From contig NZ_KI421511.1 of NCBI RefSeq assembly GCF_000473265.1, positions 7,537,314 through 7,601,313 on the forward strand: DNA of 64,000 bases, given 5' to 3'. Positions 1 through 64,000 of the stretch are shown here, one piece after another (position 1 is the first letter of the stretch; each line of letters begins with the position of its first letter). The notes beneath the pieces were generated by a model, which saw only the letters and a list, made by a program, of their open reading frames with translations, ran no database searches and was not told the origin of the DNA. The translations under genes and the position numbers were made by a program. The stretch is from Amycolatopsis thermoflava N1165 (lineage in GTDB: Bacteria; Actinomycetota; Actinomycetes; Mycobacteriales; Pseudonocardiaceae).

Positions 1-727
1 CGGTGACGACTTCCTCCGGCGTGCCGGTCGCGAGTACCTCGCCGCCGCGCATGGCGATCAGGTGCGTGGCGTAGCGGGCCGCGTGGTTGAGGTCGTGCAG
101 CACCGCGACCAGCGTGCGGCCCTGCTCGGCGTGCAGCTTCGCGCACAGGTCGAGGATGTCCATCTGGTGCGCGATGTCCAGGAACGTGGTCGGCTCGTCC
201 AGCAGGAGCAGCTCGGTCTCCTGCGCGAGCGCCATCGCCAGCCACACGCGCTGCCGCTGCCCGCCGGACAGCTCGTCGACCATGCGGTCGGCCAGTTCCG
301 ACACGCCGGTCGCGGCCATCGACCGCTCGACCACCTCGGCGTCCTCGCGCGACCACTGGCGCAGCAGCCGCTGGTGTGGGTACCGGCCGCGGGACACCAG
401 GTCGGCGACCGTGATGCCGTCCGGCGCGATCGAGCTCTGCGGGAGCAGACCCAGCTTGCGCGCGACCTGCTTGGCCGGCAGCGACGTGATGACCTCGCCG
501 TCCAGGTAGACCATGCCCTGCCGCGGCTTGAGCAGCCTGCTCAGGGCCCGCAGGAGTGTGGACTTGCCGCACGCGTTCGGCCCGACGATGACGGTGAACG
601 ACTGGTCCGGGATGGTGACCGAAAGGCCCTCGGCGACGACCCGGCCGTCGTACCCCAACGTCAGGCCGTCACCGTGCAGCCGGGTGCTGGTGGTCGGCTC
701 GGCGACAAGATCCACGGTCTGGGCCAT
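1..727 (-). CDS. Iron-siderophore ABC transporter ATP-binding protein (partial, C-terminus off window)
   Basis: This is the cytoplasmic ATPase of an iron(III)-siderophore importer (FecE/FepC type), which powers a permease and lipoprotein pair not seen here. 242 residues are visible and the 3' end is cut by the window edge. Walker A is VGPNACGKST (residues 48-57), the ABC signature is LSGGQRQR, and Walker B is LLLLDEPTTFLD, followed by an H-loop in VLHDLNH. The ATG at 727 directly abuts an IdeR/DmdR-type iron box, so iron repression is expected. The partner genes would lie to the left of the window. The class is clear; the exact siderophore cannot be told. Confidence 0.93.
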   Translation of the reverse strand, partial: MAQTVDLVAEPTTSTRLHGDGLTLGYDGRVVAEGLSVTIPDQSFTVIVGPNACGKSTLLRALSRLLKPRQGMVYLDGEVITSLPAKQVARKLGLLPQSSIAPDGITVADLVSRGRYPHQRLLRQWSREDAEVVERSMAATGVSELADRMVDELSGGQRQRVWLAMALAQETELLLLDEPTTFLDIAHQMDILDLCAKLHAEQGRTLVAVLHDLNHAARYATHLIAMRGGEVLATGTPEEVVT

Positions 728-746
728 AGAGGTTAGGCTAACCTAC
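728..746. promoter_or_regulatory. IdeR/DmdR iron box
   Basis: AGAGGTTAGGCTAACCTAC matches the known actinobacterial iron-box consensus TTAGGTTAGGCTAACCTAA at 16 of 19 positions. It ends one base before the ATG of the leftward ABC ATPase and lies about 40 bp upstream of the rightward GH172 gene. Holo-repressor bound here would block the ATPase gene and possibly the divergent gene. Confidence 0.85.
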
Positions 747-786
747 AAGTCTGGCGAACGGTACGGATCATGCCTACCTTGACAGG

Positions 787-1791
787 GTGTTCGACGTCAC
801 GGATCTGACTCGCGTCACGCCCGTGCTCGACTCGCGGGCGGTCACGTTCGAGAACCCCACCGGGGAGCGCGGCGCCGGCGGCCGCGCCGGAGGCGGCCGC
901 AAGGGCGCGCCCAGCCGGGTGATCGAAGGCGGCGAGCGCGTCACCCTCGCCGATCTCGCCGGGCCGGGGACCATCCGGCACATCTGGATGACGTTCCCGC
1001 CCGACCGGCCGGCCCGCATGCGCGCCGTCACCCTCGAAGTCCGCTACGGCGGCCTGTCCTACCCCAGCGTGTCGGTGCCGTGCCTGGACTTCTTCGGCTC
1101 CCCGCACGGCCGCCCCGTCGCCTACTCCAGCGCGCTGACCAGCATGCCGGAGGCCCGCGGTTTCAACAGCTACGTGCCGATGGCCTTCGGCGAGCGCATC
1201 CACGTCGACCTGGTCAACGGCAACCCCGACCCGATCGTCCTGTACTTCCAGATCGACTACACGCTCGGCGAATCCGCGTCCGGGCGGCTGCACGTGGGTT
1301 TCCGCCGGGAGAACCCGACGGTGTCGAAGCGGGACTTCGTGGTGACCGAGGGGCTGCGCGGACCGGGCCGGTTCCTCGGCTGGGTCGGCGGGGTGCGGCC
1401 GATCGACGGCGGCCAGTGGTACGGCGAGGGCGAGGTGAAGGTCTACCGCGACGGCGACCGCGAGTTCCCCACGATCTGCGGGACCGGGCTGGAGGACTAC
1501 GTCGGCTCGGCGTGGGGGATGGGCCCGCACGCCGGGCTGTACGCGGGCGTGCCGCTGGAGGTGCCCGGCCGCGGGCCGATCCCGAAGTACGTCGGGTTCT
1601 ACCGCTGGCACGTGCTCGACCCGATCATGTTCAGCACCGACCTGCAGGTGACGCTGCAGCAGATCGGAGCCGACCGGGGTGGTCTGGTCGAACGCGTCGA
1701 CGACTTCTGCGCCGCCGCCTTCACGGTGTGCGAGCGCGCGCAGCCGGTGCCGCCGGTCGACGTCGCCGCGGCCGTCGCGGATCTGGAGTGA
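787..1791 (+). CDS. DUF2961 / glycoside hydrolase family 172 protein
   Basis: A 334-residue protein of the DUF2961 family, now GH172. Characterised members cleave fructofuranosidic or arabinofuranosidic linkages. The family hallmark around residues 220-240 is present: a W-Y-G-E-G-E-V-K-V-Y segment followed by FPTICGTGLEDYVGSAWG. IRHIWMTF near residue 60 is also typical. No signal peptide is visible, so it probably acts in the cytoplasm. The GTG start is chosen because the protein begins there without a longer in-frame alternative of good quality. It diverges from the iron-regulated ATPase and could share its iron box. The substrate is unknown. Confidence 0.82.
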   Translation: MFDVTDLTRVTPVLDSRAVTFENPTGERGAGGRAGGGRKGAPSRVIEGGERVTLADLAGPGTIRHIWMTFPPDRPARMRAVTLEVRYGGLSYPSVSVPCLDFFGSPHGRPVAYSSALTSMPEARGFNSYVPMAFGERIHVDLVNGNPDPIVLYFQIDYTLGESASGRLHVGFRRENPTVSKRDFVVTEGLRGPGRFLGWVGGVRPIDGGQWYGEGEVKVYRDGDREFPTICGTGLEDYVGSAWGMGPHAGLYAGVPLEVPGRGPIPKYVGFYRWHVLDPIMFSTDLQVTLQQIGADRGGLVERVDDFCAAAFTVCERAQPVPPVDVAAAVADLE

Positions 1792-1992
1792 CTACTGGGA
1801 CCGCTCGCCGACCACGACGACGGCGTCGCGCAGCGCGGCGCGCAGCCTGCCGACGTCGAGCGGTTCGAGCACCGCGGCTTCGCCCGGCGGCGCCACCAGG
1901 ACCACACGCCCGCTGCTCACGAACACAGTCAGGTCGCGTCGCCTGCCGGCCAGGTCCCGGCAGCTGATCGACCATTCGTCTCGAGCCGCCAC
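1792..1992 (-). CDS. Small conserved hypothetical protein
   Basis: A 66-residue protein starting at a GTG (1992). A longer in-frame start at 2100 would add an unlikely low-quality N-terminus. The sequence is mixed basic and hydrophobic (DLTVFVSSGRVVLVAPPGE in the middle) and looks like a compact beta-rich domain with no signal peptide. Its stop directly abuts the stop of the GH172 gene, so the two genes converge with no gap. I do not recognise a function. Confidence 0.6.
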   Translation of the reverse strand: MAARDEWSISCRDLAGRRRDLTVFVSSGRVVLVAPPGEAAVLEPLDVGRLRAALRDAVVVVGERSQ

Positions 1993-2125
1993 GTCCGTCG
2001 CCTTCCTTCGGTGGTCTTGCAGGTGACAGTGGGACGGCCGAGCGGGGCGGGCGTGACGCGGTGGCGCGGAAAAAATGTCCGCAGTAGCGTCAGGTGGCAC
2101 AGATCACACGGATGAGGAGTGGCCC

Positions 2126-3346
2126 ATGTCCGAGCCCAGGCGGATCGTGATCGTCGGCGCCGGCCTCGCGGGCGCGTCGGCCGCGGCGGCCCTGCGGGAG
2201 AACGGCTACGACGGCGAGGTGGTGGTCCTCGGCGCGGAGGCGCACCCGCCCTACGAGCTGCCGCCGCTGTCGAAGAAGGTCCTGCTCGGCCAGGGCGACG
2301 AGCCCGACTGGGTGCGGGACGCGGACTTCTACGCGCAGCACGGCATCGACCTGCGCTCCGGCACCAGCGCGACGCGGGTGGAACTGGGCGCGCGGGTGGT
2401 GCTGGACGCCCGCGGCGGACGGCACCCCTACGACCGGCTGCTGCTGGCGACCGGGTCGCAGCCGCGGACGCTGCCGGTGCGCGGGGTGGACCTGCCGGGC
2501 GTGTACACGCTGCGCACCCTCGACGACGCGCTCGCCCTGCGCTCGGCGTTCACCGGGTCGCCGCGCGTGGTGGTGATCGGCACGGGCTGGATCGGGACGG
2601 AGGCCGCGGCGGCGGCGCGCCACCACGGCGCGGACGTGACGATGGTCGACGTGCTGCCGGGGCCGCTGTGGGTGCTGGGGCCGGAGATCAGCAAGGTGTT
2701 CGCCGACCTGCACACCGAGCACGGCGTGCGGTGGCGGCTGGGCAGCGGCATCACGGAGGTGACCGGCGGGCCGGGCGGCGTGGCCGGGGTGCGGCTGGCC
2801 GACGGGAGCGAGCTGCCCGCGGACGTGGTGCTGGTCGCCGTCGGCGCGAAGCCGCGGGTGGACCTGGCGCACGCGGCCGGGCTGGACCTGGCCGACGAGG
2901 GCGGGGTGGCCGTCGACGCGTCCCTGCGCACGGCGGCGCCGGACGTGTACGCGGCGGGGGACATCGCAGCGCAGTGGCACCCGCGGTACGGGCGCCGGAT
3001 CCGCGTCGAGCACTGGGCGAACGCGAAGAACCAGGGCACCCACGTGGCGGCGAACCTGGCCGGTGGGCAGGAGCAGTACACGCGCACCCCGTACTTCTTC
3101 ACGGACCAGTACGACCTCGGCTGCGAGTACCGCGGCATCGCCGACCCGGAGCGGGACGAACTGGTGGTCCGCGGCGACCTGGGCGAACGCGAGTTCACCG
3201 CCTTCTGGCTGCGCGACGGCCGGGTGACGGCCGCGATGAACGTGAACATGTGGGACGACGGCGACGCGCTGAAAGCACTGGTGGACGGCGACGCGACGGT
3301 GACGGCGGAGCAGCTGCGTGAGGGGGACCTGGCTGCGCTCGGGTGA
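2126..3346 (+). CDS. NAD(P)/FAD-dependent ferredoxin reductase family protein
   Basis: A 406-residue flavoprotein of the rhodocoxin/putidaredoxin-reductase type, which passes electrons from NAD(P)H to a ferredoxin that usually feeds a P450 or dioxygenase. The FAD dinucleotide motif is at residues 10-16 (GAGLAGA), PPLSKK at 46-51, the NAD-binding motif at 152-158 (GTGWIGT) and the second FAD contact YAAGDIA at 275-281. The ATG at 2126 is preceded by GAGGAG. No ferredoxin or P450 gene adjoins, so the partner is unknown. The last codons are repeated in decayed form several times downstream. Confidence 0.9.
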   Translation: MSEPRRIVIVGAGLAGASAAAALRENGYDGEVVVLGAEAHPPYELPPLSKKVLLGQGDEPDWVRDADFYAQHGIDLRSGTSATRVELGARVVLDARGGRHPYDRLLLATGSQPRTLPVRGVDLPGVYTLRTLDDALALRSAFTGSPRVVVIGTGWIGTEAAAAARHHGADVTMVDVLPGPLWVLGPEISKVFADLHTEHGVRWRLGSGITEVTGGPGGVAGVRLADGSELPADVVLVAVGAKPRVDLAHAAGLDLADEGGVAVDASLRTAAPDVYAAGDIAAQWHPRYGRRIRVEHWANAKNQGTHVAANLAGGQEQYTRTPYFFTDQYDLGCEYRGIADPERDELVVRGDLGEREFTAFWLRDGRVTAAMNVNMWDDGDALKALVDGDATVTAEQLREGDLAALG

Positions 3347-3740
3347 AGGCTCGCGTGGCGGCCGGTTGGTCGGCTTGTCCGGCGAAGCTCGTGGGCTGGT
3401 GGAGCAGCTGCGTGAGGGGGACCGGGCTTGCTCGGGTGAAGGCCCGTGTGGCGGCGGAGCGGCTGCGTGAGGCGGATCTGGTCGCGCTTGGGTGAGGGCT
3501 CGTGTGGCGGTTGGTTGGTCGGCTTGTGCGGCAATTGCCGGCTGGTCGAGCAGCTGTGTGAGGGGATCTGGTCGCGCTCGGGTGAGGGCTCGTGTGGCGG
3601 TCGGTTGGTCGGCTTGTGCGGCAGGTCTTGTTGGCTGGCGGAACCGCTGCGTGAGGGGATGGCTTGCCGGCTGGTGGACCACCTGCCCCAGGGGATCTGG
3701 CCGCGCCCGGGTGAGGCCGCCCGGTGCGGGCGGCCTCCGC
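3303..3740 (+). repeat. Degenerate tandem repeat derived from the 3' end of the reductase gene
   Basis: The gene-terminal segment around 3308-3346 (AGCAGCTGCGTGAGG ... CTGCGCTCGGGTGA) recurs imperfectly near 3402, 3456, 3549, 3641 and 3680, each copy followed by a GTGTGGCGG/GGTTGGTCGGCTTG spacer. The better copies are about 90-95 bp apart. Otherwise 3347-3743 has no credible gene; the open frames here are GC-rich shadows. It looks like repeat expansion of a gene tail followed by decay. Confidence 0.75.
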
Positions 3741-3743
3741 AGG

Positions 3744-4055
3744 TCAGAGGCTGACGCAGGTGCGCGCGATGTAGGCGTTCCGCCCGCTGTAGTGGACGAT
3801 CACCCACGTGGACGAGGAGCTGCCGCACGCGCTGTAGCTCCCGCCCGAGGTGGTGCCCCAGGTGCAGATCTCCGCCCCCTTGCTCACCTGCCCCAGCGCG
3901 GTGTAGCTCGTGCCGGCGCCCGAGCGGATCTTCACCGTCTCCTTGACCACGCCCACCCGGCAGGACGGGGTGGCGTTCGCGGCGGGTGCGGTGACCAGCA
4001 CCGAGCCCGCGGCGATCGCCAGGCCCGCCAGTGCGGCCACGCTTCTCTTCAGCAT
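3744..4055 (-). CDS. Secreted SH3-like (bacterial SH3) domain protein
   Basis: A 103-residue exported protein. Residues 1-28 form a Sec signal peptide (MLKRSVAALAGLAIAAG...ANA) with cleavage expected after ANA. The mature part resembles bacterial SH3 domains (VKIRSGAGTSYTALGQVSKGAEI), which often bind cell-wall peptide, and has four cysteines that could form two disulfides. The start at 4055 follows GGGAGG at a good distance. It stands alone between two rightward flavoprotein genes. The role is unknown; a wall-binding or surface-active role is inferred from the fold. Confidence 0.8.
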   Translation of the reverse strand: MLKRSVAALAGLAIAAGSVLVTAPAANATPSCRVGVVKETVKIRSGAGTSYTALGQVSKGAEICTWGTTSGGSYSACGSSSSTWVIVHYSGRNAYIARTCVSL

Positions 4056-4174
4056 TCGTTGCCTCCCAGGTCGGTTGTGCGCGGGTCGGACGTGGCGGAC
4101 GCGATCTTGGTTCCGCCTGCCGCCCGGGTGAGGAACGCGTTGTCCGCGACACCGCGGAGAACTAACGTCGGACG

Positions 4175-5518
4175 ATGCGGTTCGTCGTGGCGGGCGGCGG
4201 CGTGGCCGGACTCGCGTCAGCGCTGGCGGTGGCCAGGGCGGGGCACGACGCGGTCGTCCTGGAGCGCGACGCGCCGGATCCCGCCGCGCCGCCGGAAAGC
4301 GCCTTCGCGCTGGAGCGCCGCGGCATCCCGCACTACTTCCAGCCCCACGCCTTCCTGCCCCGTGGCCGGAAGCTGCTCGACGAGCACGCCCCGGACGTCC
4401 TCACCTCGCTCGCGGAGGCCGGCGCGAGCGAACAGGACCTCACGGAGAAGCTGCACGGGCCCCGTGAACCGGGCGATGAGGACCTGGTCTACCTGTGGGC
4501 GCGCCGCCCCCTCATCGAGTGGGCGCTGCGTCGTGCGGTGGCCGCGGAACCGGCCGTCGACCTGCGGGGTGGCGTGCACGTCGACGGGCTGTCCGAGGAC
4601 GGCTCGGTGGTGGCCGACGGGCAGCCGGTGCCCGGCGACGTGGTCGTGGACGCGCTCGGCCGCTACCGGCGGCCGCCGGGCTGGCCGGAGGCCGCGGGGG
4701 AGCCGACCGACTGCGGCGCCGTCTACTACTGCCGGTACTTCCGGCTGCGGCCCGGCGCCGGATACGTGGACGCGCCGCTGCTGAACCCGCGCGGCGACCT
4801 GGGCTACCTGGGGTTCAACACCTTCCGCGGCGACAACCGCACGTTCGCCGTGATCATCCTGGTCCCGAGCGAGGACCGCGACCTGCGCGTGCTCCGCTTC
4901 GAGCAGGTCTGGCAGGCGGTCTGCGCCCGGATCACGCCGCTGGACGTGATGACCTCGCCGGACTTCGCCGAGCCGATCACCGGGGTCATGCCGATGGGCG
5001 GCCTGCGCAACGTCGACCACACCCGGTCGGCAGCGCTCCTCGCGGTCGGGGACGCCTTCTGCCACACCGATCCCGCCTTCGCGTACGGGTTGTCGTTCGC
5101 CCTCGCACACGCACGCGCCCTGGCCGACGCGGCCGCGGAGGCGCCCGGCGACGTCGCGGAGTGCTTCCGCGCGAAGGCGGGCCCGGAGTCCCGTGAGCGG
5201 CACGCGCTCGCGTGCGGCATCGACGCGGGCCGGTCCGCGCGGTGGCGGGGCGAACCGGTGGACCCCACGCGTCCCGACAGCCACTACCCGCTGTTCTCGT
5301 TCGCCGGCGCGCTGGCCGCCGCGCCGCACGACGATGGGGTGCTGCGCCGGACGGTCCGGCGGATCGGGTTGCTGGACCGCGTCGCGGCGTTCGACGAGGA
5401 CGCCGCCCTGCACGACCGCATCGCGGCGATCCTGGCCGCGCTCGGACCGCCGAAGCCGCCCGGTCCGCCCCGCGACGAGCTGCTGGCGCACCTGAGCGGA
5501 AGCCACCTGCTCGGCTGA
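4175..5518 (+). CDS. FAD-dependent monooxygenase/halogenase-like flavoprotein
   Basis: A 447-residue group A flavoprotein. The N-terminal FAD motif is GGGVAGLASALAVARAG (residues 7-23), an acidic residue ends the second strand (LERD), and the second FAD motif is GDAFCHTDPAFAYGLSFALAHA around residue 290. This layout is that of p-hydroxybenzoate-hydroxylase-like monooxygenases, with some resemblance to flavin-dependent halogenases. The tryptophan-halogenase WxWxIP motif is not seen, so a monooxygenase is preferred. The substrate is unknown, and no biosynthetic cluster surrounds it. Confidence 0.8.
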   Translation: MRFVVAGGGVAGLASALAVARAGHDAVVLERDAPDPAAPPESAFALERRGIPHYFQPHAFLPRGRKLLDEHAPDVLTSLAEAGASEQDLTEKLHGPREPGDEDLVYLWARRPLIEWALRRAVAAEPAVDLRGGVHVDGLSEDGSVVADGQPVPGDVVVDALGRYRRPPGWPEAAGEPTDCGAVYYCRYFRLRPGAGYVDAPLLNPRGDLGYLGFNTFRGDNRTFAVIILVPSEDRDLRVLRFEQVWQAVCARITPLDVMTSPDFAEPITGVMPMGGLRNVDHTRSAALLAVGDAFCHTDPAFAYGLSFALAHARALADAAAEAPGDVAECFRAKAGPESRERHALACGIDAGRSARWRGEPVDPTRPDSHYPLFSFAGALAAAPHDDGVLRRTVRRIGLLDRVAAFDEDAALHDRIAAILAALGPPKPPGPPRDELLAHLSGSHLLG

Positions 5519-5572
5519 ACCTGCGCCTCGCGTGCAGCCGGGGCGCGTGCCCGCCAAATACCCTCGGTCCTC

Positions 5573-6400
5573 GTGATCGACGAAGCAGCCAGGCGGGGCC
5601 GCGTCGCCAGCTGTCCGGACCCGGCGGGCGGTCCGGTGGCCGCGTTCGCGCACCGGTTGTGGGCCCTCAAGCGGTCGGCGGGCGATCCCTCCTACGACCG
5701 CATGCGCACCGAACTCGGCGCGCTCGCGTCGAAGTCCGCCCTCTCGGCGGCCGCGCGGGGGCAGCGGTTGCCGTCATGGGACACCACCTGGGAGTTCGTG
5801 CGCGTGCTGGCCGTCGGGGTGCTCGGCGAGCACGAGGAGGAGGTCCGGGCCCGCTGGCGCGCCGACTGGGAACGGGTCCGCGACGGCGTCGCGAACCCGG
5901 CGCCCGCCCCGCGCCGCTGGAGGCGTCCGGTGGTCGTCGCGGCCGTGGCGACCGCCGTGCTGGCGATCGGCGTGGTCGCCGGGGCCGCACTGCTGCGCGA
6001 CCCGGAGCCCGCGGCGCCCGCTCCGGCCGCCCTGTCGCCGCTGGTCCCCGGTGACGAGTCCGAGTTCGCCGGCGACGTGACCGTCCCGGACGGGACCGTG
6101 GTGCCGACCGGGGCGCGGTTCGTCAAGACGTGGGAGTTCCGCAACACCGGGACCGTGCCGTGGGTCGACCGCTCGCTGCGCCGCGAGGGCGGCTTCGGCC
6201 CCGGCGACGGCTGCCAGACACCCGCGGTGGTGCCCGTCCCGGACACGCCGCCCGGCCGGTCCGCGCGCGTGTCGGTCGAGGTGCGCGCGCCGGACGAGCC
6301 CGGCTACTGCCAGGTGTACTTCAAGATGACCGACAGCGCGGGCCGGCTGCTCCTGCCGGGCACCCGCGCGGCGTACTTCTTCGTCCGGGTGGCGGGCTGA
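5573..6400 (+). CDS. Membrane protein with cytoplasmic HTH-like region and extracellular NBR1-Ig-like domain
   Basis: A 275-residue single-pass protein. Residues 15-95 resemble the actinobacterial XRE-like N-terminal region (FAHRLWALKRSAGDPSYDRMRTELG). A membrane segment follows at about 120-142. The outer part (150-275) matches the NBR1-Ig-like (FW) domain, with TWEFRNTGTVPW and a YFFVRV end. The GTG start at 5573 gives the complete HTH-like region. Such proteins are common in Actinobacteria but have no settled role. It may be a surface sensor. Confidence 0.72.
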   Translation: MIDEAARRGRVASCPDPAGGPVAAFAHRLWALKRSAGDPSYDRMRTELGALASKSALSAAARGQRLPSWDTTWEFVRVLAVGVLGEHEEEVRARWRADWERVRDGVANPAPAPRRWRRPVVVAAVATAVLAIGVVAGAALLRDPEPAAPAPAALSPLVPGDESEFAGDVTVPDGTVVPTGARFVKTWEFRNTGTVPWVDRSLRREGGFGPGDGCQTPAVVPVPDTPPGRSARVSVEVRAPDEPGYCQVYFKMTDSAGRLLLPGTRAAYFFVRVAG

Positions 6401-6548
6401 TTCGGCTACCCGCGCCGGTGGTCAAAGCCGTGACCTGCGTGGACGTCCGGATTTGGCCACCGGACGCGGTGTGGCCGTCACGAGCCTTCCACTGGTGGTC
6501 CAGACCTCTCTAGCGTCGGCGCCAGTCCACCGACGAAGGAGATCCCGG

Positions 6549-6935
6549 ATGCGGAAATCGATCAGGACACTCGCCGCCGCGCTGCCCCTCGCCGCGGCAC
6601 TCCCGCTGCTCGTGGCGCCGCAGGCGTCGGCGGCGGAGAAGGTGTGCGCGGGCGGTTCGCTGATGGGCGGCCGCACCACCACCGCCGGGGTGGCCGCCGA
6701 CCAGGTCATCCACATCAAGGTCCACAACCACGACTACCGCGGCCTCGCGCTGGTGATCCGCGACGTCACGCGTAAGAAGCAGCTCTGGAAGGGCGTCATC
6801 GCGCCAGGCAAGGAGCACACCGTCAGGACCGACGTGTTCGGCGAGCCGCCGATCGGCTACGAGATCGCCTTCGACGTCACGTCGAACCTGTCGAACAACT
6901 ACACCTACGCGATCTCCTCCGCCCGCTGCTACTGA
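6549..6935 (+). CDS. Small secreted hypothetical protein
   Basis: A 128-residue exported protein. Residues 1-29 are a clear Sec signal peptide (MRKSIRTLAAALPLAAALPLLVAPQASA). The mature part is beta-rich with two cysteines, one near the N-terminus (KVCAGG) and one at the C-terminus (ARCY), probably disulfide-bonded. AAGGAG precedes the ATG at 6549. The next secreted gene starts 11 bp downstream in the same direction, so the two are likely co-transcribed. No known domain is recognised. Confidence 0.75.
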   Translation: MRKSIRTLAAALPLAAALPLLVAPQASAAEKVCAGGSLMGGRTTTAGVAADQVIHIKVHNHDYRGLALVIRDVTRKKQLWKGVIAPGKEHTVRTDVFGEPPIGYEIAFDVTSNLSNNYTYAISSARCY

Positions 6936-6946
6936 AAGGCCACGAC

Positions 6947-7258
6947 ATGCGCACCCTCCTGATCGCGGCCGTCGCCGCGACCGCGGCCGCCCTGCCCGTG
7001 CCGGCCTCGGCCACGCCGGCCCCCGTGACGGGCTCGGACATCATCACCACCTGCGGCCAGGGCTACTCCGGCTACATCCGCCGCTTCGGCAAGGACGCGC
7101 TGTGCCTGCGGCCCGGCACCCGCACCTGGGTCGCGTTCAAGGCGTTCGAGTGCAAGGGCGCCATCACCGTCTATTTCAAGAACGGCACGAAGCTCGAGTG
7201 CGGTGGCGGGGTCGACTTCCCGGACAACGGCGGGATCGTCAAGACCGTCGCCCGCTGA
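6947..7258 (+). CDS. Small secreted hypothetical protein
   Basis: A 103-residue exported protein with a signal peptide at residues 1-22 (MRTLLIAAVAATAAALPVPASA) and four cysteines in the mature chain (TTCGQGY, LCLRPG, FECKG, LECGG). It lies 11 bp after another small secreted protein, probably in one operon. The 3' end overlaps the convergent membrane-protein gene by 20 bp. I do not recognise a family; the disulfide-rich small fold suggests an extracellular binding or inhibitor role, which is inference only. Confidence 0.7.
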   Translation: MRTLLIAAVAATAAALPVPASATPAPVTGSDIITTCGQGYSGYIRRFGKDALCLRPGTRTWVAFKAFECKGAITVYFKNGTKLECGGGVDFPDNGGIVKTVAR

Positions 7259-7631
7259 CGCCGACCACCACGCGCGCGACCAGCGCGGCGACGGCGAGGA
7301 CGCCGACGCCGATCGAGGGCGCCAGTTCGGCGAAGGTGGGCCGGTGCGCGCCGGTGCCGAGGAACATCACGGCCGCGGTGACCACCAGCGCCGCGGTCAC
7401 CAGGCTCAGCGAGCACGCCCACCGCTGCCGGCGCCGCGCCCGCGCGGTGGGCTGCTCCGGCTGCAAGAACCACCACGTCACCAGGAACAGCAGGCCCATC
7501 GCCGCGAACACGAACCCGAAGCCGTGCCCGTCGAGCACGAGGCTCCCGCCGAGGGGGACGAACAGCACGCCGACGAGGAACAGCGCGGGGCGCGCCGCCC
7601 AGGCCGGGGTGCGGGGTGAGACGTGGGGCAT
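7239..7631 (-). CDS. Four-helix membrane protein, unknown function
   Basis: A 130-residue integral membrane protein with four hydrophobic segments, at about residues 15-33, 36-57, 74-92 and 105-124. A basic loop (RARRRQR) between helices 2 and 3 suggests a cytoplasmic face. It is followed 9 bp upstream by the exporter gene on the same strand, which would be transcribed first, so it may be a passenger of that operon. Its last 20 bp overlap the convergent secreted-protein gene. Confidence 0.7.
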   Translation of the reverse strand: MPHVSPRTPAWAARPALFLVGVLFVPLGGSLVLDGHGFGFVFAAMGLLFLVTWWFLQPEQPTARARRRQRWACSLSLVTAALVVTAAVMFLGTGAHRPTFAELAPSIGVGVLAVAALVARVVVGVSGRRS

Positions 7632-7640
7632 CGCCGGACC

Positions 7641-8861
7641 CTAGCGGGTCCGCTGCCGGGTCAGCGTCGCGAAAACCAGGAGAGCCACCACGGCGAACGC
7701 GGCCATCACGACGCCCATCGGCACCGCGCTGGCCTCGCCGCCGATGCTCACCAGCGGCGTCGCCAACCCGCCGACCACGAACTGCATCACCCCGAGCAGC
7801 GCGGACGCCGCACCGGCGTTGTGCGGGTGCTCGGCCAGCGCCAGCGACGACGCGTTCGGCATGACCAGCCCGATGCTCGACACCATCACCAGCAGCGGCG
7901 CCAGCAGCACCCCCAGCGGCAGCCCGGCCAGCGCCGCCGCCAGCACGCCGGCACCGCCGACCGCCGAGGCGGAGAGGCCGACCGTCAGCAGCGTCCGCTC
8001 CCGCACCCGGCCCACGATCCGCCCGTTGACCTGCCCGGCGATCACGATCCCCAGCCCGTTCGCGCCGAACACCAGGCTGTACTCCTGCGGGCTCAGCCCG
8101 TACACGTCCTGCAGCACGAACGACGACGCCGAGATGTAGGCGAACAGCCCGGCGAACATCAGCCCGGCCGACAGCGCGTACCCGACGAACGAACGGTCCC
8201 GCAGCAGCACGCCGTACCCGCGCAGCGTCGAGCCGATCCGGGCCGGGCGGCGGCGGTCGGCAGGCAACGTCTCGGGCATCGCCAGCGCCGCGGCCACCAG
8301 CAGCACCGCGCCGAACACGGCCAGCACCACGAACACCCCGCGCCACGACGTCAGCCGCAGCACCTGCCCGCCGATCACCGGCGCCAGAATCGGGGCCAGC
8401 CCGCTGACCAGCATCAACATCGAGAAGAACTTCGTCATCGCGGTGCCTGCGAACAGGTCGCGCACGCTCGCCCGCGCGATCACCATCCCGGCCGCCGCGC
8501 CGAGCGCCTGCACCGACCGGCCCGCGATCAGCAGTTCCGCCGTCGGGCTCACCGCGCACAGGACCGACGCGACGGCGTACAGCACGAGCCCGGCCAGCAG
8601 CGGACGGCGGCGGCCCAGCGAGTCCGACAGCGGCCCGGCGATCAGCTGCCCCAGCGCCAGCGCGATGATGAACGCGGTCAGCGTCAGCTGCAGCGTCGGC
8701 GCCGAGCTGTGCAGGTCGTCGGCCATCCGGGGGAGCGCGGGCAGGTACATGTCGATCGAGAGCGGCGCGAACGCCGACAGCCCGCCGAGGATCAGCGCGT
8801 ACCGCAGGGTGCCGGGTGTCCGTCTGGTCGTCGCCGTTGCCGGGACCGCTGTCGTGCTCAC
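7641..8861 (-). CDS. MFS drug exporter, Bcr/CflA type
   Basis: A 406-residue twelve-helix major facilitator of the drug:H+ antiporter 1 group. It has the early motif LQLTLTAFIIALALGQLIAGPLSDSLGRR (the GxLaDrxGrR loop) and the Bcr/CflA opening (ILGGLSAFAPLSIDMYLPALP). GTG at 8861 is preferred because GGAGG lies 8 bp upstream and a longer start adds a poor N-terminus. Two inverted repeats in the upstream intergenic region may hold a local repressor. The substrate is not deducible; bicyclomycin, sulfonamide or a self-made compound are possible. Confidence 0.88.
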   Translation of the reverse strand: MSTTAVPATATTRRTPGTLRYALILGGLSAFAPLSIDMYLPALPRMADDLHSSAPTLQLTLTAFIIALALGQLIAGPLSDSLGRRRPLLAGLVLYAVASVLCAVSPTAELLIAGRSVQALGAAAGMVIARASVRDLFAGTAMTKFFSMLMLVSGLAPILAPVIGGQVLRLTSWRGVFVVLAVFGAVLLVAAALAMPETLPADRRRPARIGSTLRGYGVLLRDRSFVGYALSAGLMFAGLFAYISASSFVLQDVYGLSPQEYSLVFGANGLGIVIAGQVNGRIVGRVRERTLLTVGLSASAVGGAGVLAAALAGLPLGVLLAPLLVMVSSIGLVMPNASSLALAEHPHNAGAASALLGVMQFVVGGLATPLVSIGGEASAVPMGVVMAAFAVVALLVFATLTRQRTR

Positions 8862-8955
8862 TCCGCCTCCACTCGACCAGATCCACCCGGCAACACCGAA
8901 CACCGGAGATCGCGTTCGCATTCCCCGCTGTGGTGCGGCACACCCGAACCCGATC

Positions 8956-8970
8956 AGTCCATAATGGACT
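8956..8970. promoter_or_regulatory. Inverted repeat upstream of the divergent MFS and secreted-protein genes
   Basis: AGTCCATAATGGACT is a hyphenated palindrome with 6-bp arms, lying between the leftward exporter (start 8861) and the rightward gene at 9020. It could be an operator. No cognate regulator gene adjoins. Confidence 0.45.
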
Positions 8971-8974
8971 CAAC

Positions 8975-8992
8975 TGTCTGGTATACTGGACA
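8975..8992. promoter_or_regulatory. GntR-like palindrome TGTCnnGTATACnnGACA
   Basis: The 18-bp site has a central GTATAC and symmetric TGTC/GACA ends, as seen in operators of GntR-type and similar repressors. It sits 28 bp before the GTG at 9020, so a bound protein would block the rightward promoter. The assignment to a regulator family is inference. Confidence 0.4.
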
Positions 8993-9019
8993 AACCGGAC
9001 CGATGTCGAGGGGAGTGCC

Positions 9020-9340
9020 GTGGGGCGGAAGCTGGGAACGGAATCCCGGCACCGGTCCGTCCGCGGCCTGCTCGTCCTGGCCCTGCTGCTGCTCAGCCTC
9101 GTCACGCCGACGACGCCGGAGAGCCACCCGCACCCGCCCGCGCCGGACGGTATCGCCGCCCTCGCGGCGGAGCCGTTGCCGCACGTCACGGCCACCCCGC
9201 TGCCGGTCGCGGACCTACCGCCGGTCGTCGGCGTCGAACCACCGCTCGGCCACGCGGAAGTCCGGCCCTCGCCCGACGCTCCCGCACCCGCCCGCGAACA
9301 GGGCACCGCTCTCGGCGCTCGCGCGCCGCCCTCCAGGTAA
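9020..9340 (+). CDS. Proline-rich small membrane-anchored or secreted protein
   Basis: A 106-residue protein from a GTG with GAGGGGAG just upstream. A basic N-terminus (RKLGTESRHRSVRG) leads into a hydrophobic stretch LLVLALLLLSLV (about residues 18-29), a signal anchor or signal peptide. The rest is Pro/Ala/Glu-rich and probably disordered. It precedes the antiporter gene by 72 bp on the same strand. No domain is recognised; a real gene is likely but not certain. Confidence 0.55.
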   Translation: MGRKLGTESRHRSVRGLLVLALLLLSLVTPTTPESHPHPPAPDGIAALAAEPLPHVTATPLPVADLPPVVGVEPPLGHAEVRPSPDAPAPAREQGTALGARAPPSR

Positions 9341-9412
9341 CGCCCCGGACCCCATCCGCACACCGCGCCGACCCGCGGTGCGCTTCGCCATGCCCTGGAG
9401 GGACTTCACCAC

Positions 9413-10594
9413 ATGCAAACCGGACACGCCCTGCTCGCTGTCGGCGGCGCCTTCCTCGCCGCAGGCGTGCTGGCCAGAGCCGGCGCCCGCATCGGGCTGC
9501 CCACGATCCCCCTGTTCATGCTGGCCGGGTTCATCTTCGGCCCCAACACCCCCGGACTGTCGCTGGTGCACGATCCGGGCGAGCTGAGCGTGCTCGCCGG
9601 GCTCGGCCTGGTGTTCCTGCTCTTCTACCTGGGCCTGGAGTTCTCCCTCGACGACCTCGCCAAGGGCGGCCGCAAGCTGGCCGTGTCCGGTCTGGTCTAC
9701 CTCGCGCTCAACATCGGCGGCGGGCTCGCGTTCGGGTTCCTGCTCGGCTGGGGCTCCAGCGAGGCGCTGGTGATCGCGGGCGCGATCGGGATCTCGTCCT
9801 CGGCGATCGTGACCAAACTGCTCGTCGAGACCGGCCGCACGCGGCACCCGGAATCACGCCTGATCATGGGCATCATCGTGATCGAGGACCTGTTCCTCGC
9901 GCTGTACCTGGCGCTGCTGCAGCCGGTGCTCTCCGGCGCCGACTCGTTCTGGCCCGCGCTCGCCGACTTCGGCAAGGCGCTCGGCTTCCTGCTGGCGCTC
10001 GCCGCGCTGGCCCGCTGGGGCGGGCGGCTGGTGTCGAAGCTGTTCGGCTCGGCCGACGACGAACTGCTGACCGTGTGCTTCGTCGGTGTCGCCGTGCTGG
10101 GCGCCGCGGTCGCCGAGGAGCTGGGCGTCTCCGACGCGATCGGCGCGTTCATGGTCGGCATGATGCTCGGCGGCTCGAAGGTCGCGCCCCGCATCCACAA
10201 GCTGGTCCTGCCGCTGCGGGACGCGTTCGGCGCGTTGTTCTTCTTCATCTTCGGGCTCAGCATCGACCCGGGCGCGGTCGGCACGGTCGTGGTGCCGGTG
10301 CTGATCGCCGTGGCGCTGACGCTCGCGTTGAACCTCGCGGCGGGCGCGATCGCGGCGAAGCTGCACTCGTTCGACGGCCAGGCCGGGCTGAACATCGGGC
10401 TCACCGTGCTCACCCGCGGCGAGTTCTCGCTGGTGCTGGCCACGCTCGCGGCGGCGGCCGGGCTGGACTCCCGCGTCGCGCCGTTCGTGGCGGGTTACGT
10501 GCTGCTGCTCGCGATCATCGGCCCGCTGGCGGTGCTGCGGTCGGCGAACCTGGCGCGGCTGTTCGGAGCGCGACGGGCATCACCAGTGTCGTGA
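9413..10594 (+). CDS. Cation:proton antiporter, CPA2 (Kef-type) family
   Basis: A 393-residue membrane protein with about 12 helices and the Na/H-exchanger fold. It is a short CPA2 member: typical Kef proteins have an extra TrkA-N domain of about 200 residues, which is absent. FLLFYLGLEFSLDDL and GAIGISSSAIVTKLLVE are characteristic, as is LTRGEFSLVLATL near the end. It would exchange K+ or Na+ for H+ across the cytoplasmic membrane. The 3' end overlaps the convergent MerR-clamp gene by 80 bp. No regulatory TrkA subunit lies next to it. Confidence 0.88.
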   Translation: MQTGHALLAVGGAFLAAGVLARAGARIGLPTIPLFMLAGFIFGPNTPGLSLVHDPGELSVLAGLGLVFLLFYLGLEFSLDDLAKGGRKLAVSGLVYLALNIGGGLAFGFLLGWGSSEALVIAGAIGISSSAIVTKLLVETGRTRHPESRLIMGIIVIEDLFLALYLALLQPVLSGADSFWPALADFGKALGFLLALAALARWGGRLVSKLFGSADDELLTVCFVGVAVLGAAVAEELGVSDAIGAFMVGMMLGGSKVAPRIHKLVLPLRDAFGALFFFIFGLSIDPGAVGTVVVPVLIAVALTLALNLAAGAIAAKLHSFDGQAGLNIGLTVLTRGEFSLVLATLAAAAGLDSRVAPFVAGYVLLLAIIGPLAVLRSANLARLFGARRASPVS

Positions 10595-11489
10595 ACGAGC
10601 CCTGGTCGGCCGAGCGGACGCGGGCGACCTGCAGTGGCCCGGCGAACTCCAGCAGCACGTCGGGCCCGACGCCCGACTCCAGCGCCGCGCCCAGGACGGC
10701 GGGGTCGAAGCCGATACGCAGCTCGTCACCGCAGACGGCGGGCAGCACCGTGCCGCCGACGGCCAGCCGGTCCGGTCCGAGCACCAGCTCGGCCGGGCCG
10801 TCGGCGGGGAGCGCGTCCCGGAGCGCGACGCGGTCCACGACGACCCGCTGCGCCGGCACGGGCAGCGCGTCGAGCACCGCGCGGTAGTCCGGGAAGTCCT
10901 GGTCCAGCAGCGGCAGCGTCGTGCCGTCGAGGGTGACCTCGTCCTGCCGTGCCAGCCGCGGGCCGAGCGCGGCCAGCTCGCCGGCGGACACGACGAACCG
11001 GCCGGTGCCGCCGTGCACGGGCTGCAGTACACGCAACGCGAGCCGGTAGCGGTCGGTGGCGACGACGCGGACCTCGTCGCCGTCGGCCTCGATCAGCACG
11101 AAGTCCAGCGGCGCGCCCGCGGCGGGGGCGACCTGCCGGATCGCGCTCGCCAGGTCGAGGCCGGCGACCCGCACCGGGCCCGGCAGCAGACGCCCGACCG
11201 CCGCCGACGCGGCCCGGAAGTCCTCCCGCAGCCGCCGCCGGTGCGCCTCCAGCACCGCCCGCGCCTCGGTCGACGGTCCGTCGAGCACGGTCGTCACCTG
11301 CGCCAGTGGCAGGCCCGCCGCCCGCAGTTCACGCAGCCGCACGGCCCGCTCGACCTGGTCCTCGCGGTAGTAGCGGTAGCCGGTGGCCTCGTCCACGCGC
11401 GCGGGCGTGAGCACGCCGCAGTCGTCGTAGAAGCGCAACGCGCTCGGGGTGAGCCCGGCCAGCCGCGCGAAGGCGCTGATGGTCAGCAT
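10515..11489 (-). CDS. MerR-family regulator fused to a beta-sliding-clamp-like domain
   Basis: A 324-residue protein with two parts. Residues 1-72 are a MerR winged helix (ISAFARLAGLTPSALRFYDDCGVLTPARVDEATGYRYY). Residues 110-308 look like the last two domains of DNA polymerase III beta: VVATDRYRLALR (142-153), FPDYRAVLDALP (199-210), FDPAVLGAAL (261-270) and a terminal SADQGSFTTLVMPV (293-306). The first clamp domain is missing and a short helix (75-100) joins the halves. MerR proteins usually carry effector-binding or metal-binding domains instead. DNA binding is well supported; whether the clamp part dimerises, binds ligand or binds clamp partners is unknown. Confidence 0.8.
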   Translation of the reverse strand: MLTISAFARLAGLTPSALRFYDDCGVLTPARVDEATGYRYYREDQVERAVRLRELRAAGLPLAQVTTVLDGPSTEARAVLEAHRRRLREDFRAASAAVGRLLPGPVRVAGLDLASAIRQVAPAAGAPLDFVLIEADGDEVRVVATDRYRLALRVLQPVHGGTGRFVVSAGELAALGPRLARQDEVTLDGTTLPLLDQDFPDYRAVLDALPVPAQRVVVDRVALRDALPADGPAELVLGPDRLAVGGTVLPAVCGDELRIGFDPAVLGAALESGVGPDVLLEFAGPLQVARVRSADQGSFTTLVMPVALRTAAPGSPTAAPPAGR

Positions 11490-11523
11490 GCCGTCGATTC
11501 TGTGGCTTCCAGTGGCTCGAAGG

Positions 11524-12162
11524 TCAACAGCGGTTCAGCATGTCGGTCAGCGCCGCCTGCTCCGCGGTGGTGACGCTCAGCTGGTAGTAGTGCTTGACCT
11601 CGATCCAGTCGGTGGCGTAGGTGCACCAGAACGACTCCAGCGGCGGCCGCCACTCGTCCGGCGCCTTGTCGCTCTTCGACTGGTTGACGTTGTCGGTGAC
11701 CGCCCACAACTGCGGGCGCACCAGGTCGTTCGCGAAGGCCTCGCGCCGGTCCTGCGTCCACGCCGACGCGCCGCTGACCCAGCTCTGCGCGAGCGGCACC
11801 ATGTGATCGATGTCCACATCGGACGCCTTGGTCCAGGTCGCGCCGTCGTAGGGGCTGACCCAGGTGCCCGAGGTGGGCGAGCAGTCCTTGCCGACGACGA
11901 CGTTCGTGCCCGAGCGCTTGAGCACCTCCTCGCGGGTGTTGCAGGCGCCCTCGACGGTGTCCCAGTGCGGGTACTTCTCCCGCGAATAGCCGTTCAGCGT
12001 GCCCCGCGGCTTGACCTGCAGCTCGGCGAGCTGCTGCCGCGCCACGCCTGGATCCGTCGCCGGATTCGCCTTCGACGGCGGCACCAGACCCGGCCGCCAC
12101 ACCACCACCAGAACCGCCACCACGACCGCCACCACCAGCGGCACCCACACCCGCGCCTTCAC
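11524..12162 (-). CDS. Membrane-anchored HNH endonuclease family protein (DUF1524/GmrSD-like)
   Basis: A 212-residue protein with an N-terminal signal anchor (residues 5-22) that places the nuclease outside the membrane. The core has the DUF1524 HNH layout: DIDHMVPLAQSW (117-128) supplies the D-H catalytic pair, and the NVNQSKSDKAPDEW segment (158-171) the Asn and Lys of the beta-beta-alpha-metal site. Three cysteines at 74, 94 and about 179 suit an extracytoplasmic fold. Family members are common secreted nucleases of actinomycetes, thought to degrade DNA outside the cell. The start at 12162 gives the complete anchor. Confidence 0.85.
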   Translation of the reverse strand: MKARVWVPLVVAVVVAVLVVVWRPGLVPPSKANPATDPGVARQQLAELQVKPRGTLNGYSREKYPHWDTVEGACNTREEVLKRSGTNVVVGKDCSPTSGTWVSPYDGATWTKASDVDIDHMVPLAQSWVSGASAWTQDRREAFANDLVRPQLWAVTDNVNQSKSDKAPDEWRPPLESFWCTYATDWIEVKHYYQLSVTTAEQAALTDMLNRC

Positions 12163-12184
12163 GTCGGTGAGGTTAAGTGATCAA

Positions 12185-12197
12185 GTACCGGCGGTAC
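12185..12197. promoter_or_regulatory. Short inverted repeat in the divergent HNH/oxidase promoter region
   Basis: GTACCGGCGGTAC has 5-bp arms and sits between the two divergent starts (12162 and 12233). It may be an operator for the FMN oxidase gene. Short repeats like this occur often by chance in GC-rich DNA. Confidence 0.3.
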
Positions 12198-12232
12198 GCT
12201 GCGGTCTCCGGCGTGTCGACGAGGAGGTGCGC

Positions 12233-13396
12233 GTGGCCGAGCGGTTCGGTGGCTACCAGAACGAGATCTACCTGCACGGACTCGGCGGGACGAAGCCGCC
12301 GTTCACCACGGATCCGGTGCGGCTGGTCGAGTCGGCCCGCGAGGTGATGACCCCGGAGGCCTACGGCTACGTGGCGGGCGGCGCGGGCTCGGGCGCGACG
12401 ATGGACGCCAACCGCGCGGCGTTCGACCGCTGGAAGCTGGTGCCGCGCATGCTGACCGACGCCACCGCGCGCACCACGTCGGCCACGGTGCTCGGGTCCG
12501 AGCTGCCGGCGCCGGTGCTGCTCGCACCGGTCGGGGTGCAGTCGATCGTGCACCCGGACGCCGAGCCGGCGACGGCGCGGGCCGCGGCGGCGCTGGGCCT
12601 GCCGATGATCCTGTCCACCGCGGCGTCGCACACGATCGAGGAGGTCGCCGAAGCCTCCGGCGACGGCCCGCGCTGGTTCCAGCTGTACTGGCCGTCCGAC
12701 TCGGATGTCACCGCGAGCATCCTGACCCGCGCGAAGAAGGCCGGCTACACCACGCTCGTCGTCACGCTCGACACCTGGACGCTGGCCTGGCGCCCGCGGG
12801 ACCTCGACTCCGCCTACCTGCCCTTCCTCAAGGGCGAGGGCCTGGCCACGCCGCTGTCCGACCCGGCCTTCCGCGCGCTGCTGGAGAAGGCGCCGGAGGA
12901 CGACATGCCGTCGGCGATCCTGCGGTGGGTGTCGCTGTTCACCGGCACCGACCACAGCTGGAACCAGCTGCCGTTCCTGCGCGAGCACTGGGACGGCCCC
13001 ATCGTGCTCAAGGGCATCCAGCACCCCGACGACGCGCGGCGCGCGGTCGACGCCGGGATGGACGGCATCGTGGTGTCCAACCACGGCGGACGGCAGGTCG
13101 ACGGCGCGATCGGCTCGCTGGAGGCGCTGCCGCCGATCGCGAGCGCCGTCGGAGACCGCATCGAGGTGCTGTTCGACTCCGGTGTGCGGACCGGCGCGGA
13201 CATCCTGAAGGCGCTGGCGCTGGGCGCGAAGGCGGTTCTCGTCGGGCGGCCCTGGGTGTACGGGCTGGGCCACGCGGGCGAGGACGGCGTGCGGCACGTG
13301 CTGCGCAGCCTGCTCGCGGACCTCGACCTCACCCTGGGGCTGACCGGGCACCGTTCGGTCGGGGAGCTGGGCCCGGAGTCGCTGCAGCGGTCCTGA
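12233..13396 (+). CDS. FMN-dependent alpha-hydroxy-acid oxidase (lactate 2-monooxygenase-like)
   Basis: A 387-residue TIM-barrel flavoenzyme of the lactate oxidase/glycolate oxidase family. It oxidises an L-2-hydroxy acid, with FMN held in the barrel. The signature SNHGGRQVDG (282-291) carries the active-site His284 and the substrate-binding Arg287. LAPVGVQSIVHPDAE (98-112) and WFQLYWPSD (148-156) are also diagnostic. The length and sequence suit lactate 2-monooxygenase, which releases acetate and CO2; plain oxidase or dehydrogenase activity is the alternative. Start 12233 is preferred over 12227 because it leaves room after GAGGAGG. Confidence 0.87.
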   Translation: MAERFGGYQNEIYLHGLGGTKPPFTTDPVRLVESAREVMTPEAYGYVAGGAGSGATMDANRAAFDRWKLVPRMLTDATARTTSATVLGSELPAPVLLAPVGVQSIVHPDAEPATARAAAALGLPMILSTAASHTIEEVAEASGDGPRWFQLYWPSDSDVTASILTRAKKAGYTTLVVTLDTWTLAWRPRDLDSAYLPFLKGEGLATPLSDPAFRALLEKAPEDDMPSAILRWVSLFTGTDHSWNQLPFLREHWDGPIVLKGIQHPDDARRAVDAGMDGIVVSNHGGRQVDGAIGSLEALPPIASAVGDRIEVLFDSGVRTGADILKALALGAKAVLVGRPWVYGLGHAGEDGVRHVLRSLLADLDLTLGLTGHRSVGELGPESLQRS

Positions 13397-14204
13397 GCAC
13401 ACCGAGCAGCCGCGACGCCAGCGGTTCCCGGGGCGGGCGGGTGAGGAAGTCCGCGAGCGCGAACAGGTCCAGCGCTCGGGCGGCCTCCCGCCAGCCCGCG
13501 GGGCACGGCCCGAAGCCCTCCAGCACGCCGTCCGTGAACGGGGTGTCGCCGAAGCGCAGGACGTTGCCCAGATCGGTGAGCGGGCTGCCGCTGTGCGCGA
13601 ACTCCCAGTCCAGCACGGTCACCCGCCAGCCGTTGCCGTCGCGGGCGGCGATCAGGTTCTTCGGGTTGAAGTCGGAGTGCACCAGGCGCGCTTCGCCGTG
13701 CGGCACCAGCGGTGCCCATTCCCGCGCCCGCGCCAGGAGCCCGCGCAGGTCCGCGTCGGTGAGCGGCCAGCCAGGGTGCCGCCGTGCCAGGCAGGCGGTC
13801 ACGAACCCGGCCAGGTCTCCCGGCATCTCGCCCAGCCGCAACGAGCCGTCGAGGAACCAGCCCGGCCGCACCAACCGCACCTCGCCGATCCGGGCGAGGG
13901 CCCGCCCGGCCGCGAGCCCCACCTCGCGGGCTTCGGTGCCGGGAAGCTCCGCCAGCAGGACCTCGACACCGGTGCCCGGCACGAACGCGCTCACCGACGC
14001 GTCCTCCGTGACGGCGATCACCTCGGGCGCGATCCCGGGCACCAGCCGGGCCACCGCGGCCTCGACCGCGGGCCGTCCGCCCACTTTGAGCACGTACCGG
14101 TCGTCCAGCGACCACACGGCTCCCCGGTACCCGCCGGACAGCTGCCGCCGCGGCAACCCGCCCAGGCCCAGCTCGTCCAGCCACTCCACGTGCGGTGCGG
14201 ACAT
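13329..14204 (-). CDS. Aminoglycoside phosphotransferase (APH) family protein
   Basis: A 291-residue protein-kinase-like phosphotransferase. The nucleotide lysine is in YVLKVGG (near residue 41), the catalytic loop is VHSDFNPKN (about 174-182) and the metal-binding aspartate is in VLDWEFAHSG (about 194). Family members phosphorylate aminoglycosides, choline or other small hydroxyl compounds, so resistance cannot be assumed. The 3' end overlaps the convergent oxidase gene by 68 bp. It diverges from hrpA, and the short gap must hold both promoters. Confidence 0.84.
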   Translation of the reverse strand: MSAPHVEWLDELGLGGLPRRQLSGGYRGAVWSLDDRYVLKVGGRPAVEAAVARLVPGIAPEVIAVTEDASVSAFVPGTGVEVLLAELPGTEAREVGLAAGRALARIGEVRLVRPGWFLDGSLRLGEMPGDLAGFVTACLARRHPGWPLTDADLRGLLARAREWAPLVPHGEARLVHSDFNPKNLIAARDGNGWRVTVLDWEFAHSGSPLTDLGNVLRFGDTPFTDGVLEGFGPCPAGWREAARALDLFALADFLTRPPREPLASRLLGVLRTAAATPGPAPRPNGARSAPG

Positions 14205-14248
14205 ATTCGCAGGCTAGCCGGATCGCGCGGAGCTATCCTGGAAGCCGT

Positions 14249-18121
<3,873 letters not shown>

Positions 18122-19780
18122 CTATTTGGCGTCGGCGTAGGTGTCGACGGTGACCGGTTGCATGGGGAAGTGCACGGGGCAGGCGGCGCCGAACGTGAGC
18201 GCGGCGGCCTCGGGCACGGACTCGCCGATCGCGGCTTCGACGGCGGGTGCGAGTTCCTCGGGCGAGTGCACGATGACCTCGTCGTGCTGGAAGAACACCA
18301 GGTGGGCGGGCTCGGGCAGCTTGCGGCGCAGGGTGGCGAGCAGCACCGCGGTGAAGTCGGCCGCGCTGGCCTGCACGACGAAGTTGCGGGTGAAGCGGCC
18401 CCAGTTGCGGGCCGCCTGGCGGGCGCGGGTCTCGTCCTCGTTCGCGCCGCCGGTGAGGGCGCGCCACGCTTCGCTCGGCGCGGGGGAGACGCGCCCGAGC
18501 CGGGAGCGGACGCGCTCGCCACGTTCCCCGGCCTGCGCGGCACGCTCCACATAGGACACCGCGTCCGGGAAGCGTTGCCGCAGCAGGGCGAGCAGCGACG
18601 CGGCTTCGCCGGCCGTGCCGCCGTACATCGCGGACAGCATGGCGATCTTCGCGCGGGGCCGTCCGGCTTCGGGGGTCATCGTGCCGGCGAACATGGCTTC
18701 GGACAGGCGGGCGTACAGGTCGGTGGAGGCGGAGGCTTCGGCAAGGCGGCGGTCGCCGGACAGGGCGGCCAGCACGCGGGGTTCGAGCTGGGCGGCGTCG
18801 GCCACCACGAGTTTCCAGCCGGGGTCGGCTTGCACGCACACGCGCAGGGTCTTGGGGATCTGGAGCGCGCCGCCGCCGCTGCTGGCCCACCGGCCGGACA
18901 CCACGCCCCCGACGACCCACTCGGGCCGGAACCGCCCGTCGGCGACCCATTCGTCCAGCCACACCCAGCCGTTCGCGGAGTGCAGGCGGGAGAGTTCGCG
19001 GTACTCGATGAGCAGGGGGACGGCCGGGTGGTCGACGTCGCGCAGGACGTGCGCCCTGGCGGACGGGATGGAGATGCCCTCGCGGCCGAACGCGCGCACG
19101 ATGGTCTGCGGGCTGTCCGGGTTCACCCGTTTGCCGCCGAAGGCCTCGGTGATGCGCGCCGCCAGCTCGACCAGTTTCTTGGGCCGCTGACCGGCAGGCA
19201 CGCGGGGCCCGAGCAGTTCGGTCAGGAGCGCGTCGTGCACGTCGGCGCGCCACGGCAACCCGTCGGCCCGCATCTCCTCGGCGACGAGCGCGCTGGCCGA
19301 TTCGGCGGCGACGAGCAACCGGAAGCGCTCCGGGTGCTCGACGTGCCTCATGCGGCGCTCCTGGTTCTCGAGCACGGCGGCAGCCGCCTCGGCGACGCTG
19401 GTTCCGGGCGGGAGGCCGGAGCCGCGGGTCTCGAAGAGAGCGGGCTGGGAGTCCGCGTGGCTGGGCGCGTCCGGTGGGGGTTCCTGACCGTGGAGCCGGG
19501 CCCACGCGGCCGGCAGCGCCTTGGGCTGGCCGGCTTTGCCTTCTGCCGCGAGCAGGAGACCTTCGGTGAGGGCGAGGTCGTGGCAGCGCCGCAGGCGGAG
19601 GTTCGAGCGCAGCAGGAGGGGGTAGAGCTGCGGGACCGAGGGGAAGACCCAGCGCGGGGCTTCGGTGCGCTCCAGTGTTTCGAGGTGTTCCGCCAGGTGG
19701 TGCCCGGGCAGGCGCTGTTGCTGGTGCGGGGTGGATACGAGGAAGCCGCCGTCCTCCTCCCGCGTGACGATGACCTGCAC
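18122..19780 (-). CDS. PolA-like bifunctional 3'-5' exonuclease/DNA polymerase
   Basis: A 552-residue family A polymerase of the short actinobacterial kind. The polymerase motifs are present: motif A as DAAQLEPRVLA, motif B as RAKIAMLSAMYGG and motif C as HDEVIVH. Motif A differs from the usual DYSQIELR, keeping the metal-binding Asp and the steric-gate Glu. The N-terminal about 170 residues stand where an exonuclease-like domain should be, and there is no 5'-nuclease domain. It is a paralogue of Pol I, probably a repair or accessory polymerase. It converges with hrpA with no gap. Confidence 0.85.
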   Translation of the reverse strand: MQVIVTREEDGGFLVSTPHQQQRLPGHHLAEHLETLERTEAPRWVFPSVPQLYPLLLRSNLRLRRCHDLALTEGLLLAAEGKAGQPKALPAAWARLHGQEPPPDAPSHADSQPALFETRGSGLPPGTSVAEAAAAVLENQERRMRHVEHPERFRLLVAAESASALVAEEMRADGLPWRADVHDALLTELLGPRVPAGQRPKKLVELAARITEAFGGKRVNPDSPQTIVRAFGREGISIPSARAHVLRDVDHPAVPLLIEYRELSRLHSANGWVWLDEWVADGRFRPEWVVGGVVSGRWASSGGGALQIPKTLRVCVQADPGWKLVVADAAQLEPRVLAALSGDRRLAEASASTDLYARLSEAMFAGTMTPEAGRPRAKIAMLSAMYGGTAGEAASLLALLRQRFPDAVSYVERAAQAGERGERVRSRLGRVSPAPSEAWRALTGGANEDETRARQAARNWGRFTRNFVVQASAADFTAVLLATLRRKLPEPAHLVFFQHDEVIVHSPEELAPAVEAAIGESVPEAAALTFGAACPVHFPMQPVTVDTYADAK

Positions 19781-20576
19781 CTGTTCATTGTGCGCTGGGG
19801 GTACGACAGTTTCGGCGCGCGTCGCCGTGTCCGGGCGGCGGTGCAGAGATCAAGGGATGTCCTCGCCGGACGGGCAGGCTCCGGGATGACCACCCAGCTT
19901 GGTTGGGGTTCAGGGCATGCGCTGCGCGCTCCGCGCGCTCGCCGCGCGCGCTCGCCGGAGGCCGCGCTTCGGCTGCCGCGCCGCCCGGCGCTGATGCACC
20001 CCGTACGTTTACCGCGCGCTGCGGCACCCTTGCCCTGCCGCACCCTCGCGTTGTCGCACCCTCGGTGCCTCTACGCGCTGCCCGCTACCCGTGCCCGACG
20101 CCGGTGCCAGCGCGCCCGCTGCGCGCTCGCGCGCTGCCCGCGCGCTCACTCGCTCCGCGCTCCGCCCCGCGCCGCGCTCACTCGCGCCGCTCCCCGCGCT
20201 CACTCGCTCCGCGCTACCGAGCTCCGCGGCACCCGCTCGGCGTTGCCGCTCCCGCGCTGCCGCGCCCCCGCGGGCCGCGCTGCCGCGCCCCCGCTCCGCT
20301 CCGCCGCGCCCGCTCCGCTCCGCCGCGCCCGCTCCGCTCCGCCGCGCCCGCTCCGCTCCGCCGCGCCGGCTCCGCTCCGCCCCGCGCACCGCGCCCCGCG
20401 CTCCGCGCTCCGCCCCGCGCACCGCTCCACCACCCAACCACCCCCCACCCCAACCTCGCCCGATTTGTCCCCTTCGCCCCACTCACCCCGACCGCTGGCG
20501 CGCCCCCTCGTCTTTCGGCTACTGTCCAGTAACCACACATACTCCCAGTACGGTCGGCCCAATGGAGGTGCTGTCC
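19781..20576. repeat. GC-rich low-complexity gap with 19-bp tandem repeats
   Basis: This 796-bp gap holds no credible gene; the open frames are Arg/Pro/Ala shadows. From about 19915 onwards the top strand is a string of CGCGCTC/CCGC tracts. Between 20293 and 20386 a 19-bp unit, GCTCCGCTCCGCCGCGCCC, is repeated five times (starts 20293, 20312, 20331, 20350, 20369), the last one altered. The final 60 bp before the ligase gene return to normal composition and should contain its promoter. Confidence 0.7.
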
Positions 20577-22205
20577 ATGCGTATTCCGCCCCGCTTGTCC
20601 GTGCTCCCCGGCAAGGTGGCGGAGACCGCCCGCGGCCTGGAGGTCATGTGGCGCGCCGGGCTCGTCCCGTTTCCCCGGCTGGACGAGGGCCTGCGCAGCG
20701 TGATCGCGACCCGCAAGGTGGGTCCGTTCGCCGCCGCGGCGCAGACGTCCGCCCGGCGCGATCCGAACGCCATCGGGCTGGTCGACGAGCTGGGGCCGCT
20801 CACCTTCCGCGAGCTCGACCTGCGCTCCAACGCGCTGGCCCGCGCCTGGGAAGAACGCGGCGTCCGCCCGGGCACCGTCATCGCGGCGCTGTGCCGGGAC
20901 CACCGCGGCCTGGTCACGGTCATGATCGCGGCGGGCAAGGTCGGCGCGCGCCTGCTGTTGATGAACACCGGCTTCGCGAAACCGCAGCTCACCGACGTCG
21001 CGGCGCGGGAGAAGGTGCAGGTGCTCGTCTACGACCAGGAGTTCACCGACCTCCTGTCCGGCATCCCGGACACCGTCGACCGCTACCTGGCCTGGGTGGA
21101 CGAACCCGACCCGGCGGACCGCATCCCCGTCCTCGACGAGCTGATCGCCAGCACCGACGACCGCCCCCTGCCGGCGCCGCCCCAGCGTGGCGGGTTCGTC
21201 CTGCTCACCAGCGGCACCACCGGCACCCCGAAGGGCGCGCCGCGCGAACGGACCTCCGTGCTGGCCACCGTCCAGTTCCTCGACCGCATCCCGCTGCGCG
21301 CCGGCGAGGCCACGTTCCTCGGCGCGCCCATCTTCCACGGCACCGGCATCTCGCAGTTCATCCTGTCGTTCGCGCTCGGCTGCAAGGTCGTGCTGCGCCG
21401 CCGGTTCGACCCCGAAGCCACCCTGAAGGGCGTCGCCGACCACGGGTGCACCGCGCTGGTCCTCGTCCCGACCATGCTGCAGCGCATCGTCGACCTCGGG
21501 CCGGACGTCCTCGGCAAGTACGACACGTCGTCGCTGCGGATCATCTTCGTCGCGGGCTCCGCGTTGTCCCCCGACCTCGGCAACCGCGCCACCGAGGCGT
21601 TCGGCGACGTGATCTACAACCTGTACGGGTCCACCGAGGTCGCGGTCGCCACCGTCGCCACCCCCGAGGACTGGCGCAAGGCCCCCGGCACCGTCGGCCG
21701 CCCGCCGGTGACCTGCAAGGTCCAGCTGTACGACGAGCAGGGCAACCGCATCACCGAGCCGCACGTCACCGGGCGTGTCTTCGTCGGCAGCGGCCTGTCC
21801 TTCGAGGGCTACACCGACGGCCGCCACAAGGAGATCATCGACGGCCTGCTCTCCACCGGCGACGTCGGCCACTTCGACGAGGACGGCCTGCTGTTCATCG
21901 ACGGCCGCGACGACGAGATGATCGTCTCCGGCGGCGAGAACGTGTTCCCGGTCGAGGTGGAGAACCTGCTCGTGGAGCACCCGGACGTGCTCGAAGCCGC
22001 CGTGATCGGCGTGCCGGACGCCGACTTCGGCCAGCGCCTCAAGGCGATCGTGGTCACGAAGAAGGACTCCAAGCTCGACGCCGACGCCGTCCGCGACTAC
22101 GTCAAGGGCAACCTCGCCCGCTACAAGGTGCCGCGCGACGTCGAGTTCGTGCCGGAGCTGCCACGCAACGCCACCGGGAAGGTCCTCCGCAACAAACTGA
22201 GCTGA
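20577..22205 (+). CDS. Acyl-CoA synthetase (AMP-binding, FadD family)
   Basis: A 542-residue adenylate-forming ligase that activates a fatty or other carboxylic acid to the acyl-CoA through an acyl-AMP. The P-loop-like motif is LLTSGTTGTPKG (about 205-216), then YGSTE and STGDVGHFDEDG, and a C-terminal RNATGKVLRNKL supplies the catalytic lysine. ATG 20577 is preferred over 20562 because GGAGG lies 8 bp upstream. The MFS gene begins 6 bp after its stop, so the two are one operon. The chain length of the substrate cannot be read. FadD-like rather than CoA-transferase is certain. Confidence 0.92.
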   Translation: MRIPPRLSVLPGKVAETARGLEVMWRAGLVPFPRLDEGLRSVIATRKVGPFAAAAQTSARRDPNAIGLVDELGPLTFRELDLRSNALARAWEERGVRPGTVIAALCRDHRGLVTVMIAAGKVGARLLLMNTGFAKPQLTDVAAREKVQVLVYDQEFTDLLSGIPDTVDRYLAWVDEPDPADRIPVLDELIASTDDRPLPAPPQRGGFVLLTSGTTGTPKGAPRERTSVLATVQFLDRIPLRAGEATFLGAPIFHGTGISQFILSFALGCKVVLRRRFDPEATLKGVADHGCTALVLVPTMLQRIVDLGPDVLGKYDTSSLRIIFVAGSALSPDLGNRATEAFGDVIYNLYGSTEVAVATVATPEDWRKAPGTVGRPPVTCKVQLYDEQGNRITEPHVTGRVFVGSGLSFEGYTDGRHKEIIDGLLSTGDVGHFDEDGLLFIDGRDDEMIVSGGENVFPVEVENLLVEHPDVLEAAVIGVPDADFGQRLKAIVVTKKDSKLDADAVRDYVKGNLARYKVPRDVEFVPELPRNATGKVLRNKLS

Positions 22206-22211
22206 CGCGCC

Positions 22212-23366
22212 GTGGAGGAGATCCGCCTCCGCCGAGCCCTGATCGGGATGTGCGGGACCCAGGTGGTCAGCTGGGGCGCGCTGTACTACGCGCTCCCGGT
22301 GGCCACCGCGCAGATCGCGGGCACCACCGGGTGGACACCGGGCACGATCACGCTCGCCTTCTCGGCCGGCCTGCTGGTCGCGGCGGTCGCTGGTATCCCG
22401 GTCGGCCGCCTGCTCGACCGGTACGGCCCGCGGCCGGTGATGACCGCGGGGTCGGCGCTCGCGGCGGTGGCGCTCGTGCTGGTCGCCACGGCACCGAGCA
22501 GGCCGCTGTTCTTCCTCGCCTGGGTGGTCGTCGGCGTCGCACAGGCGATGCAGCTGTACCCGCCGGTGTTCGCGGCGATCACCTGCTGGTACGGCGAGCG
22601 CCGCGCGCGTCCGCTGACCGTCGTGACGCTCGTCGGCGGCCTGGCGAGCACCGTGTTCGCGCCGCTCACCGCGCTGCTGGTCGACCAGGTCGGCTGGCGC
22701 GCGAGCTACCTCGTCTACGCCGCGGTCTTCCTGCTCGTCAACCTGCCCGTGCACTGGCTGCTGCTCACGCCGGCCTGGCCGGACCACCGCACGCGACCGG
22801 CCGCCACCCCGGTGCGGCAGGTGACCCGCTCCGCCCGGTTCCGGTTGCTGCAGACCGCGATGACCCTGGCCGCTCTCGGGTTGTACGCCTCCGCGATCGT
22901 GGTCGTGCCGCTGTTCGTCGAGCGTGGTCTGAGCCACGCGGTCGCGTCGGTCGCGCTGGGGCTCGTCGGCGCCGGGCAGGTCCTCGGGCGGCTCGTCTTC
23001 GCCGCCGTGCCGCGCACCAGCGCGCCCGCGTCCCGCACGGTCGGCGTCCTCGCCGCGAGCTGCGCCGCGCTGGTCCTGCTGGCTCTGCTGCCCGGGCCCG
23101 CGGGCGCGTTGCTGGCGGTCGCGGTGGTGCTCGGGATGGCCCGCGGCGCCTACACGCTCGTGCAGGCCACGGCCGTCGCCGACCGGTGGACGACGGCCCG
23201 CTTCGGGGCGCTCAACGGGATGTTCACCGCCCCGATCACCGCGGCGACGGCCATCGCGCCGGGCGGGGCGATCGTGCTCGCCGAGCGGGTCGGCGGGTAC
23301 AGCACGGCCCTGATCCTGCTCGCCGTGCTCGCGGCGGGCGCCGCTGTCCTCGCGGCCTTCACCTGA
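22212..23366 (+). CDS. MFS transporter
   Basis: A 384-residue twelve-helix major facilitator. The loop motif GRLLDRYGPRPVM follows helix 2, and GVAQAMQLYPPVFAAITCWY in helix 4 resembles the monocarboxylate/oxalate-formate type. Its GTG lies 6 bp after the acyl-CoA synthetase stop, so translational coupling is likely. The obvious reading is that it imports the acid that the synthetase activates. That substrate link is inference from context. Confidence 0.85.
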   Translation: MEEIRLRRALIGMCGTQVVSWGALYYALPVATAQIAGTTGWTPGTITLAFSAGLLVAAVAGIPVGRLLDRYGPRPVMTAGSALAAVALVLVATAPSRPLFFLAWVVVGVAQAMQLYPPVFAAITCWYGERRARPLTVVTLVGGLASTVFAPLTALLVDQVGWRASYLVYAAVFLLVNLPVHWLLLTPAWPDHRTRPAATPVRQVTRSARFRLLQTAMTLAALGLYASAIVVVPLFVERGLSHAVASVALGLVGAGQVLGRLVFAAVPRTSAPASRTVGVLAASCAALVLLALLPGPAGALLAVAVVLGMARGAYTLVQATAVADRWTTARFGALNGMFTAPITAATAIAPGGAIVLAERVGGYSTALILLAVLAAGAAVLAAFT

Positions 23367-23571
23367 ACGAGTGCCGTCGGGCTACCGAGACGGGCCGTTC
23401 GGCGACGCTGACCGGCCGGTGGGCGCTCAAACCCGACGATCTCGTGACGGTGGCGACTCGTTTCTGCACGATGAGTGAGGTCGCGCCCTGCCGCGACATG
23501 GAGCGCGGCCCCCTGCTGCCACAGGGAGCCGCGCGGCGTCGACCGTCCCTCCCGGAGAGGAAGGCATCAAC

Positions 23572-23907
23572 GTGCCCACCGTACAACCGCGCCGCGAAGA
23601 TCCGCGGCAGGTGCCGTCGCCGGAACGGCGGAAGGTCGTGCTCGACGGGTCGTTCCTGGCCGCGGTCGAACCCCAGGACCGCCCGCCACCCGCCCGCCCC
23701 GGGGGCAGGCGGTTCCTCCGCCGGACCGCGCGGGGCGGGGCGCGCGTGTGGCGGGTCGCGCTGGTCGGCCTCACCGCGGCGTCGTCGCTGGCGATGATCG
23801 TGTTCGCGTTGCTGAAGGCGATCCCGCTGACGGTGCTGTCGATGCTGGCGCTGGTCGTGGTCAAGATCGCCGACCACTGGCACAGCAGGCGCCTCGGCAG
23901 CGTCTGA
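23572..23907 (+). CDS. Small membrane protein, unknown function
   Basis: A 111-residue protein with a charged, Pro-rich cytoplasmic N-terminus (1-55) and one long or two short hydrophobic stretches (about 60-98). The C-terminus is basic (HWHSRRLGSV). The GTG at 23572 is preceded by GGAGAGGAAGG. It converges with the SHOCT gene with no gap. No family is recognised. Confidence 0.65.
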   Translation: MPTVQPRREDPRQVPSPERRKVVLDGSFLAAVEPQDRPPPARPGGRRFLRRTARGGARVWRVALVGLTAASSLAMIVFALLKAIPLTVLSMLALVVVKIADHWHSRRLGSV

Positions 23908-24162
23908 TCAGCCGAGCAGGCGAGCCTTCTGCGACTGGAACTCCGCCTCGGTGAGCACCCCCTGGTCACGCAGCTGTCCCAGCTCGCGCAGCTGGGACAG
24001 CACGTCGGTTTGGCTGGGCGCGGGTGGTGCCGTCTCCGCGGCGCGCTCCGCGTCCTGCCGAGCCCACCGGCCTTCCTGCCTGCGCGTGACGCGGTTCGCG
24101 ACACCCTTGGCAGTGCCGGCGACGATGGCGGTGCGGGCGATCCCCCGCAGCAGACCGGGCAT
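23908..24162 (-). CDS. SHOCT domain protein
   Basis: An 84-residue protein. The C-terminal SHOCT (short C-terminal) domain is clear: VLSQLRELGQLRDQGVLTEAEFQSQKARLLG (residues 54-84). The N-terminus (LLRGIARTAIVAGTAKGVANRV) could associate with the membrane. SHOCT domains are oligomerisation modules. It follows the DUF6325 gene by 30 bp on the same strand; this pairing recurs in actinomycetes and suggests one operon and shared function, not yet known. Confidence 0.85.
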   Translation of the reverse strand: MPGLLRGIARTAIVAGTAKGVANRVTRRQEGRWARQDAERAAETAPPAPSQTDVLSQLRELGQLRDQGVLTEAEFQSQKARLLG

Positions 24163-24192
24163 GGTGGACCTCCTGTAGTCCTCGGTGGTGGA

Positions 24193-24654
24193 TCAGGCTT
24201 CGGCGGCGTCGAGGGCGGCGAGTAGCGCCTGCACCGGGACGCGCCCGCCTGCGACCAGCTGCGCGCCGTTGCGCCGCAGCTCCCGTGCGAGCGGCGCGGC
24301 CCACAGGTTTTCGTACAGCAGGACCACCCCCACCGTGCCCGGTTCGAGGACCCCGCCTGCGGCCTCGACGTCCTCGTCGTCCAGCAGGCCGGACCGCGCG
24401 CCGGCGAACACCGACAGCTCCACGGACGGCTCGCCGTCGAGGTCGTCGAGCGCGAGCCGGGCGATGCTCCCGTCCGGCCCCGTGCTGACGATCTCCAGGT
24501 CGATCACGCGGATGATCCCGCGGTCGACCAGGTCGAGGAGCAGGTCGAGTCCGCGCCCGGTCATCCGGTCCGCGGGCATCTCGATCACCAGATAGTCGAC
24601 GGGACCCATCTCGTCGAGTCCGGTCGCGGTGGTGGTGGCTTCCGGCGCGCTCAT
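24193..24654 (-). CDS. DUF6325 family protein
   Basis: A 153-residue cytoplasmic protein. GPVDYLVIEMP near the N-terminus and a late GGRVPVQALLAALDAAEA segment match DUF6325, a family that usually sits next to SHOCT genes, as here. It has acidic and hydrophobic alternation (YLVIEMPADRMTGRGLDLLLDLVDRGIIRVIDLEIV) like a ferredoxin-fold or ACT-like domain. GGAGGTCTGCC precedes the ATG at 24654, which rules out the much longer open frame that runs upstream. No enzymatic motif is visible. Confidence 0.78.
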   Translation of the reverse strand: MSAPEATTTATGLDEMGPVDYLVIEMPADRMTGRGLDLLLDLVDRGIIRVIDLEIVSTGPDGSIARLALDDLDGEPSVELSVFAGARSGLLDDEDVEAAGGVLEPGTVGVVLLYENLWAAPLARELRRNGAQLVAGGRVPVQALLAALDAAEA

Positions 24655-24749
24655 GGCAGACCTCCCGGCTCGTGGGGTCCCACCGTCGCGCGTCCACCCC
24701 GTGCGGCTCTTCGTCCGTGGCGGGTGAGATCCAGCCGGGGCCGGCCCGG

Positions 24750-25655
24750 TCACTCCCAGGAGATGCCGAACACCCCTGGCCCGTAGTCGAGCGCCACGGC
24801 GTGCACCCCGCCGGCCGTGTCCAGGTGCAGCTCCCGCCGCTCCTCGGTCTCCGCCGAGCCCCGGCGCGCGTACTGCCAGCACTTGCGCAGCGCCTCGGCC
24901 TCGTCGAAGCGGATCTCCAGGAGGTACTCGCGGATGGGGCGGCGGAACTCGCGGTAGTAGGTGTTCTCGCAGTCCGGGTACGGCGGCCCGCTGTTGGTGA
25001 GCGTGTACTCGATCAGGCAGGTCTCGCCCCGGTGGATCGGGCGGTCGAACAGCAGTTCCGCGACGGTCAGGCCGTGCTCCGGGTCGATCTCGACCCGTCC
25101 GCTGCGGCAGTTGCGCAGCTGGTGCAGCGTGGGCGCGGGCGCGCCGCCGTGGTCGTACACCAGGATCCAGCGGTCCTGCCGGTCGGCGGTGGCCTGGAAC
25201 ACCGAGCGCGTGGTCAGCGACCGCTGGCGACCCCCGGCCGCGATCTCGCACCGGTCGTGCAGGTTGACCAGGTTCAGCCGGTGCTGCTGCTCCAGCGCGT
25301 GCGGCGCGCCGACCCGCTCCAGCAGGATCCGCAGCGCCTCCATCGGGAACTTCACGACACCGTCCGCCTGCCTGCGGGACGGCAGCCCGCGCGGACGCGG
25401 CGGCGGGAGCAGGGACAGCAGCTCGCCGCGCTGCAGGCCGAGGACGTCCTCGAGCACCCGCACCGCCGAGATCGAGCTCTGCCGCTCGGGCTGCCGCTTG
25501 CCGGACTGCCAGTAGCTCAGGGCCGTGACGCTGATCGGCACGCCGCTGGCCTGCAAGCGGGCCTGGATGCGATCGAGACTCAGCCCACTGCGGGCGATCG
25601 CGGACCGGAGTTTGCTGGCGAACGGGCTCGGCACCGCGCGCTCGGACGTGGACAC
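24750..25655 (-). CDS. XRE-family regulator with unknown C-terminal domain
   Basis: A 301-residue protein. Residues 12-70 are an XRE helix-turn-helix (KLRSAIARSGLSLDRIQARLQASGVPISVTALSYWQSGKRQP). The C-terminal about 220 residues have no familiar domain but a defined look (HDRCEIAAGGRQRSL, YTLTNSGPPYPDCENTYYREF). Actinomycetes have many such long XRE proteins. It diverges from the subtilisin gene 214 bp away, so the intergenic region could be its operator and the protease its target; that link is inferred. Confidence 0.75.
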   Translation of the reverse strand: MSTSERAVPSPFASKLRSAIARSGLSLDRIQARLQASGVPISVTALSYWQSGKRQPERQSSISAVRVLEDVLGLQRGELLSLLPPPRPRGLPSRRQADGVVKFPMEALRILLERVGAPHALEQQHRLNLVNLHDRCEIAAGGRQRSLTTRSVFQATADRQDRWILVYDHGGAPAPTLHQLRNCRSGRVEIDPEHGLTVAELLFDRPIHRGETCLIEYTLTNSGPPYPDCENTYYREFRRPIREYLLEIRFDEAEALRKCWQYARRGSAETEERRELHLDTAGGVHAVALDYGPGVFGISWE

Positions 25656-25869
25656 CTGCTACCACCTGGAAATCGACTTCGCCACCGCTGATGGTAGCAG
25701 TGTGTGACCTCTACTCGTCCGAGAATGATGATCAGGGCGTCATCCCATTGGGTGGTTAACGAATGACCCTATCGGGTGAGTACTGGTAACTGTGAATCAT
25801 TGCCCCCGCTCTGGCCCCCGGGATTGCATGAGATCGCACCACCCGGTCGGGGAGAGGAGACGGCGGCTC
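25656..25869. promoter_or_regulatory. Divergent promoter region between XRE regulator and subtilisin genes
   Basis: The region is AT-richer than its neighbours and contains two short inverted repeats, CCCATTGGG (25744-25752) and CCCTATCGGG (25767-25776), separated by a TTAACGAAT stretch. They may be operator half-sites for the divergently encoded XRE protein. No experimental support; the spacing is only suggestive. Confidence 0.35.
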
Positions 25870-27033
25870 ATGCGGAAGCGCGCGATGTGGTCCCTACTCG
25901 CGGCGGCAGTCGTCGTCACGACGGTCTGGGCCGGGCCCGCCCAAGCCAGGGAAGGACGGATCCTCGAGGCGGGCACCCCCGGCTCGGTCGCGGACAGCTA
26001 CCTGGTGGTCCTCAAACCGGGCGCCACCTCCCGGGCCGATGACCTGACCAGCCGCTACGGCGGCTCGGCCACCCGGACCTTCAGCGCCGCGCTGAAGGGC
26101 TTCGCCGTCAGCGCAGGCGAAACCGAGGCCAAGCGCCTCGCCGCCAACCCCGACGTCGCCTACGTCGTGCAGAACCACGTCCTGCGCATCGCCGACGTGC
26201 AGCAGAACCCGCCGTCCTGGGGCCTGGACCGCATCGACCAGGCGAACCTCCCGCTCGACTCGTCCTACCGCTACGACACCGCGGCGGACAACGTCACCGC
26301 CTACGTGATCGACACCGGCGTGCGGGCGAGCCACGAGACCTTCGGCGGCCGCGTCACGGGCGGCAAGGACTTCATCGACAACGACGACGACGCCACCGAC
26401 GAGCACGGCCACGGCACCCACGTCGCGGGCACCATCGGCGGCGCCGAGTACGGCGTCGCCAAGGGCGTGCGGATCGTCCCGGTGCGCGTGCTCGACGCAC
26501 AGGGCAGCGGCACCACCGACCAGGTCGTCGCCGGGATCGACTGGGTGGCGCAGAACGCGAGCGGCCCGTCCGTGGCCAACATGAGCCTGGGCGGCAGCGC
26601 CGACACCGTCCTCGACGACGCCGTCCGCGGCGCGATCGCCAAGGGCGTCACCTTCGCGATCGCCGCGGGCAACGAGGGCGCCGACGCCGGCAACGACTCC
26701 CCGGCACGCGTCACCGAGGCGATCACCGTCGCGGCCAGCGACCGGACCGACCGGCAGGCGAGCTTCTCCAACTACGGCAGCGTCGTCGACCTCTACGCGC
26801 CGGGCGTGAGCATCACGTCGTCGTGGGGCACCGGCGACACCGCCACCAACACGATCAGCGGCACCTCGATGGCCACCCCGCACGTGGCCGGCGCCGCCGC
26901 CCTCTACCTGGCCGGACACCCGGACGCCACACCCGCGCAGGTCGCCGACGCCCTGATCGCCTCAGCCACCCCGGGCAAGATCAGCGGTGCAACCTCGGGC
27001 ACGCCCAACCGTCTCCTGAACACCGCTGGCTAG
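25870..27033 (+). CDS. Secreted S8 family serine peptidase (subtilisin/proteinase K-like)
   Basis: A 387-residue preproprotease. The signal peptide is residues 1-26, an I9 inhibitor propeptide covers about 43-107 (SYLVVLKPGATS...YVVQNHVLRI), and the catalytic domain follows. The triad is Asp148 (YVIDTGV), His181 (HGTHVAG) and Ser333 (GTSMATPHVAG), with the oxyanion Asn in AAGNEGA. It is released to the medium and matures by autocleavage of the propeptide. The ATG at 25870 is preceded by GGAGAGGAG and is preferred over 25792 because it begins a proper signal peptide. Confidence 0.95.
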   Translation: MRKRAMWSLLAAAVVVTTVWAGPAQAREGRILEAGTPGSVADSYLVVLKPGATSRADDLTSRYGGSATRTFSAALKGFAVSAGETEAKRLAANPDVAYVVQNHVLRIADVQQNPPSWGLDRIDQANLPLDSSYRYDTAADNVTAYVIDTGVRASHETFGGRVTGGKDFIDNDDDATDEHGHGTHVAGTIGGAEYGVAKGVRIVPVRVLDAQGSGTTDQVVAGIDWVAQNASGPSVANMSLGGSADTVLDDAVRGAIAKGVTFAIAAGNEGADAGNDSPARVTEAITVAASDRTDRQASFSNYGSVVDLYAPGVSITSSWGTGDTATNTISGTSMATPHVAGAAALYLAGHPDATPAQVADALIASATPGKISGATSGTPNRLLNTAG

Positions 27034-27069
27034 GCTGCGGGCGGGGGACGGCGAGCGAAAGGACGGCCG

Positions 27070-27732
27070 ATGGGCGCCATCCACCTGATCCGGCACGGTC
27101 AGGCCTCCTTCGGCGCGGCCGACTACGACCAGCTGTCCAGCACCGGGATCGAGCAGGGCGCCGTGGTCGGCGCCGAGCTGCTGCGGCGCAAGATCCGCTT
27201 CACCGAGGGCCGGACCGGGTCGATGGCCCGTCAGCGCGCCACCGCGGAGATCGTCCTGGACTGGCTGGGGGCGGGCGCCACGGCCAAGGAGGATCCGCGC
27301 TGGAACGAGTACGACCACGTCGACATCGTCGCCCGGCACGGCGGCGGCGCACTGCAGGACGCGAACGACCCGCGCGGGTACCAGGAAGTGCTGGACGCCT
27401 CACTGGCCGCGTGGGTGCGGGCCGGTGACGACGGGCCGTGCGCGGAGACCTGGCCGCAGTTCGCCGAGCGGGTGCGCGGCGCGCTGGCCGACCTGGTCGC
27501 GGTGCTGCGCAAGGGCGAGAGCGCGGTGGTCTTCACCAGCGGCGGGGTGATCGGCACGCTCGCCGGGCATCTGCTCGGCGACCCCGCGATGGGGTTGCTG
27601 CAGCTCAACCGGGTCACCGTGAACTGCGGGATCACGAAGCTGGTGACCGGGCGCGGCGGGGTCACGCTCGTGTCGTTCAACGAGCACGCGCACTTCGAGG
27701 GCCGGGCCGCCCGCCTGCTCACCTATCGGTGA
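27070..27732 (+). CDS. Histidine phosphatase family protein
   Basis: A 220-residue phosphoglycerate-mutase-like phosphatase. The catalytic histidine is in LIRHGQASFG (residues 6-15), and the late GGVIGTLAGHLLG region and the acid residue near it complete the site. The usual ARHGE/RHGET loop reads RHGQA, as in the SixA/Ais-like and broad-specificity branches. ATG 27070 follows GCGAAAGGACGG. It starts 36 bp after the subtilisin gene and may be read through. The 3' end overlaps the convergent TetR gene by 14 bp. The substrate is unknown. Confidence 0.85.
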   Translation: MGAIHLIRHGQASFGAADYDQLSSTGIEQGAVVGAELLRRKIRFTEGRTGSMARQRATAEIVLDWLGAGATAKEDPRWNEYDHVDIVARHGGGALQDANDPRGYQEVLDASLAAWVRAGDDGPCAETWPQFAERVRGALADLVAVLRKGESAVVFTSGGVIGTLAGHLLGDPAMGLLQLNRVTVNCGITKLVTGRGGVTLVSFNEHAHFEGRAARLLTYR

Positions 27733-28345
27733 CGGCGGGGAACACGTCCTCGATCAGCGTCACCAGCGAGCGGGACAGCAGCGTGTGGACCTGGTCGCGG
27801 TCGAGTTCGCTGCGCAGCAGCCACTCGCGGCCGGCGGCCTTGACCATGCCGCCGTAGGCGCGGACGAGCGCGTTGCAGACCTCGGCGTTCGCGGCGTCGA
27901 CCTTCACGCCCAGCGCGTCCAGCACGCGCGCGGCCGAGCGGCGTTCGGCCTCGACGAGGATCGCCTCGACCTCCGGATCGCTGCCGAGGCCCTCGGGTGC
28001 GGTGGCGACGAGCCAGGTCTTGCCCTGCTTGGTGACGAGGGTGAGGAACCAGTCGACCGCGACGCGTGCTTTTTCTTCGATCGGCCCGTCGGTGACGATG
28101 TCCATCGCCGTGGTCGGGATCGTCACCGCGCGGCGCAGCACCGCCAGGTAGAGCTCACGCTTGGTGCCGAAGTAGTGGTTGATCAGCCCGCGGGCGACGC
28201 CCGCTGCCGCTGCGATGTCCGATGTGGACACCTCGGCGTACGGGCGCTCGCCGAACAGCCGGGCGGCGCAGGTGAAGATCTGCTCCCTGCGCGCGTCCGG
28301 TTCGAGTCTCCGCCACCGGGGCTGGGAGTCCGTCATGGGCGACAT
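27719..28345 (-). CDS. TetR/AcrR family transcriptional regulator
   Basis: A 208-residue repressor. The helix-turn-helix is residues 15-60 (RREQIFTCAARLFGERPYAEVSTSDIAAAAGVARGLINHYFGTKRELY). The C-terminal ligand-binding domain begins near residue 85. Three in-frame starts exist (28360, 28345, 28336) and none has a clear ribosome site, so the N-terminus is uncertain by a few residues. It diverges from the MCE-like gene at 28453 and probably represses itself and that gene from the 107-bp gap. Confidence 0.88.
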   Translation of the reverse strand: MSPMTDSQPRWRRLEPDARREQIFTCAARLFGERPYAEVSTSDIAAAAGVARGLINHYFGTKRELYLAVLRRAVTIPTTAMDIVTDGPIEEKARVAVDWFLTLVTKQGKTWLVATAPEGLGSDPEVEAILVEAERRSAARVLDALGVKVDAANAEVCNALVRAYGGMVKAAGREWLLRSELDRDQVHTLLSRSLVTLIEDVFPAVTDR

Positions 28346-28452
28346 GCTGGCACGGGTCACCCAGGGGAGTTGTTCTTTTCCGACATGTCGGCGAATACGT
28401 CATTCGATCGGAGGCACGTGTTAAGAGCGTAACCCGGCGGAAGGGGCCGGAA

Positions 28453-29391
28453 ATGCGTGATCGGGATCCTGCCGGTATCGGAATTGCCGGTCTCGTGGTG
28501 CTGGCGTTGGCGTTCGTCGCGGCGGTGCACGCGGATTCGTTGCCGCTGATCGGCGCGGGCGTGTCGTACGAGGCGGAGTTCAGCGAAGCGGGCGGCCTCG
28601 CCGTGGACGACGAGGTGCGGGTGGCCGGCGTGAAGGTCGGCAAGGTGGTGGACGTCGGCCTGGACGGTGCGTCGGTGCGGGTCCGGTTCAAGGTGTCGGA
28701 CACCTGGCTGGGCGACCGCACGACGGCGGCGATCAAGATCAAGACGTTGCTGGGGCAGAAGTACCTCGCGCTGGATCCACAGGGTTCGCAACCACTCGAC
28801 GAGGTGATCCCGCGCTCGCGGACGATCGCGCCGTACGACGTGCTGGACGCGTTCCGGGACCTGTCGAAGACCGTCGGCGGGCTGGACACGGACCGGCTGG
28901 CCCGGTCGTTCGACGCGCTGTCGGCGGCGCTGCCAGGCGGCTCCTCCGTGCGCGGCGCACTGGACGGCCTGTCCCAGCTGTCAACAACGATCGCTTCGCG
29001 GGATGCGGAGTTGTCGCGGCTGCTGGGGAACACGGCGGCGCTGTCGCGAACCTTGGCCGACCGCGACGCCCAGGTGGTGCGGTTGATGGCGGACGGGAAC
29101 CTGGTGCTGGCCGAAGTGGCGGCCAGGGCGTCGGCCATCTCGGCGCTCCTGACGGGGGCGCGGTCGTTGTCCCGGCAGGTGCAGGGCCTGGTGGCGGACA
29201 ACGATGCCGCGCTGCGCCCGGTGTTGGCCTCGCTCGACCAGCTGACCGGGATGCTGCAGCGGAACCAGGAGGCACTGGCAGCGGGCGTCGCCCGGCTCGC
29301 GCCGCTGGTCCGCTACGCCACGAACATCACGGGGCAGGGGCACTGGGGTGACACGTACGTGTGCCTGCCGGTGGTGTCGAGCTGCTATTGA
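28453..29391 (+). CDS. Orphan MCE (MlaD-like) family protein
   Basis: A 312-residue protein with one N-terminal membrane helix (residues 9-25), an MCE/MlaD domain (about 35-112: GVSYEAEFSEAGGLAVDDEVRVAGVKVGKV), then a long coiled helix rich in Leu and Ala (130-285). MCE proteins form tunnel assemblies that move lipids across the cell envelope with YrbE permeases and an MceG ATPase. Actinomycete mce genes come in operons with two yrbE and six mce genes; here there is only one, with no partners in the window. It is also shorter than usual. It may be a remnant or work with partners elsewhere. Confidence 0.83.
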   Translation: MRDRDPAGIGIAGLVVLALAFVAAVHADSLPLIGAGVSYEAEFSEAGGLAVDDEVRVAGVKVGKVVDVGLDGASVRVRFKVSDTWLGDRTTAAIKIKTLLGQKYLALDPQGSQPLDEVIPRSRTIAPYDVLDAFRDLSKTVGGLDTDRLARSFDALSAALPGGSSVRGALDGLSQLSTTIASRDAELSRLLGNTAALSRTLADRDAQVVRLMADGNLVLAEVAARASAISALLTGARSLSRQVQGLVADNDAALRPVLASLDQLTGMLQRNQEALAAGVARLAPLVRYATNITGQGHWGDTYVCLPVVSSCY

Positions 29392-30380
29392 GGGGCTCGG
29401 TCGGCTGTCCGGGTTGGACGTCGGCGGAGCCTTCGCGGGTTGCCGCCGGCTCTTGCCGCCACCGTGACCACCCGGAGACCCGAGCCACGCGGAGGTCAAC
29501 CCCGTCGCCGGCGGCGGGGTTCGGCGACTCGGCTGGATGCGGGTGGGCGTCGTGGGGAATGCCCTGGGCGTCGCGGGTGGATGCGGTTGCTCGACTCGGG
29601 TGGACGCTGGGTGTCTCGGTTGGACGCTGCGATCGGGCCCTGGTCGGACCGTGGTTGGTCCTTTCGCACGATCGCCACTGGCCTTGTCGTGCGGTGTCGA
29701 CCGGCCTAGTCAGGCAGCGCTGGCGAGCCCGTTCCTGCGGCGTCGACTGGCCCGGTTGTGCGGTGTCGACTGGCGTTGTTGGGCGGCGACGGTTGGCCTT
29801 GCCGAGCGGGTGGTGCCTGGGCGTGTCGTGTGGCGTCGACTGGCCCGGTTGTGCGGTGTCGACCGGCGTTGTTGGGCGGCGACGGTTGGCCCTGCCGAGC
29901 GGGTGGTGCCTGGGCGTGTCGTGTGGCGTCGACTGGCCCGGTTGTGCGGTGTCGACTGGCGTTGTTGTGCGGCGACGGTTGGCCTTGCCGAGCGGGTGGT
30001 GCCTGGGCGTGTCGTGTGGCGTCGACTGGCCCGGTTGTGCGGCGGCTGCTGGCCTGTCCCGCGGTGCTGGCTGACCAGCCCGAGCTGCGGTGAGTGGTCA
30101 CTTCGAGCCGCTGCGAGCGGTCCTGCCGTGTGGCCGCGGTTGGTCCCCTCGCGGGACGGTGAGTGGTTGGTCCCCTCGTGCCTTCGCGACCGTCCCTCTC
30201 GTGCGGCTACCACCGGTTCTTTCGTGCCGTCACCATCTGCCACCCTCGCGCGGCCACCACCTGCTCCCTCGCCGCCCGCTGTGACCACCCGAAGGGCTGA
30301 GCCATGCAGTGGTCAATCCCACCAGCAGGGCCGAGCCGTGCAGTGGCCAACCCAGTTAGGAGAGCCGAGCCATGCAGAGG
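29392..30380. repeat. Repeat-rich intergenic tract with a 93-bp minisatellite
   Basis: No believable gene lies in these 989 bp; several frames stay open only because the repeat unit is 93 bp (31 codons). Full units begin at 29748, 29841 and 29934 and a part unit at 30027, each opening TGGCCCGGTTGTGCGG. A segment at 29486-29525 (GAGGTCAACCCCGTCGCCGG...) is repeated at 30372-30408, and three related GAGCC(A/G)TGCAG copies lie between 30292 and 30385. The LacI stop codon lies inside the last copy. Confidence 0.8.
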
Positions 30381-31436
30381 TCAACCCCGTCGCCGGCGGC
30401 GGGGCTTCGCCGTGCTCCCGCGCAGCAGCACCTCACCCGAAACCCGCCGAACGCGCGCCCGCGCCCCGCCACCACCAGCACCGCCACCGTCGTCGAGGGC
30501 CAGCTCCAGCGCCTCCGCCCCGATGCGCTCCAGCGGCAACCCCACCGTGGTCAGCCCGAAATCCCGCACCAGCGGCACGTCGTCGAACCCCGTGACCGAC
30601 ACGTCCTCCGGCACCGACAACCCCGCGGCGCGCAGCGCGCTCACCGCCCCCACGGCCATCACGTCCGACGCCGTCAGCACGCACGTCGCCTTGTGCTTGG
30701 CCGCCAGCAGGGCCTCCGTCGCCTCGTAACCGCCGTCCCGGTCGAACGAACCGGCGAACACGTCCCGTTCGGACAGTTCGATCCCCAGCCTGGCCAGCCC
30801 CTCCCGGAACCCGGCCACCCGATCGGCCACTGTGGTCAGGCGCGTCGGCCCGGTCACCACCGCGAACCGCCGGTGGCCCAGCCGGTGCATCGCCTCCACC
30901 AGGGCCCGCGCACCACCTCGGTTGTCGGGAGCGATGGTGTCCGCCTTGAGCGACCGGTGCCGCGTCACGACGGCCACCCGCCCGCCGCCGCGCCGGTACG
31001 GCTCCAGCTCGGCCGCCATCCGCCGCTCCCACGCCCGGTCCTCGAACGCCGAACCGGTCAGCAGGATCGCCGACGCCCGCTGCGCCCGCAGCGTCGACAC
31101 GCACGCCAGCTCCCGGTCCGGGTCGGCGAACGTGCCGGCGAGCATCACGAGCAGCCCGTGGCTGTCGGCCACCCGCATCACCCCACGGGTGATCGCCGCG
31201 AAGTACGGGTCGCTGATGTCGTGGCAGATCACCCCCACCGTCCGGCGCGACCCGCCGGCGAGCGCCTGCGCGTGCGCGTTCGGCGTGTACGCCAGCTCCG
31301 CGGCGGCCGACAGCACCCGCTCCCGCAGGTCGTCGCGCACTCTGGTCGTGCCGTTGAGCGCACGGGACGCTGTCGCGAGCGAGACCTCGGCGGTCCTCGC
31401 CACGTCCTCGAGCGTCACGTGCGGCCGGTCGCTCAT
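30381..31436 (-). CDS. LacI family transcriptional regulator
   Basis: A 351-residue LacI/GalR repressor. The N-terminal helix-turn-helix is VTLEDVARTAEVSLATASRALNGTTRVRDDLRERV (residues 7-41), with the hinge AYTPNAHAQALAGG, and a periplasmic-binding-protein-like effector domain follows (about 65-330; GFDDVPLVRDFGLTTVG late in the chain). Start 31436 lies 4 bp after GGAGGA. The C-terminus ends in an odd basic tail (STAKPRRRRRG) encoded by the adjacent repeat DNA, so the original stop was probably lost. The sugar effector and target genes are unknown. Confidence 0.88.
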   Translation of the reverse strand: MSDRPHVTLEDVARTAEVSLATASRALNGTTRVRDDLRERVLSAAAELAYTPNAHAQALAGGSRRTVGVICHDISDPYFAAITRGVMRVADSHGLLVMLAGTFADPDRELACVSTLRAQRASAILLTGSAFEDRAWERRMAAELEPYRRGGGRVAVVTRHRSLKADTIAPDNRGGARALVEAMHRLGHRRFAVVTGPTRLTTVADRVAGFREGLARLGIELSERDVFAGSFDRDGGYEATEALLAAKHKATCVLTASDVMAVGAVSALRAAGLSVPEDVSVTGFDDVPLVRDFGLTTVGLPLERIGAEALELALDDGGGAGGGGARARVRRVSGEVLLRGSTAKPRRRRRG

Positions 31437-31604
31437 CATTCCTCCCGCGGTCGGCGTTGGGCCGAATTCTAGGTCGGTTTCCGGCTTTTGCCTGGTCAGG
31501 ACCACCCGAGCGAGTGGGGATGACCGAGGGTGATCGCGGAAATACGTGCGCGCCCCGCCGCGTTGCGGTTGCCAAGACACATCTGCACGACGAAAGGACC
31601 CCGC

Positions 31605-32009
31605 ATGCTCTTCGGTGACGAACACGTCCGCCGGTACGAGGAGACCAATGGTGAAGTCGGTCACGACTGGGAGAAGGGCGCCCCGATCCTGATCCTGACG
31701 ACCACCGGCCGCAAGTCCGGCCAGGAGCGCAAGTTCGCCCTGATCTACCAGGAGCACGAGGGCGCCTACGTGATCGTCGCCTCCAAGGGCGGCGCTCCCC
31801 AGCACCCCGGCTGGTACCTCAACCTGCAGGCCAATCCCGAGGTCAAGGTGCAGGTCAAGGCCGACAAGTTCACCGCGAAGGCCCGCACAGCCACCGGCGC
31901 GGAGCGCGAGACGCTCTGGGCGAAGATGGCGAAGGTGTGGCCGGACTACGACGAGTACCAGAAGAAGACGGACCGCGAGATCCCCGTCGTGGTCCTCGAG
32001 CGCGCCTGA
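31605..32009 (+). CDS. Nitroreductase/deazaflavin (F420)-dependent oxidoreductase family protein
   Basis: A 134-residue split-barrel protein of the Ddn family (deazaflavin-dependent nitroreductase type). TTTGRKSGQERKFALIYQE, VIVASKGGAPQHPGWYLNLQANPEV and a C-terminal REIPVVVLERA are diagnostic. Family members use reduced coenzyme F420 to reduce quinones, nitro compounds or enones. The ATG at 31605 follows CGAAAGGACC. It is monocistronic, ending in a perfect hairpin at 32016-32047. Substrate not deducible. Confidence 0.9.
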   Translation: MLFGDEHVRRYEETNGEVGHDWEKGAPILILTTTGRKSGQERKFALIYQEHEGAYVIVASKGGAPQHPGWYLNLQANPEVKVQVKADKFTAKARTATGAERETLWAKMAKVWPDYDEYQKKTDREIPVVVLERA

Positions 32010-32015
32010 TCAGGG

Positions 32016-32047
32016 GCCGGTCGTGGGTCCGAGCACCCACGACCGGC
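32016..32047 (+). terminator. Stem-loop terminator after the Ddn-like gene
   Basis: A perfect 13-bp stem, GCCGGTCGTGGGT (32016-32028) with its complement at 32035-32047, and a 6-nt loop, just after the stop at 32009. There is no T-tract, as is common in actinomycetes. Confidence 0.75.
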
Positions 32048-32075
32048 TCGCCCGCGAGGGCATAGGGTGGCGGGT

Positions 32076-33473
32076 ATGAGTGCGCATTTCGACGTTGTGG
32101 TGCTGGGTGCCGGGCCCGGCGGGTATGTCGCGGCGATCCGGGCTTCGCAGCTCGGCCTGAAGACGGCGATCGTCGAGGAGAAGTACTGGGGCGGCGTGTG
32201 CCTGAACGTCGGGTGCATCCCGTCGAAGGCGCTGCTGCGCAACGCGGAGCTCGCCCACCTGGTCACCAAGGAGGCCAAGACCTTCGGGATCAGCTCGGAC
32301 GGGCCGATCACCTTCGACTACGGCGCCGCGTTCGACCGCAGCCGCTCGGTCGCCGACGGCCGGGTCAAGGGCGTGCACTTCCTGATGAAGAAGAACAACA
32401 TCCAGGAGTTCACCGGGCGCGGCAAGTTCACCGACGCGCACACCATCGAGGTCACCGGTGAGAACGGCGTCGAGACCGTCACCTTCGACCACTGCATCAT
32501 CGCCGCCGGCGCCACCACCAAGCTGCTGCCGGGCACCCAGCTGTCCGAGCGCGTGGTGACCTACGAGGAGCAGATCCTCTCCCGCGACCTGCCGGGCAGC
32601 ATCATCATCGCGGGCGCGGGCGCGATCGGCGTCGAGTTCGCCTACGTCATGCACAACTACGGCGTCGACGTGACGATCGTCGAGTTCCTGGACCGCATGG
32701 TGCCGCTCGAGGACGCCGACGTGTCCAAGGAGCTGGCCAAGCGCTACAAGAAGCTCGGCATCAAGGTCCTGACCGGCACGAAGGTCGAGAGCATCGACGA
32801 CAGCGGCGCCAAGGTCAAGGTCACCGTGTCCAGCGGCGGCAACCAGCAGACCCTGGAGGCCGACAAGGTCCTGCAGGCGATCGGCTTCCAGCCGCGCGTC
32901 GAGGGCTACGGGCTGGAGAACACCGGCGTCGAGCTGACCGAGCGCGGCGCCATCGCCGTCGACGGCCGCTGCCGCACGAACGTGCCGCACATCTTCGCGA
33001 TCGGCGACGTCACCGCCAAGCTGATGCTGGCCCACGCGGCCGAGTCGATGGGCATCGTGGCGGCCGAGACGATCGGCGGCGCGGAGACCATGGAGCTCGA
33101 CTACACGATGATCCCGCGCGCGACGTACTGCCAGCCGCAGGTCGCGAGCTTCGGCCTGACCGAGGCGCAGGCGCGCGAGCAGGGCTACGACGTGCAGGTC
33201 GCCAAGTTCCCGTTCACCGCCAACGGCAAGGCCCACGGCCTCGCCGACGCGGGCGGCTTCGTGAAGATCCTGTCCGACGCCAAGTACGGCGAGCTGCTCG
33301 GCGCGCACCTGATCGGCCCGGACGTCACCGAGCTGCTGCCCGAGCTGACGCTGGCGCAGCAGTGGGACCTGACGGTGCACGAGGTGGCCCGCAACGTGCA
33401 CGCGCACCCGACCCTCGGCGAGGCGGTCAAGGAGGCCATCCACGGTCTCGCCGGTCACATGATCAACTTCTGA
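32076..33473 (+). CDS. lpdA: Dihydrolipoyl dehydrogenase
   Basis: A 465-residue E3 subunit of 2-oxoacid dehydrogenase complexes, which reoxidises dihydrolipoamide with NAD+. The FAD motif is GAGPGGY (11-17), the redox disulfide is Cys42/Cys47 in [13 protein letters not shown], the NAD motif is [12 protein letters not shown], and the active-site base is in [13 protein letters not shown] near the C-terminus. Start 32076 matches the family N-terminus; 32067 is an alternative. There are no E1/E2 genes nearby, as is usual for the shared E3 in actinomycetes. The 3' end touches a MerR-like promoter. Confidence 0.95.
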
Positions 33474-33474
33474 G

Positions 33475-33497
33475 GTTGACCTCCAGTTAACTGGAGG
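33475..33497 (+). promoter_or_regulatory. SoxR/MerR-type operator-promoter
   Basis: A -35 TTGAC begins at 33475 and overlaps a perfect 18-bp palindrome, CCTCCAGTTAACTGGAGG (33480-33497). It resembles the SoxR box CCTCAAGTTAACTTGAGG in centre and ends. MerR-type regulators act on long-spacer promoters of exactly this form. It lies 43 bp upstream of the quinone oxidoreductase start. Confidence 0.75.
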
Positions 33498-33539
33498 TGT
33501 CACCGTTGATCTCGCAGGTCGAGATCGAGGAGGCACCTC

Positions 33540-34448
33540 ATGAAGGCAGCGGCGTTCACCGAGCCAGGTGGCCCGGAGGTTCTGCGCGCCATGGATGTCC
33601 CGGACCCGCAGGCGGGTCCGGGACAGGTCCGGGTTCGCGTGCGGGCGGCGGGTGTGCAGCCGTTCGACGCGGCGGTCCGGGCCGGCTGGGAGCCGCCGTA
33701 CGCGACGGGGCTGACGTGGCCGCGGATACCCGGCAACGAGTTCGCCGGCGTGGTGGACCAGGCCGGGGACGGGGCCGCGTGGTCGGTCGGCGACGAGGTG
33801 CTCGGCTTCAACGTGCTGGGCTGCTACGCCGAGTACGTGGTGGTGGGGCAGGACCAGGTCACCGCCAAGCCGGCGGGCATGCCGTGGACCGTCGCGGGCG
33901 GGTTCACCGCCGGGACGCAGACGGCGTACCTGGCGTTGCGGCAGCTCGGCGTCGGGCCGGGGGACACGGTCCTGGTGCACGCCGCGGCGGGCTCGGTCGG
34001 CACGGCGGCGGTCCAGCTCGCGCGGCTGTGGGGTGCGTCCGTGATCGGCACCGCGAGCGAGGCGAACCAGGACTACGTGCGCTCGCTCGGCGCGACTCCG
34101 GTCCTCTACGGCGACGGCCTGGAGGACCGGTTGCGAGCGCTTTCACCCGGCGGGGTGCACGCGGTCCTGGACGGCGCGGGTGGTGCCGCGCTTGATCTTT
34201 CACTCGCTCTGGTGAAGGAGCGGCGTCGCGTGGTGACCCTGGTGGACCACGATCGGGCGGAGTCGCTCGGGGTGCAGCTGGTGCGCGGGCAGCGGTCGGC
34301 GGACCGGCTGGCCGAGCTCGCCCGCCTGTACGACCGGGGCGAGCTGAGCTTCCTGGTGCGCCGGACGTACCGCCTGGACGAGGCGGCCGACGCGCACCGG
34401 GAGATCGAGACCGGGCACGGACGTGGCAAGGTCGTGTTGACTGTCTAG
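33540..34448 (+). CDS. NADP-dependent quinone oxidoreductase (zinc-independent MDR family)
   Basis: A 302-residue medium-chain dehydrogenase of the QOR type, which transfers a hydride from NADPH to quinones or enones. The nucleotide motif is VHAAAGSVGTAAVQLA (near 149-164), and the N-terminal EPGGPEVLRAMDVPDPQAGPGQVRVRVRAAGV is typical. The zinc ligands of alcohol dehydrogenases are missing. The ATG lies behind GAGGAGGCACCTC. Regulation by a MerR/SoxR-like activator responding to redox-active compounds is indicated by the palindromic promoter upstream. Confidence 0.9.
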   Translation: MKAAAFTEPGGPEVLRAMDVPDPQAGPGQVRVRVRAAGVQPFDAAVRAGWEPPYATGLTWPRIPGNEFAGVVDQAGDGAAWSVGDEVLGFNVLGCYAEYVVVGQDQVTAKPAGMPWTVAGGFTAGTQTAYLALRQLGVGPGDTVLVHAAAGSVGTAAVQLARLWGASVIGTASEANQDYVRSLGATPVLYGDGLEDRLRALSPGGVHAVLDGAGGAALDLSLALVKERRRVVTLVDHDRAESLGVQLVRGQRSADRLAELARLYDRGELSFLVRRTYRLDEAADAHREIETGHGRGKVVLTV

Positions 34449-34487
34449 CGGGCCGGTCGCGGGGCCGGGGTCGAGCGGGAGGTGCGC

Positions 34488-35225
34488 ATGGGTGGGGTCG
34501 CCGTCGTGACGGGCGCCGGTTCGGGCATCGGACGGCATGTGGCGCAGGCGCTGCTGGGCGCCGGCTACCGCGTCGCGCTGGCCGGCCGCAGAGCCGACGC
34601 GCTCTCGGAGACGGCCGCGGGTGCGCCGGACGCCCTTGTGCACCCGGCCGACGTCGCCGACCCCGCCCAGGTCAGCGCCCTGTTCGAGGCGGTCGCGGAC
34701 CGCTGGGGCCGGGTGGACGTGTTGTTCAACAACGCGGGCACCTTCGGCCCCGCGGGCGACCCGGACGAGATCCCGGTCGAGGCGTGGCAGCAGACGGTGG
34801 CGGTGAACCTGACCGGCGCGTTCCTGTGCGCGCGGGAGGCGTTCCGGATCATGAAGCGCCAGGACCCGCGCGGTGGCCGCATCATCAACAACGGCTCCAT
34901 CTCGGCGCACGCCCCGCGCCCCGGCAGCGCCGCCTACACCGCGACGAAGCACGCCATCACCGGGCTGACGAAGTCGCTGTCGCTGGACGGCCGTCCGTAC
35001 GACATCGCGTGTGGCCAAATCGACATCGGGAACGCGGCGACGGAGATGACGGCGGGAATCGCCAAGGGCGCACGCCAGGCGGACGGCCGTGAGCTGCCCG
35101 AACCCACCTTCGACGTGAGACACGTCGCGGAAGCCGTGCGGTACATGGCAGGGCTCCCGCTCACCGCGAACGTGCAGTTCATGACCGTCACAGCGACGAA
35201 GATGCCGTTCATCGGCAGAGGCTGA
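34488..35225 (+). CDS. SDR family oxidoreductase
   Basis: A 245-residue classical short-chain dehydrogenase/reductase. The NAD(P) motif TGAGSGIG is at residues 8-15, NNAG in the middle, a Ser in NGSISAH and the YTATK catalytic pair follow. It starts 40 bp after the quinone oxidoreductase stop and may be part of the same redox-inducible operon. GGGAGG at 34477 sets the ATG at 34488. Substrate unknown. Confidence 0.9.
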
Positions 35226-35307
35226 AACGTTCCCCCGCCGTCCGGCGATAGGGGAAGTGACGGTGACTAAACTGCAGGTCAGGACGGCCTGTGGTCGTCG
35301 GCGCCAG

Positions 35308-35381
35308 GCCCTCGTAGCTCAGCCGGATAGAGCAAGAGCCTTCTAATCTCTAGGTCGCAGGTTCGAGTCCTGCCGGGGGCA
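35308..35381 (+). tRNA. tRNA-Arg (anticodon TCT)
   Basis: A 74-nt cloverleaf: acceptor arms GCCCTCG/CGGGGGC, D-arm GCTC...GAGC, anticodon loop CTTCTAA with TCT at 35342-35344, and T-arm GCAGG-TTCGAGT-CCTGC. The pair closing the anticodon loop is a C/T mismatch. CCA is not encoded. Its 3' end is followed 78 bp later by the phage integrase, so it is the likely attachment gene. Confidence 0.93.
35362..35381 (+). other. Probable attL core (tRNA 3' end)
   Basis: The T-arm and acceptor end of tRNA-Arg is the usual crossover site for tyrosine integrases, and the integrase gene lies directly downstream. The exact core cannot be fixed without the matching attR, which is not in the window. Confidence 0.6.
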
Positions 35382-35458
35382 CTACCTGGGGAAACGTGGT
35401 TGAGGGTACAGCCACAGCGCTACCAGAGCAAGAGAGTGACGGGGTAGCATCCCGCGTC

Positions 35459-36412
35459 ATGACCACCTCGACCGTCGCCGATGACGGGCTCACGCTCGAC
35501 GAGTTGCGCGAGCTGGTGCCCGACTTCGAGACCCACCTGAAGGCCGGGAAGAAGGCCGCCACGACGGTGGACCTCTACCTGCGCCACCTCCGCTACCTGT
35601 TCGCCTGGCTGGAGGACAACGCGCCCGACGAGCCGGTGGGCAAACCGGTGCTGGAGCGGTACTTCGTTGCCCTGCTGGAGCGAAACACGCGCCGGAACAA
35701 CCGCGAGGGCGAGCAGGTCAAGGCGACCTACGCCAATGCGCAGTACCGCAGCGCCCAGCAGTTCTGGGCATGGCTGGAGCGCGAAGAGGAAATCACGCGC
35801 AACCCGTTCGACAAGATGAGCCCGCCGAGCGCGCCGCTGCCCAAGATCCCGGTCCGGCCCGACGACGACGTGCGCGCGCTGCTGGCAACCTGCAAGGGGC
35901 GTACCTTCGTCGAGCTGCGCGACACCGCGATCATCCGACTGTTCGCCGACACTGGCGTGCGTGTGTCGGGAATGGCCGGTATCAACCTCGACGACGTCAA
36001 CTTTGACTACGACACCGTGGAAGTCGTGTTGAAGGGTGGCGGCACCCTCACGCTTCCGTTTGGCGCCAAGACCTCCGAAGCGCTGCGACGCTACATGCGT
36101 GCCCGGAGGAAGCGTCCGGGCGCGGAGCGACACACCGCGCTCTGGCTCGGCGACAAGGGGCCACTCACCACATCGGGCATCCGGCAGATGCTCGAACGCC
36201 GCGCCGAGCAGGCGGAGATCAAGAACTTCAATCCGCACCTCTTCCGTCACCTGTTCGCCCACACCTGGCTCGCCAACGGCGGCAACGAGGGCGATCTCAT
36301 GCGGCTGATGGGGTGGAAGTCCCGCGCCATGCTGCTGCGCTACGGCGAATCGGCCGCTGCCGAACGCGCCCGCAACTCGCATCGTCAGAAGGCCCTGGGC
36401 GACCGCTTCTAG
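35459..36412 (+). CDS. int: Phage tyrosine integrase
   Basis: A 317-residue site-specific recombinase. An N-terminal SAM-like core-binding domain spans 10-115. In the catalytic domain Arg168 (DTGVRVSGM), Lys about 192, the HLFRH box (His260, Arg263, His264), Trp286 in place of the second His, and the nucleophile Tyr295 (MLLRYGES) are all present, so it should be active. The ATG at 35459 is chosen; a GTG at 35396 would extend into the att region. It inserts the phage genome at the adjoining tRNA-Arg. Confidence 0.93.
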   Translation: MTTSTVADDGLTLDELRELVPDFETHLKAGKKAATTVDLYLRHLRYLFAWLEDNAPDEPVGKPVLERYFVALLERNTRRNNREGEQVKATYANAQYRSAQQFWAWLEREEEITRNPFDKMSPPSAPLPKIPVRPDDDVRALLATCKGRTFVELRDTAIIRLFADTGVRVSGMAGINLDDVNFDYDTVEVVLKGGGTLTLPFGAKTSEALRRYMRARRKRPGAERHTALWLGDKGPLTTSGIRQMLERRAEQAEIKNFNPHLFRHLFAHTWLANGGNEGDLMRLMGWKSRAMLLRYGESAAAERARNSHRQKALGDRF

Positions 36413-37125
36413 GCCGCCGCATCGAGGACGACGAGTGGCAGCGCGGCGGCCACGGCGACGGCGGCTGTCGTGCTCTCCTCGGGCATCTCGGCGTCCGCGT
36501 CGCCGTCGGCGGGCACGTCGTCGGATGGCCGGGATGGTCCGGCCGGCCCCGGCAGTGGGGTGGACGTGGGTGACGTGGTGCTGCTCGACGGCCGCGGGCT
36601 GCGGGGCGTCGTGGTAGCGCCCGCTGACGCCCTGCGCGACGGGGACACTGCCGAACTGCCGGTCGGCTGCGGTGCGGCGGCCACCTCTGCGTCGAAGTGA
36701 GAGCGCTCCGGAGCGCCACGCAACGCGGTGTCCTCGTACCGTGCGCTGCTCTTGCGTGCCGCGCTGGCGCTGGCGGCTGGCGCGGTCGCCTCGGGGGCGG
36801 GGGCAGGCCCGGCGGGCAGGCCGCCGCCCTCCGGGCGGGCGAGCTGCAGCACCGCGATCACGCCGGTGGTGGTCAGAGCGGCGAGGAGGCTCGCGGCCGC
36901 GGCGTGGTAGGCCGGCGGGACCCGGGGCCGCGGACGGGGGCGCGCCGTCGGCAGGGGGGTGCTCGTGGTGACGAGCTGGAGATGGCGACCGCCTACCGCG
37001 GGCAGCGCGGCGAGCGCTCGGAGGCGAGCGCGTGCGCGGGCGATCTGGTGAGCGCGCCACCAGTGGGTGGCGCCGCCGAGCGCGACCACCACGGCGAGCC
37101 CGGCAATCAGGTGAACACTTTGCAC
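36409..37125 (-). CDS. Phage-borne membrane protein with disordered Pro/Ser/Thr-rich tail
   Basis: A 238-residue protein with an N-terminal helix (3-21), a basic middle (HQIARARARLRALAAL), a second helix (about 82-102) and a long acidic and Pro/Ser/Thr-rich tail. It overlaps the integrase stop by 4 bp on the opposite strand. Membrane proteins at this place, next to the repressor, are often lysogenic-conversion or superinfection-exclusion factors, but nothing in the sequence proves it. GTG at 37125 is the likely start; 37212 is possible. Confidence 0.6.
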   Translation of the reverse strand: MQSVHLIAGLAVVVALGGATHWWRAHQIARARARLRALAALPAVGGRHLQLVTTSTPLPTARPRPRPRVPPAYHAAAASLLAALTTTGVIAVLQLARPEGGGLPAGPAPAPEATAPAASASAARKSSARYEDTALRGAPERSHFDAEVAAAPQPTGSSAVSPSRRASAGATTTPRSPRPSSSTTSPTSTPLPGPAGPSRPSDDVPADGDADAEMPEESTTAAVAVAAALPLVVLDAAA

Positions 37126-37236
37126 ACCCGATCTTCGGCTTAGACGCCGTTCTCGTTGCGGTCCGTCACGGGTTACCACCGAGAATCGCCGAATCGGCGC
37201 AGTTGGGGACACCCTCGAGGGTTATCCCGTGATCTT

Positions 37237-37662
37237 TCAACTACCCGTTCGGCCTAGTCCGTGCTGGCCTCGTTGGCCTTGCCCCTCGCGCCACAGGCGC
37301 TCGCGGCGCTCGATGATGAACGCCCACCGCTCCTCCTCGGGGACGCGCGTGATCGCCATCATTTCCCGCTCGACGTCGTCCCGGAGGACGCGTTCGAAGA
37401 CATGCGGGGGGACGGGCTCGGGCGCGGGCGGCTCGCCGCCGGCCAGGATTCGGTCAATCGCCCCGTCGCCCCAGCCGTAGGCGTCCTGCAGGCCGGTCTT
37501 GGTCTGCTCCGTCATGGGCTTGGCGCCCTTGCGGACCGCTCGCAGCAGCACGGGGGAGATCCCGGCGCGTTGCGCGACGTCCTTCCACTTCCAGCGTCGT
37601 CGAATGCGTTCCCGGTCCAGTACCGCGTCCAGGTGCGCCAGGCCGCCGCTGTCCTCCGCCAT
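37237..37662 (-). CDS. HTH-domain phage repressor-like protein
   Basis: A 141-residue cytoplasmic protein. Residues 14-64 look like a helix-turn-helix (DRERIRRRWKWKDVAQRAGISPVLLRAVRKG). The rest is acidic and helical (EPVPPHVFERVLRDDVEREMMAITRVPEEERWAFIIERRERLWREG). GGAGGACCTGAG precedes the ATG at 37662. It diverges from a small XRE gene across operator repeats, which is the layout of a CI/Cro switch, with this gene on the lysogenic side. It is short for a CI and has no autocleavage domain, so induction must work differently. Confidence 0.72.
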   Translation of the reverse strand: MAEDSGGLAHLDAVLDRERIRRRWKWKDVAQRAGISPVLLRAVRKGAKPMTEQTKTGLQDAYGWGDGAIDRILAGGEPPAPEPVPPHVFERVLRDDVEREMMAITRVPEEERWAFIIERRERLWREGQGQRGQHGLGRTGS

Positions 37663-37696
37663 CTCAGGTCCTCCTTGTAGAGGTTTGGAGCGAATT

Positions 37697-37790
37697 GTAG
37701 CGATACGGAACGCAAAGACGCAGCGTGGAGCGCTAGTTGGGGCCATCCGGCCTAATTACATGCTTGCAAGTAGCGCTACGGAGCGCTACG
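37697..37790. promoter_or_regulatory. Operator repeats of the phage immunity region
   Basis: The 137-bp gap between the divergent regulators has GTAGCGATACGGAACGC (37697-37713) and GTAGCGCTACGGAGCGC (37770-37786), 15 of 17 identical, a third TAGCGCT-type copy in inverse sense near 37731-37736, and a further AGCGCTACG at 37782-37790 overlapping the second site. The two full copies are 73 bp apart. Confidence 0.7.
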
Positions 37791-37799
37791 TTTCGCTTC

Positions 37800-38057
37800 A
37801 TGACCAAGCCCCGACTGAGCCTCCCCTTCGACGGCGGCAAGGTGCGCGCCCTCCGGGAGACGGCCGGGTTGTCCCTGACCGACCTGGCGCAGCGCCTCAC
37901 GAAACAGGGTCACCCGACGCACCGCAGCACGCTGAGCAAGATCGAGATCGGCACCAACGGCCCGAGCCCGCGGCTGTTCAACGCGCTGGTGAAGGCGCTG
38001 AAGGTCAAGCCTCAGCAGTTGCTCGCCGACCCGGCCACCGAGCGGCGGTCCGCGTGA
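37800..38057 (+). CDS. XRE-family regulator (Cro-like)
   Basis: An 85-residue protein that is almost only an XRE helix-turn-helix (KVRALRETAGLSLTDLAQRLTKQGHPTHRSTLSKIEIG, residues 14-51). It opens the rightward early operon, where a Cro or early activator normally sits. The next gene starts within its stop codon (GTGA overlap), so the operon is translationally coupled from here on. Confidence 0.85.
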   Translation: MTKPRLSLPFDGGKVRALRETAGLSLTDLAQRLTKQGHPTHRSTLSKIEIGTNGPSPRLFNALVKALKVKPQQLLADPATERRSA

Positions 38058-38332
38058 CACCTGAGCAGCGCGCGTTGCGATCCCGCCTGGGCGCACACAT
38101 CAAGTGGGCCAACACCACCGACCGGTCGGCGGCGACCGCGCCCGCGCGCAAGGCGTTCCACGACCGGTGGGAGCGGCAGGCCGACCCCGACGGCGTGCTG
38201 AGCCCGGGCGAGCGCGCGGTGAGGGCCGAGCACCTGAAGAAGGCTCACTTCACGCGCATGGCGATGGCCTCGGCGAAAGCCCGCGCCCGCAAGGGATCCA
38301 CGACGCGCACACGCAAGGGCGACGCGGCGTGA
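38054..38332 (+). CDS. Small basic phage protein, unknown function
   Basis: A 92-residue protein rich in Ala, Arg and Lys with a GTG start overlapping the preceding stop. The last 25 residues (AMASAKARARKGSTTRTRKG) are strongly basic and could bind nucleic acid. It is part of the coupled early operon. No known domain. Confidence 0.65.
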   Translation: MTPEQRALRSRLGAHIKWANTTDRSAATAPARKAFHDRWERQADPDGVLSPGERAVRAEHLKKAHFTRMAMASAKARARKGSTTRTRKGDAA

Positions 38333-38415
38333 TGGCTGGCTGGATCTGCGCGTGGTGCAACCGCGAGGTCGACCAGCTGCCGTGCCCGCACCCGGACTGC
38401 CCGTCGCGCCGCTAA
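38332..38415 (+). CDS. Very small zinc-ribbon-like protein
   Basis: A 27-residue ORF whose ATG overlaps the previous stop (TGATG). It has CAWC and CPHPDC, i.e. a CxxC and a CxxxxC that could bind one zinc ion. The coupling and cysteines favour a real gene, but its size makes it uncertain. Confidence 0.5.
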   Translation: MAGWICAWCNREVDQLPCPHPDCPSRR

Positions 38416-38434
38416 CCCCCCGCTCACGAAAAAG

Positions 38435-38473
38435 GCCCGCCCCGTGTCCACCGCCAAGCAGCACGGGACGGGC
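38435..38473 (+). terminator. Strong hairpin between early genes
   Basis: GCCCGCCCCGTG (38435-38446) pairs with CACGGGACGGGC (38462-38473), one mismatch in 12 bp, 15-nt loop. An A-run precedes it and no T-run follows, so it may be an attenuator, a processing site or a terminator read from the other strand. Confidence 0.45.
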
Positions 38474-38500
38474 GAAGACCACCGAACGAAAGGACGACCG

Positions 38501-38707
38501 GTGGAGCACGAGAAGCGTATCCCGCCGCCCCGCCCCGGGCGGCACAGCTGGACCCCGCGCACCGGGTGGGCCAACACCCCGGCCGGCCAGATCGAGCACG
38601 CGAACCCGGGCGCCGAGGCGCCCGCCGGGCTCGGCGTCCGGCCGCACGAGGGCAAGCACCGCAAGGACGAGCGCGCCGCCGTGGCGCGGATGGGAGCGGC
38701 AGCGTGA
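38501..38707 (+). CDS. Small phage protein, unknown function
   Basis: A 68-residue protein from a GTG preceded by AAAGGA at good spacing; a GTG at 38444 would run through a hairpin and is less likely. The chain is Pro/Gly/His-rich (PRPGRHSWTPRTGWANTPAGQIEHANPG) and probably lacks a stable fold. Its stop overlaps the next start. No family is recognised. Confidence 0.55.
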   Translation: MEHEKRIPPPRPGRHSWTPRTGWANTPAGQIEHANPGAEAPAGLGVRPHEGKHRKDERAAVARMGAAA

Positions 38708-39228
38708 CCGCGACAGCCGGAACGCTCGGCGAATCCCCGCAGGACGCCGTTCACGTCATCCGCCAGCTCGGCGGCCCGGACCTGGTCGCCGAGCGCGCGG
38801 CCCGCGGCGGCGCGTACCCGGCGCGGCACCGGCTCGCCGACGTCGACGCCGACACCGCGGTGCTCGTCGACGTGCCCGAGATCCTGCGCCTGGCGTCCGA
38901 GCTGGACGAGATCGACGCCGTGACGGTGGCGCTCGTCCACCGCGCGCCCAACGGGCCGTGCACCTGGTGCCAGATCGTCGGCCGCCCCGCGGCCGTCACG
39001 GTCTACGGCGACCCGGCGCCGACCGACGACTGGGCGCCGCTGGAGATGGCCGAGACGTGCTTGGCGTGCGCGCCCCGCGCGGTGCATCAGGCCGTGATCG
39101 AGCAGAACCCGGACTCGGCGAAGCACATCGCTGTCGAGATCGCCGTACCGGCGCACCCCCTGACCGCCCCGCGCCCGACCACGGGCGCCCCCAACCAGTC
39201 GAACCAGAACGTGAGGACGAACCGGTGA
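38704..39228 (+). CDS. Phage hypothetical protein with two CxxC pairs
   Basis: A 174-residue protein. An acidic first half (LADVDADTAVLVDVPEILRLASELDEID) is followed by CTWC (about 85-88) and CLAC (about 117-120), a spacing that could form one zinc site. The C-terminus is Pro/Asn-rich. It overlaps both neighbours by 4 bp in the early operon, just upstream of the recombination genes. No function can be assigned. Confidence 0.65.
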   Translation: MTATAGTLGESPQDAVHVIRQLGGPDLVAERAARGGAYPARHRLADVDADTAVLVDVPEILRLASELDEIDAVTVALVHRAPNGPCTWCQIVGRPAAVTVYGDPAPTDDWAPLEMAETCLACAPRAVHQAVIEQNPDSAKHIAVEIAVPAHPLTAPRPTTGAPNQSNQNVRTNR

Positions 39229-39785
39229 GCAGCAGAGACCTGGCCGTGAAGGTGGCCGCCAACAAGGTGCTGATGGACCACGCCAAGACGCAGTACGACC
39301 AGGCGCGGGCCGAGATGAGCGCCCGGATGGAGCGCGGCGACCGCGTGATGGCGGTGGCCCCCAACGGCGTGAAGATCGCCGCGGTGTCCAAGAAGGACCC
39401 CAAGCCGCACGCTGGGATCGTCGACATGCCGGCGTTCCGCGCGTGGGTAGCGAAGCACTACCCCGAGCGGATCGTCACGACGCTGGAGATCGTCGGCGCG
39501 CCGGAGGAAGTGAAGGAAGTGCTGATGCGGCACGCCCCGGCGCTGCTGAAGCAGTCCGACGCCGTCGAACCGGACTTCGTGCGCACCGTGCTGAACGACT
39601 CGACCAAGCACGGCCGCGCCGTCGGCCCGGGCGGTGAGGTCGAGATCCCCGGCGTGCAGGTCGAGCACCGCGAGGGCGTCGTGGCGTGCGTCCCCACCGA
39701 CGAAGCGATGGGCGTCGTGATCGAGATGCTGCAGAGCGGCGAACTGGACCTGCTCGACGTGCTCCCGGTCGGCGGTGGCGAGTGA
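39225..39785 (+). CDS. Phage hypothetical protein upstream of the annealing protein
   Basis: A 186-residue protein. Residues 1-40 form an amphipathic helix (AVKVAANKVLMDHAKTQYDQARAEMSARMERGD), then a compact alpha/beta part. Genes at this place, immediately before the single-strand annealing protein, recur in actinophages, often as exonuclease or recombination partners, but no nuclease motif is seen. The GTG start and the stop overlap the neighbours by 4 bp. Confidence 0.65.
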   Translation: MSSRDLAVKVAANKVLMDHAKTQYDQARAEMSARMERGDRVMAVAPNGVKIAAVSKKDPKPHAGIVDMPAFRAWVAKHYPERIVTTLEIVGAPEEVKEVLMRHAPALLKQSDAVEPDFVRTVLNDSTKHGRAVGPGGEVEIPGVQVEHREGVVACVPTDEAMGVVIEMLQSGELDLLDVLPVGGGE

Positions 39786-40480
39786 CGCCGGAAATGCTCG
39801 ACGCCCTCCGGGCGCCGTTCGACGGCGACGCGGTGCGCACCCGGTCGGAGGTCACGTGCCCCGCCTGCAAGATGGGCGGCTGCAGCGCTCACCGGATCGC
39901 GCCCTGCGAGGAGTGCGGCGGCACGCTGACCACCGCCCACGTGCACCTCGACTACGTCGGCCACGCCCACGTGACCGCGCGACTGCTCGACGTCGACCCG
40001 GAATGGACCTGGGAACCGCTGGCGCTCACCCCCGACGGGCTGCCCGCGCTGCAGGACGGCGCCCTCTGGATCCGGTTAACCATCGGCGGCGTGACGCGGC
40101 TCGGCGTCGGCGACGCCGTCGGCCACCGCGGCGGCCGCGCGCTGAAAGAGATGATCGGCGACGCCCTCCGCAACGCCGCGATGCGCTTCGGCGTGGCGCT
40201 GGACATGTGGATGCGCCAGCCCGAAACGCCCGCCAACCCGGCACCCGCGGACCCGCCCGCGACCACCGAGCCCGCCACGGACGAGCGGGACGAGCGCGGC
40301 GACGCGAACGGCCTGCGCGGCCGGATCCGGGACATCACCAAGGGACGTGGCAGGTCGGCGTCGCAGACCGCGGCCGACTTCACGAAGTGGTCGAGGAAGG
40401 GCACACAGTTCCTTCGGGCCAGCCCAGCCGAGCTGGCCGAGTACCTGGATCACCTGCTGCAGAACGGCGGGAAGCGGTGA
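39782..40480 (+). CDS. Putative Rad52/Sak-type single-strand annealing protein
   Basis: A 232-residue protein. The N-terminus has a zinc-ribbon-like CPACKMGGC...CEECGG (about 25-47). The core matches the Rad52/Sak layout: HAHVTARLLDVDPEWTWEPL, then LTIGGVTRLGVGDAVG and KEMIGDALRNAAMRFGVALDMWM, equivalent to the SDALKRAA-FG motif of these annealers. The C-terminus is a disordered linker plus a helical tail. Phage annealers pair homologous strands for recombination-dependent replication. Function by motif only; no partner exonuclease is evident. Confidence 0.65.
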   Translation: MTPEMLDALRAPFDGDAVRTRSEVTCPACKMGGCSAHRIAPCEECGGTLTTAHVHLDYVGHAHVTARLLDVDPEWTWEPLALTPDGLPALQDGALWIRLTIGGVTRLGVGDAVGHRGGRALKEMIGDALRNAAMRFGVALDMWMRQPETPANPAPADPPATTEPATDERDERGDANGLRGRIRDITKGRGRSASQTAADFTKWSRKGTQFLRASPAELAEYLDHLLQNGGKR

Positions 40481-40866
40481 AGGCCCAGCAGATCAGCCGC
40501 GCCGTGCGGGACATCGTGCACGCCCGCTCCCGCGGGATGTGCGAGAAGTGCGGCCGCCGCCCGGCCGTCGAGGTCCACCACCGCACCGGCCGACAGATGG
40601 GCGGGTCCCGGGAACCGTGGATCAACCGGCCGTCGAACCTCCTCGACTTGTGCGACCCGTGCCACGACGAGGTCACCGACACTCGCGGCAACCGCGCGTT
40701 TGTCGAGACCTGCGGGTGGCTCGTCCGGCGCGGCGAGGAGCTGCCCGCCGACGTGCCGGTGCTGCTGTGGCACGGCCTGTGGCTGCTCGACGACCTCGGC
40801 GACTTCCGCACCGATCCGCGCGTGTCCGAGGCGCAGGCGCGCATCGATGCGGTGAGGGCCGCATGA
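40477..40866 (+). CDS. HNH endonuclease (phage, early operon)
   Basis: A 129-residue HNH protein. MCEKCGRRPAVEVHHRTG (21-38) gives the first CxxC and the VHH core, and LLDLCDPCHDEVTD (55-68) the second CxxC and the final His. The zinc pairs support a ββα-metal nuclease. It is the first of two HNH genes in the operon; the second adjoins the terminase. Early position suggests a role in replication or host DNA cleavage, which is inference. The GTG start overlaps the preceding stop. Confidence 0.88.
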   Translation: MKAQQISRAVRDIVHARSRGMCEKCGRRPAVEVHHRTGRQMGGSREPWINRPSNLLDLCDPCHDEVTDTRGNRAFVETCGWLVRRGEELPADVPVLLWHGLWLLDDLGDFRTDPRVSEAQARIDAVRAA

Positions 40867-40988
40867 GCGCGCCCGTAGCGCCGGGCGGCGGCGCCGGTAT
40901 CGGATGCTCGACCGTGCTCGGGATCGTGTCGCTGTTCCTGTGCGGGTTCCTGCTCGTGATCGCCTTCGGCCTGGCGGCCGGGTGGTGA
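40863..40988 (+). CDS. Small single-helix membrane protein
   Basis: A 41-residue protein with one hydrophobic helix (about 17-38: TVLGIVSLFLCGFLLVIAFG). It overlaps both neighbours by 4 bp in the coupled operon. Tiny membrane proteins of this sort are common in actinophage early regions; function unknown. Confidence 0.6.
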   Translation: MSAPVAPGGGAGIGCSTVLGIVSLFLCGFLLVIAFGLAAGW

Positions 40989-41191
40989 CCGTGCGGCGAC
41001 TCTTCCGGCTGCCGCTGCGGCTGCGCGCCCGCTGGCGCAACGGCCGCCGCGCGACGAACGGTCGCGTTCGGACGGTCAACGGCACCGAGCCGATCGTCTG
41101 GCCGTTCGCCCTCAACCACGACGTCACCGACCTGTGGCGGCTGGCCGACGACCGCCAGGCCGCCGAATCCAACCTGCGAAAGAAGGTCTGA
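40985..41191 (+). CDS. Small basic phage protein
   Basis: A 68-residue protein with a very basic N-terminus (RRLFRLPLRLRARWRNGRR) and an acidic C-terminus. The GTG at 40985 overlaps the previous stop; 40991 is an alternative. The stop overlaps the next ATG by 1 bp. No known domain. Confidence 0.55.
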   Translation: MTVRRLFRLPLRLRARWRNGRRATNGRVRTVNGTEPIVWPFALNHDVTDLWRLADDRQAAESNLRKKV

Positions 41192-41463
41192 TGCCCCTCG
41201 ACCTCTCCGCCCGGCACGCCGTGTGCCGCTCGTGCCCGGCGACGATCGTCTGGGCCGTCTCCTCGAACGGCGAGAACATCCCCGTCGACTACAACGCCAA
41301 CCCTGCCAAGGGGAACGTGCTGCTGCAGCTCGACCGCGGCCAGCTCGTCGCCGGCGTGCTCACCGGCCCGAAGCTCGCCGCCGCCCGCGCCGCCGGTGCC
41401 GAGCTGCGCACCGCCCACTTCGCCACCTGCCCGAACGCGGCCAGCCACCGGCGGCCGCGATGA
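41191..41463 (+). CDS. Phage hypothetical protein with zinc-knuckle cysteines
   Basis: A 90-residue protein. CRSCPATIVW at residues 12-21 and a late HFATCPNAASH could form a zinc site (C-x2-C...H-x3-C). Proteins of this shape are frequent in actinophage early operons and have no assigned role. Coupled to both neighbours. Confidence 0.65.
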   Translation: MPLDLSARHAVCRSCPATIVWAVSSNGENIPVDYNANPAKGNVLLQLDRGQLVAGVLTGPKLAAARAAGAELRTAHFATCPNAASHRRPR

Positions 41464-41582
41464 ACGACACCGACCAGCTCGCCGCCCTGTTCGCCGCCTG
41501 GCGCGCGGACGTCAACGCCGAGCCCATCCCGCTGATCACCGCGAGCGACCTGCTCGCCGAGCCCGGAAGGACCATCCCGTGA
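41460..41582 (+). CDS. Very small phage protein
   Basis: A 40-residue helical ORF (TDQLAALFAAWRADVNAEP) between two coupled genes; its ATG overlaps the previous stop and its own stop overlaps the next GTG. The tight coupling is the main support. Confidence 0.5.
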   Translation: MNDTDQLAALFAAWRADVNAEPIPLITASDLLAEPGRTIP

Positions 41583-42286
41583 GCATCCGCATCGAGACCG
41601 AGCAGCTGGTGAAGCTGCTCGGCGATCTCGTCCACACCGCCGGCGGGATCGGCGCGACCAGCGGCGTGCTGCTGCACACCGCCCGCGGCCCGCTTGAAGA
41701 CGAGCCCGGTACCACCGATCTGCTGGTGGGCACCTCCACGGACCACTTCACCGTCGGCCACACCTACGTCGAGGCGTACGGCCAGCTCCCTGAGGCGATG
41801 CTGTGGCCGCTCGCCGACGTCCGCACGGTGCTCGCCGCCTTCCGGCCGAAGGCCGCTCTCACCCGGAACAAGTCCGAGAAGCACACGGTCGTCATCGGCC
41901 GTGAAGCGGACGTGCTCGTGGTCCGGGAGGACCCCGACCTGTTCAACGACGGCCTGACCATCCGGTTCTCCGAAGGGCAGATCAGCAAGTACCCGACCGG
42001 CCTGTGGCGTGCGCTCGCGAGCGTGCCGCCGATCGCCGCCGACTGGGGGCCGGCCGAGCCGCGCAGCGACTTCTCCCCCGACGTGCTGAAGCCGTTCCTC
42101 GCGGTGGCGAAGGCGCGGAAGGAAGACCTGCAGGTGTACCGCTACCACCACCGGGCGCGCTACCTGGTGCAGATCGGTAACCGCTACGTCGGCGCCGCGC
42201 AGCCGCACAACCTGTGGACCACGCAGAACCCGGGCGGCGGCGGCGCGCCGGACGTCGACGTCTACGCGCCCGCGCTGGCCGACTGA
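41579..42286 (+). CDS. Possible phage mini sliding clamp (beta-clamp-like protein)
   Basis: A 235-residue protein. The pattern follows the second and third domains of DnaN: LLVGTSTDHFTVGHTYVEAY stands where clamps have VVATDRYRLA, IRFSEGQISKYPTGLWRALASVPP where they have FPDYR, and FSPDVLKPFLAVAKARKEDLQVYRY leads to a final YLVQIGNRYVGAAQPH like the clamp end. The MerR fusion elsewhere in this window has the same two-domain form. Full clamps have about 375 residues. If right, it would be a phage processivity or regulatory clamp. The match is by eye and needs a profile search. Confidence 0.5.
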   Translation: MSIRIETEQLVKLLGDLVHTAGGIGATSGVLLHTARGPLEDEPGTTDLLVGTSTDHFTVGHTYVEAYGQLPEAMLWPLADVRTVLAAFRPKAALTRNKSEKHTVVIGREADVLVVREDPDLFNDGLTIRFSEGQISKYPTGLWRALASVPPIAADWGPAEPRSDFSPDVLKPFLAVAKARKEDLQVYRYHHRARYLVQIGNRYVGAAQPHNLWTTQNPGGGGAPDVDVYAPALAD

Positions 42287-42444
42287 CACCCCGGCGGCCC
42301 GGCGTCAACGTCACCCGCCCCGCCCTCTGGACGCGGGGACCGGGAATCGAAAGCAGGCCCACGACCCCGCACCCCCAACGGGACCAGGTCGCAGCTGCGC
42401 CGGACCACCACCCACCCACCAGCACCACCGGAAAGAAGCGCCGC

Positions 42445-43191
42445 ATGACCGAGCCGAGCCCGGACGAATTCGACATCTTCGCCTGGGAACGCATCCTCCT
42501 CGCCGCCCGGCTGCCGCCCACCACGAAGCTCGTCGCCTTCACCCTGCGCACCCACGCCGACCCGGACGGCACCCGCGTCCGGCCCGGCCTCGCCCGGCTG
42601 TGCGTGCTCACCGAGCTGTCCTACGCCACCGTGCGCCGCGCCCGGCGCCAGCTCGTCGACGTCGGCTTGCTCGCGCTCCACAAGCGCGGAAACCGCCGCC
42701 TGGGCAAGGCCGACGAGTATCGACTGATCCTCGCCGAAGACGTCCTGGAGCGCGTCGAGTGGCTCAACCCGAGCCAGATCGACGAGGCCGCCGAGGCGAT
42801 CGCCGCGGCCCGCGCGGAGGCCGAGGCCGCCCGCCGAGCGAAGAAACAGGGCTCACCGAGCACCCCTAAACCGTCCGATCAGGACTCGCACACGACCCCT
42901 GGAAACCCGGACCAGGGCTCGGAGGCGACCCCAGACGGCAGCGATCAGGGCTCACCCGCGAGCGGTAAAACCGCGATTAGGGCTCACAGGAAGCCGCCAT
43001 CAGGGGTCGCCAGTGAGCCCCCACCAAACCAGGTAACCAAGCCACAAAACCGACCAGCACCTACTCACCTCCCAGCGCAACCACAGACCGCGCGCGAGAA
43101 GTGCCCGCACGGAATCCGAACCGGCACGCGAGGCGACGGAACGCTGGCTTGCGCCCTCTGCCGCCGAGAAGCCACCAGGGAGGCATCGTGA
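42445..43191 (+). CDS. Winged-helix replication initiator-like protein (lambda O type)
   Basis: A 248-residue protein. Residues 25-90 form a winged helix (KLVAFTLRTHADPDGTRVRPGLARLCVLTELSYATVRRARRQLVDVGLLALHKRG), as in phage O-like initiators and host-range Rep proteins. A helical linker follows, then a repetitive PSDQDS/PDQGS/SDQGS segment whose DNA is a regular iteron array, and a C-terminal CPHG...CALC knuckle (about 225-242). Lambda O also has its origin inside the gene. It starts 159 bp after the clamp-like gene. Initiation is inferred; a plain regulator is the alternative. Confidence 0.65.
   Translation: MTEPSPDEFDIFAWERILLAARLPPTTKLVAFTLRTHADPDGTRVRPGLARLCVLTELSYATVRRARRQLVDVGLLALHKRGNRRLGKADEYRLILAEDVLERVEWLNPSQIDEAAEAIAAARAEAEAARRAKKQGSPSTPKPSDQDSHTTPGNPDQGSEATPDGSDQGSPASGKTAIRAHRKPPSGVASEPPPNQVTKPQNRPAPTHLPAQPQTAREKCPHGIRTGTRGDGTLACALCRREATREAS
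42845..43080 (+). other. Candidate phage replication origin: iterons within the initiator gene
   Basis: A CAGGGCTC-type core recurs at about 42847, 42880, 42913, 42946, 42979 and 43001; the first five are spaced 32-33 bp apart. They are followed at 43025-43080 by an A-rich stretch (CCAAACC, GGTAACCAAG, CACAAAACCG), unusual for this GC-rich genome. Iterons plus an AT-rich region inside an O-like gene is the lambda origin layout. Confidence 0.55.
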
Positions 43192-43430
43192 AGCACCGCA
43201 CCTGCGACGTCGAGGGCTGCACCGGCCGCCACGTCGCTAAGGGCTACTGCGGCAGCCACTACACCCGCTGGCGCCGCACCGGGAACCCGCTCGGCGCCCG
43301 CATCCCGAACGAGCGGATCCGCCACCTGCGCGCGCTCGTCGGCCTGCCCGAGGACGGTCCCACCGACGAGATGCGGCGGCGCTGGATCGCCGAGGAAGCC
43401 GCCGACGCACACACGGCGGTGGCCTCGTGA
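43188..43430 (+). CDS. Phage zinc-finger-like small protein
   Basis: An 80-residue protein. CDVEGCTGRHVAKGYCGSHYTRW (residues 5-27) has the C-x4-C-x9-C-x2-H order of a widespread actinophage family of zinc-binding proteins associated with HNH nucleases and DNA-binding functions. The GTG overlaps the previous stop. Role unknown. Confidence 0.7.
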   Translation: MKHRTCDVEGCTGRHVAKGYCGSHYTRWRRTGNPLGARIPNERIRHLRALVGLPEDGPTDEMRRRWIAEEAADAHTAVAS

Positions 43431-43858
43431 CCGCGCGCCGCATGGGCCGCGGCCCGGCCCTGGGCTACGTCTCAGCCGTCGCCGCGCTGTTCCTCACCGG
43501 CTGCGACGCCCTCGACAGCCCGGACGCGCAGTACGGCGCCGTCTGCGTCGACCAGGCCACCGGAAACCGGCTCGACGACGACGCCTGCGGCGACTGGGAC
43601 GACACCGGCCACGCGACCGCGGTCGGCACCTACTACGTGTGGGTGCCGACGTCCAACGGCGCGACGGTGATCCCGCCCGTCGGCGGCCGGGTGCCGGCCA
43701 ACGTCGGCATCCGCAGCGTGCCGTCCGGCGCCCCGGTGGCGAAGGGGCTGCCGAAGGCCGGCGGCACGATGTCGGCGATCCAGCGCGGCGGCTTCGGCGT
43801 CAAGGCCGGCGTCTCCGGCGGCACCGGCGCCAAGGCTGGCGGGAGTGCCGGATCATGA
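43427..43858 (+). CDS. Phage-encoded lipoprotein
   Basis: A 143-residue exported lipoprotein. A lipoprotein signal peptide ends in the lipobox FLTGC with Cys26. The mature part has two further cysteines (AVCVDQ, DACGDW) and a Gly/Ser/Lys-rich tail. Surface lipoproteins on temperate phages often block superinfection, but it sits in the early operon rather than by the repressor, so expression in the lysogen is uncertain. It overlaps both neighbours by 4 bp. Confidence 0.7.
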   Translation: MTARRMGRGPALGYVSAVAALFLTGCDALDSPDAQYGAVCVDQATGNRLDDDACGDWDDTGHATAVGTYYVWVPTSNGATVIPPVGGRVPANVGIRSVPSGAPVAKGLPKAGGTMSAIQRGGFGVKAGVSGGTGAKAGGSAGS

Positions 43859-44673
43859 AACCGCCCTTCGCGTACTTCGGTGGAAAGACGAGGCTCGCCG
43901 AGCAGATCGCGGCCACGTTCCCGCCGCACGAGCACTACGTGGAGCCCTTCGCTGGCTCGCTCGCCGTCCTGCTCGCCAAGCCGCGCTCGAGGATGGAGAC
44001 CGTCAACGACCTCGACGGCGACCTCATGACGTTCTGGCGTGTGCTGCGCGACCAGCCCGACGAGCTGGCCCGCGTGTGCGCGTTGACCCCGCACGCCCGC
44101 GCCGAGCACCTCGAGGCCTACGCGCTCGAGCAGGCGCCGACCGACCTCGAGCGAGCACGCCGCGTCTGGGTGCTGCTCACGCAGGGCCGTGGCGGTCAGA
44201 TGCGCCCGACCGGATGGCGTCACTACGTCGACCCGGCCGGCTCGGTGCTCGGCATGCCGGGTTACCTCGAGGCCTACGTAGGCCGGATCGCGCCGGCCGC
44301 CGCCCGGCTCGCCGGGGTCACGCTCGAGCGTCAACCCGCGCTCGAGCTGATCGCGCGATACGGCCGTAGCCCGAACGTGCTGCTGTACGTCGACCCGCCG
44401 TACCTCGGATCCACTCGAGTCTCGGGTGGCTACCGGCACGAGATGAAGGCCGCGGACGAACACCGCGAGCTGGCCGCCGCGCTGCTCGAGTGCCGCGCAA
44501 CAGTCGTGCTGTCCGGCTATGAATCGCCGCTCTATGCCGAAATGTTCGGCGATTGGCACGTGACGCGAATCGAGACGACCACCGGCCAAGGGGGCAGACG
44601 CCAGGACCGAACCGAGGTGCTGTGGTGCAACCGACGCCCCGACGCGACCCTGTTCGACCTCGAGGCCTCATGA
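43855..44673 (+). CDS. DNA adenine methylase (D12 class, Dam-like)
   Basis: A 272-residue N6-adenine methyltransferase. The SAM motif is FAYFGGKTRLAEQI (5-18) with YVEPFAGSLAVL, and the catalytic DPPY is at residues 180-183 in LLYVDPPYLG. The 272-residue length and order match Dam/DpnM-type enzymes. There is no restriction endonuclease next to it, so it is likely an orphan that protects the phage genome from host restriction or sets replication or packaging signals. Recognition site unknown. The start and stop overlap neighbours by 4 bp. Confidence 0.9.
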   Translation: MKPPFAYFGGKTRLAEQIAATFPPHEHYVEPFAGSLAVLLAKPRSRMETVNDLDGDLMTFWRVLRDQPDELARVCALTPHARAEHLEAYALEQAPTDLERARRVWVLLTQGRGGQMRPTGWRHYVDPAGSVLGMPGYLEAYVGRIAPAAARLAGVTLERQPALELIARYGRSPNVLLYVDPPYLGSTRVSGGYRHEMKAADEHRELAAALLECRATVVLSGYESPLYAEMFGDWHVTRIETTTGQGGRRQDRTEVLWCNRRPDATLFDLEAS

Positions 44674-44900
44674 CCCGAGCGCGCCGCGGCCAGTACCCCG
44701 CCGCCTTGTTCTGGACCCGCCCCGGCTCGAGCAACGACGAGCCCGAGACACGCGACAACCCCCGCCTTCGGCCCTGCCCCTGGGAGCCCTGTCACGCCGC
44801 GCCCGGGCAGGACTGCACAACCACGATCCGCGGCCGCCGCAAGCCCCTGAAGGGCTACCACGCGGCCCGCCGCACCACCACGAAGGAGACGACCCGCTGA
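44670..44900 (+). CDS. Phage hypothetical protein with CPxxPC motif
   Basis: A 76-residue basic protein. LRPCPWEPCHAAPGQDCTT (about 35-53) has three cysteines and a His, typical of a small zinc-binding family in actinophages and actinobacteria. Coupled upstream and downstream. Function unknown. Confidence 0.62.
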   Translation: MTRARRGQYPAALFWTRPGSSNDEPETRDNPRLRPCPWEPCHAAPGQDCTTTIRGRRKPLKGYHAARRTTTKETTR

Positions 44901-45277
44901 TGACCCGAGACGCCTTCGGGAACGACCCCCTCGACTTCCGGCCGGCAACTCCGTTCCAGGCGCACCAGCTCGCGCGCCTGGCCGGGCTGGAACGCGCGCT
45001 CGGCGAGTTGCACGCCAAGATCGACCGCATCGCGAACGATTTGAAACCAACGAGCGGGTGGCGAGCGATGCACAGTGCTCCGCGCGACGGCACCGAGCTG
45101 ATCGGGCGCTATGGGGACCAGGAGATCCGCATCCGCTGGTCGGAGCAGCGCGTGTGCATGCTGGCGCCCGTCGCGGCTGGTGCTGGTCAACTCGGGGAAG
45201 GCTGGGAGGACGTCTGCAACCAGCTCTACATCGACGCTCCCGAAGCGTGGAAGCCAGTTGCGGGGGCAGGAGCGTGA
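44900..45277 (+). CDS. Phage hypothetical protein
   Basis: A 125-residue protein. Residues 19-48 form a helix (AHQLARLAGLERALGELHAKIDRIANDL), followed by a DUF551-like or beta-rich region (MHSAPRDGTELIGRYGDQEIRIRW...CNQLYIDAPEAWKPV), which resembles the small DUF551 family of phage proteins. It is coupled to both neighbours. No activity known. Confidence 0.62.
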   Translation: MTRDAFGNDPLDFRPATPFQAHQLARLAGLERALGELHAKIDRIANDLKPTSGWRAMHSAPRDGTELIGRYGDQEIRIRWSEQRVCMLAPVAAGAGQLGEGWEDVCNQLYIDAPEAWKPVAGAGA

Positions 45278-45813
45278 CGCGCGTCGTAGGGATCGACCCG
45301 TCTCTGACCGGAACCGGGCTCGCCACGATCACCAGCACCGACGGCCCGGCCGTGCGCGTCATCAGCTCCGAACCGACCCCTGACCCGACGCTGATCGACC
45401 GGGACATGCGGCTGGAACTCATCGTGCACGCCGTTGAGACCGTGGCCGCCGGCGCGGACCTCGCGGTGATCGAGGGACCCGCGCTCGGGAAGGCCAGCCC
45501 GCACACCTGGGAGCGGGCGGGGCTGTGGTGGCGCATCGTGAACCGCCTGATCGCCCGCCAGGTCCCGCTCGCCGTCTGCCCGCCGACCGTCCGCGCGAAG
45601 TGGGCCACCGGCAAGGGCAACGCCGGGAAAGCGCCCGTGGTGGCCGCGATCGCCCGGATGTGGCCGGACGTCGAGCTGGTCGACGACAACGCCGCCGACG
45701 CGCTCGTGTTCGCCACGATGGGCGCGCAGCGCGTCGGTCTGGCCGTGCCGCTCGCCCGCCACCGCGACGCGCTCGCCAGCGTCGAGTGGCCTGCCGCGCT
45801 GCAGGCAGCGTGA
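45274..45813 (+). CDS. RuvC-like Holliday junction resolvase
   Basis: A 179-residue RNase H-fold nuclease. VVGIDPSLTGTGLA (4-17) holds the first catalytic Asp8, LAVIEGPALG the Glu (about 66), and DDNAADALVFATMG (about 146-160) the last Asp pair. This is the RuvC pattern. Phage RuvC-like enzymes resolve branched DNA before packaging, in keeping with the annealing protein and the terminase downstream. GTG overlaps the previous stop. Confidence 0.85.
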   Translation: MTRVVGIDPSLTGTGLATITSTDGPAVRVISSEPTPDPTLIDRDMRLELIVHAVETVAAGADLAVIEGPALGKASPHTWERAGLWWRIVNRLIARQVPLAVCPPTVRAKWATGKGNAGKAPVVAAIARMWPDVELVDDNAADALVFATMGAQRVGLAVPLARHRDALASVEWPAALQAA

Positions 45814-45814
45814 C

Positions 45815-46093
45815 ATGAGCGAGTCGTGGGCTGGTGGCAGTTCCCGGCGTTGGCGCAGGCTGCGCCTGGAGATCGCCGACCGGGATCGCTGGGTATGCGG
45901 GCTCTGCCACCAGCCCATCGACCCGACGTTGCGCAAGCCGCACCCGCGCGCGCTGCATGTCCACCACACCCGGGGGAAGCGTTTCGGCGACGATCCGCGG
46001 TTCCTGCAGGCCGCGCACGCCGAGTGCAACCAGAAGGCCGGCGACCCGAGCGCGAAACCGGATCCCGCCCCGCAACCGAGGACCAGGTGGTGA
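45815..46093 (+). CDS. HNH endonuclease next to terminase
   Basis: A 92-residue HNH protein: RDRWVCGLCHQPID gives the first CxxC, ALHVHHTRGKRFGDDPRF the HH core, and AAHAECNQKAG the C-x-N-x-K end. HNH proteins beside the terminase are required for packaging-linked DNA cleavage in HK97-like phages, and cos phages carry them often. It starts 1 bp after the RuvC-like stop and overlaps the next gene by 4 bp. Confidence 0.9.
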   Translation: MSESWAGGSSRRWRRLRLEIADRDRWVCGLCHQPIDPTLRKPHPRALHVHHTRGKRFGDDPRFLQAAHAECNQKAGDPSAKPDPAPQPRTRW

Positions 46094-46488
46094 GCATGGC
46101 AACCGTGATCCTGGTGGCTGGCCCGCCCTGCGCAGGGAAGAACCACCACGTCGAGCAGCACCGCGCACCGGGTGACGTCGTGCTCGATCAGGACGCGATG
46201 GGGGCGCGCGCGTTCAACCGGGCGGTGGCCGAGCTGCAGCGGGCCAGGCCCGCTCGCCGCACGTGGGTGATCCGCTGCTGCGGGGGAGCCACGGCCCGAG
46301 CCCGGTTCGCTGCCCGCATCCGCGCGGATCGGACTGTCCTGCTGCGACCGCCCGACGAGGTGCTGATGGCACGGGCCAAGCAGAGGGCACAACCACACCG
46401 GCATGTGCAGGCGGTGCGGTACTGGCTGGACCAGGAGGCGCGCGACCCCATGCCGGACCCCACCCCCGTACCCCGGACCACGTGGTGA
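46090..46488 (+). CDS. Phage P-loop (AAA-33/kinase-like) ATP-binding protein
   Basis: A 132-residue protein. The Walker A is ILVAGPPCAGKNHH (residues 7-20), with Asn replacing the usual Ser/Thr. The next parts, DVVLDQDAM and RRTWVIRCCGGATAR, resemble small polynucleotide- or adenylate-kinase-like phage proteins. The last visible segment is Arg/His-rich. Substrate unknown; the altered P-loop may reduce metal binding. GTG at 46090 overlaps the HNH stop. Confidence 0.65.
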   Translation: MSMATVILVAGPPCAGKNHHVEQHRAPGDVVLDQDAMGARAFNRAVAELQRARPARRTWVIRCCGGATARARFAARIRADRTVLLRPPDEVLMARAKQRAQPHRHVQAVRYWLDQEARDPMPDPTPVPRTTW

Positions 46489-46716
46489 GGCATCGACGAA
46501 TGCATTGCAATGCTCTGACCTGCGGCGATGCGCCGAGGCGTGGGGTGGGGGGTGCCTTTCCCCGCCGGCGCGCGCCACGGACACCCCGCCGCCTGTGGTC
46601 TTTTTTTGCTCGCAGCGCGCGGGCGCGCGCCCGATCGACGGCGCCCGGCGCCGATGCCGTCCGGTTCGGACAGATCGTCAGCGGTTCGAGCGATCATGGT
46701 CTGGAGGGGAGAGGGG
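46489..46716. promoter_or_regulatory. Early/late junction: palindrome, terminator-like stretch, probable late promoter
   Basis: This 228-bp gap breaks the otherwise coupled gene run. It holds a perfect 12-bp palindrome GCATTGCAATGC (46502-46513), a G/C-rich hairpin region that ends in seven T residues (about 46602-46608), a GCGCGCGGGCGCGCGC palindrome (46617-46632), and then GGAGGGGAGAGGGG before terS. The T-run suggests intrinsic termination of the early operon. A gap just before terS is also the usual place for cos, but no ends can be assigned. Confidence 0.5.
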
Positions 46717-47016
46717 ATGACGCTTTCGGAGGTGCTGAGTAAGTCGCTCGGCGCGGTGACGTTGCGGCCGGAGGACGAGGCCGCGGCCGCGCTCGCGCGG
46801 CGCTACGCGGACGTGCTGGACAGCGAGCCGGACGCGCTGGTGAAGGTTGGGCCGCTGCTGCTGGCCTGCCTGGAATCGCTGGGCATGACGGCGAAGGGCC
46901 GGGCGGTGGTGCTCGGGAAGGGTGGACAACGTGGTGACGGCGGCGGCAAGCAGCGGTCGGCGCTCGACGACCTCCGGGCGAAGCGCGAAGCGCGTGCTCG
47001 GAAGAACGGAACCTAG
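46717..47016 (+). CDS. Terminase small subunit
   Basis: A 99-residue protein directly upstream of and overlapping terL. It is helical (EDEAAAALARRYADVLDSEPDALVKVGPLLLACLESLGM) with a basic C-terminus, fitting the small-terminase family of actinophages that recognise the packaging site. Assigned mainly by position. GAGAGGGG precedes its ATG. Confidence 0.75.
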   Translation: MTLSEVLSKSLGAVTLRPEDEAAAALARRYADVLDSEPDALVKVGPLLLACLESLGMTAKGRAVVLGKGGQRGDGGGKQRSALDDLRAKREARARKNGT

Positions 47017-48517
47017 GCTCTGGACGCCGCCGCTGCGGCGGCTCACCGCGCGGACGTCGTACGGGTTCGACGTCGTCGAGTTCGCCGACACGGTGCTGGG
47101 CATGCCGCTGGATCCGTGGGAGCGGTGGCTGGTGATCCACGCCGGCGAGCTGCTGCCGGACGGGCGGCCGCGGTTCCGCAAGGTGCTGGTGATCGTGGCG
47201 CGGCAGAACGGCAAGACGCACGTGCTCGTTGTGCTGTCGCTGTTCTGGCTGTTCGTCGAGGCCGTGCCGCTCGTGCTCGGTACCAGCACGAACCTGGGCT
47301 ACGCGAAGGAGTCCTGGCAAAAGGCCGTCGACCTCGCCGAGAGCCACGAGGAGCTGGCGCCGCTGGTCGCGACCGTGCGCAAGGCCGCTGGGGAAGAGGC
47401 GCTGGTGACCGCGGAAAAGGCCCGCTACCGCATCGCCGCGGCGAACCGGCGCGGCGGCCGGTCGCTGACGATCCACCGGCTGATCCTCGACGAGCTGCGC
47501 GAGCACGACTCCTGGGACGCGTGGAACGCTGCGTACAACGCGATGAACGCCGTGCCGTCGGCGCAGGCGTTCGCGATCACCAACCAGGGCGACGCGGGCG
47601 CGGTGGTGCTGGAGTCGTTGCGCTCGGCTGCGGTCGAGCGCGTGAACGGCGTCGAGCGGATCCGGCCGGACGGCGACCCGCAGCTGGGTCTGTTCGAGTG
47701 GAGTGCGCCGCCCGGGTCCGACGCCGACGACCCGCACGCGCTCGCGATGAGCAACCCGAACCTGGGCCGGCGGATCGACCTCGACTCGCTGCTGGCCGAC
47801 GCGCGGCGGGCCAAGGAGAACGGCGGCGACGAGCTGACGCAGTTCGAAACCGAGATCCTGTGCATGCGGGTTCCGAACCTGGATCCGGCGATCGACGGGG
47901 AGGCGTGGTCTGCCCCGTTCCCCGCCGGTTGCCTGGATCCCGGCGACCTCGCCGACGTGCGCTCGAACGTCGTGCTGACGTTCGACGTGTCGCTGGACCA
48001 GCAACACGCGGCGCTCATCGCGGCCGCGCGGACCCCGGACGGGCGGGTCCGCGTCGAGCCGGTGCAGGCGTGGACCGACCTCGCCGCGTTCCGCCGCGAG
48101 CTGCCCGCGCTCGTGCGCAAGATCAAGCCGCGCAAGCTCGGGTGGTTCCCGACCGGCCCGGCGGCCGCCGTGGCGGCCGAGCTGGTGAAGCGGAAGGGCT
48201 GGCCGCCGCCGGGGGTCGAGCTGGAGGAGATCCGTAGCGACGTGCCGGTGGTGTGCATGGGCTTCGCCGAGCAGGTCACCTCGCGACAGATCGCGCACTC
48301 CGGCGACCCGCTGCTGGACGCGCAGGTGGAGGCTGCCGAACGGCAGATGCGCGGCGACGCGTGGGTGTTCATCCGGCGCGGGGTGGGGCACGTCAATGCC
48401 GTGTACGCCGCGGCGGGCGCGGTGCACCTCGCGCGGACGCTGCCGGCCCCGGTCGGCAAGCCGCGGATCGTTCGGCGGAGGAAGCGAGGGGACGACGACA
48501 CGCAAGCCGCCGCCTGA
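46922..48517 (+). CDS. Terminase large subunit
   Basis: A 531-residue packaging motor. Walker A is VARQNGKT (92-99) and Walker B LILDEL (187-192), followed by the C-terminal RNase H-like nuclease starting at VVLTFDVSLD (near 350). It translocates DNA into proheads through the portal and cuts it. HK97-like TerL by sequence style. The start is uncertain: GTG 46922 overlaps terS by 95 bp, GTG 46994 by 23 bp; both give complete ATPase domains. Confidence 0.93.
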   Translation: MDNVVTAAASSGRRSTTSGRSAKRVLGRTEPRLWTPPLRRLTARTSYGFDVVEFADTVLGMPLDPWERWLVIHAGELLPDGRPRFRKVLVIVARQNGKTHVLVVLSLFWLFVEAVPLVLGTSTNLGYAKESWQKAVDLAESHEELAPLVATVRKAAGEEALVTAEKARYRIAAANRRGGRSLTIHRLILDELREHDSWDAWNAAYNAMNAVPSAQAFAITNQGDAGAVVLESLRSAAVERVNGVERIRPDGDPQLGLFEWSAPPGSDADDPHALAMSNPNLGRRIDLDSLLADARRAKENGGDELTQFETEILCMRVPNLDPAIDGEAWSAPFPAGCLDPGDLADVRSNVVLTFDVSLDQQHAALIAAARTPDGRVRVEPVQAWTDLAAFRRELPALVRKIKPRKLGWFPTGPAAAVAAELVKRKGWPPPGVELEEIRSDVPVVCMGFAEQVTSRQIAHSGDPLLDAQVEAAERQMRGDAWVFIRRGVGHVNAVYAAAGAVHLARTLPAPVGKPRIVRRRKRGDDDTQAAA

Positions 48518-48566
48518 CTCCTGAATACCTGATCACCTGTGCAGGTGTTCATGTATTGTCGCGGCC

Positions 48567-51566
48567 GTGGGATGGCTGCGCACGCTGCTGAGATGGTCCG
48601 AGGCGCCCGGCTCGCCGAGCGCGCCCGAGCCGTCCGTAACGTTCTCCCACGACCTGCCCACCCCGGTAGACACGCTGGTCTCGGGGGCGTCGAAGTTCTC
48701 GAACACGCCGGTGACGCGGGCGCTCGCGCTGTCCGTCCCGGCCGTGCTGCGCGGCCGCAACCTGCTGTGCTCGATCGCCACGCTGCCGCTGGTCACCCGC
48801 GACAAGGACCGCATGCTGGTCCGGTCGTCCCTGCTGGAGCAGATCGACCCAAACGTGGCGAACGTGGTCACCCTGGCGCAGACGGTCGAAGACCTCGTGT
48901 TCGATGCGATCTCCTGGTGGCAGATCACCGACCGGCTCGCCGACGGGTTCCCGCGCTCGGCCGTGCACGTCGACGTCAACACGGTGTCGCTGAACCCGCC
49001 ACCGGGCGCACGCCAGCTCCGCACGCTGCCGTCCGGGCAGCAGCTTCCCGGCGGCGTGGTGTGGGTGAACGGCCAGCCGGTGCCCGGGCAGGACATGATC
49101 CGGTTCGACTCGCCGAACCCGCCCCTGCTCGGCGCTGCGGCGCGCGCGATCCGGCGCGCGATTCTGTTCGACCGGGCGTCGTCGATGTACGCCAGCGACC
49201 CGCGGCCACAGGACTACTTCACCCCGGCTGAGAACGCGGACCCGATCGAAGACGACGAGGTCGAAGAGATCCTGGACGACTGGGAGGCTGCGCGGCGCGA
49301 GCGCGCTACCGCCTACGTGCCGGCCGCCCTGAAGTACCAGACCGTCAACGCGCCGACGCCCGCCGAGCTGCAGCTGGTCGAGCTGAAGAAGGAAGCGACG
49401 ATCGAGATCGCGAACGCGCTCGGTCTGGACGCCGAAGACCTGCAGGTGTCGACGACGTCGCGCACGTACGCGAACGCGACCGACCGGCGGCGCGACCGGA
49501 TCAACGACGTGCTGGCCATGTACATGCGGGCCGTGACCGACCGGCTGTCCATGAACGACGTCACCCGCCGCGGTCAGAAGGTCGAGTTCAACCTCGACGA
49601 CTACCTGAAGGCCAACGCGACCGAGCGGTGGAACACCTACCAGACCGGGCTCACCACGCGCGTGCTCACCGTGCCGGAGGTGCGCGAGATGGAGGGGCTG
49701 CCCGCCATTCCGGTCGAGGTCTCTCCGCGCCAGCAACAGACACCCGCGGCTGATCAGGGCCAGCCGCAGACCACCGAGGAGGCCGGCATGACCCGGACCG
49801 CGACGAGCGCGCAGTTCGCCGAGGACAGCAACCACGACGTGATCGCGTTCGCGATCCCGGTCGCCGATGCGAACTTCCGCGTCGACGTCGAGAAGCGCAC
49901 CGTCTCCGGGCTGCTCGTGCCGTGGAACAAGGTCGCCCGCTCGGGGTGGGCGAAGTACCGGTTCTCCAAGGACAGTCTGTCCTGGTCGGACACCAGCCGG
50001 GTGAAGCTCAACCTCGACCACAACCGTTCCGAGGCCATCGGCTACGCCGTGAAGCTCGAATCCACGGACAAGGGCCTGGAGGGCACGTTCAAGATCGCCC
50101 GCGGCGAGGACGGCGACAAGGCGCTGATGAAGGCCGACGACAAGGTGCTGGACGGGTTCAGCATCGAGGCCGAGTTCAACGAGGACGGTTCCAGCTGGGG
50201 CGCCGACCCGAACGACGACATGGTGCGGCTGGTGTCCGACGCGCGGCTGGCCGGCGTGGCGCTGACCGCGTTCCCCGCATTCGACGACGCCCGGGTGTCG
50301 GGCGTCAAGGCATCACGGAAGGACAGCAGGATGACGGACAAGCCCGACGGCCCGCAGGGGCAGCAGGGAACCGCGGTCGCCGGGCCGGACGCGGCGACGA
50401 CTGCCGCGTTCACCGCCGCGGTCGAGGCGTTCACGAAGAACACCGGCACGCTCGCCGAGGCGATCTCGACGCTGGTCGAGGTCCAGCAGAACGGCAGCGA
50501 GGGACCCGCGTTCGTCGACCCGACCCGCCCCAAGGCGCGGTTCTCGGTCAACGAGGAGGCGCTGTACCGGTTCGACGGCTCCCGCGGCAAGCACGACTTC
50601 TCCACGGACATCATCTCGGGCGCGAAGGGCGACCACGAGGCGCTGAAGCGCGCGGAGCAGTGGATCCAGGAGAACTTCGCGTTCCCCGGCGGCGCCGACT
50701 TCGCGGTGAACCAGGCCGGCGTCAAGGCGCTGAACCCGGACATCAACCGGCCGGACCTGTACGTGGACCAGCTGGAGTACCCGACCCCGATCTGGGACGC
50801 GATCCGCAAGGGCACGATCGACGACAACACGCCGTTCGTGCTGCCCAAGTTCCAGTCGGCCTCGAACCTGGTGAACAACCACACCGAGGGCACCGAGCCG
50901 ACGCCGGGCGCGTTCAGCACGACCACACAGACCATCACGCCGTCGGCGGTGTCGGGCAAGGTCGAGGTGACTCGCGAGGCGTGGGACCAGGGCGGCAACC
51001 CGCAGCTGTCCACGATCCTGTGGCGGCAGATGGTGCGGGAGTACAACGAGGCGCTGGAGGAGGCTTCCGCGGCGCTGCTGGAGAGCCTCACCGTCACCAC
51101 CGTGACGCTCACCGCCGGTGCCGTCGACACCGCGCTGGCGCAGGAAGTGAAGGAGGCGCTCGCCGCGCTGCACTTCAGCCGTGGCGGGTTCCGGTTCCGC
51201 GACTTCAAGCTGGAGCAGGGGCTGTACACCGCGCTGGCCGCGGCCAAGGACGCCGACGGGCGGCCGCTGTTCCCCGTGCTCGGCGCGACCAACGCCGACG
51301 GCACGATGGGCCAGTTCTTCGGCTCCCTGGCGATCGGCGGGCTGGCCGGCGTCCCGGCGTGGGCGCTGCCGTTCGTCGACGGCGCCGCGAACGACTCCTA
51401 CCTGTTCAACCGGGAGGACGTCCACGGCTGGGCCTCGAACCCGCAGCGGCTCGACTTCCAGTACCGCGTCGCGTTCGTCGACGTCGCCGTGTGGGGCTAC
51501 AAGGCGCTGGCCTGCACCCGCACCGACGGCGTCCGCAAGATCACCTACGACAACGCCGCGGTCTGA
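48567..51566 (+). CDS. Portal-prohead protease-major capsid fusion ORF
   Basis: One uninterrupted 999-codon ORF encodes three proteins that are normally separate. Residues 1-about 400 are an HK97-type portal (IEIANALGLDAEDLQVSTTSRTYAN, LDDYLKANATERWNTYQTGLTTRVLTVPEVREMEGL). Residues 408-588 are the prohead protease, with His485 (NLDHN) and Ser532 (DGFSI) in place. Residues 589-999 are an HK97-fold major capsid protein. Both junctions have an in-frame ATG with a good ribosome site (49788 after GAGGAGG; 50331 after GGAAGGA), so separate proteins can also be made by internal initiation. No stop codon separates the parts. Confidence 0.93.
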   Translation: MGWLRTLLRWSEAPGSPSAPEPSVTFSHDLPTPVDTLVSGASKFSNTPVTRALALSVPAVLRGRNLLCSIATLPLVTRDKDRMLVRSSLLEQIDPNVANVVTLAQTVEDLVFDAISWWQITDRLADGFPRSAVHVDVNTVSLNPPPGARQLRTLPSGQQLPGGVVWVNGQPVPGQDMIRFDSPNPPLLGAAARAIRRAILFDRASSMYASDPRPQDYFTPAENADPIEDDEVEEILDDWEAARRERATAYVPAALKYQTVNAPTPAELQLVELKKEATIEIANALGLDAEDLQVSTTSRTYANATDRRRDRINDVLAMYMRAVTDRLSMNDVTRRGQKVEFNLDDYLKANATERWNTYQTGLTTRVLTVPEVREMEGLPAIPVEVSPRQQQTPAADQGQPQTTEEAGMTRTATSAQFAEDSNHDVIAFAIPVADANFRVDVEKRTVSGLLVPWNKVARSGWAKYRFSKDSLSWSDTSRVKLNLDHNRSEAIGYAVKLESTDKGLEGTFKIARGEDGDKALMKADDKVLDGFSIEAEFNEDGSSWGADPNDDMVRLVSDARLAGVALTAFPAFDDARVSGVKASRKDSRMTDKPDGPQGQQGTAVAGPDAATTAAFTAAVEAFTKNTGTLAEAISTLVEVQQNGSEGPAFVDPTRPKARFSVNEEALYRFDGSRGKHDFSTDIISGAKGDHEALKRAEQWIQENFAFPGGADFAVNQAGVKALNPDINRPDLYVDQLEYPTPIWDAIRKGTIDDNTPFVLPKFQSASNLVNNHTEGTEPTPGAFSTTTQTITPSAVSGKVEVTREAWDQGGNPQLSTILWRQMVREYNEALEEASAALLESLTVTTVTLTAGAVDTALAQEVKEALAALHFSRGGFRFRDFKLEQGLYTALAAAKDADGRPLFPVLGATNADGTMGQFFGSLAIGGLAGVPAWALPFVDGAANDSYLFNREDVHGWASNPQRLDFQYRVAFVDVAVWGYKALACTRTDGVRKITYDNAAV
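49776..49790 (+). promoter_or_regulatory. Internal ribosome site and start for the prohead protease
   Basis: GAGGAGG (49776-49782) stands 5 bp before an in-frame ATG at 49788, which is residue 408 of the fusion ORF and the first residue expected of the protease domain. It would allow free protease to be made. Confidence 0.6.
50317..50333 (+). promoter_or_regulatory. Internal ribosome site and start for the major capsid protein
   Basis: GGAAGGA (50317-50323) stands 7 bp before an in-frame ATG at 50331, residue 589 of the fusion ORF, at the protease/capsid border. Capsid protein is needed in hundreds of copies, so independent initiation here would explain the stoichiometry. Confidence 0.6.
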
Positions 51567-51568
51567 TC

Positions 51569-51928
51569 GTGAGCGGGCAGTTGGAGCGGCCGCCGACGAG
51601 CGGGCCGGGCTCGGGAGCGGCGGCGTGGCGCGCCTACGCCGCCGCGCTCACCGGCTCGCCCGCCGAGGCGTGGGCGGAGCTGTCGCGCGACGAGGTGATC
51701 GCACAGCTGGAGTCCGACGGCGTCGTGGCGGCGGCGCCGGAGGACGGCGGACCGAGCGCGGGTGCAGCGCCGGCCGCCACGGGCGCGCCCGAGGAGAGCG
51801 GGCGCAAGGACGGCGTCGCCCCGGTCGTCGAGGGGCCGGCCGGGGCGCGCCGTCCGCTGTGGATGGTGCCCACTGACGACGGAATGGTGCCCGAGGTCGA
51901 GCTTCGGGCACGGCAGCGGCAGCGGTAA
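51569..51928 (+). CDS. Head-region hypothetical protein
   Basis: A 119-residue protein from a GTG 3 bp after the capsid stop. The N-terminal half (AAAWRAYAAALTGSPAEAWAELSRDEVIAQLESDG) is helical, the rest Pro/Gly/Ala-rich. Small proteins between MCP and the head-tail connector are common in siphophages and often help with capsid or connector assembly; no specific match is seen. Confidence 0.65.
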   Translation: MSGQLERPPTSGPGSGAAAWRAYAAALTGSPAEAWAELSRDEVIAQLESDGVVAAAPEDGGPSAGAAPAATGAPEESGRKDGVAPVVEGPAGARRPLWMVPTDDGMVPEVELRARQRQR

Positions 51929-51942
51929 GGAGGTGAGCGGAG

Positions 51943-52542
51943 ATGGCCTGGCAGCCTGACTATGCCAGCGCGGCCGAGCTGGCCGAGTACGTGCGTGGCG
52001 ACGAGACGGTGGACGGCGACGAGCTGGCGGTGGCCGTCTCCGCCGCCTCGCGCGCAATCGACGAGTTCACCCACCGGCAGTTCGGGCAGACCGACGTCGA
52101 GCAGCGGTTCTACACCGCGCGCTGGTCCGCGTACCGCGACACCTGGCTGGTGCGGATCGACGACGTCATGGTGGTCCCGACCGAGGTCGCCACCGACCCC
52201 GGAGACGACACCTGGACGACGGTCGGCAACCCGCGGATGCTGCCGCGCAACGCGGCGGCCGAGGGCCGGCCGTGGACGGAACTCCAGTTGCCGAGCACGA
52301 TCGGGAGCATCGCCGTCGACGGCGTACGCGTCACCGCTCGGTTCGGATGGACCGAAGTACCCGACACCATCAAGCAGGCGACGCTGCTGCAGGCGTCGCG
52401 CCTGTTCGCACGCCGGGACTCGCCGTTCGGCGTGGCCGGATCGCCGGACATCGGGTCCGAGCTGCGGCTACTCGCCAAGCTCGACCCGGATGTTCAGGTG
52501 ATGGTGGCCAACTACTGTCGCGACCGGAAGCGGGTCGGGTGA
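51943..52542 (+). CDS. Head-tail connector protein
   Basis: A 199-residue protein resembling the HK97 gp6/phi-like connector group: an N-terminal helical region (SAAELAEYVRG...AASRAIDEFTHRQFG), a beta middle, and FGWTEVPDTIKQATLLQASRLFARRDSPFGVAG, a motif common to such connectors. It forms the ring below the portal. AAGGAGGTGAGCGGAG before the ATG is a strong ribosome site, in keeping with high late expression. Confidence 0.82.
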   Translation: MAWQPDYASAAELAEYVRGDETVDGDELAVAVSAASRAIDEFTHRQFGQTDVEQRFYTARWSAYRDTWLVRIDDVMVVPTEVATDPGDDTWTTVGNPRMLPRNAAAEGRPWTELQLPSTIGSIAVDGVRVTARFGWTEVPDTIKQATLLQASRLFARRDSPFGVAGSPDIGSELRLLAKLDPDVQVMVANYCRDRKRVG

Positions 52543-52546
52543 TCCC

Positions 52547-52954
52547 GTGAACCTCGCGACCGTGATGGACGAGATGGGCGAAGCGCTCAGCGCGATCGCC
52601 GGGCTGAACGTCTTCCCGTTCAGCGCCCAGCGGATCACACCGCCGGCGGCGATCGTGGACTGGCCGGATCCGCTGAACTACGACGCCACGATGCAGCGCG
52701 GCAAGGACCGGTTCACCCTGCCGCTGTACGTGGTGGTTGGCAAGGTCGATGCGCGCTCGGCGCGGGACCGGCTCGCCGTCTACCTCGACAGCGCCGACCC
52801 GAAGAGCGTAAAGACCGCGCTGGAGAGCCACGCCTTCACCTCGTGTGACTCGGTCCGGGTCACCGAAGCCCGCGTGGACGCGGTGACCATCTCTGGCGTC
52901 GAGTACCTCGGCGCGATCTTTCAGACCGATGTGATTGGACCGGGAGGTTCCTGA
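52547..52954 (+). CDS. Putative tail terminator / tail completion protein
   Basis: A 135-residue alpha/beta protein that lies between the connector and the tail tube, where the tail terminator normally sits. MDEMGEALSAIAGLNVFPFSAQRITPPAAIVDWP and FTLPLYVVVGKVDARSARDRLAVYLD fit this group. Assigned by order and style rather than a catalytic motif. It overlaps the tail tube start by 1 bp. Confidence 0.68.
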   Translation: MNLATVMDEMGEALSAIAGLNVFPFSAQRITPPAAIVDWPDPLNYDATMQRGKDRFTLPLYVVVGKVDARSARDRLAVYLDSADPKSVKTALESHAFTSCDSVRVTEARVDAVTISGVEYLGAIFQTDVIGPGGS

Positions 52955-53361
52955 TGGCTGTGCACGGCAAAAACCTCGTCGTGATGATCAACACGACGGA
53001 CATCAGCGAGTTCTGCAACTCGGTAGCGCCGAAGCGTTCCGCGGACTCGCACGACACCACGACCTTCGGCAAGAAGTCGAAGACCTACCAGGGCGGGTTG
53101 CTGGACGGCACGGTGTCGATCGAGGGGTTCTACGAGAGCGGCACCACCGGACCGAAGACGATCCTTGAAGGAGCCCTGGGAACCACCGTCGACTTCGTCT
53201 ATCGGCCGGAAGGCACCGGCTCGGGCAAGCCCGAGCAGTCCGGTGACGCTGTGGTCACCTCCTACGAAGAGACCGCCCCGGTGGCGGACATGATCACGTT
53301 CAAAGCCGAACTTCAGCTGTCCGACGACTTCGACACCACCACGCAGCCCACCACCCCCTGA
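52954..53361 (+). CDS. Major tail (tube) protein
   Basis: A 135-residue beta-rich protein. It opens with AVHGKNLVVMINTTDISEFCNSV, then TTTFGKKSKTYQGGLLDGTVSIEGFYE, typical of siphophage tail-tube proteins (phage_TTP-like). It stacks as hexameric rings around the tape measure. Stop followed by the tail-chaperone genes, as expected. Confidence 0.85.
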   Translation: MAVHGKNLVVMINTTDISEFCNSVAPKRSADSHDTTTFGKKSKTYQGGLLDGTVSIEGFYESGTTGPKTILEGALGTTVDFVYRPEGTGSGKPEQSGDAVVTSYEETAPVADMITFKAELQLSDDFDTTTQPTTP

Positions 53362-53382
53362 TCGAGATAGGAACTCTCCACT

Positions 53383-53700
53383 ATGGACAAGTCGGCACTG
53401 CTCAAACCGCGGCTGGCCGAGCGGGACGTGGAGGTCCCGGGCGTCGGCACCGTTCGGGTCCGCAGCCTCTCCCGGGCCGAGGCGCTTTCGCTCAGGGGCA
53501 AGGAGATGTCCGCGGGGAAGATGGAACGCACCCTGCTGGCGATGGCGATGGTCACCCCCGCGCTCACCGAGGACGAGGTGAAGCAGTGGCAGGACGCGGC
53601 CCCGGCTGGGGAGCTCAACGCGGTGCAGGACGCGATCCTGGAGCTGTCCGGCATGAAGAAGGAGGCCGCCAAAAGCGATCTGGCTGGAGATGCAGAGTGA
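53383..53700 (+). CDS. Tail assembly chaperone, upstream frame
   Basis: A 105-residue protein between the tail tube and tape measure genes, the standard place of the lambda G-like chaperone. KPRLAERDVEVPGVGTVRVRSLSRAEALSLRGKEM is typical. Its end overlaps a second short ORF in another frame; a frameshift before the stop would give a longer GT-like product. Binds the tape measure during tail assembly. Confidence 0.75.
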   Translation: MDKSALLKPRLAERDVEVPGVGTVRVRSLSRAEALSLRGKEMSAGKMERTLLAMAMVTPALTEDEVKQWQDAAPAGELNAVQDAILELSGMKKEAAKSDLAGDAE

Positions 53701-53869
53701 GGACTCGGACCTGGAATTCGAGTTCTACCTGGCCGATCGCCTAGGCCGCACGGTCGCGGAGCTGCGCGAGTCCCTGTCGCAGGACGAGTACGTGGCGTGG
53801 ACCGTCTACTTCGGCCGGAAGGCGCAGCGGCAAGAACTGGCGATGAAATCGGTGAAGCGCGGGAGGTGA
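53657..53869 (+). CDS. Tail assembly chaperone, downstream frame (probable frameshift product)
   Basis: This reading frame opens at 53657 and ends at 53869. It encodes LEFEFYLADRLGRTVAELRESLSQDEYVAWTVYFGRKAQRQ, typical of the T part of tail chaperones. The only ATG, at 53690, has no well-spaced ribosome site, so expression by a +1 (equivalent to -2) slip in the 53657-53700 overlap is likely. AAAA at 53671-53674 is a candidate slip site. Confidence 0.65.
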   Translation, partial: RRRPPKAIWLEMQSEDSDLEFEFYLADRLGRTVAELRESLSQDEYVAWTVYFGRKAQRQELAMKSVKRGR

Positions 53870-53876
53870 ACGGGGC

Positions 53877-54299
53877 GTGGCGGACGAGCTGATCCGGGTC
53901 GAGGGCTGGCGGGAGCTGTCCCGCTCGCTCCGGCGCGCCAACTCCGAGCTGCCCAAGGGGCTGCGGCTCGCGGCGAACGAGGCCGCGCAGCTCGTCGTCA
54001 ACGACGCCCGCCCGAAGGTGCCGGTCGGTCCGGGCAAGGGCGGGCACGCCGCCTCCTCGATCAAGGCCGCCTCCACCCGCACCGCGGCTCGGGTGCAGGG
54101 CGGCGGGTCGAAGTTCCCCTACTACCCCTGGCTGGACTTCGGCGGGCGCGTCGGGCCGAACAAGAGCGTCCGGCGGCCGTTCATGAAGACCGGCCGCTAC
54201 CTGTGGAAGTCCTACGCCGACCAGAAGACCAAGGTCGCTGAATCCCTCGACACCGCGCTGCGCCGGGTGATCGAGGAAGCCGGAATCGGGGTGGAGTGA
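53877..54299 (+). CDS. HK97 gp10-like tail/neck protein
   Basis: A 140-residue protein of the HK97-gp10 family. LRRANSELPKGLRLAANEAAQLVVNDARPKVPVGPGKGGHAASSIKAA and a late RPFMKTGRYLWKSYADQK are characteristic. This head-tail joining protein is usually encoded before the tail tube gene; here it follows the chaperones, immediately before the tape measure gene, which is an unusual order. Confidence 0.78.
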   Translation: MADELIRVEGWRELSRSLRRANSELPKGLRLAANEAAQLVVNDARPKVPVGPGKGGHAASSIKAASTRTAARVQGGGSKFPYYPWLDFGGRVGPNKSVRRPFMKTGRYLWKSYADQKTKVAESLDTALRRVIEEAGIGVE

Positions 54300-56176
54300 T
54301 GGCCGGGCTCGGACCCACCGTCAAGCTCGTCTTCGCCGGCGACGCCACGCAGCTGGACAAGACCATGAAGGACGTCGGCGACTCCGGCGACCGCATGGTG
54401 AAGGCGTTCAGCGCCAAGAGCGCCGGGCTCGCGCTCGCCGGCGGCATGGCCGCAACCGGGCTCGTCGACGCGTTCCAGCAGAACCTCGACATCGGCTCGG
54501 CGAACGCCAAGCTCGAAGCCCAGCTCGGCGCGGGCAGCGAGTTGGCCGCGGCAGCTGGGGAGATCGCCGGCAACCTCTACGCCGACGCCTACGGCGACAG
54601 CCTGGCGACGGTGAACGACGCGGTGAAGACCGTGCTGCAGTCCGGGGCGCTGATGGAGGACGCCTCGAACGAGCAGATCCAGGCGATCACCGCCAACGCC
54701 ATGTCGCTGTCGGACGCGTTCGGGGTCGACGTGCAGTCGTCGATGAACGCCGTCGCCCAGCTGATGCGCACCGGGCTCGCGCCGAGCGCCGAGGCCGCGC
54801 TGGACGTGATCACCCGCGGGTTTCAGCAGGGCGTCGACAAGGGCGGCGACTTCCTCGACACGCTCAACGAGTACTCCACGCAGTTCCGCAAGCTCGGGCT
54901 GGACGCCACGTCCGCCACGGGCCTGATGTCGCAGGGGCTGCAGGCCGGCGCCCGGGATGCTGATGTCGTCGCGGACGCGCTGAAGGAGTTCTCCATTCGC
55001 GCCGTCGACGGCAGCAAGACCACCGCCGACGGGTTCAAGATGCTGGGGCTCAACGCCGACCAGATGGCCTCGCAGATCGCGCAAGGCGGGCAAACCGCGT
55101 CGGCCGGGCTCGACGTGGTGCTGGACCGGCTGCGGGACATCAAGGACCCGGTGCTGCAGTCGCAAGCGGCGGTGGCACTGTTCGGCACCCAAGCCGAAGA
55201 CCTGGGGGCGGCGCTGTACGCGCTGGACCCCACTACGGCGGTAGCCGCGCTGGGCAACGTCGACGGCGCGGCGGCGGTGGTGAACGAGACGCTGTCCGAC
55301 ACCGCGCAGAACAAGATCACCGCGCTGCAGCGCGGGTTTCAGGACTGGACCAACTCGCTGGTGACCACGAACGGGCCGCTCGGCGACCTCGCTGCCGGGG
55401 TGATGGCCTTCGGCCAGCCCGCGCTCACGATGCTGTCGAGCATCGGCGTGATCGCGCTCGCGTTCCAGGGCTTCGGCATGACCCTGCTCACCACCGTCAT
55501 CCCGGCGGTGTGGTCCTTCACCACGGCGTTGCTCGCGAACCCGATCACGTGGATCGTGCTCGGCGTGATCGCGCTCATCGCGGCGATAGTGCTGCTGATC
55601 ACCCACTTCGACCAGGTCAAGGCCGTGGCGACCTCGGTGATCTCGTGGATCGGCGACCGGTTCGAGTGGGTGAAGAACCTCGTGGGCGGGGTCGCAGGCT
55701 GGATCCGCGACCGGTTCGTGGAGGGGTTCAACTGGGTGCGCAACGTCGCCGGTGGCGTGTTCGACTGGTTCGGCTCGCTGCCGGGCCGCATCGGCGGCGT
55801 GTTCTCCACCATCGGCGAGGGCATCAAGAACGCCTTCCGCTCGGCGTTCAACTTCGTGGCCGACATCTGGAACAACACCGTCGGCCGGATCTCGATCACC
55901 ATTCCGTCGTGGGTGCCGGTGATCGGCGGCAACTCGTTCTCCGCGCCGAAGATCCCGAAGTTCCACACCGGCGGCGTCGTGCCCGGTGCGCCCGGCCAGG
56001 AGGTGCTCGCGCTGCTGCAGGCCGGGGAGACCGTCATCCCCGCGAACGCCTCGGGCGGCGCGGGCGCCATCGTGATCAAGGGCGACGGCTCGCCGATCGC
56101 GGAGGTGCTGATCGAGGTGCTGTCCAAGGCCATTCGCGGGCAGGGCGGCAACGTCCAGGAGGTGCTCGGCGGATGA
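54299..56176 (+). CDS. Tape measure protein
   Basis: A 625-residue tail length protein. It has a helical N-terminal region, a hydrophobic double segment at about 370-440 (IGVIALAFQGFGMTLLTTVIPAVWSF, NPITWIVLGVIALIAAIVLLITHF), and a C-terminal FHTGGVVPGAPGQEVLALLQAGETVIP typical of phage tape measures. At about 1.5 angstrom per residue it predicts a tail of some 90 nm. ATG 54299 overlaps the previous stop; GTG 54296 is equally possible. It is short for a siphophage. Confidence 0.93.
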   Translation: MAGLGPTVKLVFAGDATQLDKTMKDVGDSGDRMVKAFSAKSAGLALAGGMAATGLVDAFQQNLDIGSANAKLEAQLGAGSELAAAAGEIAGNLYADAYGDSLATVNDAVKTVLQSGALMEDASNEQIQAITANAMSLSDAFGVDVQSSMNAVAQLMRTGLAPSAEAALDVITRGFQQGVDKGGDFLDTLNEYSTQFRKLGLDATSATGLMSQGLQAGARDADVVADALKEFSIRAVDGSKTTADGFKMLGLNADQMASQIAQGGQTASAGLDVVLDRLRDIKDPVLQSQAAVALFGTQAEDLGAALYALDPTTAVAALGNVDGAAAVVNETLSDTAQNKITALQRGFQDWTNSLVTTNGPLGDLAAGVMAFGQPALTMLSSIGVIALAFQGFGMTLLTTVIPAVWSFTTALLANPITWIVLGVIALIAAIVLLITHFDQVKAVATSVISWIGDRFEWVKNLVGGVAGWIRDRFVEGFNWVRNVAGGVFDWFGSLPGRIGGVFSTIGEGIKNAFRSAFNFVADIWNNTVGRISITIPSWVPVIGGNSFSAPKIPKFHTGGVVPGAPGQEVLALLQAGETVIPANASGGAGAIVIKGDGSPIAEVLIEVLSKAIRGQGGNVQEVLGG

Positions 56177-58962
56177 GCCGCATCGAGCCCACCACCGTCG
56201 AGCTGTACCTGGGCCGGTGGACCGACATCACCGGCGACGTAGCGACAGACCCGGGCGTCCAGATCTCGCGCGGTCGGCAGAACGAGGGCACCAAGCTCAC
56301 CACGCCGACGACGTGCAAGTTCGATCTGCGCAACGGCGCGGAGGCGTCGGCCGGTGCCGGCACCTACGATCCCCGGTGGCCCGCCTCGCCCTACTTCGGC
56401 GTGCTCGGCAAAGGCACACCCGTCCGGGTCACGCTGCGGCGTGCGTGGGACACCTTCGGCCGCACGGTCGTGAACGGCTGGGGTACCTCCGATGCTGGGT
56501 GGCCGTGGGGGATCGTCGGGTTCGGCGGCCCGGTCGCAGCCGACTTCGCTGTCGGCTCCGGTGCGGCCACGCATCGCGTGCCGAACGCCTCGGCCTACGC
56601 GCTGTCCTACCTGCAGGGCTTCATGCAGCGGGATGTGGACGTGCAGGTGACGTGCTCGCTGCCGTTCAGTCTCGTCTCTGGCGGGGTGATCCAGCCGGCC
56701 AACATCCTGCTGCGCTACACCGACCAGAACAACTACAACCTGGTGCGCGTCGAGATCGGCACAGACGAGGCGATCGCGGTCAAGTTCGTCACCGTCGTGG
56801 CCGGCGTAGAGACGGTGTTCTCCGAGACTGCGACCGACGGCGGCGCGTTCGTGGGTACCAGCGTCACCGGGCTGACCCACTCGGCCGCGCTGTCGTTCAC
56901 GGTCCGGGCCGTCGTGGAGAACACCACGACCCGGGCGAAGATCTGGCAGTCCGACCAGGAGGAGCCGTTCAACTGGCTGTGGTACTGCCGCAGCAACGCC
57001 AACGACGGGAAGGGCAGCGTCGGGATCCGCTCCGCCGTCGGTGCCGGGAACACCAACGTCCCGGTGACATTCACCTACGACGACTTCGTCGTGCGCTCGC
57101 CGCGGTTCTACGGCTCGCTGTCTTCCCTGCAGCAGAAGCAGGACAAGTCCGGGAAGAACCGGTGGGTCGAGGTCGAGGCGGCGGACATGCTGCGGCGTCT
57201 CCAGTCGGGCGCGTCGCCCCTGCAGTCCGCACTGCGCCGGGCGATCCCGTCGCTGCGTAACCTCGTTGCCTACTGGCCGATGGAGGACGGCGCCACTGCG
57301 ACCGCCGCCGCCGCATTTGGGCGGGACACCGCTCCGATGACCGTCACCCAAGGCTCGGTCACATTCGCCTCGAACAGTGCGTTCGAGGGCTCGGACAAGA
57401 TCCCGGTGCCGAAGAACGGCACCCTGCAGGCCAGCGTGCCGCCTCACGCGGTCGGGGTCGAGGTGACGCGGTTCCTGGTGTACTGCCCGGCCTCTGGAGT
57501 CGCAGACGGGACGGCCCTCGCGACGGTTCACACGCAGGGCACGATTTCGCGCTGGCGCCTGGTTTACCACACCGGCGGGGGCCTGCGCTTGCAGTGGTTC
57601 GACCAGGCGGTTGCCTACGTCGGCGATTCCGGTATCTGGTCGCTCGGTATCAACGATCAACCGGTGATGCTGTCGATCGAACTCCAGCAGTCCGGCGGCA
57701 ACATCAACTGGGCGTTGGTCACCGTGGCGCCTGGCGCGTCGTCCGGCCTGGCGACCAGCGGCAGCGTGATCGGGCAGACCCTCGGACCGATCACGGACGT
57801 GTTCCTCACACCGGACGCCACAGCGCAGAACGTCGCGTTTGGACACCTCCACGTGCAGAACGCGTTCCAGTCGTTGTTCGCGCTCGGCGCGCCGCTCAAC
57901 GCCTGGCGCAACGAGTTGGCCACCAGCCGGGCGCTGCGGCTGTCCCGGGACGAGAACGGTGTTTCGCTTTCGTCCTACCGCAGCCCGGAGACGCCCGAGT
58001 GGCTGCCGAGGGTCGGCGCGCAGGGGATCAAGACCCTGGTGGACCTGTTCGAGGAAACCACCAAGGCCGCGCAAGGGCTCATCTTCGCCAGCCGCGCCGC
58101 TGACCACCTCTACTTCCGCACACACCCGTCGATGCAGGCGCAGGCACCACGCGCCGTGCTCGACGCGGCCGCGCACCAGCTGGAGACCCTGCCGCTGCCC
58201 ACCGACGACGACCAGGCGCTGACGAACGACGTGACCGCCACCCGCGCCGGCGGCTCATCGGCGCGCGCCGTGCTCACGTCAGGCCGCAACTCCGCGGCGT
58301 CCCCCGGCGATGACTGGGGCGGTGTGGGCACCTACGCCTCGAACACCACCTACAACGTGTCCTCCGACGGCTACCTGGCCGACTACGCCGCGTGGGCGCT
58401 GGCTCGGGGCACCTGGGACGGTCCGCGATACCCCCAGCTTCCGGTGATGCGCCACGCCGACTCGGTCGCCGATGACCCGGAGTTGTTCGCCGCGCTGCTC
58501 GACGTGGACCAGGGCGACATCCTGCTCCTGGAGAACCTGCCGCTGGGCGACGACCGCGCGATGGTGCTCGGCTACCGGGAGACCCTCACCCCGATCGAGC
58601 ATCGGTTCCTGTTCAACGCCGAACCGGGCGACCTGTGGAACATCGGCGTCACCGACGACGCGGACACCCGGGCCGACGCCGAGGGCAGCACCCTCGCCGC
58701 GGCCGCCACGAGCACGGCCACGACGCTGGCAGTGGCCAACACGACCGTGCCCTGGATCGACTCGGCCGGCTACGCCGACCAGTTCCCGTTCAACATCACC
58801 GTGGGCGGCGAGGAGATGACCGTAACCGCGATCAGCGGCACGTCCAGCCCCCAGACCTTCACCGTCACGCGCTCGGTGAACGGCATCGTCAAGGCGCACC
58901 CCGCCGGCGCCACCGTCCAGCTCGCCGACCCGGTGTACGCCGGGCTCGGCCCCGCACTGTAG
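56173..58962 (+). CDS. Minor tail protein (distal tail/tail-associated)
   Basis: A 929-residue protein immediately after the tape measure gene. The beginning (VELYLGRWTDITGDVATDPGVQISRGRQNEGTKLTTPTTCKFDLRNG) is a Dit/Tal-like minor tail domain common in actinophages. A central part (about 370-560) resembles a LamG/concanavalin-like carbohydrate-binding fold (VAYWPMEDGATAT...RWRLVYHTGGGLRLQWFDQ), and the end carries a TTTLAVAN...SGYADQFPFNITVGGEEMTVTAISG domain seen in tail tips. It probably combines the baseplate hub with host-surface recognition. Confidence 0.85.
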   Translation: MSRIEPTTVELYLGRWTDITGDVATDPGVQISRGRQNEGTKLTTPTTCKFDLRNGAEASAGAGTYDPRWPASPYFGVLGKGTPVRVTLRRAWDTFGRTVVNGWGTSDAGWPWGIVGFGGPVAADFAVGSGAATHRVPNASAYALSYLQGFMQRDVDVQVTCSLPFSLVSGGVIQPANILLRYTDQNNYNLVRVEIGTDEAIAVKFVTVVAGVETVFSETATDGGAFVGTSVTGLTHSAALSFTVRAVVENTTTRAKIWQSDQEEPFNWLWYCRSNANDGKGSVGIRSAVGAGNTNVPVTFTYDDFVVRSPRFYGSLSSLQQKQDKSGKNRWVEVEAADMLRRLQSGASPLQSALRRAIPSLRNLVAYWPMEDGATATAAAAFGRDTAPMTVTQGSVTFASNSAFEGSDKIPVPKNGTLQASVPPHAVGVEVTRFLVYCPASGVADGTALATVHTQGTISRWRLVYHTGGGLRLQWFDQAVAYVGDSGIWSLGINDQPVMLSIELQQSGGNINWALVTVAPGASSGLATSGSVIGQTLGPITDVFLTPDATAQNVAFGHLHVQNAFQSLFALGAPLNAWRNELATSRALRLSRDENGVSLSSYRSPETPEWLPRVGAQGIKTLVDLFEETTKAAQGLIFASRAADHLYFRTHPSMQAQAPRAVLDAAAHQLETLPLPTDDDQALTNDVTATRAGGSSARAVLTSGRNSAASPGDDWGGVGTYASNTTYNVSSDGYLADYAAWALARGTWDGPRYPQLPVMRHADSVADDPELFAALLDVDQGDILLLENLPLGDDRAMVLGYRETLTPIEHRFLFNAEPGDLWNIGVTDDADTRADAEGSTLAAAATSTATTLAVANTTVPWIDSAGYADQFPFNITVGGEEMTVTAISGTSSPQTFTVTRSVNGIVKAHPAGATVQLADPVYAGLGPAL

Positions 58963-58974
58963 GAGGAGCGCCAC

Positions 58975-59463
58975 ATGCCTACCTGGCTGGCAGGCCAGCG
59001 GGTCACCGCCGCGAAGCTCGACGCGCCCTATGCCCGATACGCGCGCAACGCGGGCACGCAGGGAGTCACCGCCGGCGCCGACACGCAGATCCAGTTCCCC
59101 ACGCTCACCTCCGGCGGATCGTCGCTCATCACCCCGGGCAGCACACTCGGTGCCGGCCAGCCGTTCAACTTCTGGCGGTTCGCGGCCGGCTCGGGTATCT
59201 GGCACGCCGACGCCAGCATCCGTGTGTCCACACCGCACAGCACGTGGCAGATCACCGCCGCGATCGGCGCGACCGCGTGGGCCGCGGGCAACATCAAGAA
59301 GGTCGGCGGGTTCGGCGACCTCAACGGGTTCGTCAGCGTCACCATCGACGCCTCCGCCAGCGAGCAGATCCTCTGCTTCTCGTGCTGGCAGAACGGCGGC
59401 GCCTACACCATCAGCGGCTCGTTCGGCCTCGCCACGTCCGTCGACCTCGTCAAAGTCGGGTGA
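58975..59463 (+). CDS. Minor tail protein / putative receptor-binding protein
   Basis: A 162-residue protein. It opens with MPTWLAGQRVTAAKL, a common start of actinophage tail tip proteins, and the rest is beta-rich, resembling a small jelly-roll (SSLITPGSTLGAGQPFNFWRF...SEQILCFSCWQNGG). AGGAGG precedes its ATG. It sits between the large minor tail protein and the lysis genes, where the receptor-binding protein is expected. Confidence 0.68.
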   Translation: MPTWLAGQRVTAAKLDAPYARYARNAGTQGVTAGADTQIQFPTLTSGGSSLITPGSTLGAGQPFNFWRFAAGSGIWHADASIRVSTPHSTWQITAAIGATAWAAGNIKKVGGFGDLNGFVSVTIDASASEQILCFSCWQNGGAYTISGSFGLATSVDLVKVG

Positions 59464-59467
59464 CCCC

Positions 59468-59821
59468 GTGAACGACTGGCTGAACTGGTTGGGCGGCGCC
59501 GGCGGGTTCGCTGCCGTGGGGAAGGTCGCGTACGACCTCGTCAAGGCGAAGGGCGAGAACCGGAAGGTGAACGCTGACGCTGCGCAGATCCTCGTCACCA
59601 CCGCCGCAGCGTCGGCGACCGCCTACGCCGAAGACCTCAACGAGGTTCGGAACGAGGTCAAGGAGCTGCGCGCCGAGCAGCGCCGCGAGCAGGACGCCCG
59701 GCGCCGACAGGACGAGCGGATCGCTGCTCACCTCCGCTGGGACCGGCAGCTGGTCGACGCCCTGCGCGACCTGGGCGGCACGATCACCGACCCACCACCG
59801 CTCTACGCCGAGGAGGCATGA
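59468..59821 (+). CDS. Coiled-coil protein with N-terminal hydrophobic segment
   Basis: A 117-residue protein. The N-terminus (DWLNWLGGAGGFAAVGKVAYDL) could insert in the membrane, and a long charged coiled coil follows (DLNEVRNEVKELRAEQRREQDARRRQDERIAAHLRW). In this place, just before the lysin, it may be a tail tip component or a holin-associated protein. Its stop overlaps the lysin start. Confidence 0.65.
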   Translation: MNDWLNWLGGAGGFAAVGKVAYDLVKAKGENRKVNADAAQILVTTAAASATAYAEDLNEVRNEVKELRAEQRREQDARRRQDERIAAHLRWDRQLVDALRDLGGTITDPPPLYAEEA

Positions 59822-60663
59822 CACCGATGCGCACCATGTACGACTCCACCCGCGCGAAGAACATCCCGGCCGACGCCGCGATGGTGGCCGGGTACGTCGA
59901 CGAGTACTCGATTCCGAAGTGGTCCGGCGAAGAGTGGGCGCGGTTCAGCCGGGCCGTGAAGGTGCGGATCGCCAAGAAGGCCAGCACCAACGACGGGCAC
60001 GTGCTCGACGTCGAACCGAAGCTGGCGACTCCGGCGGAGGCGCCCGGGTGGGCGCAGATGCGCAGGCGTGCCGGGGTGGAGCCGACGATCTACTGCAACA
60101 AGGCCACCTGGGGCGCCGTGCAGGAGGCGTTCAACGCCGCCCGCGTGCCGCAGCCTCACTACTGGATCGCGCACTACAACGGCGTGCGCGAGCTGCCGAC
60201 GCTCAACGGCATCACGGCCGTGGCGAAGCAGTACGCCGACGACAAGTTGCTGGGCAAGCCGTACGACCTCTCGTGCGTCGCCGACCACTGGCCCGGCGTC
60301 GACCCCGTCCCCCCGGCCTTCGCGGCCGCGATGAATCAGGAGGAGTACATGTTCACCCACGAGCTGCCCCGCGGCGAGGGTTACCACCGCGACACGGTCA
60401 CGATCGAGTCCACCACGAACTCGACGATCGTGGACGAGGTGTTCGTCAGCCTCGCGTCCGGGTTCGAGGGGCTGCGCAACGTCCGCACGTACTTCCCCGG
60501 CGGCGGCGACCCGAAGAACGGTTCCCCCCGGCAGATCGCCGAGCTGCCGAAGGACACCCGCGCATGGTGGCAGGTGCCGGACGGCTGCTTCGCCTTCTCC
60601 ATCGAGTACGAGTGCGGCGCCGGGGCATGCCCGTCCCTGTCGATCACCTACACCCGGAAGTGA
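59818..60663 (+). CDS. Endolysin-like glycoside hydrolase
   Basis: A 281-residue protein. Residues 1-175 look like the GH25/DUF1906-type lysin fold (MYDSTRAKNIP...MVAGYVDEYS, then GHVLDVEPKLA with acidic Asp64 and Glu66, VEPTIYCNKATW, YWIAHYNG). The C-terminal 100 residues are a separate beta-rich domain (FTHELPRGEGYHRDTVTIESTTNSTIVDEVF...), likely wall-binding. It should cleave peptidoglycan glycans at the end of infection. No signal peptide, so export by the adjacent holin is expected. Confidence 0.78.
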   Translation: MTPMRTMYDSTRAKNIPADAAMVAGYVDEYSIPKWSGEEWARFSRAVKVRIAKKASTNDGHVLDVEPKLATPAEAPGWAQMRRRAGVEPTIYCNKATWGAVQEAFNAARVPQPHYWIAHYNGVRELPTLNGITAVAKQYADDKLLGKPYDLSCVADHWPGVDPVPPAFAAAMNQEEYMFTHELPRGEGYHRDTVTIESTTNSTIVDEVFVSLASGFEGLRNVRTYFPGGGDPKNGSPRQIAELPKDTRAWWQVPDGCFAFSIEYECGAGACPSLSITYTRK

Positions 60664-60896
60664 GTGCGGACGTGATCGTCAGCAAGCTGTCAGCCGCGGC
60701 GCGGTGGCTCGGCGGACGCCTGGCCGCGGTCGCGAAGGCACTGGGCGCGCTCGCCGGCGGCACGACCGGTGTCGGCGTGGCCGCCGTGCTCGACGCCCTC
60801 GGCGTGCACGTGACGCCGGAGGTCGCGACCGCCATCGCCGCGGTGCTCGCCGCGGTCGGCGCACACCAGGCGCCTGCGAACAAGCCGCGCAGCTGA
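60660..60896 (+). CDS. Putative holin
   Basis: A 78-residue small membrane protein with hydrophobic segments at about 20-45 and 50-68 (GALAGGTTGVGVAAVLDAL, VATAIAAVLAAVGAH) and a short basic N-terminal part. Its GTG overlaps the lysin stop. Size, hydrophobicity and place fit a holin that opens the membrane for the lysin. Low sequence conservation of holins keeps this provisional. Confidence 0.7.
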   Translation: MSADVIVSKLSAAARWLGGRLAAVAKALGALAGGTTGVGVAAVLDALGVHVTPEVATAIAAVLAAVGAHQAPANKPRS

Positions 60897-60943
60897 ACCC
60901 GACGGCCTGTAGCGTTCCGGGCCAGTGTGGCGATCAACTGGCC

Positions 60944-61282
60944 GTGCGCAAGATGATGACGGTTGTGGGCTTGCTGTTCGTGGTGGCTGGGTGTGGCGGG
61001 CCGGAGCCCGCTCCGTCGACCCCGGCGCCGACGGGGGCGGCGGGTGCGGCGAGCTACCTCGCCGCGCTCGGCGCGATCGACCCCGGTCTGGTCACCGATC
61101 CCGACCGCGCGGTGAGCCGCGGGAAGAACGTGTGCCTGGACCTGGAGGCCGGCAAGGAGCGGGCCACGGTCGTCTCGAACGCTGCGGCCCGGTTCGACGG
61201 CGGGAGCGCCGCGGTGGACGCGGCGAAGGCCGAGCGGATCGTGGCCGCGATCGAGTCCAGCGGGTTCTGTTCGCAGCAGTGA
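60944..61282 (+). CDS. DUF732-like lipoprotein
   Basis: A 112-residue exported lipoprotein. The signal peptide ends in the lipobox VVAGC (Cys18). The mature part matches the actinobacterial DUF732 pattern: SYLAALGAIDPGLVTDPDRAVSRGKNVCLDLEAGK ... IVAAIESSGFC, with two cysteines. It follows the lysis genes on the same strand and may be a lysogenic-conversion gene with its own promoter. Function unknown. Confidence 0.75.
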   Translation: MRKMMTVVGLLFVVAGCGGPEPAPSTPAPTGAAGAASYLAALGAIDPGLVTDPDRAVSRGKNVCLDLEAGKERATVVSNAAARFDGGSAAVDAAKAERIVAAIESSGFCSQQ

Positions 61283-61295
61283 CCGCGTGGTGCGG

Positions 61296-61601
61296 CTACG
61301 TGCCCTGGTACTTCGTCGCGTTGCGCTCGGGCCGGGGCAGCCCGGCCGCCCGCCACATCGCGTCCTCGTCGCGGGCCATCCGCCACGACGAGCGCGGCGC
61401 GCGAGCGCGGTAGCACGCCCAGCACGTGTACTCGACCATGCCGCCGTCGTCCGGGCTCCACCCTCCGCGGAACGAGCCCGGCGCGCTGAGGTCGTGTCCG
61501 GCGAACGGGCACCTGGTCGGCTGGACGCGGCCGACGGCGGGCGGGCGGCCGGGTTCCCACTGCTCTACGCCGATGATCGGCGAGGAGGTTCCTTCGCTCA
61601 C
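61296..61601 (-). CDS. Phage accessory protein with cysteine clusters
   Basis: A 101-residue protein on the minus strand. RCPFAGHDL (about 30-38) and YTCWACYRA (about 57-65) provide Cys/His ligands for one zinc ion; the C-terminus (DAMWRAAGLPRPERNATKYQGT) is basic. GTG at 61601 is preceded by GGAGG-like AACACGTG sequence without a perfect ribosome site. It lies opposite the lipoprotein and belongs to the accessory part of the prophage. No known family. Confidence 0.6.
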   Translation of the reverse strand: MSEGTSSPIIGVEQWEPGRPPAVGRVQPTRCPFAGHDLSAPGSFRGGWSPDDGGMVEYTCWACYRARAPRSSWRMARDEDAMWRAAGLPRPERNATKYQGT

Positions 61602-61947
61602 GTGTTCGAGTATGCGGCCGCGGGGCGGGCGGCGCGACCGCCGAAGGGTGGAGCCCCGGCGGTCCGCTGACTAGGTCGCGTAGTTCGGATGGTTGCACGT
61701 GCATCCGCACCCGCCGGGGCTTCCCCTGCTGGCGCGGGGGGAGCGCCAGCAGCCTTGGGCGAGCCCGCCCGGGGTGCTCTGCCCGGGACATGGGACTGAG
61801 GTGGTCCGGGCGGGCTCCCGTGAAGCCTCACACGCTCGTGAACGTGGTTCAATCGTCTATACGAGTGAACAAGCATGGACGTGCGTGCACCTACCTGCAC
61901 GTACCGCGACGAACCTGCACTAGTTGATCATCTAACGTCCACTGATC
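61602..61947. promoter_or_regulatory. Intergenic region with large hairpin and GntR-type site
   Basis: No credible gene in 346 bp. A perfect 12-bp inverted repeat, GAGCCCGCCCGG (61761-61772) and its complement (61806-61817), can form a hairpin with a 33-nt loop. At 61854-61865 CGTCTATACGAG, followed by TG, resembles the site CGACTAGACGAG upstream of the second gntR gene. GTGCGTGCAC/CCTGCACGTAC repeats follow at 61881-61903. Confidence 0.5.
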
Positions 61948-62193
61948 GTGGACCCAGATGCCAGGATCGATCCGTACGCGCCACTGCCGCCGTTCCGGCA
62001 GCTGGTCGAGATCCTGACTGCGCGCATCGAACGCGGCGACTGGCCGTCGGAGCGCCCGATCACAGCGGAAGCGCGACTCGCCGAGGAATACGGCATCGCG
62101 CGCAACACCGTGCGCCGCGCGATCGCCGTGCTGACCGAGCGCGGGCTGTTGTTCGTCGTCCCCAAGCGCGGAACCTTCGTCGCGAAGCGGTAG
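61948..62193 (+). CDS. GntR family DNA-binding protein (HTH only)
   Basis: An 81-residue protein that is just a GntR winged helix: PPFRQLVEILTARIERGDWPSERPITAEARLAEEYGIARNTVRRAIAVLTERGLLFVVPKRGTFV. It has no effector domain, like the KorSA-type and other small GntR proteins of actinomycete mobile elements. GTG start. It probably represses accessory or transfer functions and itself through the CGTCTATACGAG site 83-94 bp upstream. Confidence 0.85.
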   Translation: MDPDARIDPYAPLPPFRQLVEILTARIERGDWPSERPITAEARLAEEYGIARNTVRRAIAVLTERGLLFVVPKRGTFVAKR

Positions 62194-62244
62194 CTGGAAC
62201 CCCGGCCGGCGCGAGGGTCGGGAGCACCCGCGCCAGCCGGGGAG

Positions 62245-62391
62245 TCATCGGCGGCCGCGCCGCCCGGGCTGCTCGTCGGTGGCCAGCTCGTCGACGGGCT
62301 CCAGGTTCTCGTCGAGCGGCTGGCCCGTCTCGACGTCGTAGCGGTGGCCGGCGTCGTCGACCCGGTAGTTCCTCAGCCCGTCCTCGGTCAC
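62245..62391 (-). CDS. Small acidic protein, last gene of a three-gene leftward operon
   Basis: A 48-residue acidic protein (LRNYRVDDAGHRYDVETGQPLDENLEPVDELATDEQ) with a basic end. GTG at 62391 overlaps the stop of the upstream gene by 4 bp. A much longer frame exists but is Ala/Arg shadow. Function unknown. Confidence 0.55.
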   Translation of the reverse strand: MTEDGLRNYRVDDAGHRYDVETGQPLDENLEPVDELATDEQPGRRGRR

Positions 62392-62822
62392 GGCGCTGGC
62401 CTCCGAGGTGCCGGGATCCGCCCGCCCGCCCGGTCGACGCGACGCAGCCCGGCGAGCACCCGCTTCGCCAGCTCGGCGCGCATCCCGGGTGGGAGGTCCG
62501 GGCCGAGCACCGCGGGCGCGGGCACCGGCCGCGGTATCCGGCGCTCCAGCGGCAGCCGTGCACAGCCGATCGTCGTCGACGCCTCGATCGCCGGCCGCCC
62601 CTGCTGCAGCGGCGCGCTCTGGCGCCGTGCGCGCGCCATGCAGCGCACGCACGGCATCCCGCCGAACGCCGCGAGCCATTCGAGGTCCGCGGCCCGGAAC
62701 CGCTGTCCGCACAGCGCGACCGGGTTGTCAGGGTCGTCCTGGGCGACGGCGAAGAAGTGCACCTCACGGCGGGTCTCGCCGGCCGTGCCGGGCGCGAGGC
62801 GCCCGAGGAGTCGCACCGTCAT
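62388..62822 (-). CDS. Zinc-knuckle protein, middle gene of the leftward operon
   Basis: A 144-residue protein. EVHFFAVAQDDPDNPVALCGQRF and MPCVRCMARAR (CGQ and C-x2-C) suggest a small zinc-binding fold like that of other actinomycete mobile-element proteins. GAGAGG sits 8 bp before the ATG at 62822. It overlaps both neighbours by 4 bp. Unknown role in the accessory region between two GntR genes. Confidence 0.65.
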   Translation of the reverse strand: MTVRLLGRLAPGTAGETRREVHFFAVAQDDPDNPVALCGQRFRAADLEWLAAFGGMPCVRCMARARRQSAPLQQGRPAIEASTTIGCARLPLERRIPRPVPAPAVLGPDLPPGMRAELAKRVLAGLRRVDRAGGRIPAPRRPAP

Positions 62823-63091
62823 GACCACCACCTCTCCGGCGGTCGAAGCCGGTCGATCGCGAGTCGAAGACCCGTCGATGCGTCAATGCCTTCGTCGGGG
62901 GTGAAGTAGGCAGCCTCCGAGCCGACCTGGACGCACACTTGCCCGTCGGCGGTCGCTCCGGCGCAGTAGTGCACCGGGCGGCCTTCCGCGTCCACGCCCT
63001 TTATCGACCAGGTGAAAAGCCAGCGCGGATTGTGCGGAGCGTCGGCGTCGGTATCGCATCTGCCCTGGTCGTGATCGTCGGTCGCGGCCAT
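62819..63091 (-). CDS. Hypothetical protein, first gene of the leftward operon
   Basis: A 90-residue protein (start 63091; GTG 63115 also possible). HNPRWLFTWSIKGVDAEGRPVHYCAGATADGQVCVQVGSEAAYFTPDEG looks like a small beta domain. It diverges from the truncated gntR, and its promoter must lie in the 63092-63205 gap, which holds palindromes typical of operators. Function unknown. Confidence 0.6.
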   Translation of the reverse strand: MAATDDHDQGRCDTDADAPHNPRWLFTWSIKGVDAEGRPVHYCAGATADGQVCVQVGSEAAYFTPDEGIDASTGLRLAIDRLRPPERWWS

Positions 63092-63130
63092 CGCGCCTGG
63101 TTCACCCTCGTCCACTCGTGGGTTCGTCTA

Positions 63131-63190
63131 CTCGTACGTACGAGTTGAGGATGACACCGGGGGTAGCCGTAGTCAACACGACTAGACGAG
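63131..63190. promoter_or_regulatory. Operator-like palindromes upstream of the second gntR
   Basis: CTCGTACGTACGAG (63131-63144) is a perfect 14-bp palindrome, and CGACTAGACGAG (63179-63190, followed by TG) resembles the site at 61854-61865 upstream of the first gntR. Both lie between divergent genes, so a GntR protein could control both directions. Confidence 0.55.
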
Positions 63191-63205
63191 TGGGATGATC
63201 GAACG

Positions 63206-63334
63206 ATGGTCGACCGATCCAGCGGCGTAGCCGTACACCGGCAGATCGCGACCGCCCTGCGGGAGAAGATCAGCGCGGGCGAGTTCGCGCCCGGGGACAA
63301 GCTGCCCAGCGAGAATCAGCTCATTGAGACCTAG
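63206..63334 (+). pseudogene. GntR family regulator truncated by an insertion sequence
   Basis: The reading frame starts as a normal GntR winged helix (VAVHRQIATALREKISAGEFAPGDKLPSENQLIE) but stops after 42 residues at an IS5-family end. The recognition helix and the rest are missing, so the repressor is not functional. The rest of the gene should lie beyond the IS, outside the window. Confidence 0.85.
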
Positions 63335-64000
63335 ACCGTGTCTGACAATGTCTTTGTCCAGGTGATGACGTCGTGGATGAGGATGGCGGCGCGGTAGAGC
63401 GTGGCCAACTTGTCGTAGCGGGTGGCGATGCCGCGCCATTGTTTGAGCTGGTTGAAGCTGCGTTCGATGACGTTGCGTCCGCGGTAGTCGACCTCGTTGA
63501 AGGCGGGTGGTCGTCCGCCGCGGGAACCGCGGCGTTTGCGGTGTCCTGCTTGGTCGGCCGGTTCGGGGATGACCGCCTGGATTCCCCGCCTGCGTAGGTG
63601 GTTGCGGATGGCGCGGGAGGAGTAGGCCTTGTCTGCGCGCACCCGGTTGGGGCGGGTCCGTGCTCGCCCGCCGCCCAAGCGGGGCACCTGCAGGTGGGCC
63701 ATCAGCGGTTCGAACATCGGTGAGTCCCCGGCCTGGCCTGGTGTCAGCAGGGTGACCAGTCCCCGCCCGTTCCCGTCGACGACACGGTGAATCTTGGTAG
63801 TCCAGCCGCCGCGGGAGCGGCCGATGGCGTGGTCAGGCGGCTCGATCCCGGGTTTCGTGTAGTTCGATCCAGCCCCCTGTGTGGCGGGTGATGGTCGTGG
63901 CGTGCTGATGCGCCCGCACGATGCTGGAGTCGACCGAGACCGACCAGTCGATCAACCCAGCCGCGTCCGCGAAGGCCTGGAGCCGCTGCAGCACCACATC
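63328..64000 (-). mobile_element. IS5-family insertion sequence (partial)
   Basis: The element starts near 63328-63335, right at the point where the gntR frame breaks, and runs beyond the window. It carries a minus-strand transposase in two frames. CCTAGA at the junction fits a CTAG-type target often used by this family, but the exact inverted repeat cannot be fixed without the other end. Confidence 0.85.
63331..64000 (-). CDS. IS5-family transposase in two frames (partial)
   Basis: From the right edge the first frame reads DWSVSVDSSIVRAHQHATT..., giving the first catalytic Asp, and ends near 63830. The second frame carries TKIHRVVDGNGRGLVTLLTPGQAGDSPMFEPLM (second Asp) and VIERSFNQLKQWRGIATRYDK (catalytic Glu with the K/R of the DDE signature), and ends at 63331. 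The two frames overlap around 63840-63870, as in IS5/IS427-group elements that use a programmed frameshift. The N-terminus is outside the window. Confidence 0.85.

Follow-up and report, generated by a model that had tools for sequence, protein, structure and literature searches.

A prophage of Amycolatopsis thermoflava N1165 carries its portal, prohead protease and major capsid protein in one uninterrupted open reading frame, and a ribosome site for the capsid protein is embedded at the protease-capsid border of that frame. This internal capsid start is the best supported new point of the present analysis, and its conservation strongly indicates that a free capsid protein is made through internal initiation. 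The portal and the major capsid protein differ greatly in copy number, and their fusion looks impossible without separate control of translation and processing; that about 100 lineages have retained it, along with an internal start under selection, suggests a design that works. Our best reading, which we hold to be probable, is that the gene is a maintained fusion in a lineage of actinobacterial siphophages and gives rise to nested products that have a common capsid C-terminus and are separated by a built-in protease. Nested initiation with a shared C-terminus would explain why the fusion is conserved and how the copy-number problem is solved.

The window, i.e. the whole stretch of 64,000 nucleotides that was analysed, lies in a genome of 8.69 Mb and holds the following features.

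35308-35382: tRNA-Arg, directly before the integrase gene
35396-36412: integrase (tyrosine-type), adjoining tRNA-Arg
46922-48517, plus strand: terminase large subunit (PHROG_9, E=7e-64), directly upstream of the fused ORF
48567-51566, plus strand: fused portal-protease-capsid ORF, GTG start, 999 aa, about 108.7 kDa
48771-49697, plus strand: HK97-family portal domain, residues 69-377 (Pfam PF04860, E=6e-24; Foldseek 3kdr, 8cez)
49716-49868, plus strand: portal-protease linker, residues 384-434, low confidence (AlphaFold2 pLDDT <50 for 384-399 and 401-434)
49776-49782, plus strand: Shine-Dalgarno (SD) sequence GAGGAGG, 5 nt before ATG 49788, duplex energy -11.3
49788-49790, plus strand: internal ATG, candidate start of a protease-capsid product (592 aa, 63.8 kDa)
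49896-50312, plus strand: S78 prohead protease domain, residues 444-582 (Pfam PF04586, E=8e-9)
50019-50021 and 50160-50162, plus strand: protease catalytic codons His485 and Ser532, from conservation in 39 relatives
50289-50387, plus strand: protease-capsid linker, residues 575-607, low confidence (AlphaFold2 pLDDT <50)
50317-50323, plus strand: Shine-Dalgarno sequence GGAAGGA, 7 nt before ATG 50331
50331-50333, plus strand: internal ATG, start of the free capsid protein (predicted 411 aa, 44.1 kDa)
50391-50492, plus strand: putative delta (scaffold-like) region of helical structure, residues 609-642 (in the 411-aa model, helices 21-36 and 41-54)
50721-51563, plus strand: HK97-fold major capsid domain, about residues 719-999 (Foldseek HK97 gp5 2fs3/1ohg, E 4e-11 to 9e-11)
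51943-52542, plus strand: head-tail adaptor (PHROG_442, E=3e-15), downstream of the fused ORF
54296-56176: tape measure

With a tail terminator, a major tail protein and connectors as further neighbours of the fused ORF, the region has the appearance of an integrated siphophage. The tRNA-Arg/integrase pair at 35308-36412 is likely the attachment side of the prophage; a search for direct repeats of at least 14 nt that could form an att site near tRNA-Arg gave none at 56-64 kb of the window, and a DDE transposase fragment lies at 63331-63717, close to where the prophage region ends on the other side.

The initial annotation had described 999 stop-free codons carrying three HK97-type head proteins in order, and the ORF (within a stop-to-stop frame of 1013 codons), Pfam, PHROG and fold matches agree on an HK97-type portal followed by an S78 protease and an HK97-fold capsid. 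The portal domain scores 85 bits against PF04860, above the Pfam cutoff of 39, and 45 bits against TIGR01537, below the cutoff of 112, and its fold matches the portal 3kdr (Foldseek E=2e-17) and the HK97 portal 8cez (E=1e-12). The protease domain reaches 36 bits against PF04586 (cutoff 21), and the active-site residues named in the initial annotation bear comparison with 39 relatives, among which Ser532 is invariant and His485 nearly invariant (at least 90%). A match to PHROG_2263 'major head protein' spans residues 438-997 (E=6e-44). The Pfam search gave no separate match for the capsid part of the window protein; its HK97 fold is confirmed by modelling, the 411-residue model from ATG 50331 (pLDDT 82.9) matching HK97 gp5 and other HK97-fold capsids (Foldseek E about 1e-11), and by analogy with HK97 residues 609-642 would play the part of the delta region. 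NF045541, a curated model of the protease/capsid fusion, matches 18 of the 39 relatives, and the window protein has no match to it at E 0.001. The full-length AlphaFold2 model (pLDDT 74, pTM 0.39, at which domain placement is not reliable) yields portal and capsid fold matches and has very low confidence at both domain borders; the linkers there are predicted to be flexible and probably disordered.

How widely is this arrangement shared? The homologue search that had been proposed as a check on the fusion returned 139 fused loci, 98 of them distinct, with identities down to about 37%, and the stops are absent in distant homologues too. The relatives are mostly metagenomic contigs. Among those examined from a three-row profile search (80 viral contigs kept from 210 relatives), all 83 loci with all three domains carry them as one ORF. 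A portal-only profile search, run against whole-ORF ranking bias and giving 80 loci, many on contigs that overlap the first set, provided 61 newly classified loci with all domains: 55 fused, five with a separate portal, which keep protease and capsid fused, and one with a separate capsid. The last (L126) has a deletion at the protease end, where at L126:3400-3560 the C-terminal segment of the protease is absent and the frame changed, with the SD and ATG for the capsid intact just after; it is a variant or an assembly error. Other Pseudonocardiaceae also carry fused prophages (G047, G324, G301, G313), those of G047 (L008/L015) with about 80 additional residues between portal and protease, and a 99% identical relative of the window genome comes from Amycolatopsis deserti. 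A 'Streptomyces acidicola' contig of 1.4x coverage (L003), also 99% identical to the ORF, is probably contamination. Among cultured phage and plasmid records none covers 80% of the fused ORF, and the cultured kin have a separate portal gene and a fused protease-capsid gene.

In a portal tree built by a quick method, all fused rows fall into one clade of 105 rows with four re-split rows inside (SH-aLRT 94), the fusion state changes 4 times as against 14.4 when shuffled, and the cultured two-gene phages lie outside. Most simply, these data suggest, the portal fusion arose once and was then re-split a few times within one subclade. The portal-protease linkers of the 98 distinct fused ORFs hold no stop in 4559 in-frame codons, a zero that is partly by construction since fused loci were selected, compared with 95 and 106 stops in the other two frames. 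Judged from these comparisons, conservation of the open frame is far beyond chance, and the fusion is old and has been maintained across about 100 lineages. The missing stops and surviving starts of the initial annotation are real, but to describe them as stops lost at this locus was too local, and the protease-capsid half is an already known actinophage arrangement.

Both in-frame ATGs are placed as had been claimed, the one at 49788 behind GAGGAGG with a 5-nt spacer and the one at 50331 behind AAGGA with a 7-nt spacer. Their conservation differs, only the second being kept family-wide. At the protease-capsid border, a ribosome site with ATG or GTG is kept in about 96 of the 98 distinct fused ORFs by the duplex cut-off; a convincing internal capsid start is lacking in L092, and that of L046 is weaker. 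The protein sequence at this border varies (RKDSRM, SLTGGTM, KEGTATM, REVPV), while the SD core and ATG/GTG recur, with a 4-mer core in all 80 aligned border cases and before 16% of other in-frame ATG/GTG codons. Where the start encodes valine, the codon is GTG in 16 of 16 cases (p=3e-6). Of the 115 glycine codons in the SD window, 91 (79%) are GGA, compared with 6% in control windows (p about 5e-77), the controls being matched best-of-33 windows in which the best SD start was picked in the same way; the arginine codons AGG/AGA are likewise enriched. The border SD is also stronger than in synonymous shuffles (Wilcoxon p=3e-8), though pooled codon tests were used because per-locus shuffles are weak where the SD itself has shaped the amino acids. 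By these codon patterns, the nucleotides at the capsid border are under selection as a ribosome site, and a strong internal capsid start offers a plausible answer to the portal/capsid stoichiometry puzzle.

The portal-protease border is less uniform. In the window's clade, nine of ten members have a site comparable to GAGGAGG/ATG 49788 (Fisher p=1e-6), and this start is conserved within that clade only; across the 98 distinct ORFs the border holds a strong site in 40, a weak one in 20, an NTG codon lacking an SD in 33 and no NTG in 5. No usable protease start thus lies between portal and protease in 38 of the 98, so that their protease must come from a chain begun in the portal, unless a start lies inside the portal domain, lacks an SD, is leaderless or is coupled. 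The main GTG at 48567 has no SD (duplex energy +0.8), consistent with low output. The initial annotation had left it open whether a polyprotein, internal initiation or a combination of the two is at work; the combination is favoured here, with the family-wide start at 50331 speaking for internal initiation and the start at 49788 being confined to one clade.

It could be argued that the genes are functionally separate, i.e. that portal, protease and capsid are each made mainly from a start of their own and the long product, a consequence of missing stops, matters little. The conserved capsid start, the strong SD and ATG at the portal-protease border of the window's clade and the viable-looking re-split relatives would all fit. 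However, the 38 relatives that have no usable protease start, together with a frame that has stayed open throughout a deep clade while the other frames carry stops, make this account unlikely. The opposite extreme, a pure polyprotein in which only the 999-aa chain is made and cut to equimolar portal, protease and capsid, with surplus portal and protease discarded, we find quite improbable: the continuous frame of all fused members, the retained active-site residues, the flexible linkers and the case of L092 agree with it, but it leaves the stoichiometry of 12 to many unsolved and gives no reason for the selection seen on SD and start codon at the capsid border. An artefact or a decayed prophage, arising by sequencing error or stop loss in one degenerate element, is hardly credible given that the same frame recurs in more than 100 relatives and in an independent assembly of 99% identity (L002), that no missed stop lies between the domains in L002, and that the neighbourhood holds an integrase, terminase, connectors, tail genes and a tape measure. 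Sequencing error and recent stop loss were rejected as origins of the frame, which is shared with L002 and with relatives to about 37% identity.

In the nested-product reading, a single mRNA would carry nested starts in one frame, with the capsid C-terminus common to all products. The weak GTG 48567 would yield the 999-aa portal-protease-capsid protein at a low level, ATG 49788 would in the window's clade probably add the 592-aa protease-capsid protein, and most of the 411-aa capsid protein would be made from ATG 50331, whose ribosome site is conserved. Fused chains and free capsid protein would co-assemble into a procapsid, in which the S78 protease would then cleave the delta region as well as the flexible linkers, so that the portal ring would be released and the capsid subunits would mature. 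We infer the relative amounts and the co-assembly, as well as the cleavage, the last because the active site is conserved and the borders are flexible.

The portal of HK97 is regarded as the nucleus of assembly, with its contact to the shell mediated by the scaffold domain (PMC10275583). A speculative and rather doubtful extension is that the scarce portal-protease-capsid chain acts as an assembly seed, its capsid domain anchoring portal and protease at one vertex before the protease cuts the tethers. If true, covalent tethering would enforce the incorporation of portal and protease, and the one-portal-per-capsid problem would be solved by the gene's own design. In any case, a compact natural system makes this long-standing question testable.

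The HK97 head module (gp3 portal, gp4 protease, gp5 capsid) has the same three families in the same order, with a delta scaffold at the capsid N-terminus, but consists of three genes as against one ORF in the window. In lambda C/Nu3, an in-frame internal start yields a shorter protein with the same C-terminus, and the large product carries the protease. The window ORF likewise has an internal SD and start in frame and a C-terminus that its products would share; the shared part is scaffold in lambda and capsid here, the lambda pair has no portal, and no homology is claimed.

Closer at hand, the protease-scaffold-capsid fusion is a documented feature of small actinophages (PMC5513430, PMC7302621). 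Their gene (clusters AN, AM, AU, EE, EL, RRH1; NF045541) likewise holds protease and capsid in the same order, within the same small siphophage neighbourhood, but the portal is a separate gene there; with its portal in the same ORF, the window gene is a variant of this fusion and not a plain member. Portal-MuF fusions of Arthrobacter/Microbacterium phages (cluster AK, PMC5513430; clusters EA and EB, PMC7302621) also join the portal to a downstream head gene, although the partner is MuF and not protease plus capsid. The thaumarchaeal proviruses Nvie-Pro1 and NCAV2-Pro1 have a protease domain fused to the capsid (PMC6563490), as in the window, with no portal fusion reported there. We found no description of a portal-protease-capsid fusion in the open literature (subscription papers were outside the scope), and as far as that literature shows, what is new here is the portal added to the known protease-capsid fusion.

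The re-split relatives (L170, L178, L182, L183, L185), in which protease and capsid are still fused, indicate that fusion of the portal is no absolute requirement. In them the end of the portal gene overlaps or adjoins the beginning of the protease, as in cultured relatives, where an ATGA overlap joins the portal to the next gene in Kels, Decurro and Azizam; the fusion may thus be a step beyond translational coupling.

Where such genes are annotated simply as 'portal' or 'major capsid', the nested products will be overlooked. Several of the cultured fusions (among L112, L113, L115, L116, L117 and L118) have an in-frame SD and ATG at the protease-capsid border, at residue 160 in Decurro, 166 in Azizam, 274 in RRH1 and 226 in Schiebs, and weaker in Kels and Adaia, which suggests that several annotated cultured protease-capsid fusions also hold an unannotated internal capsid start.
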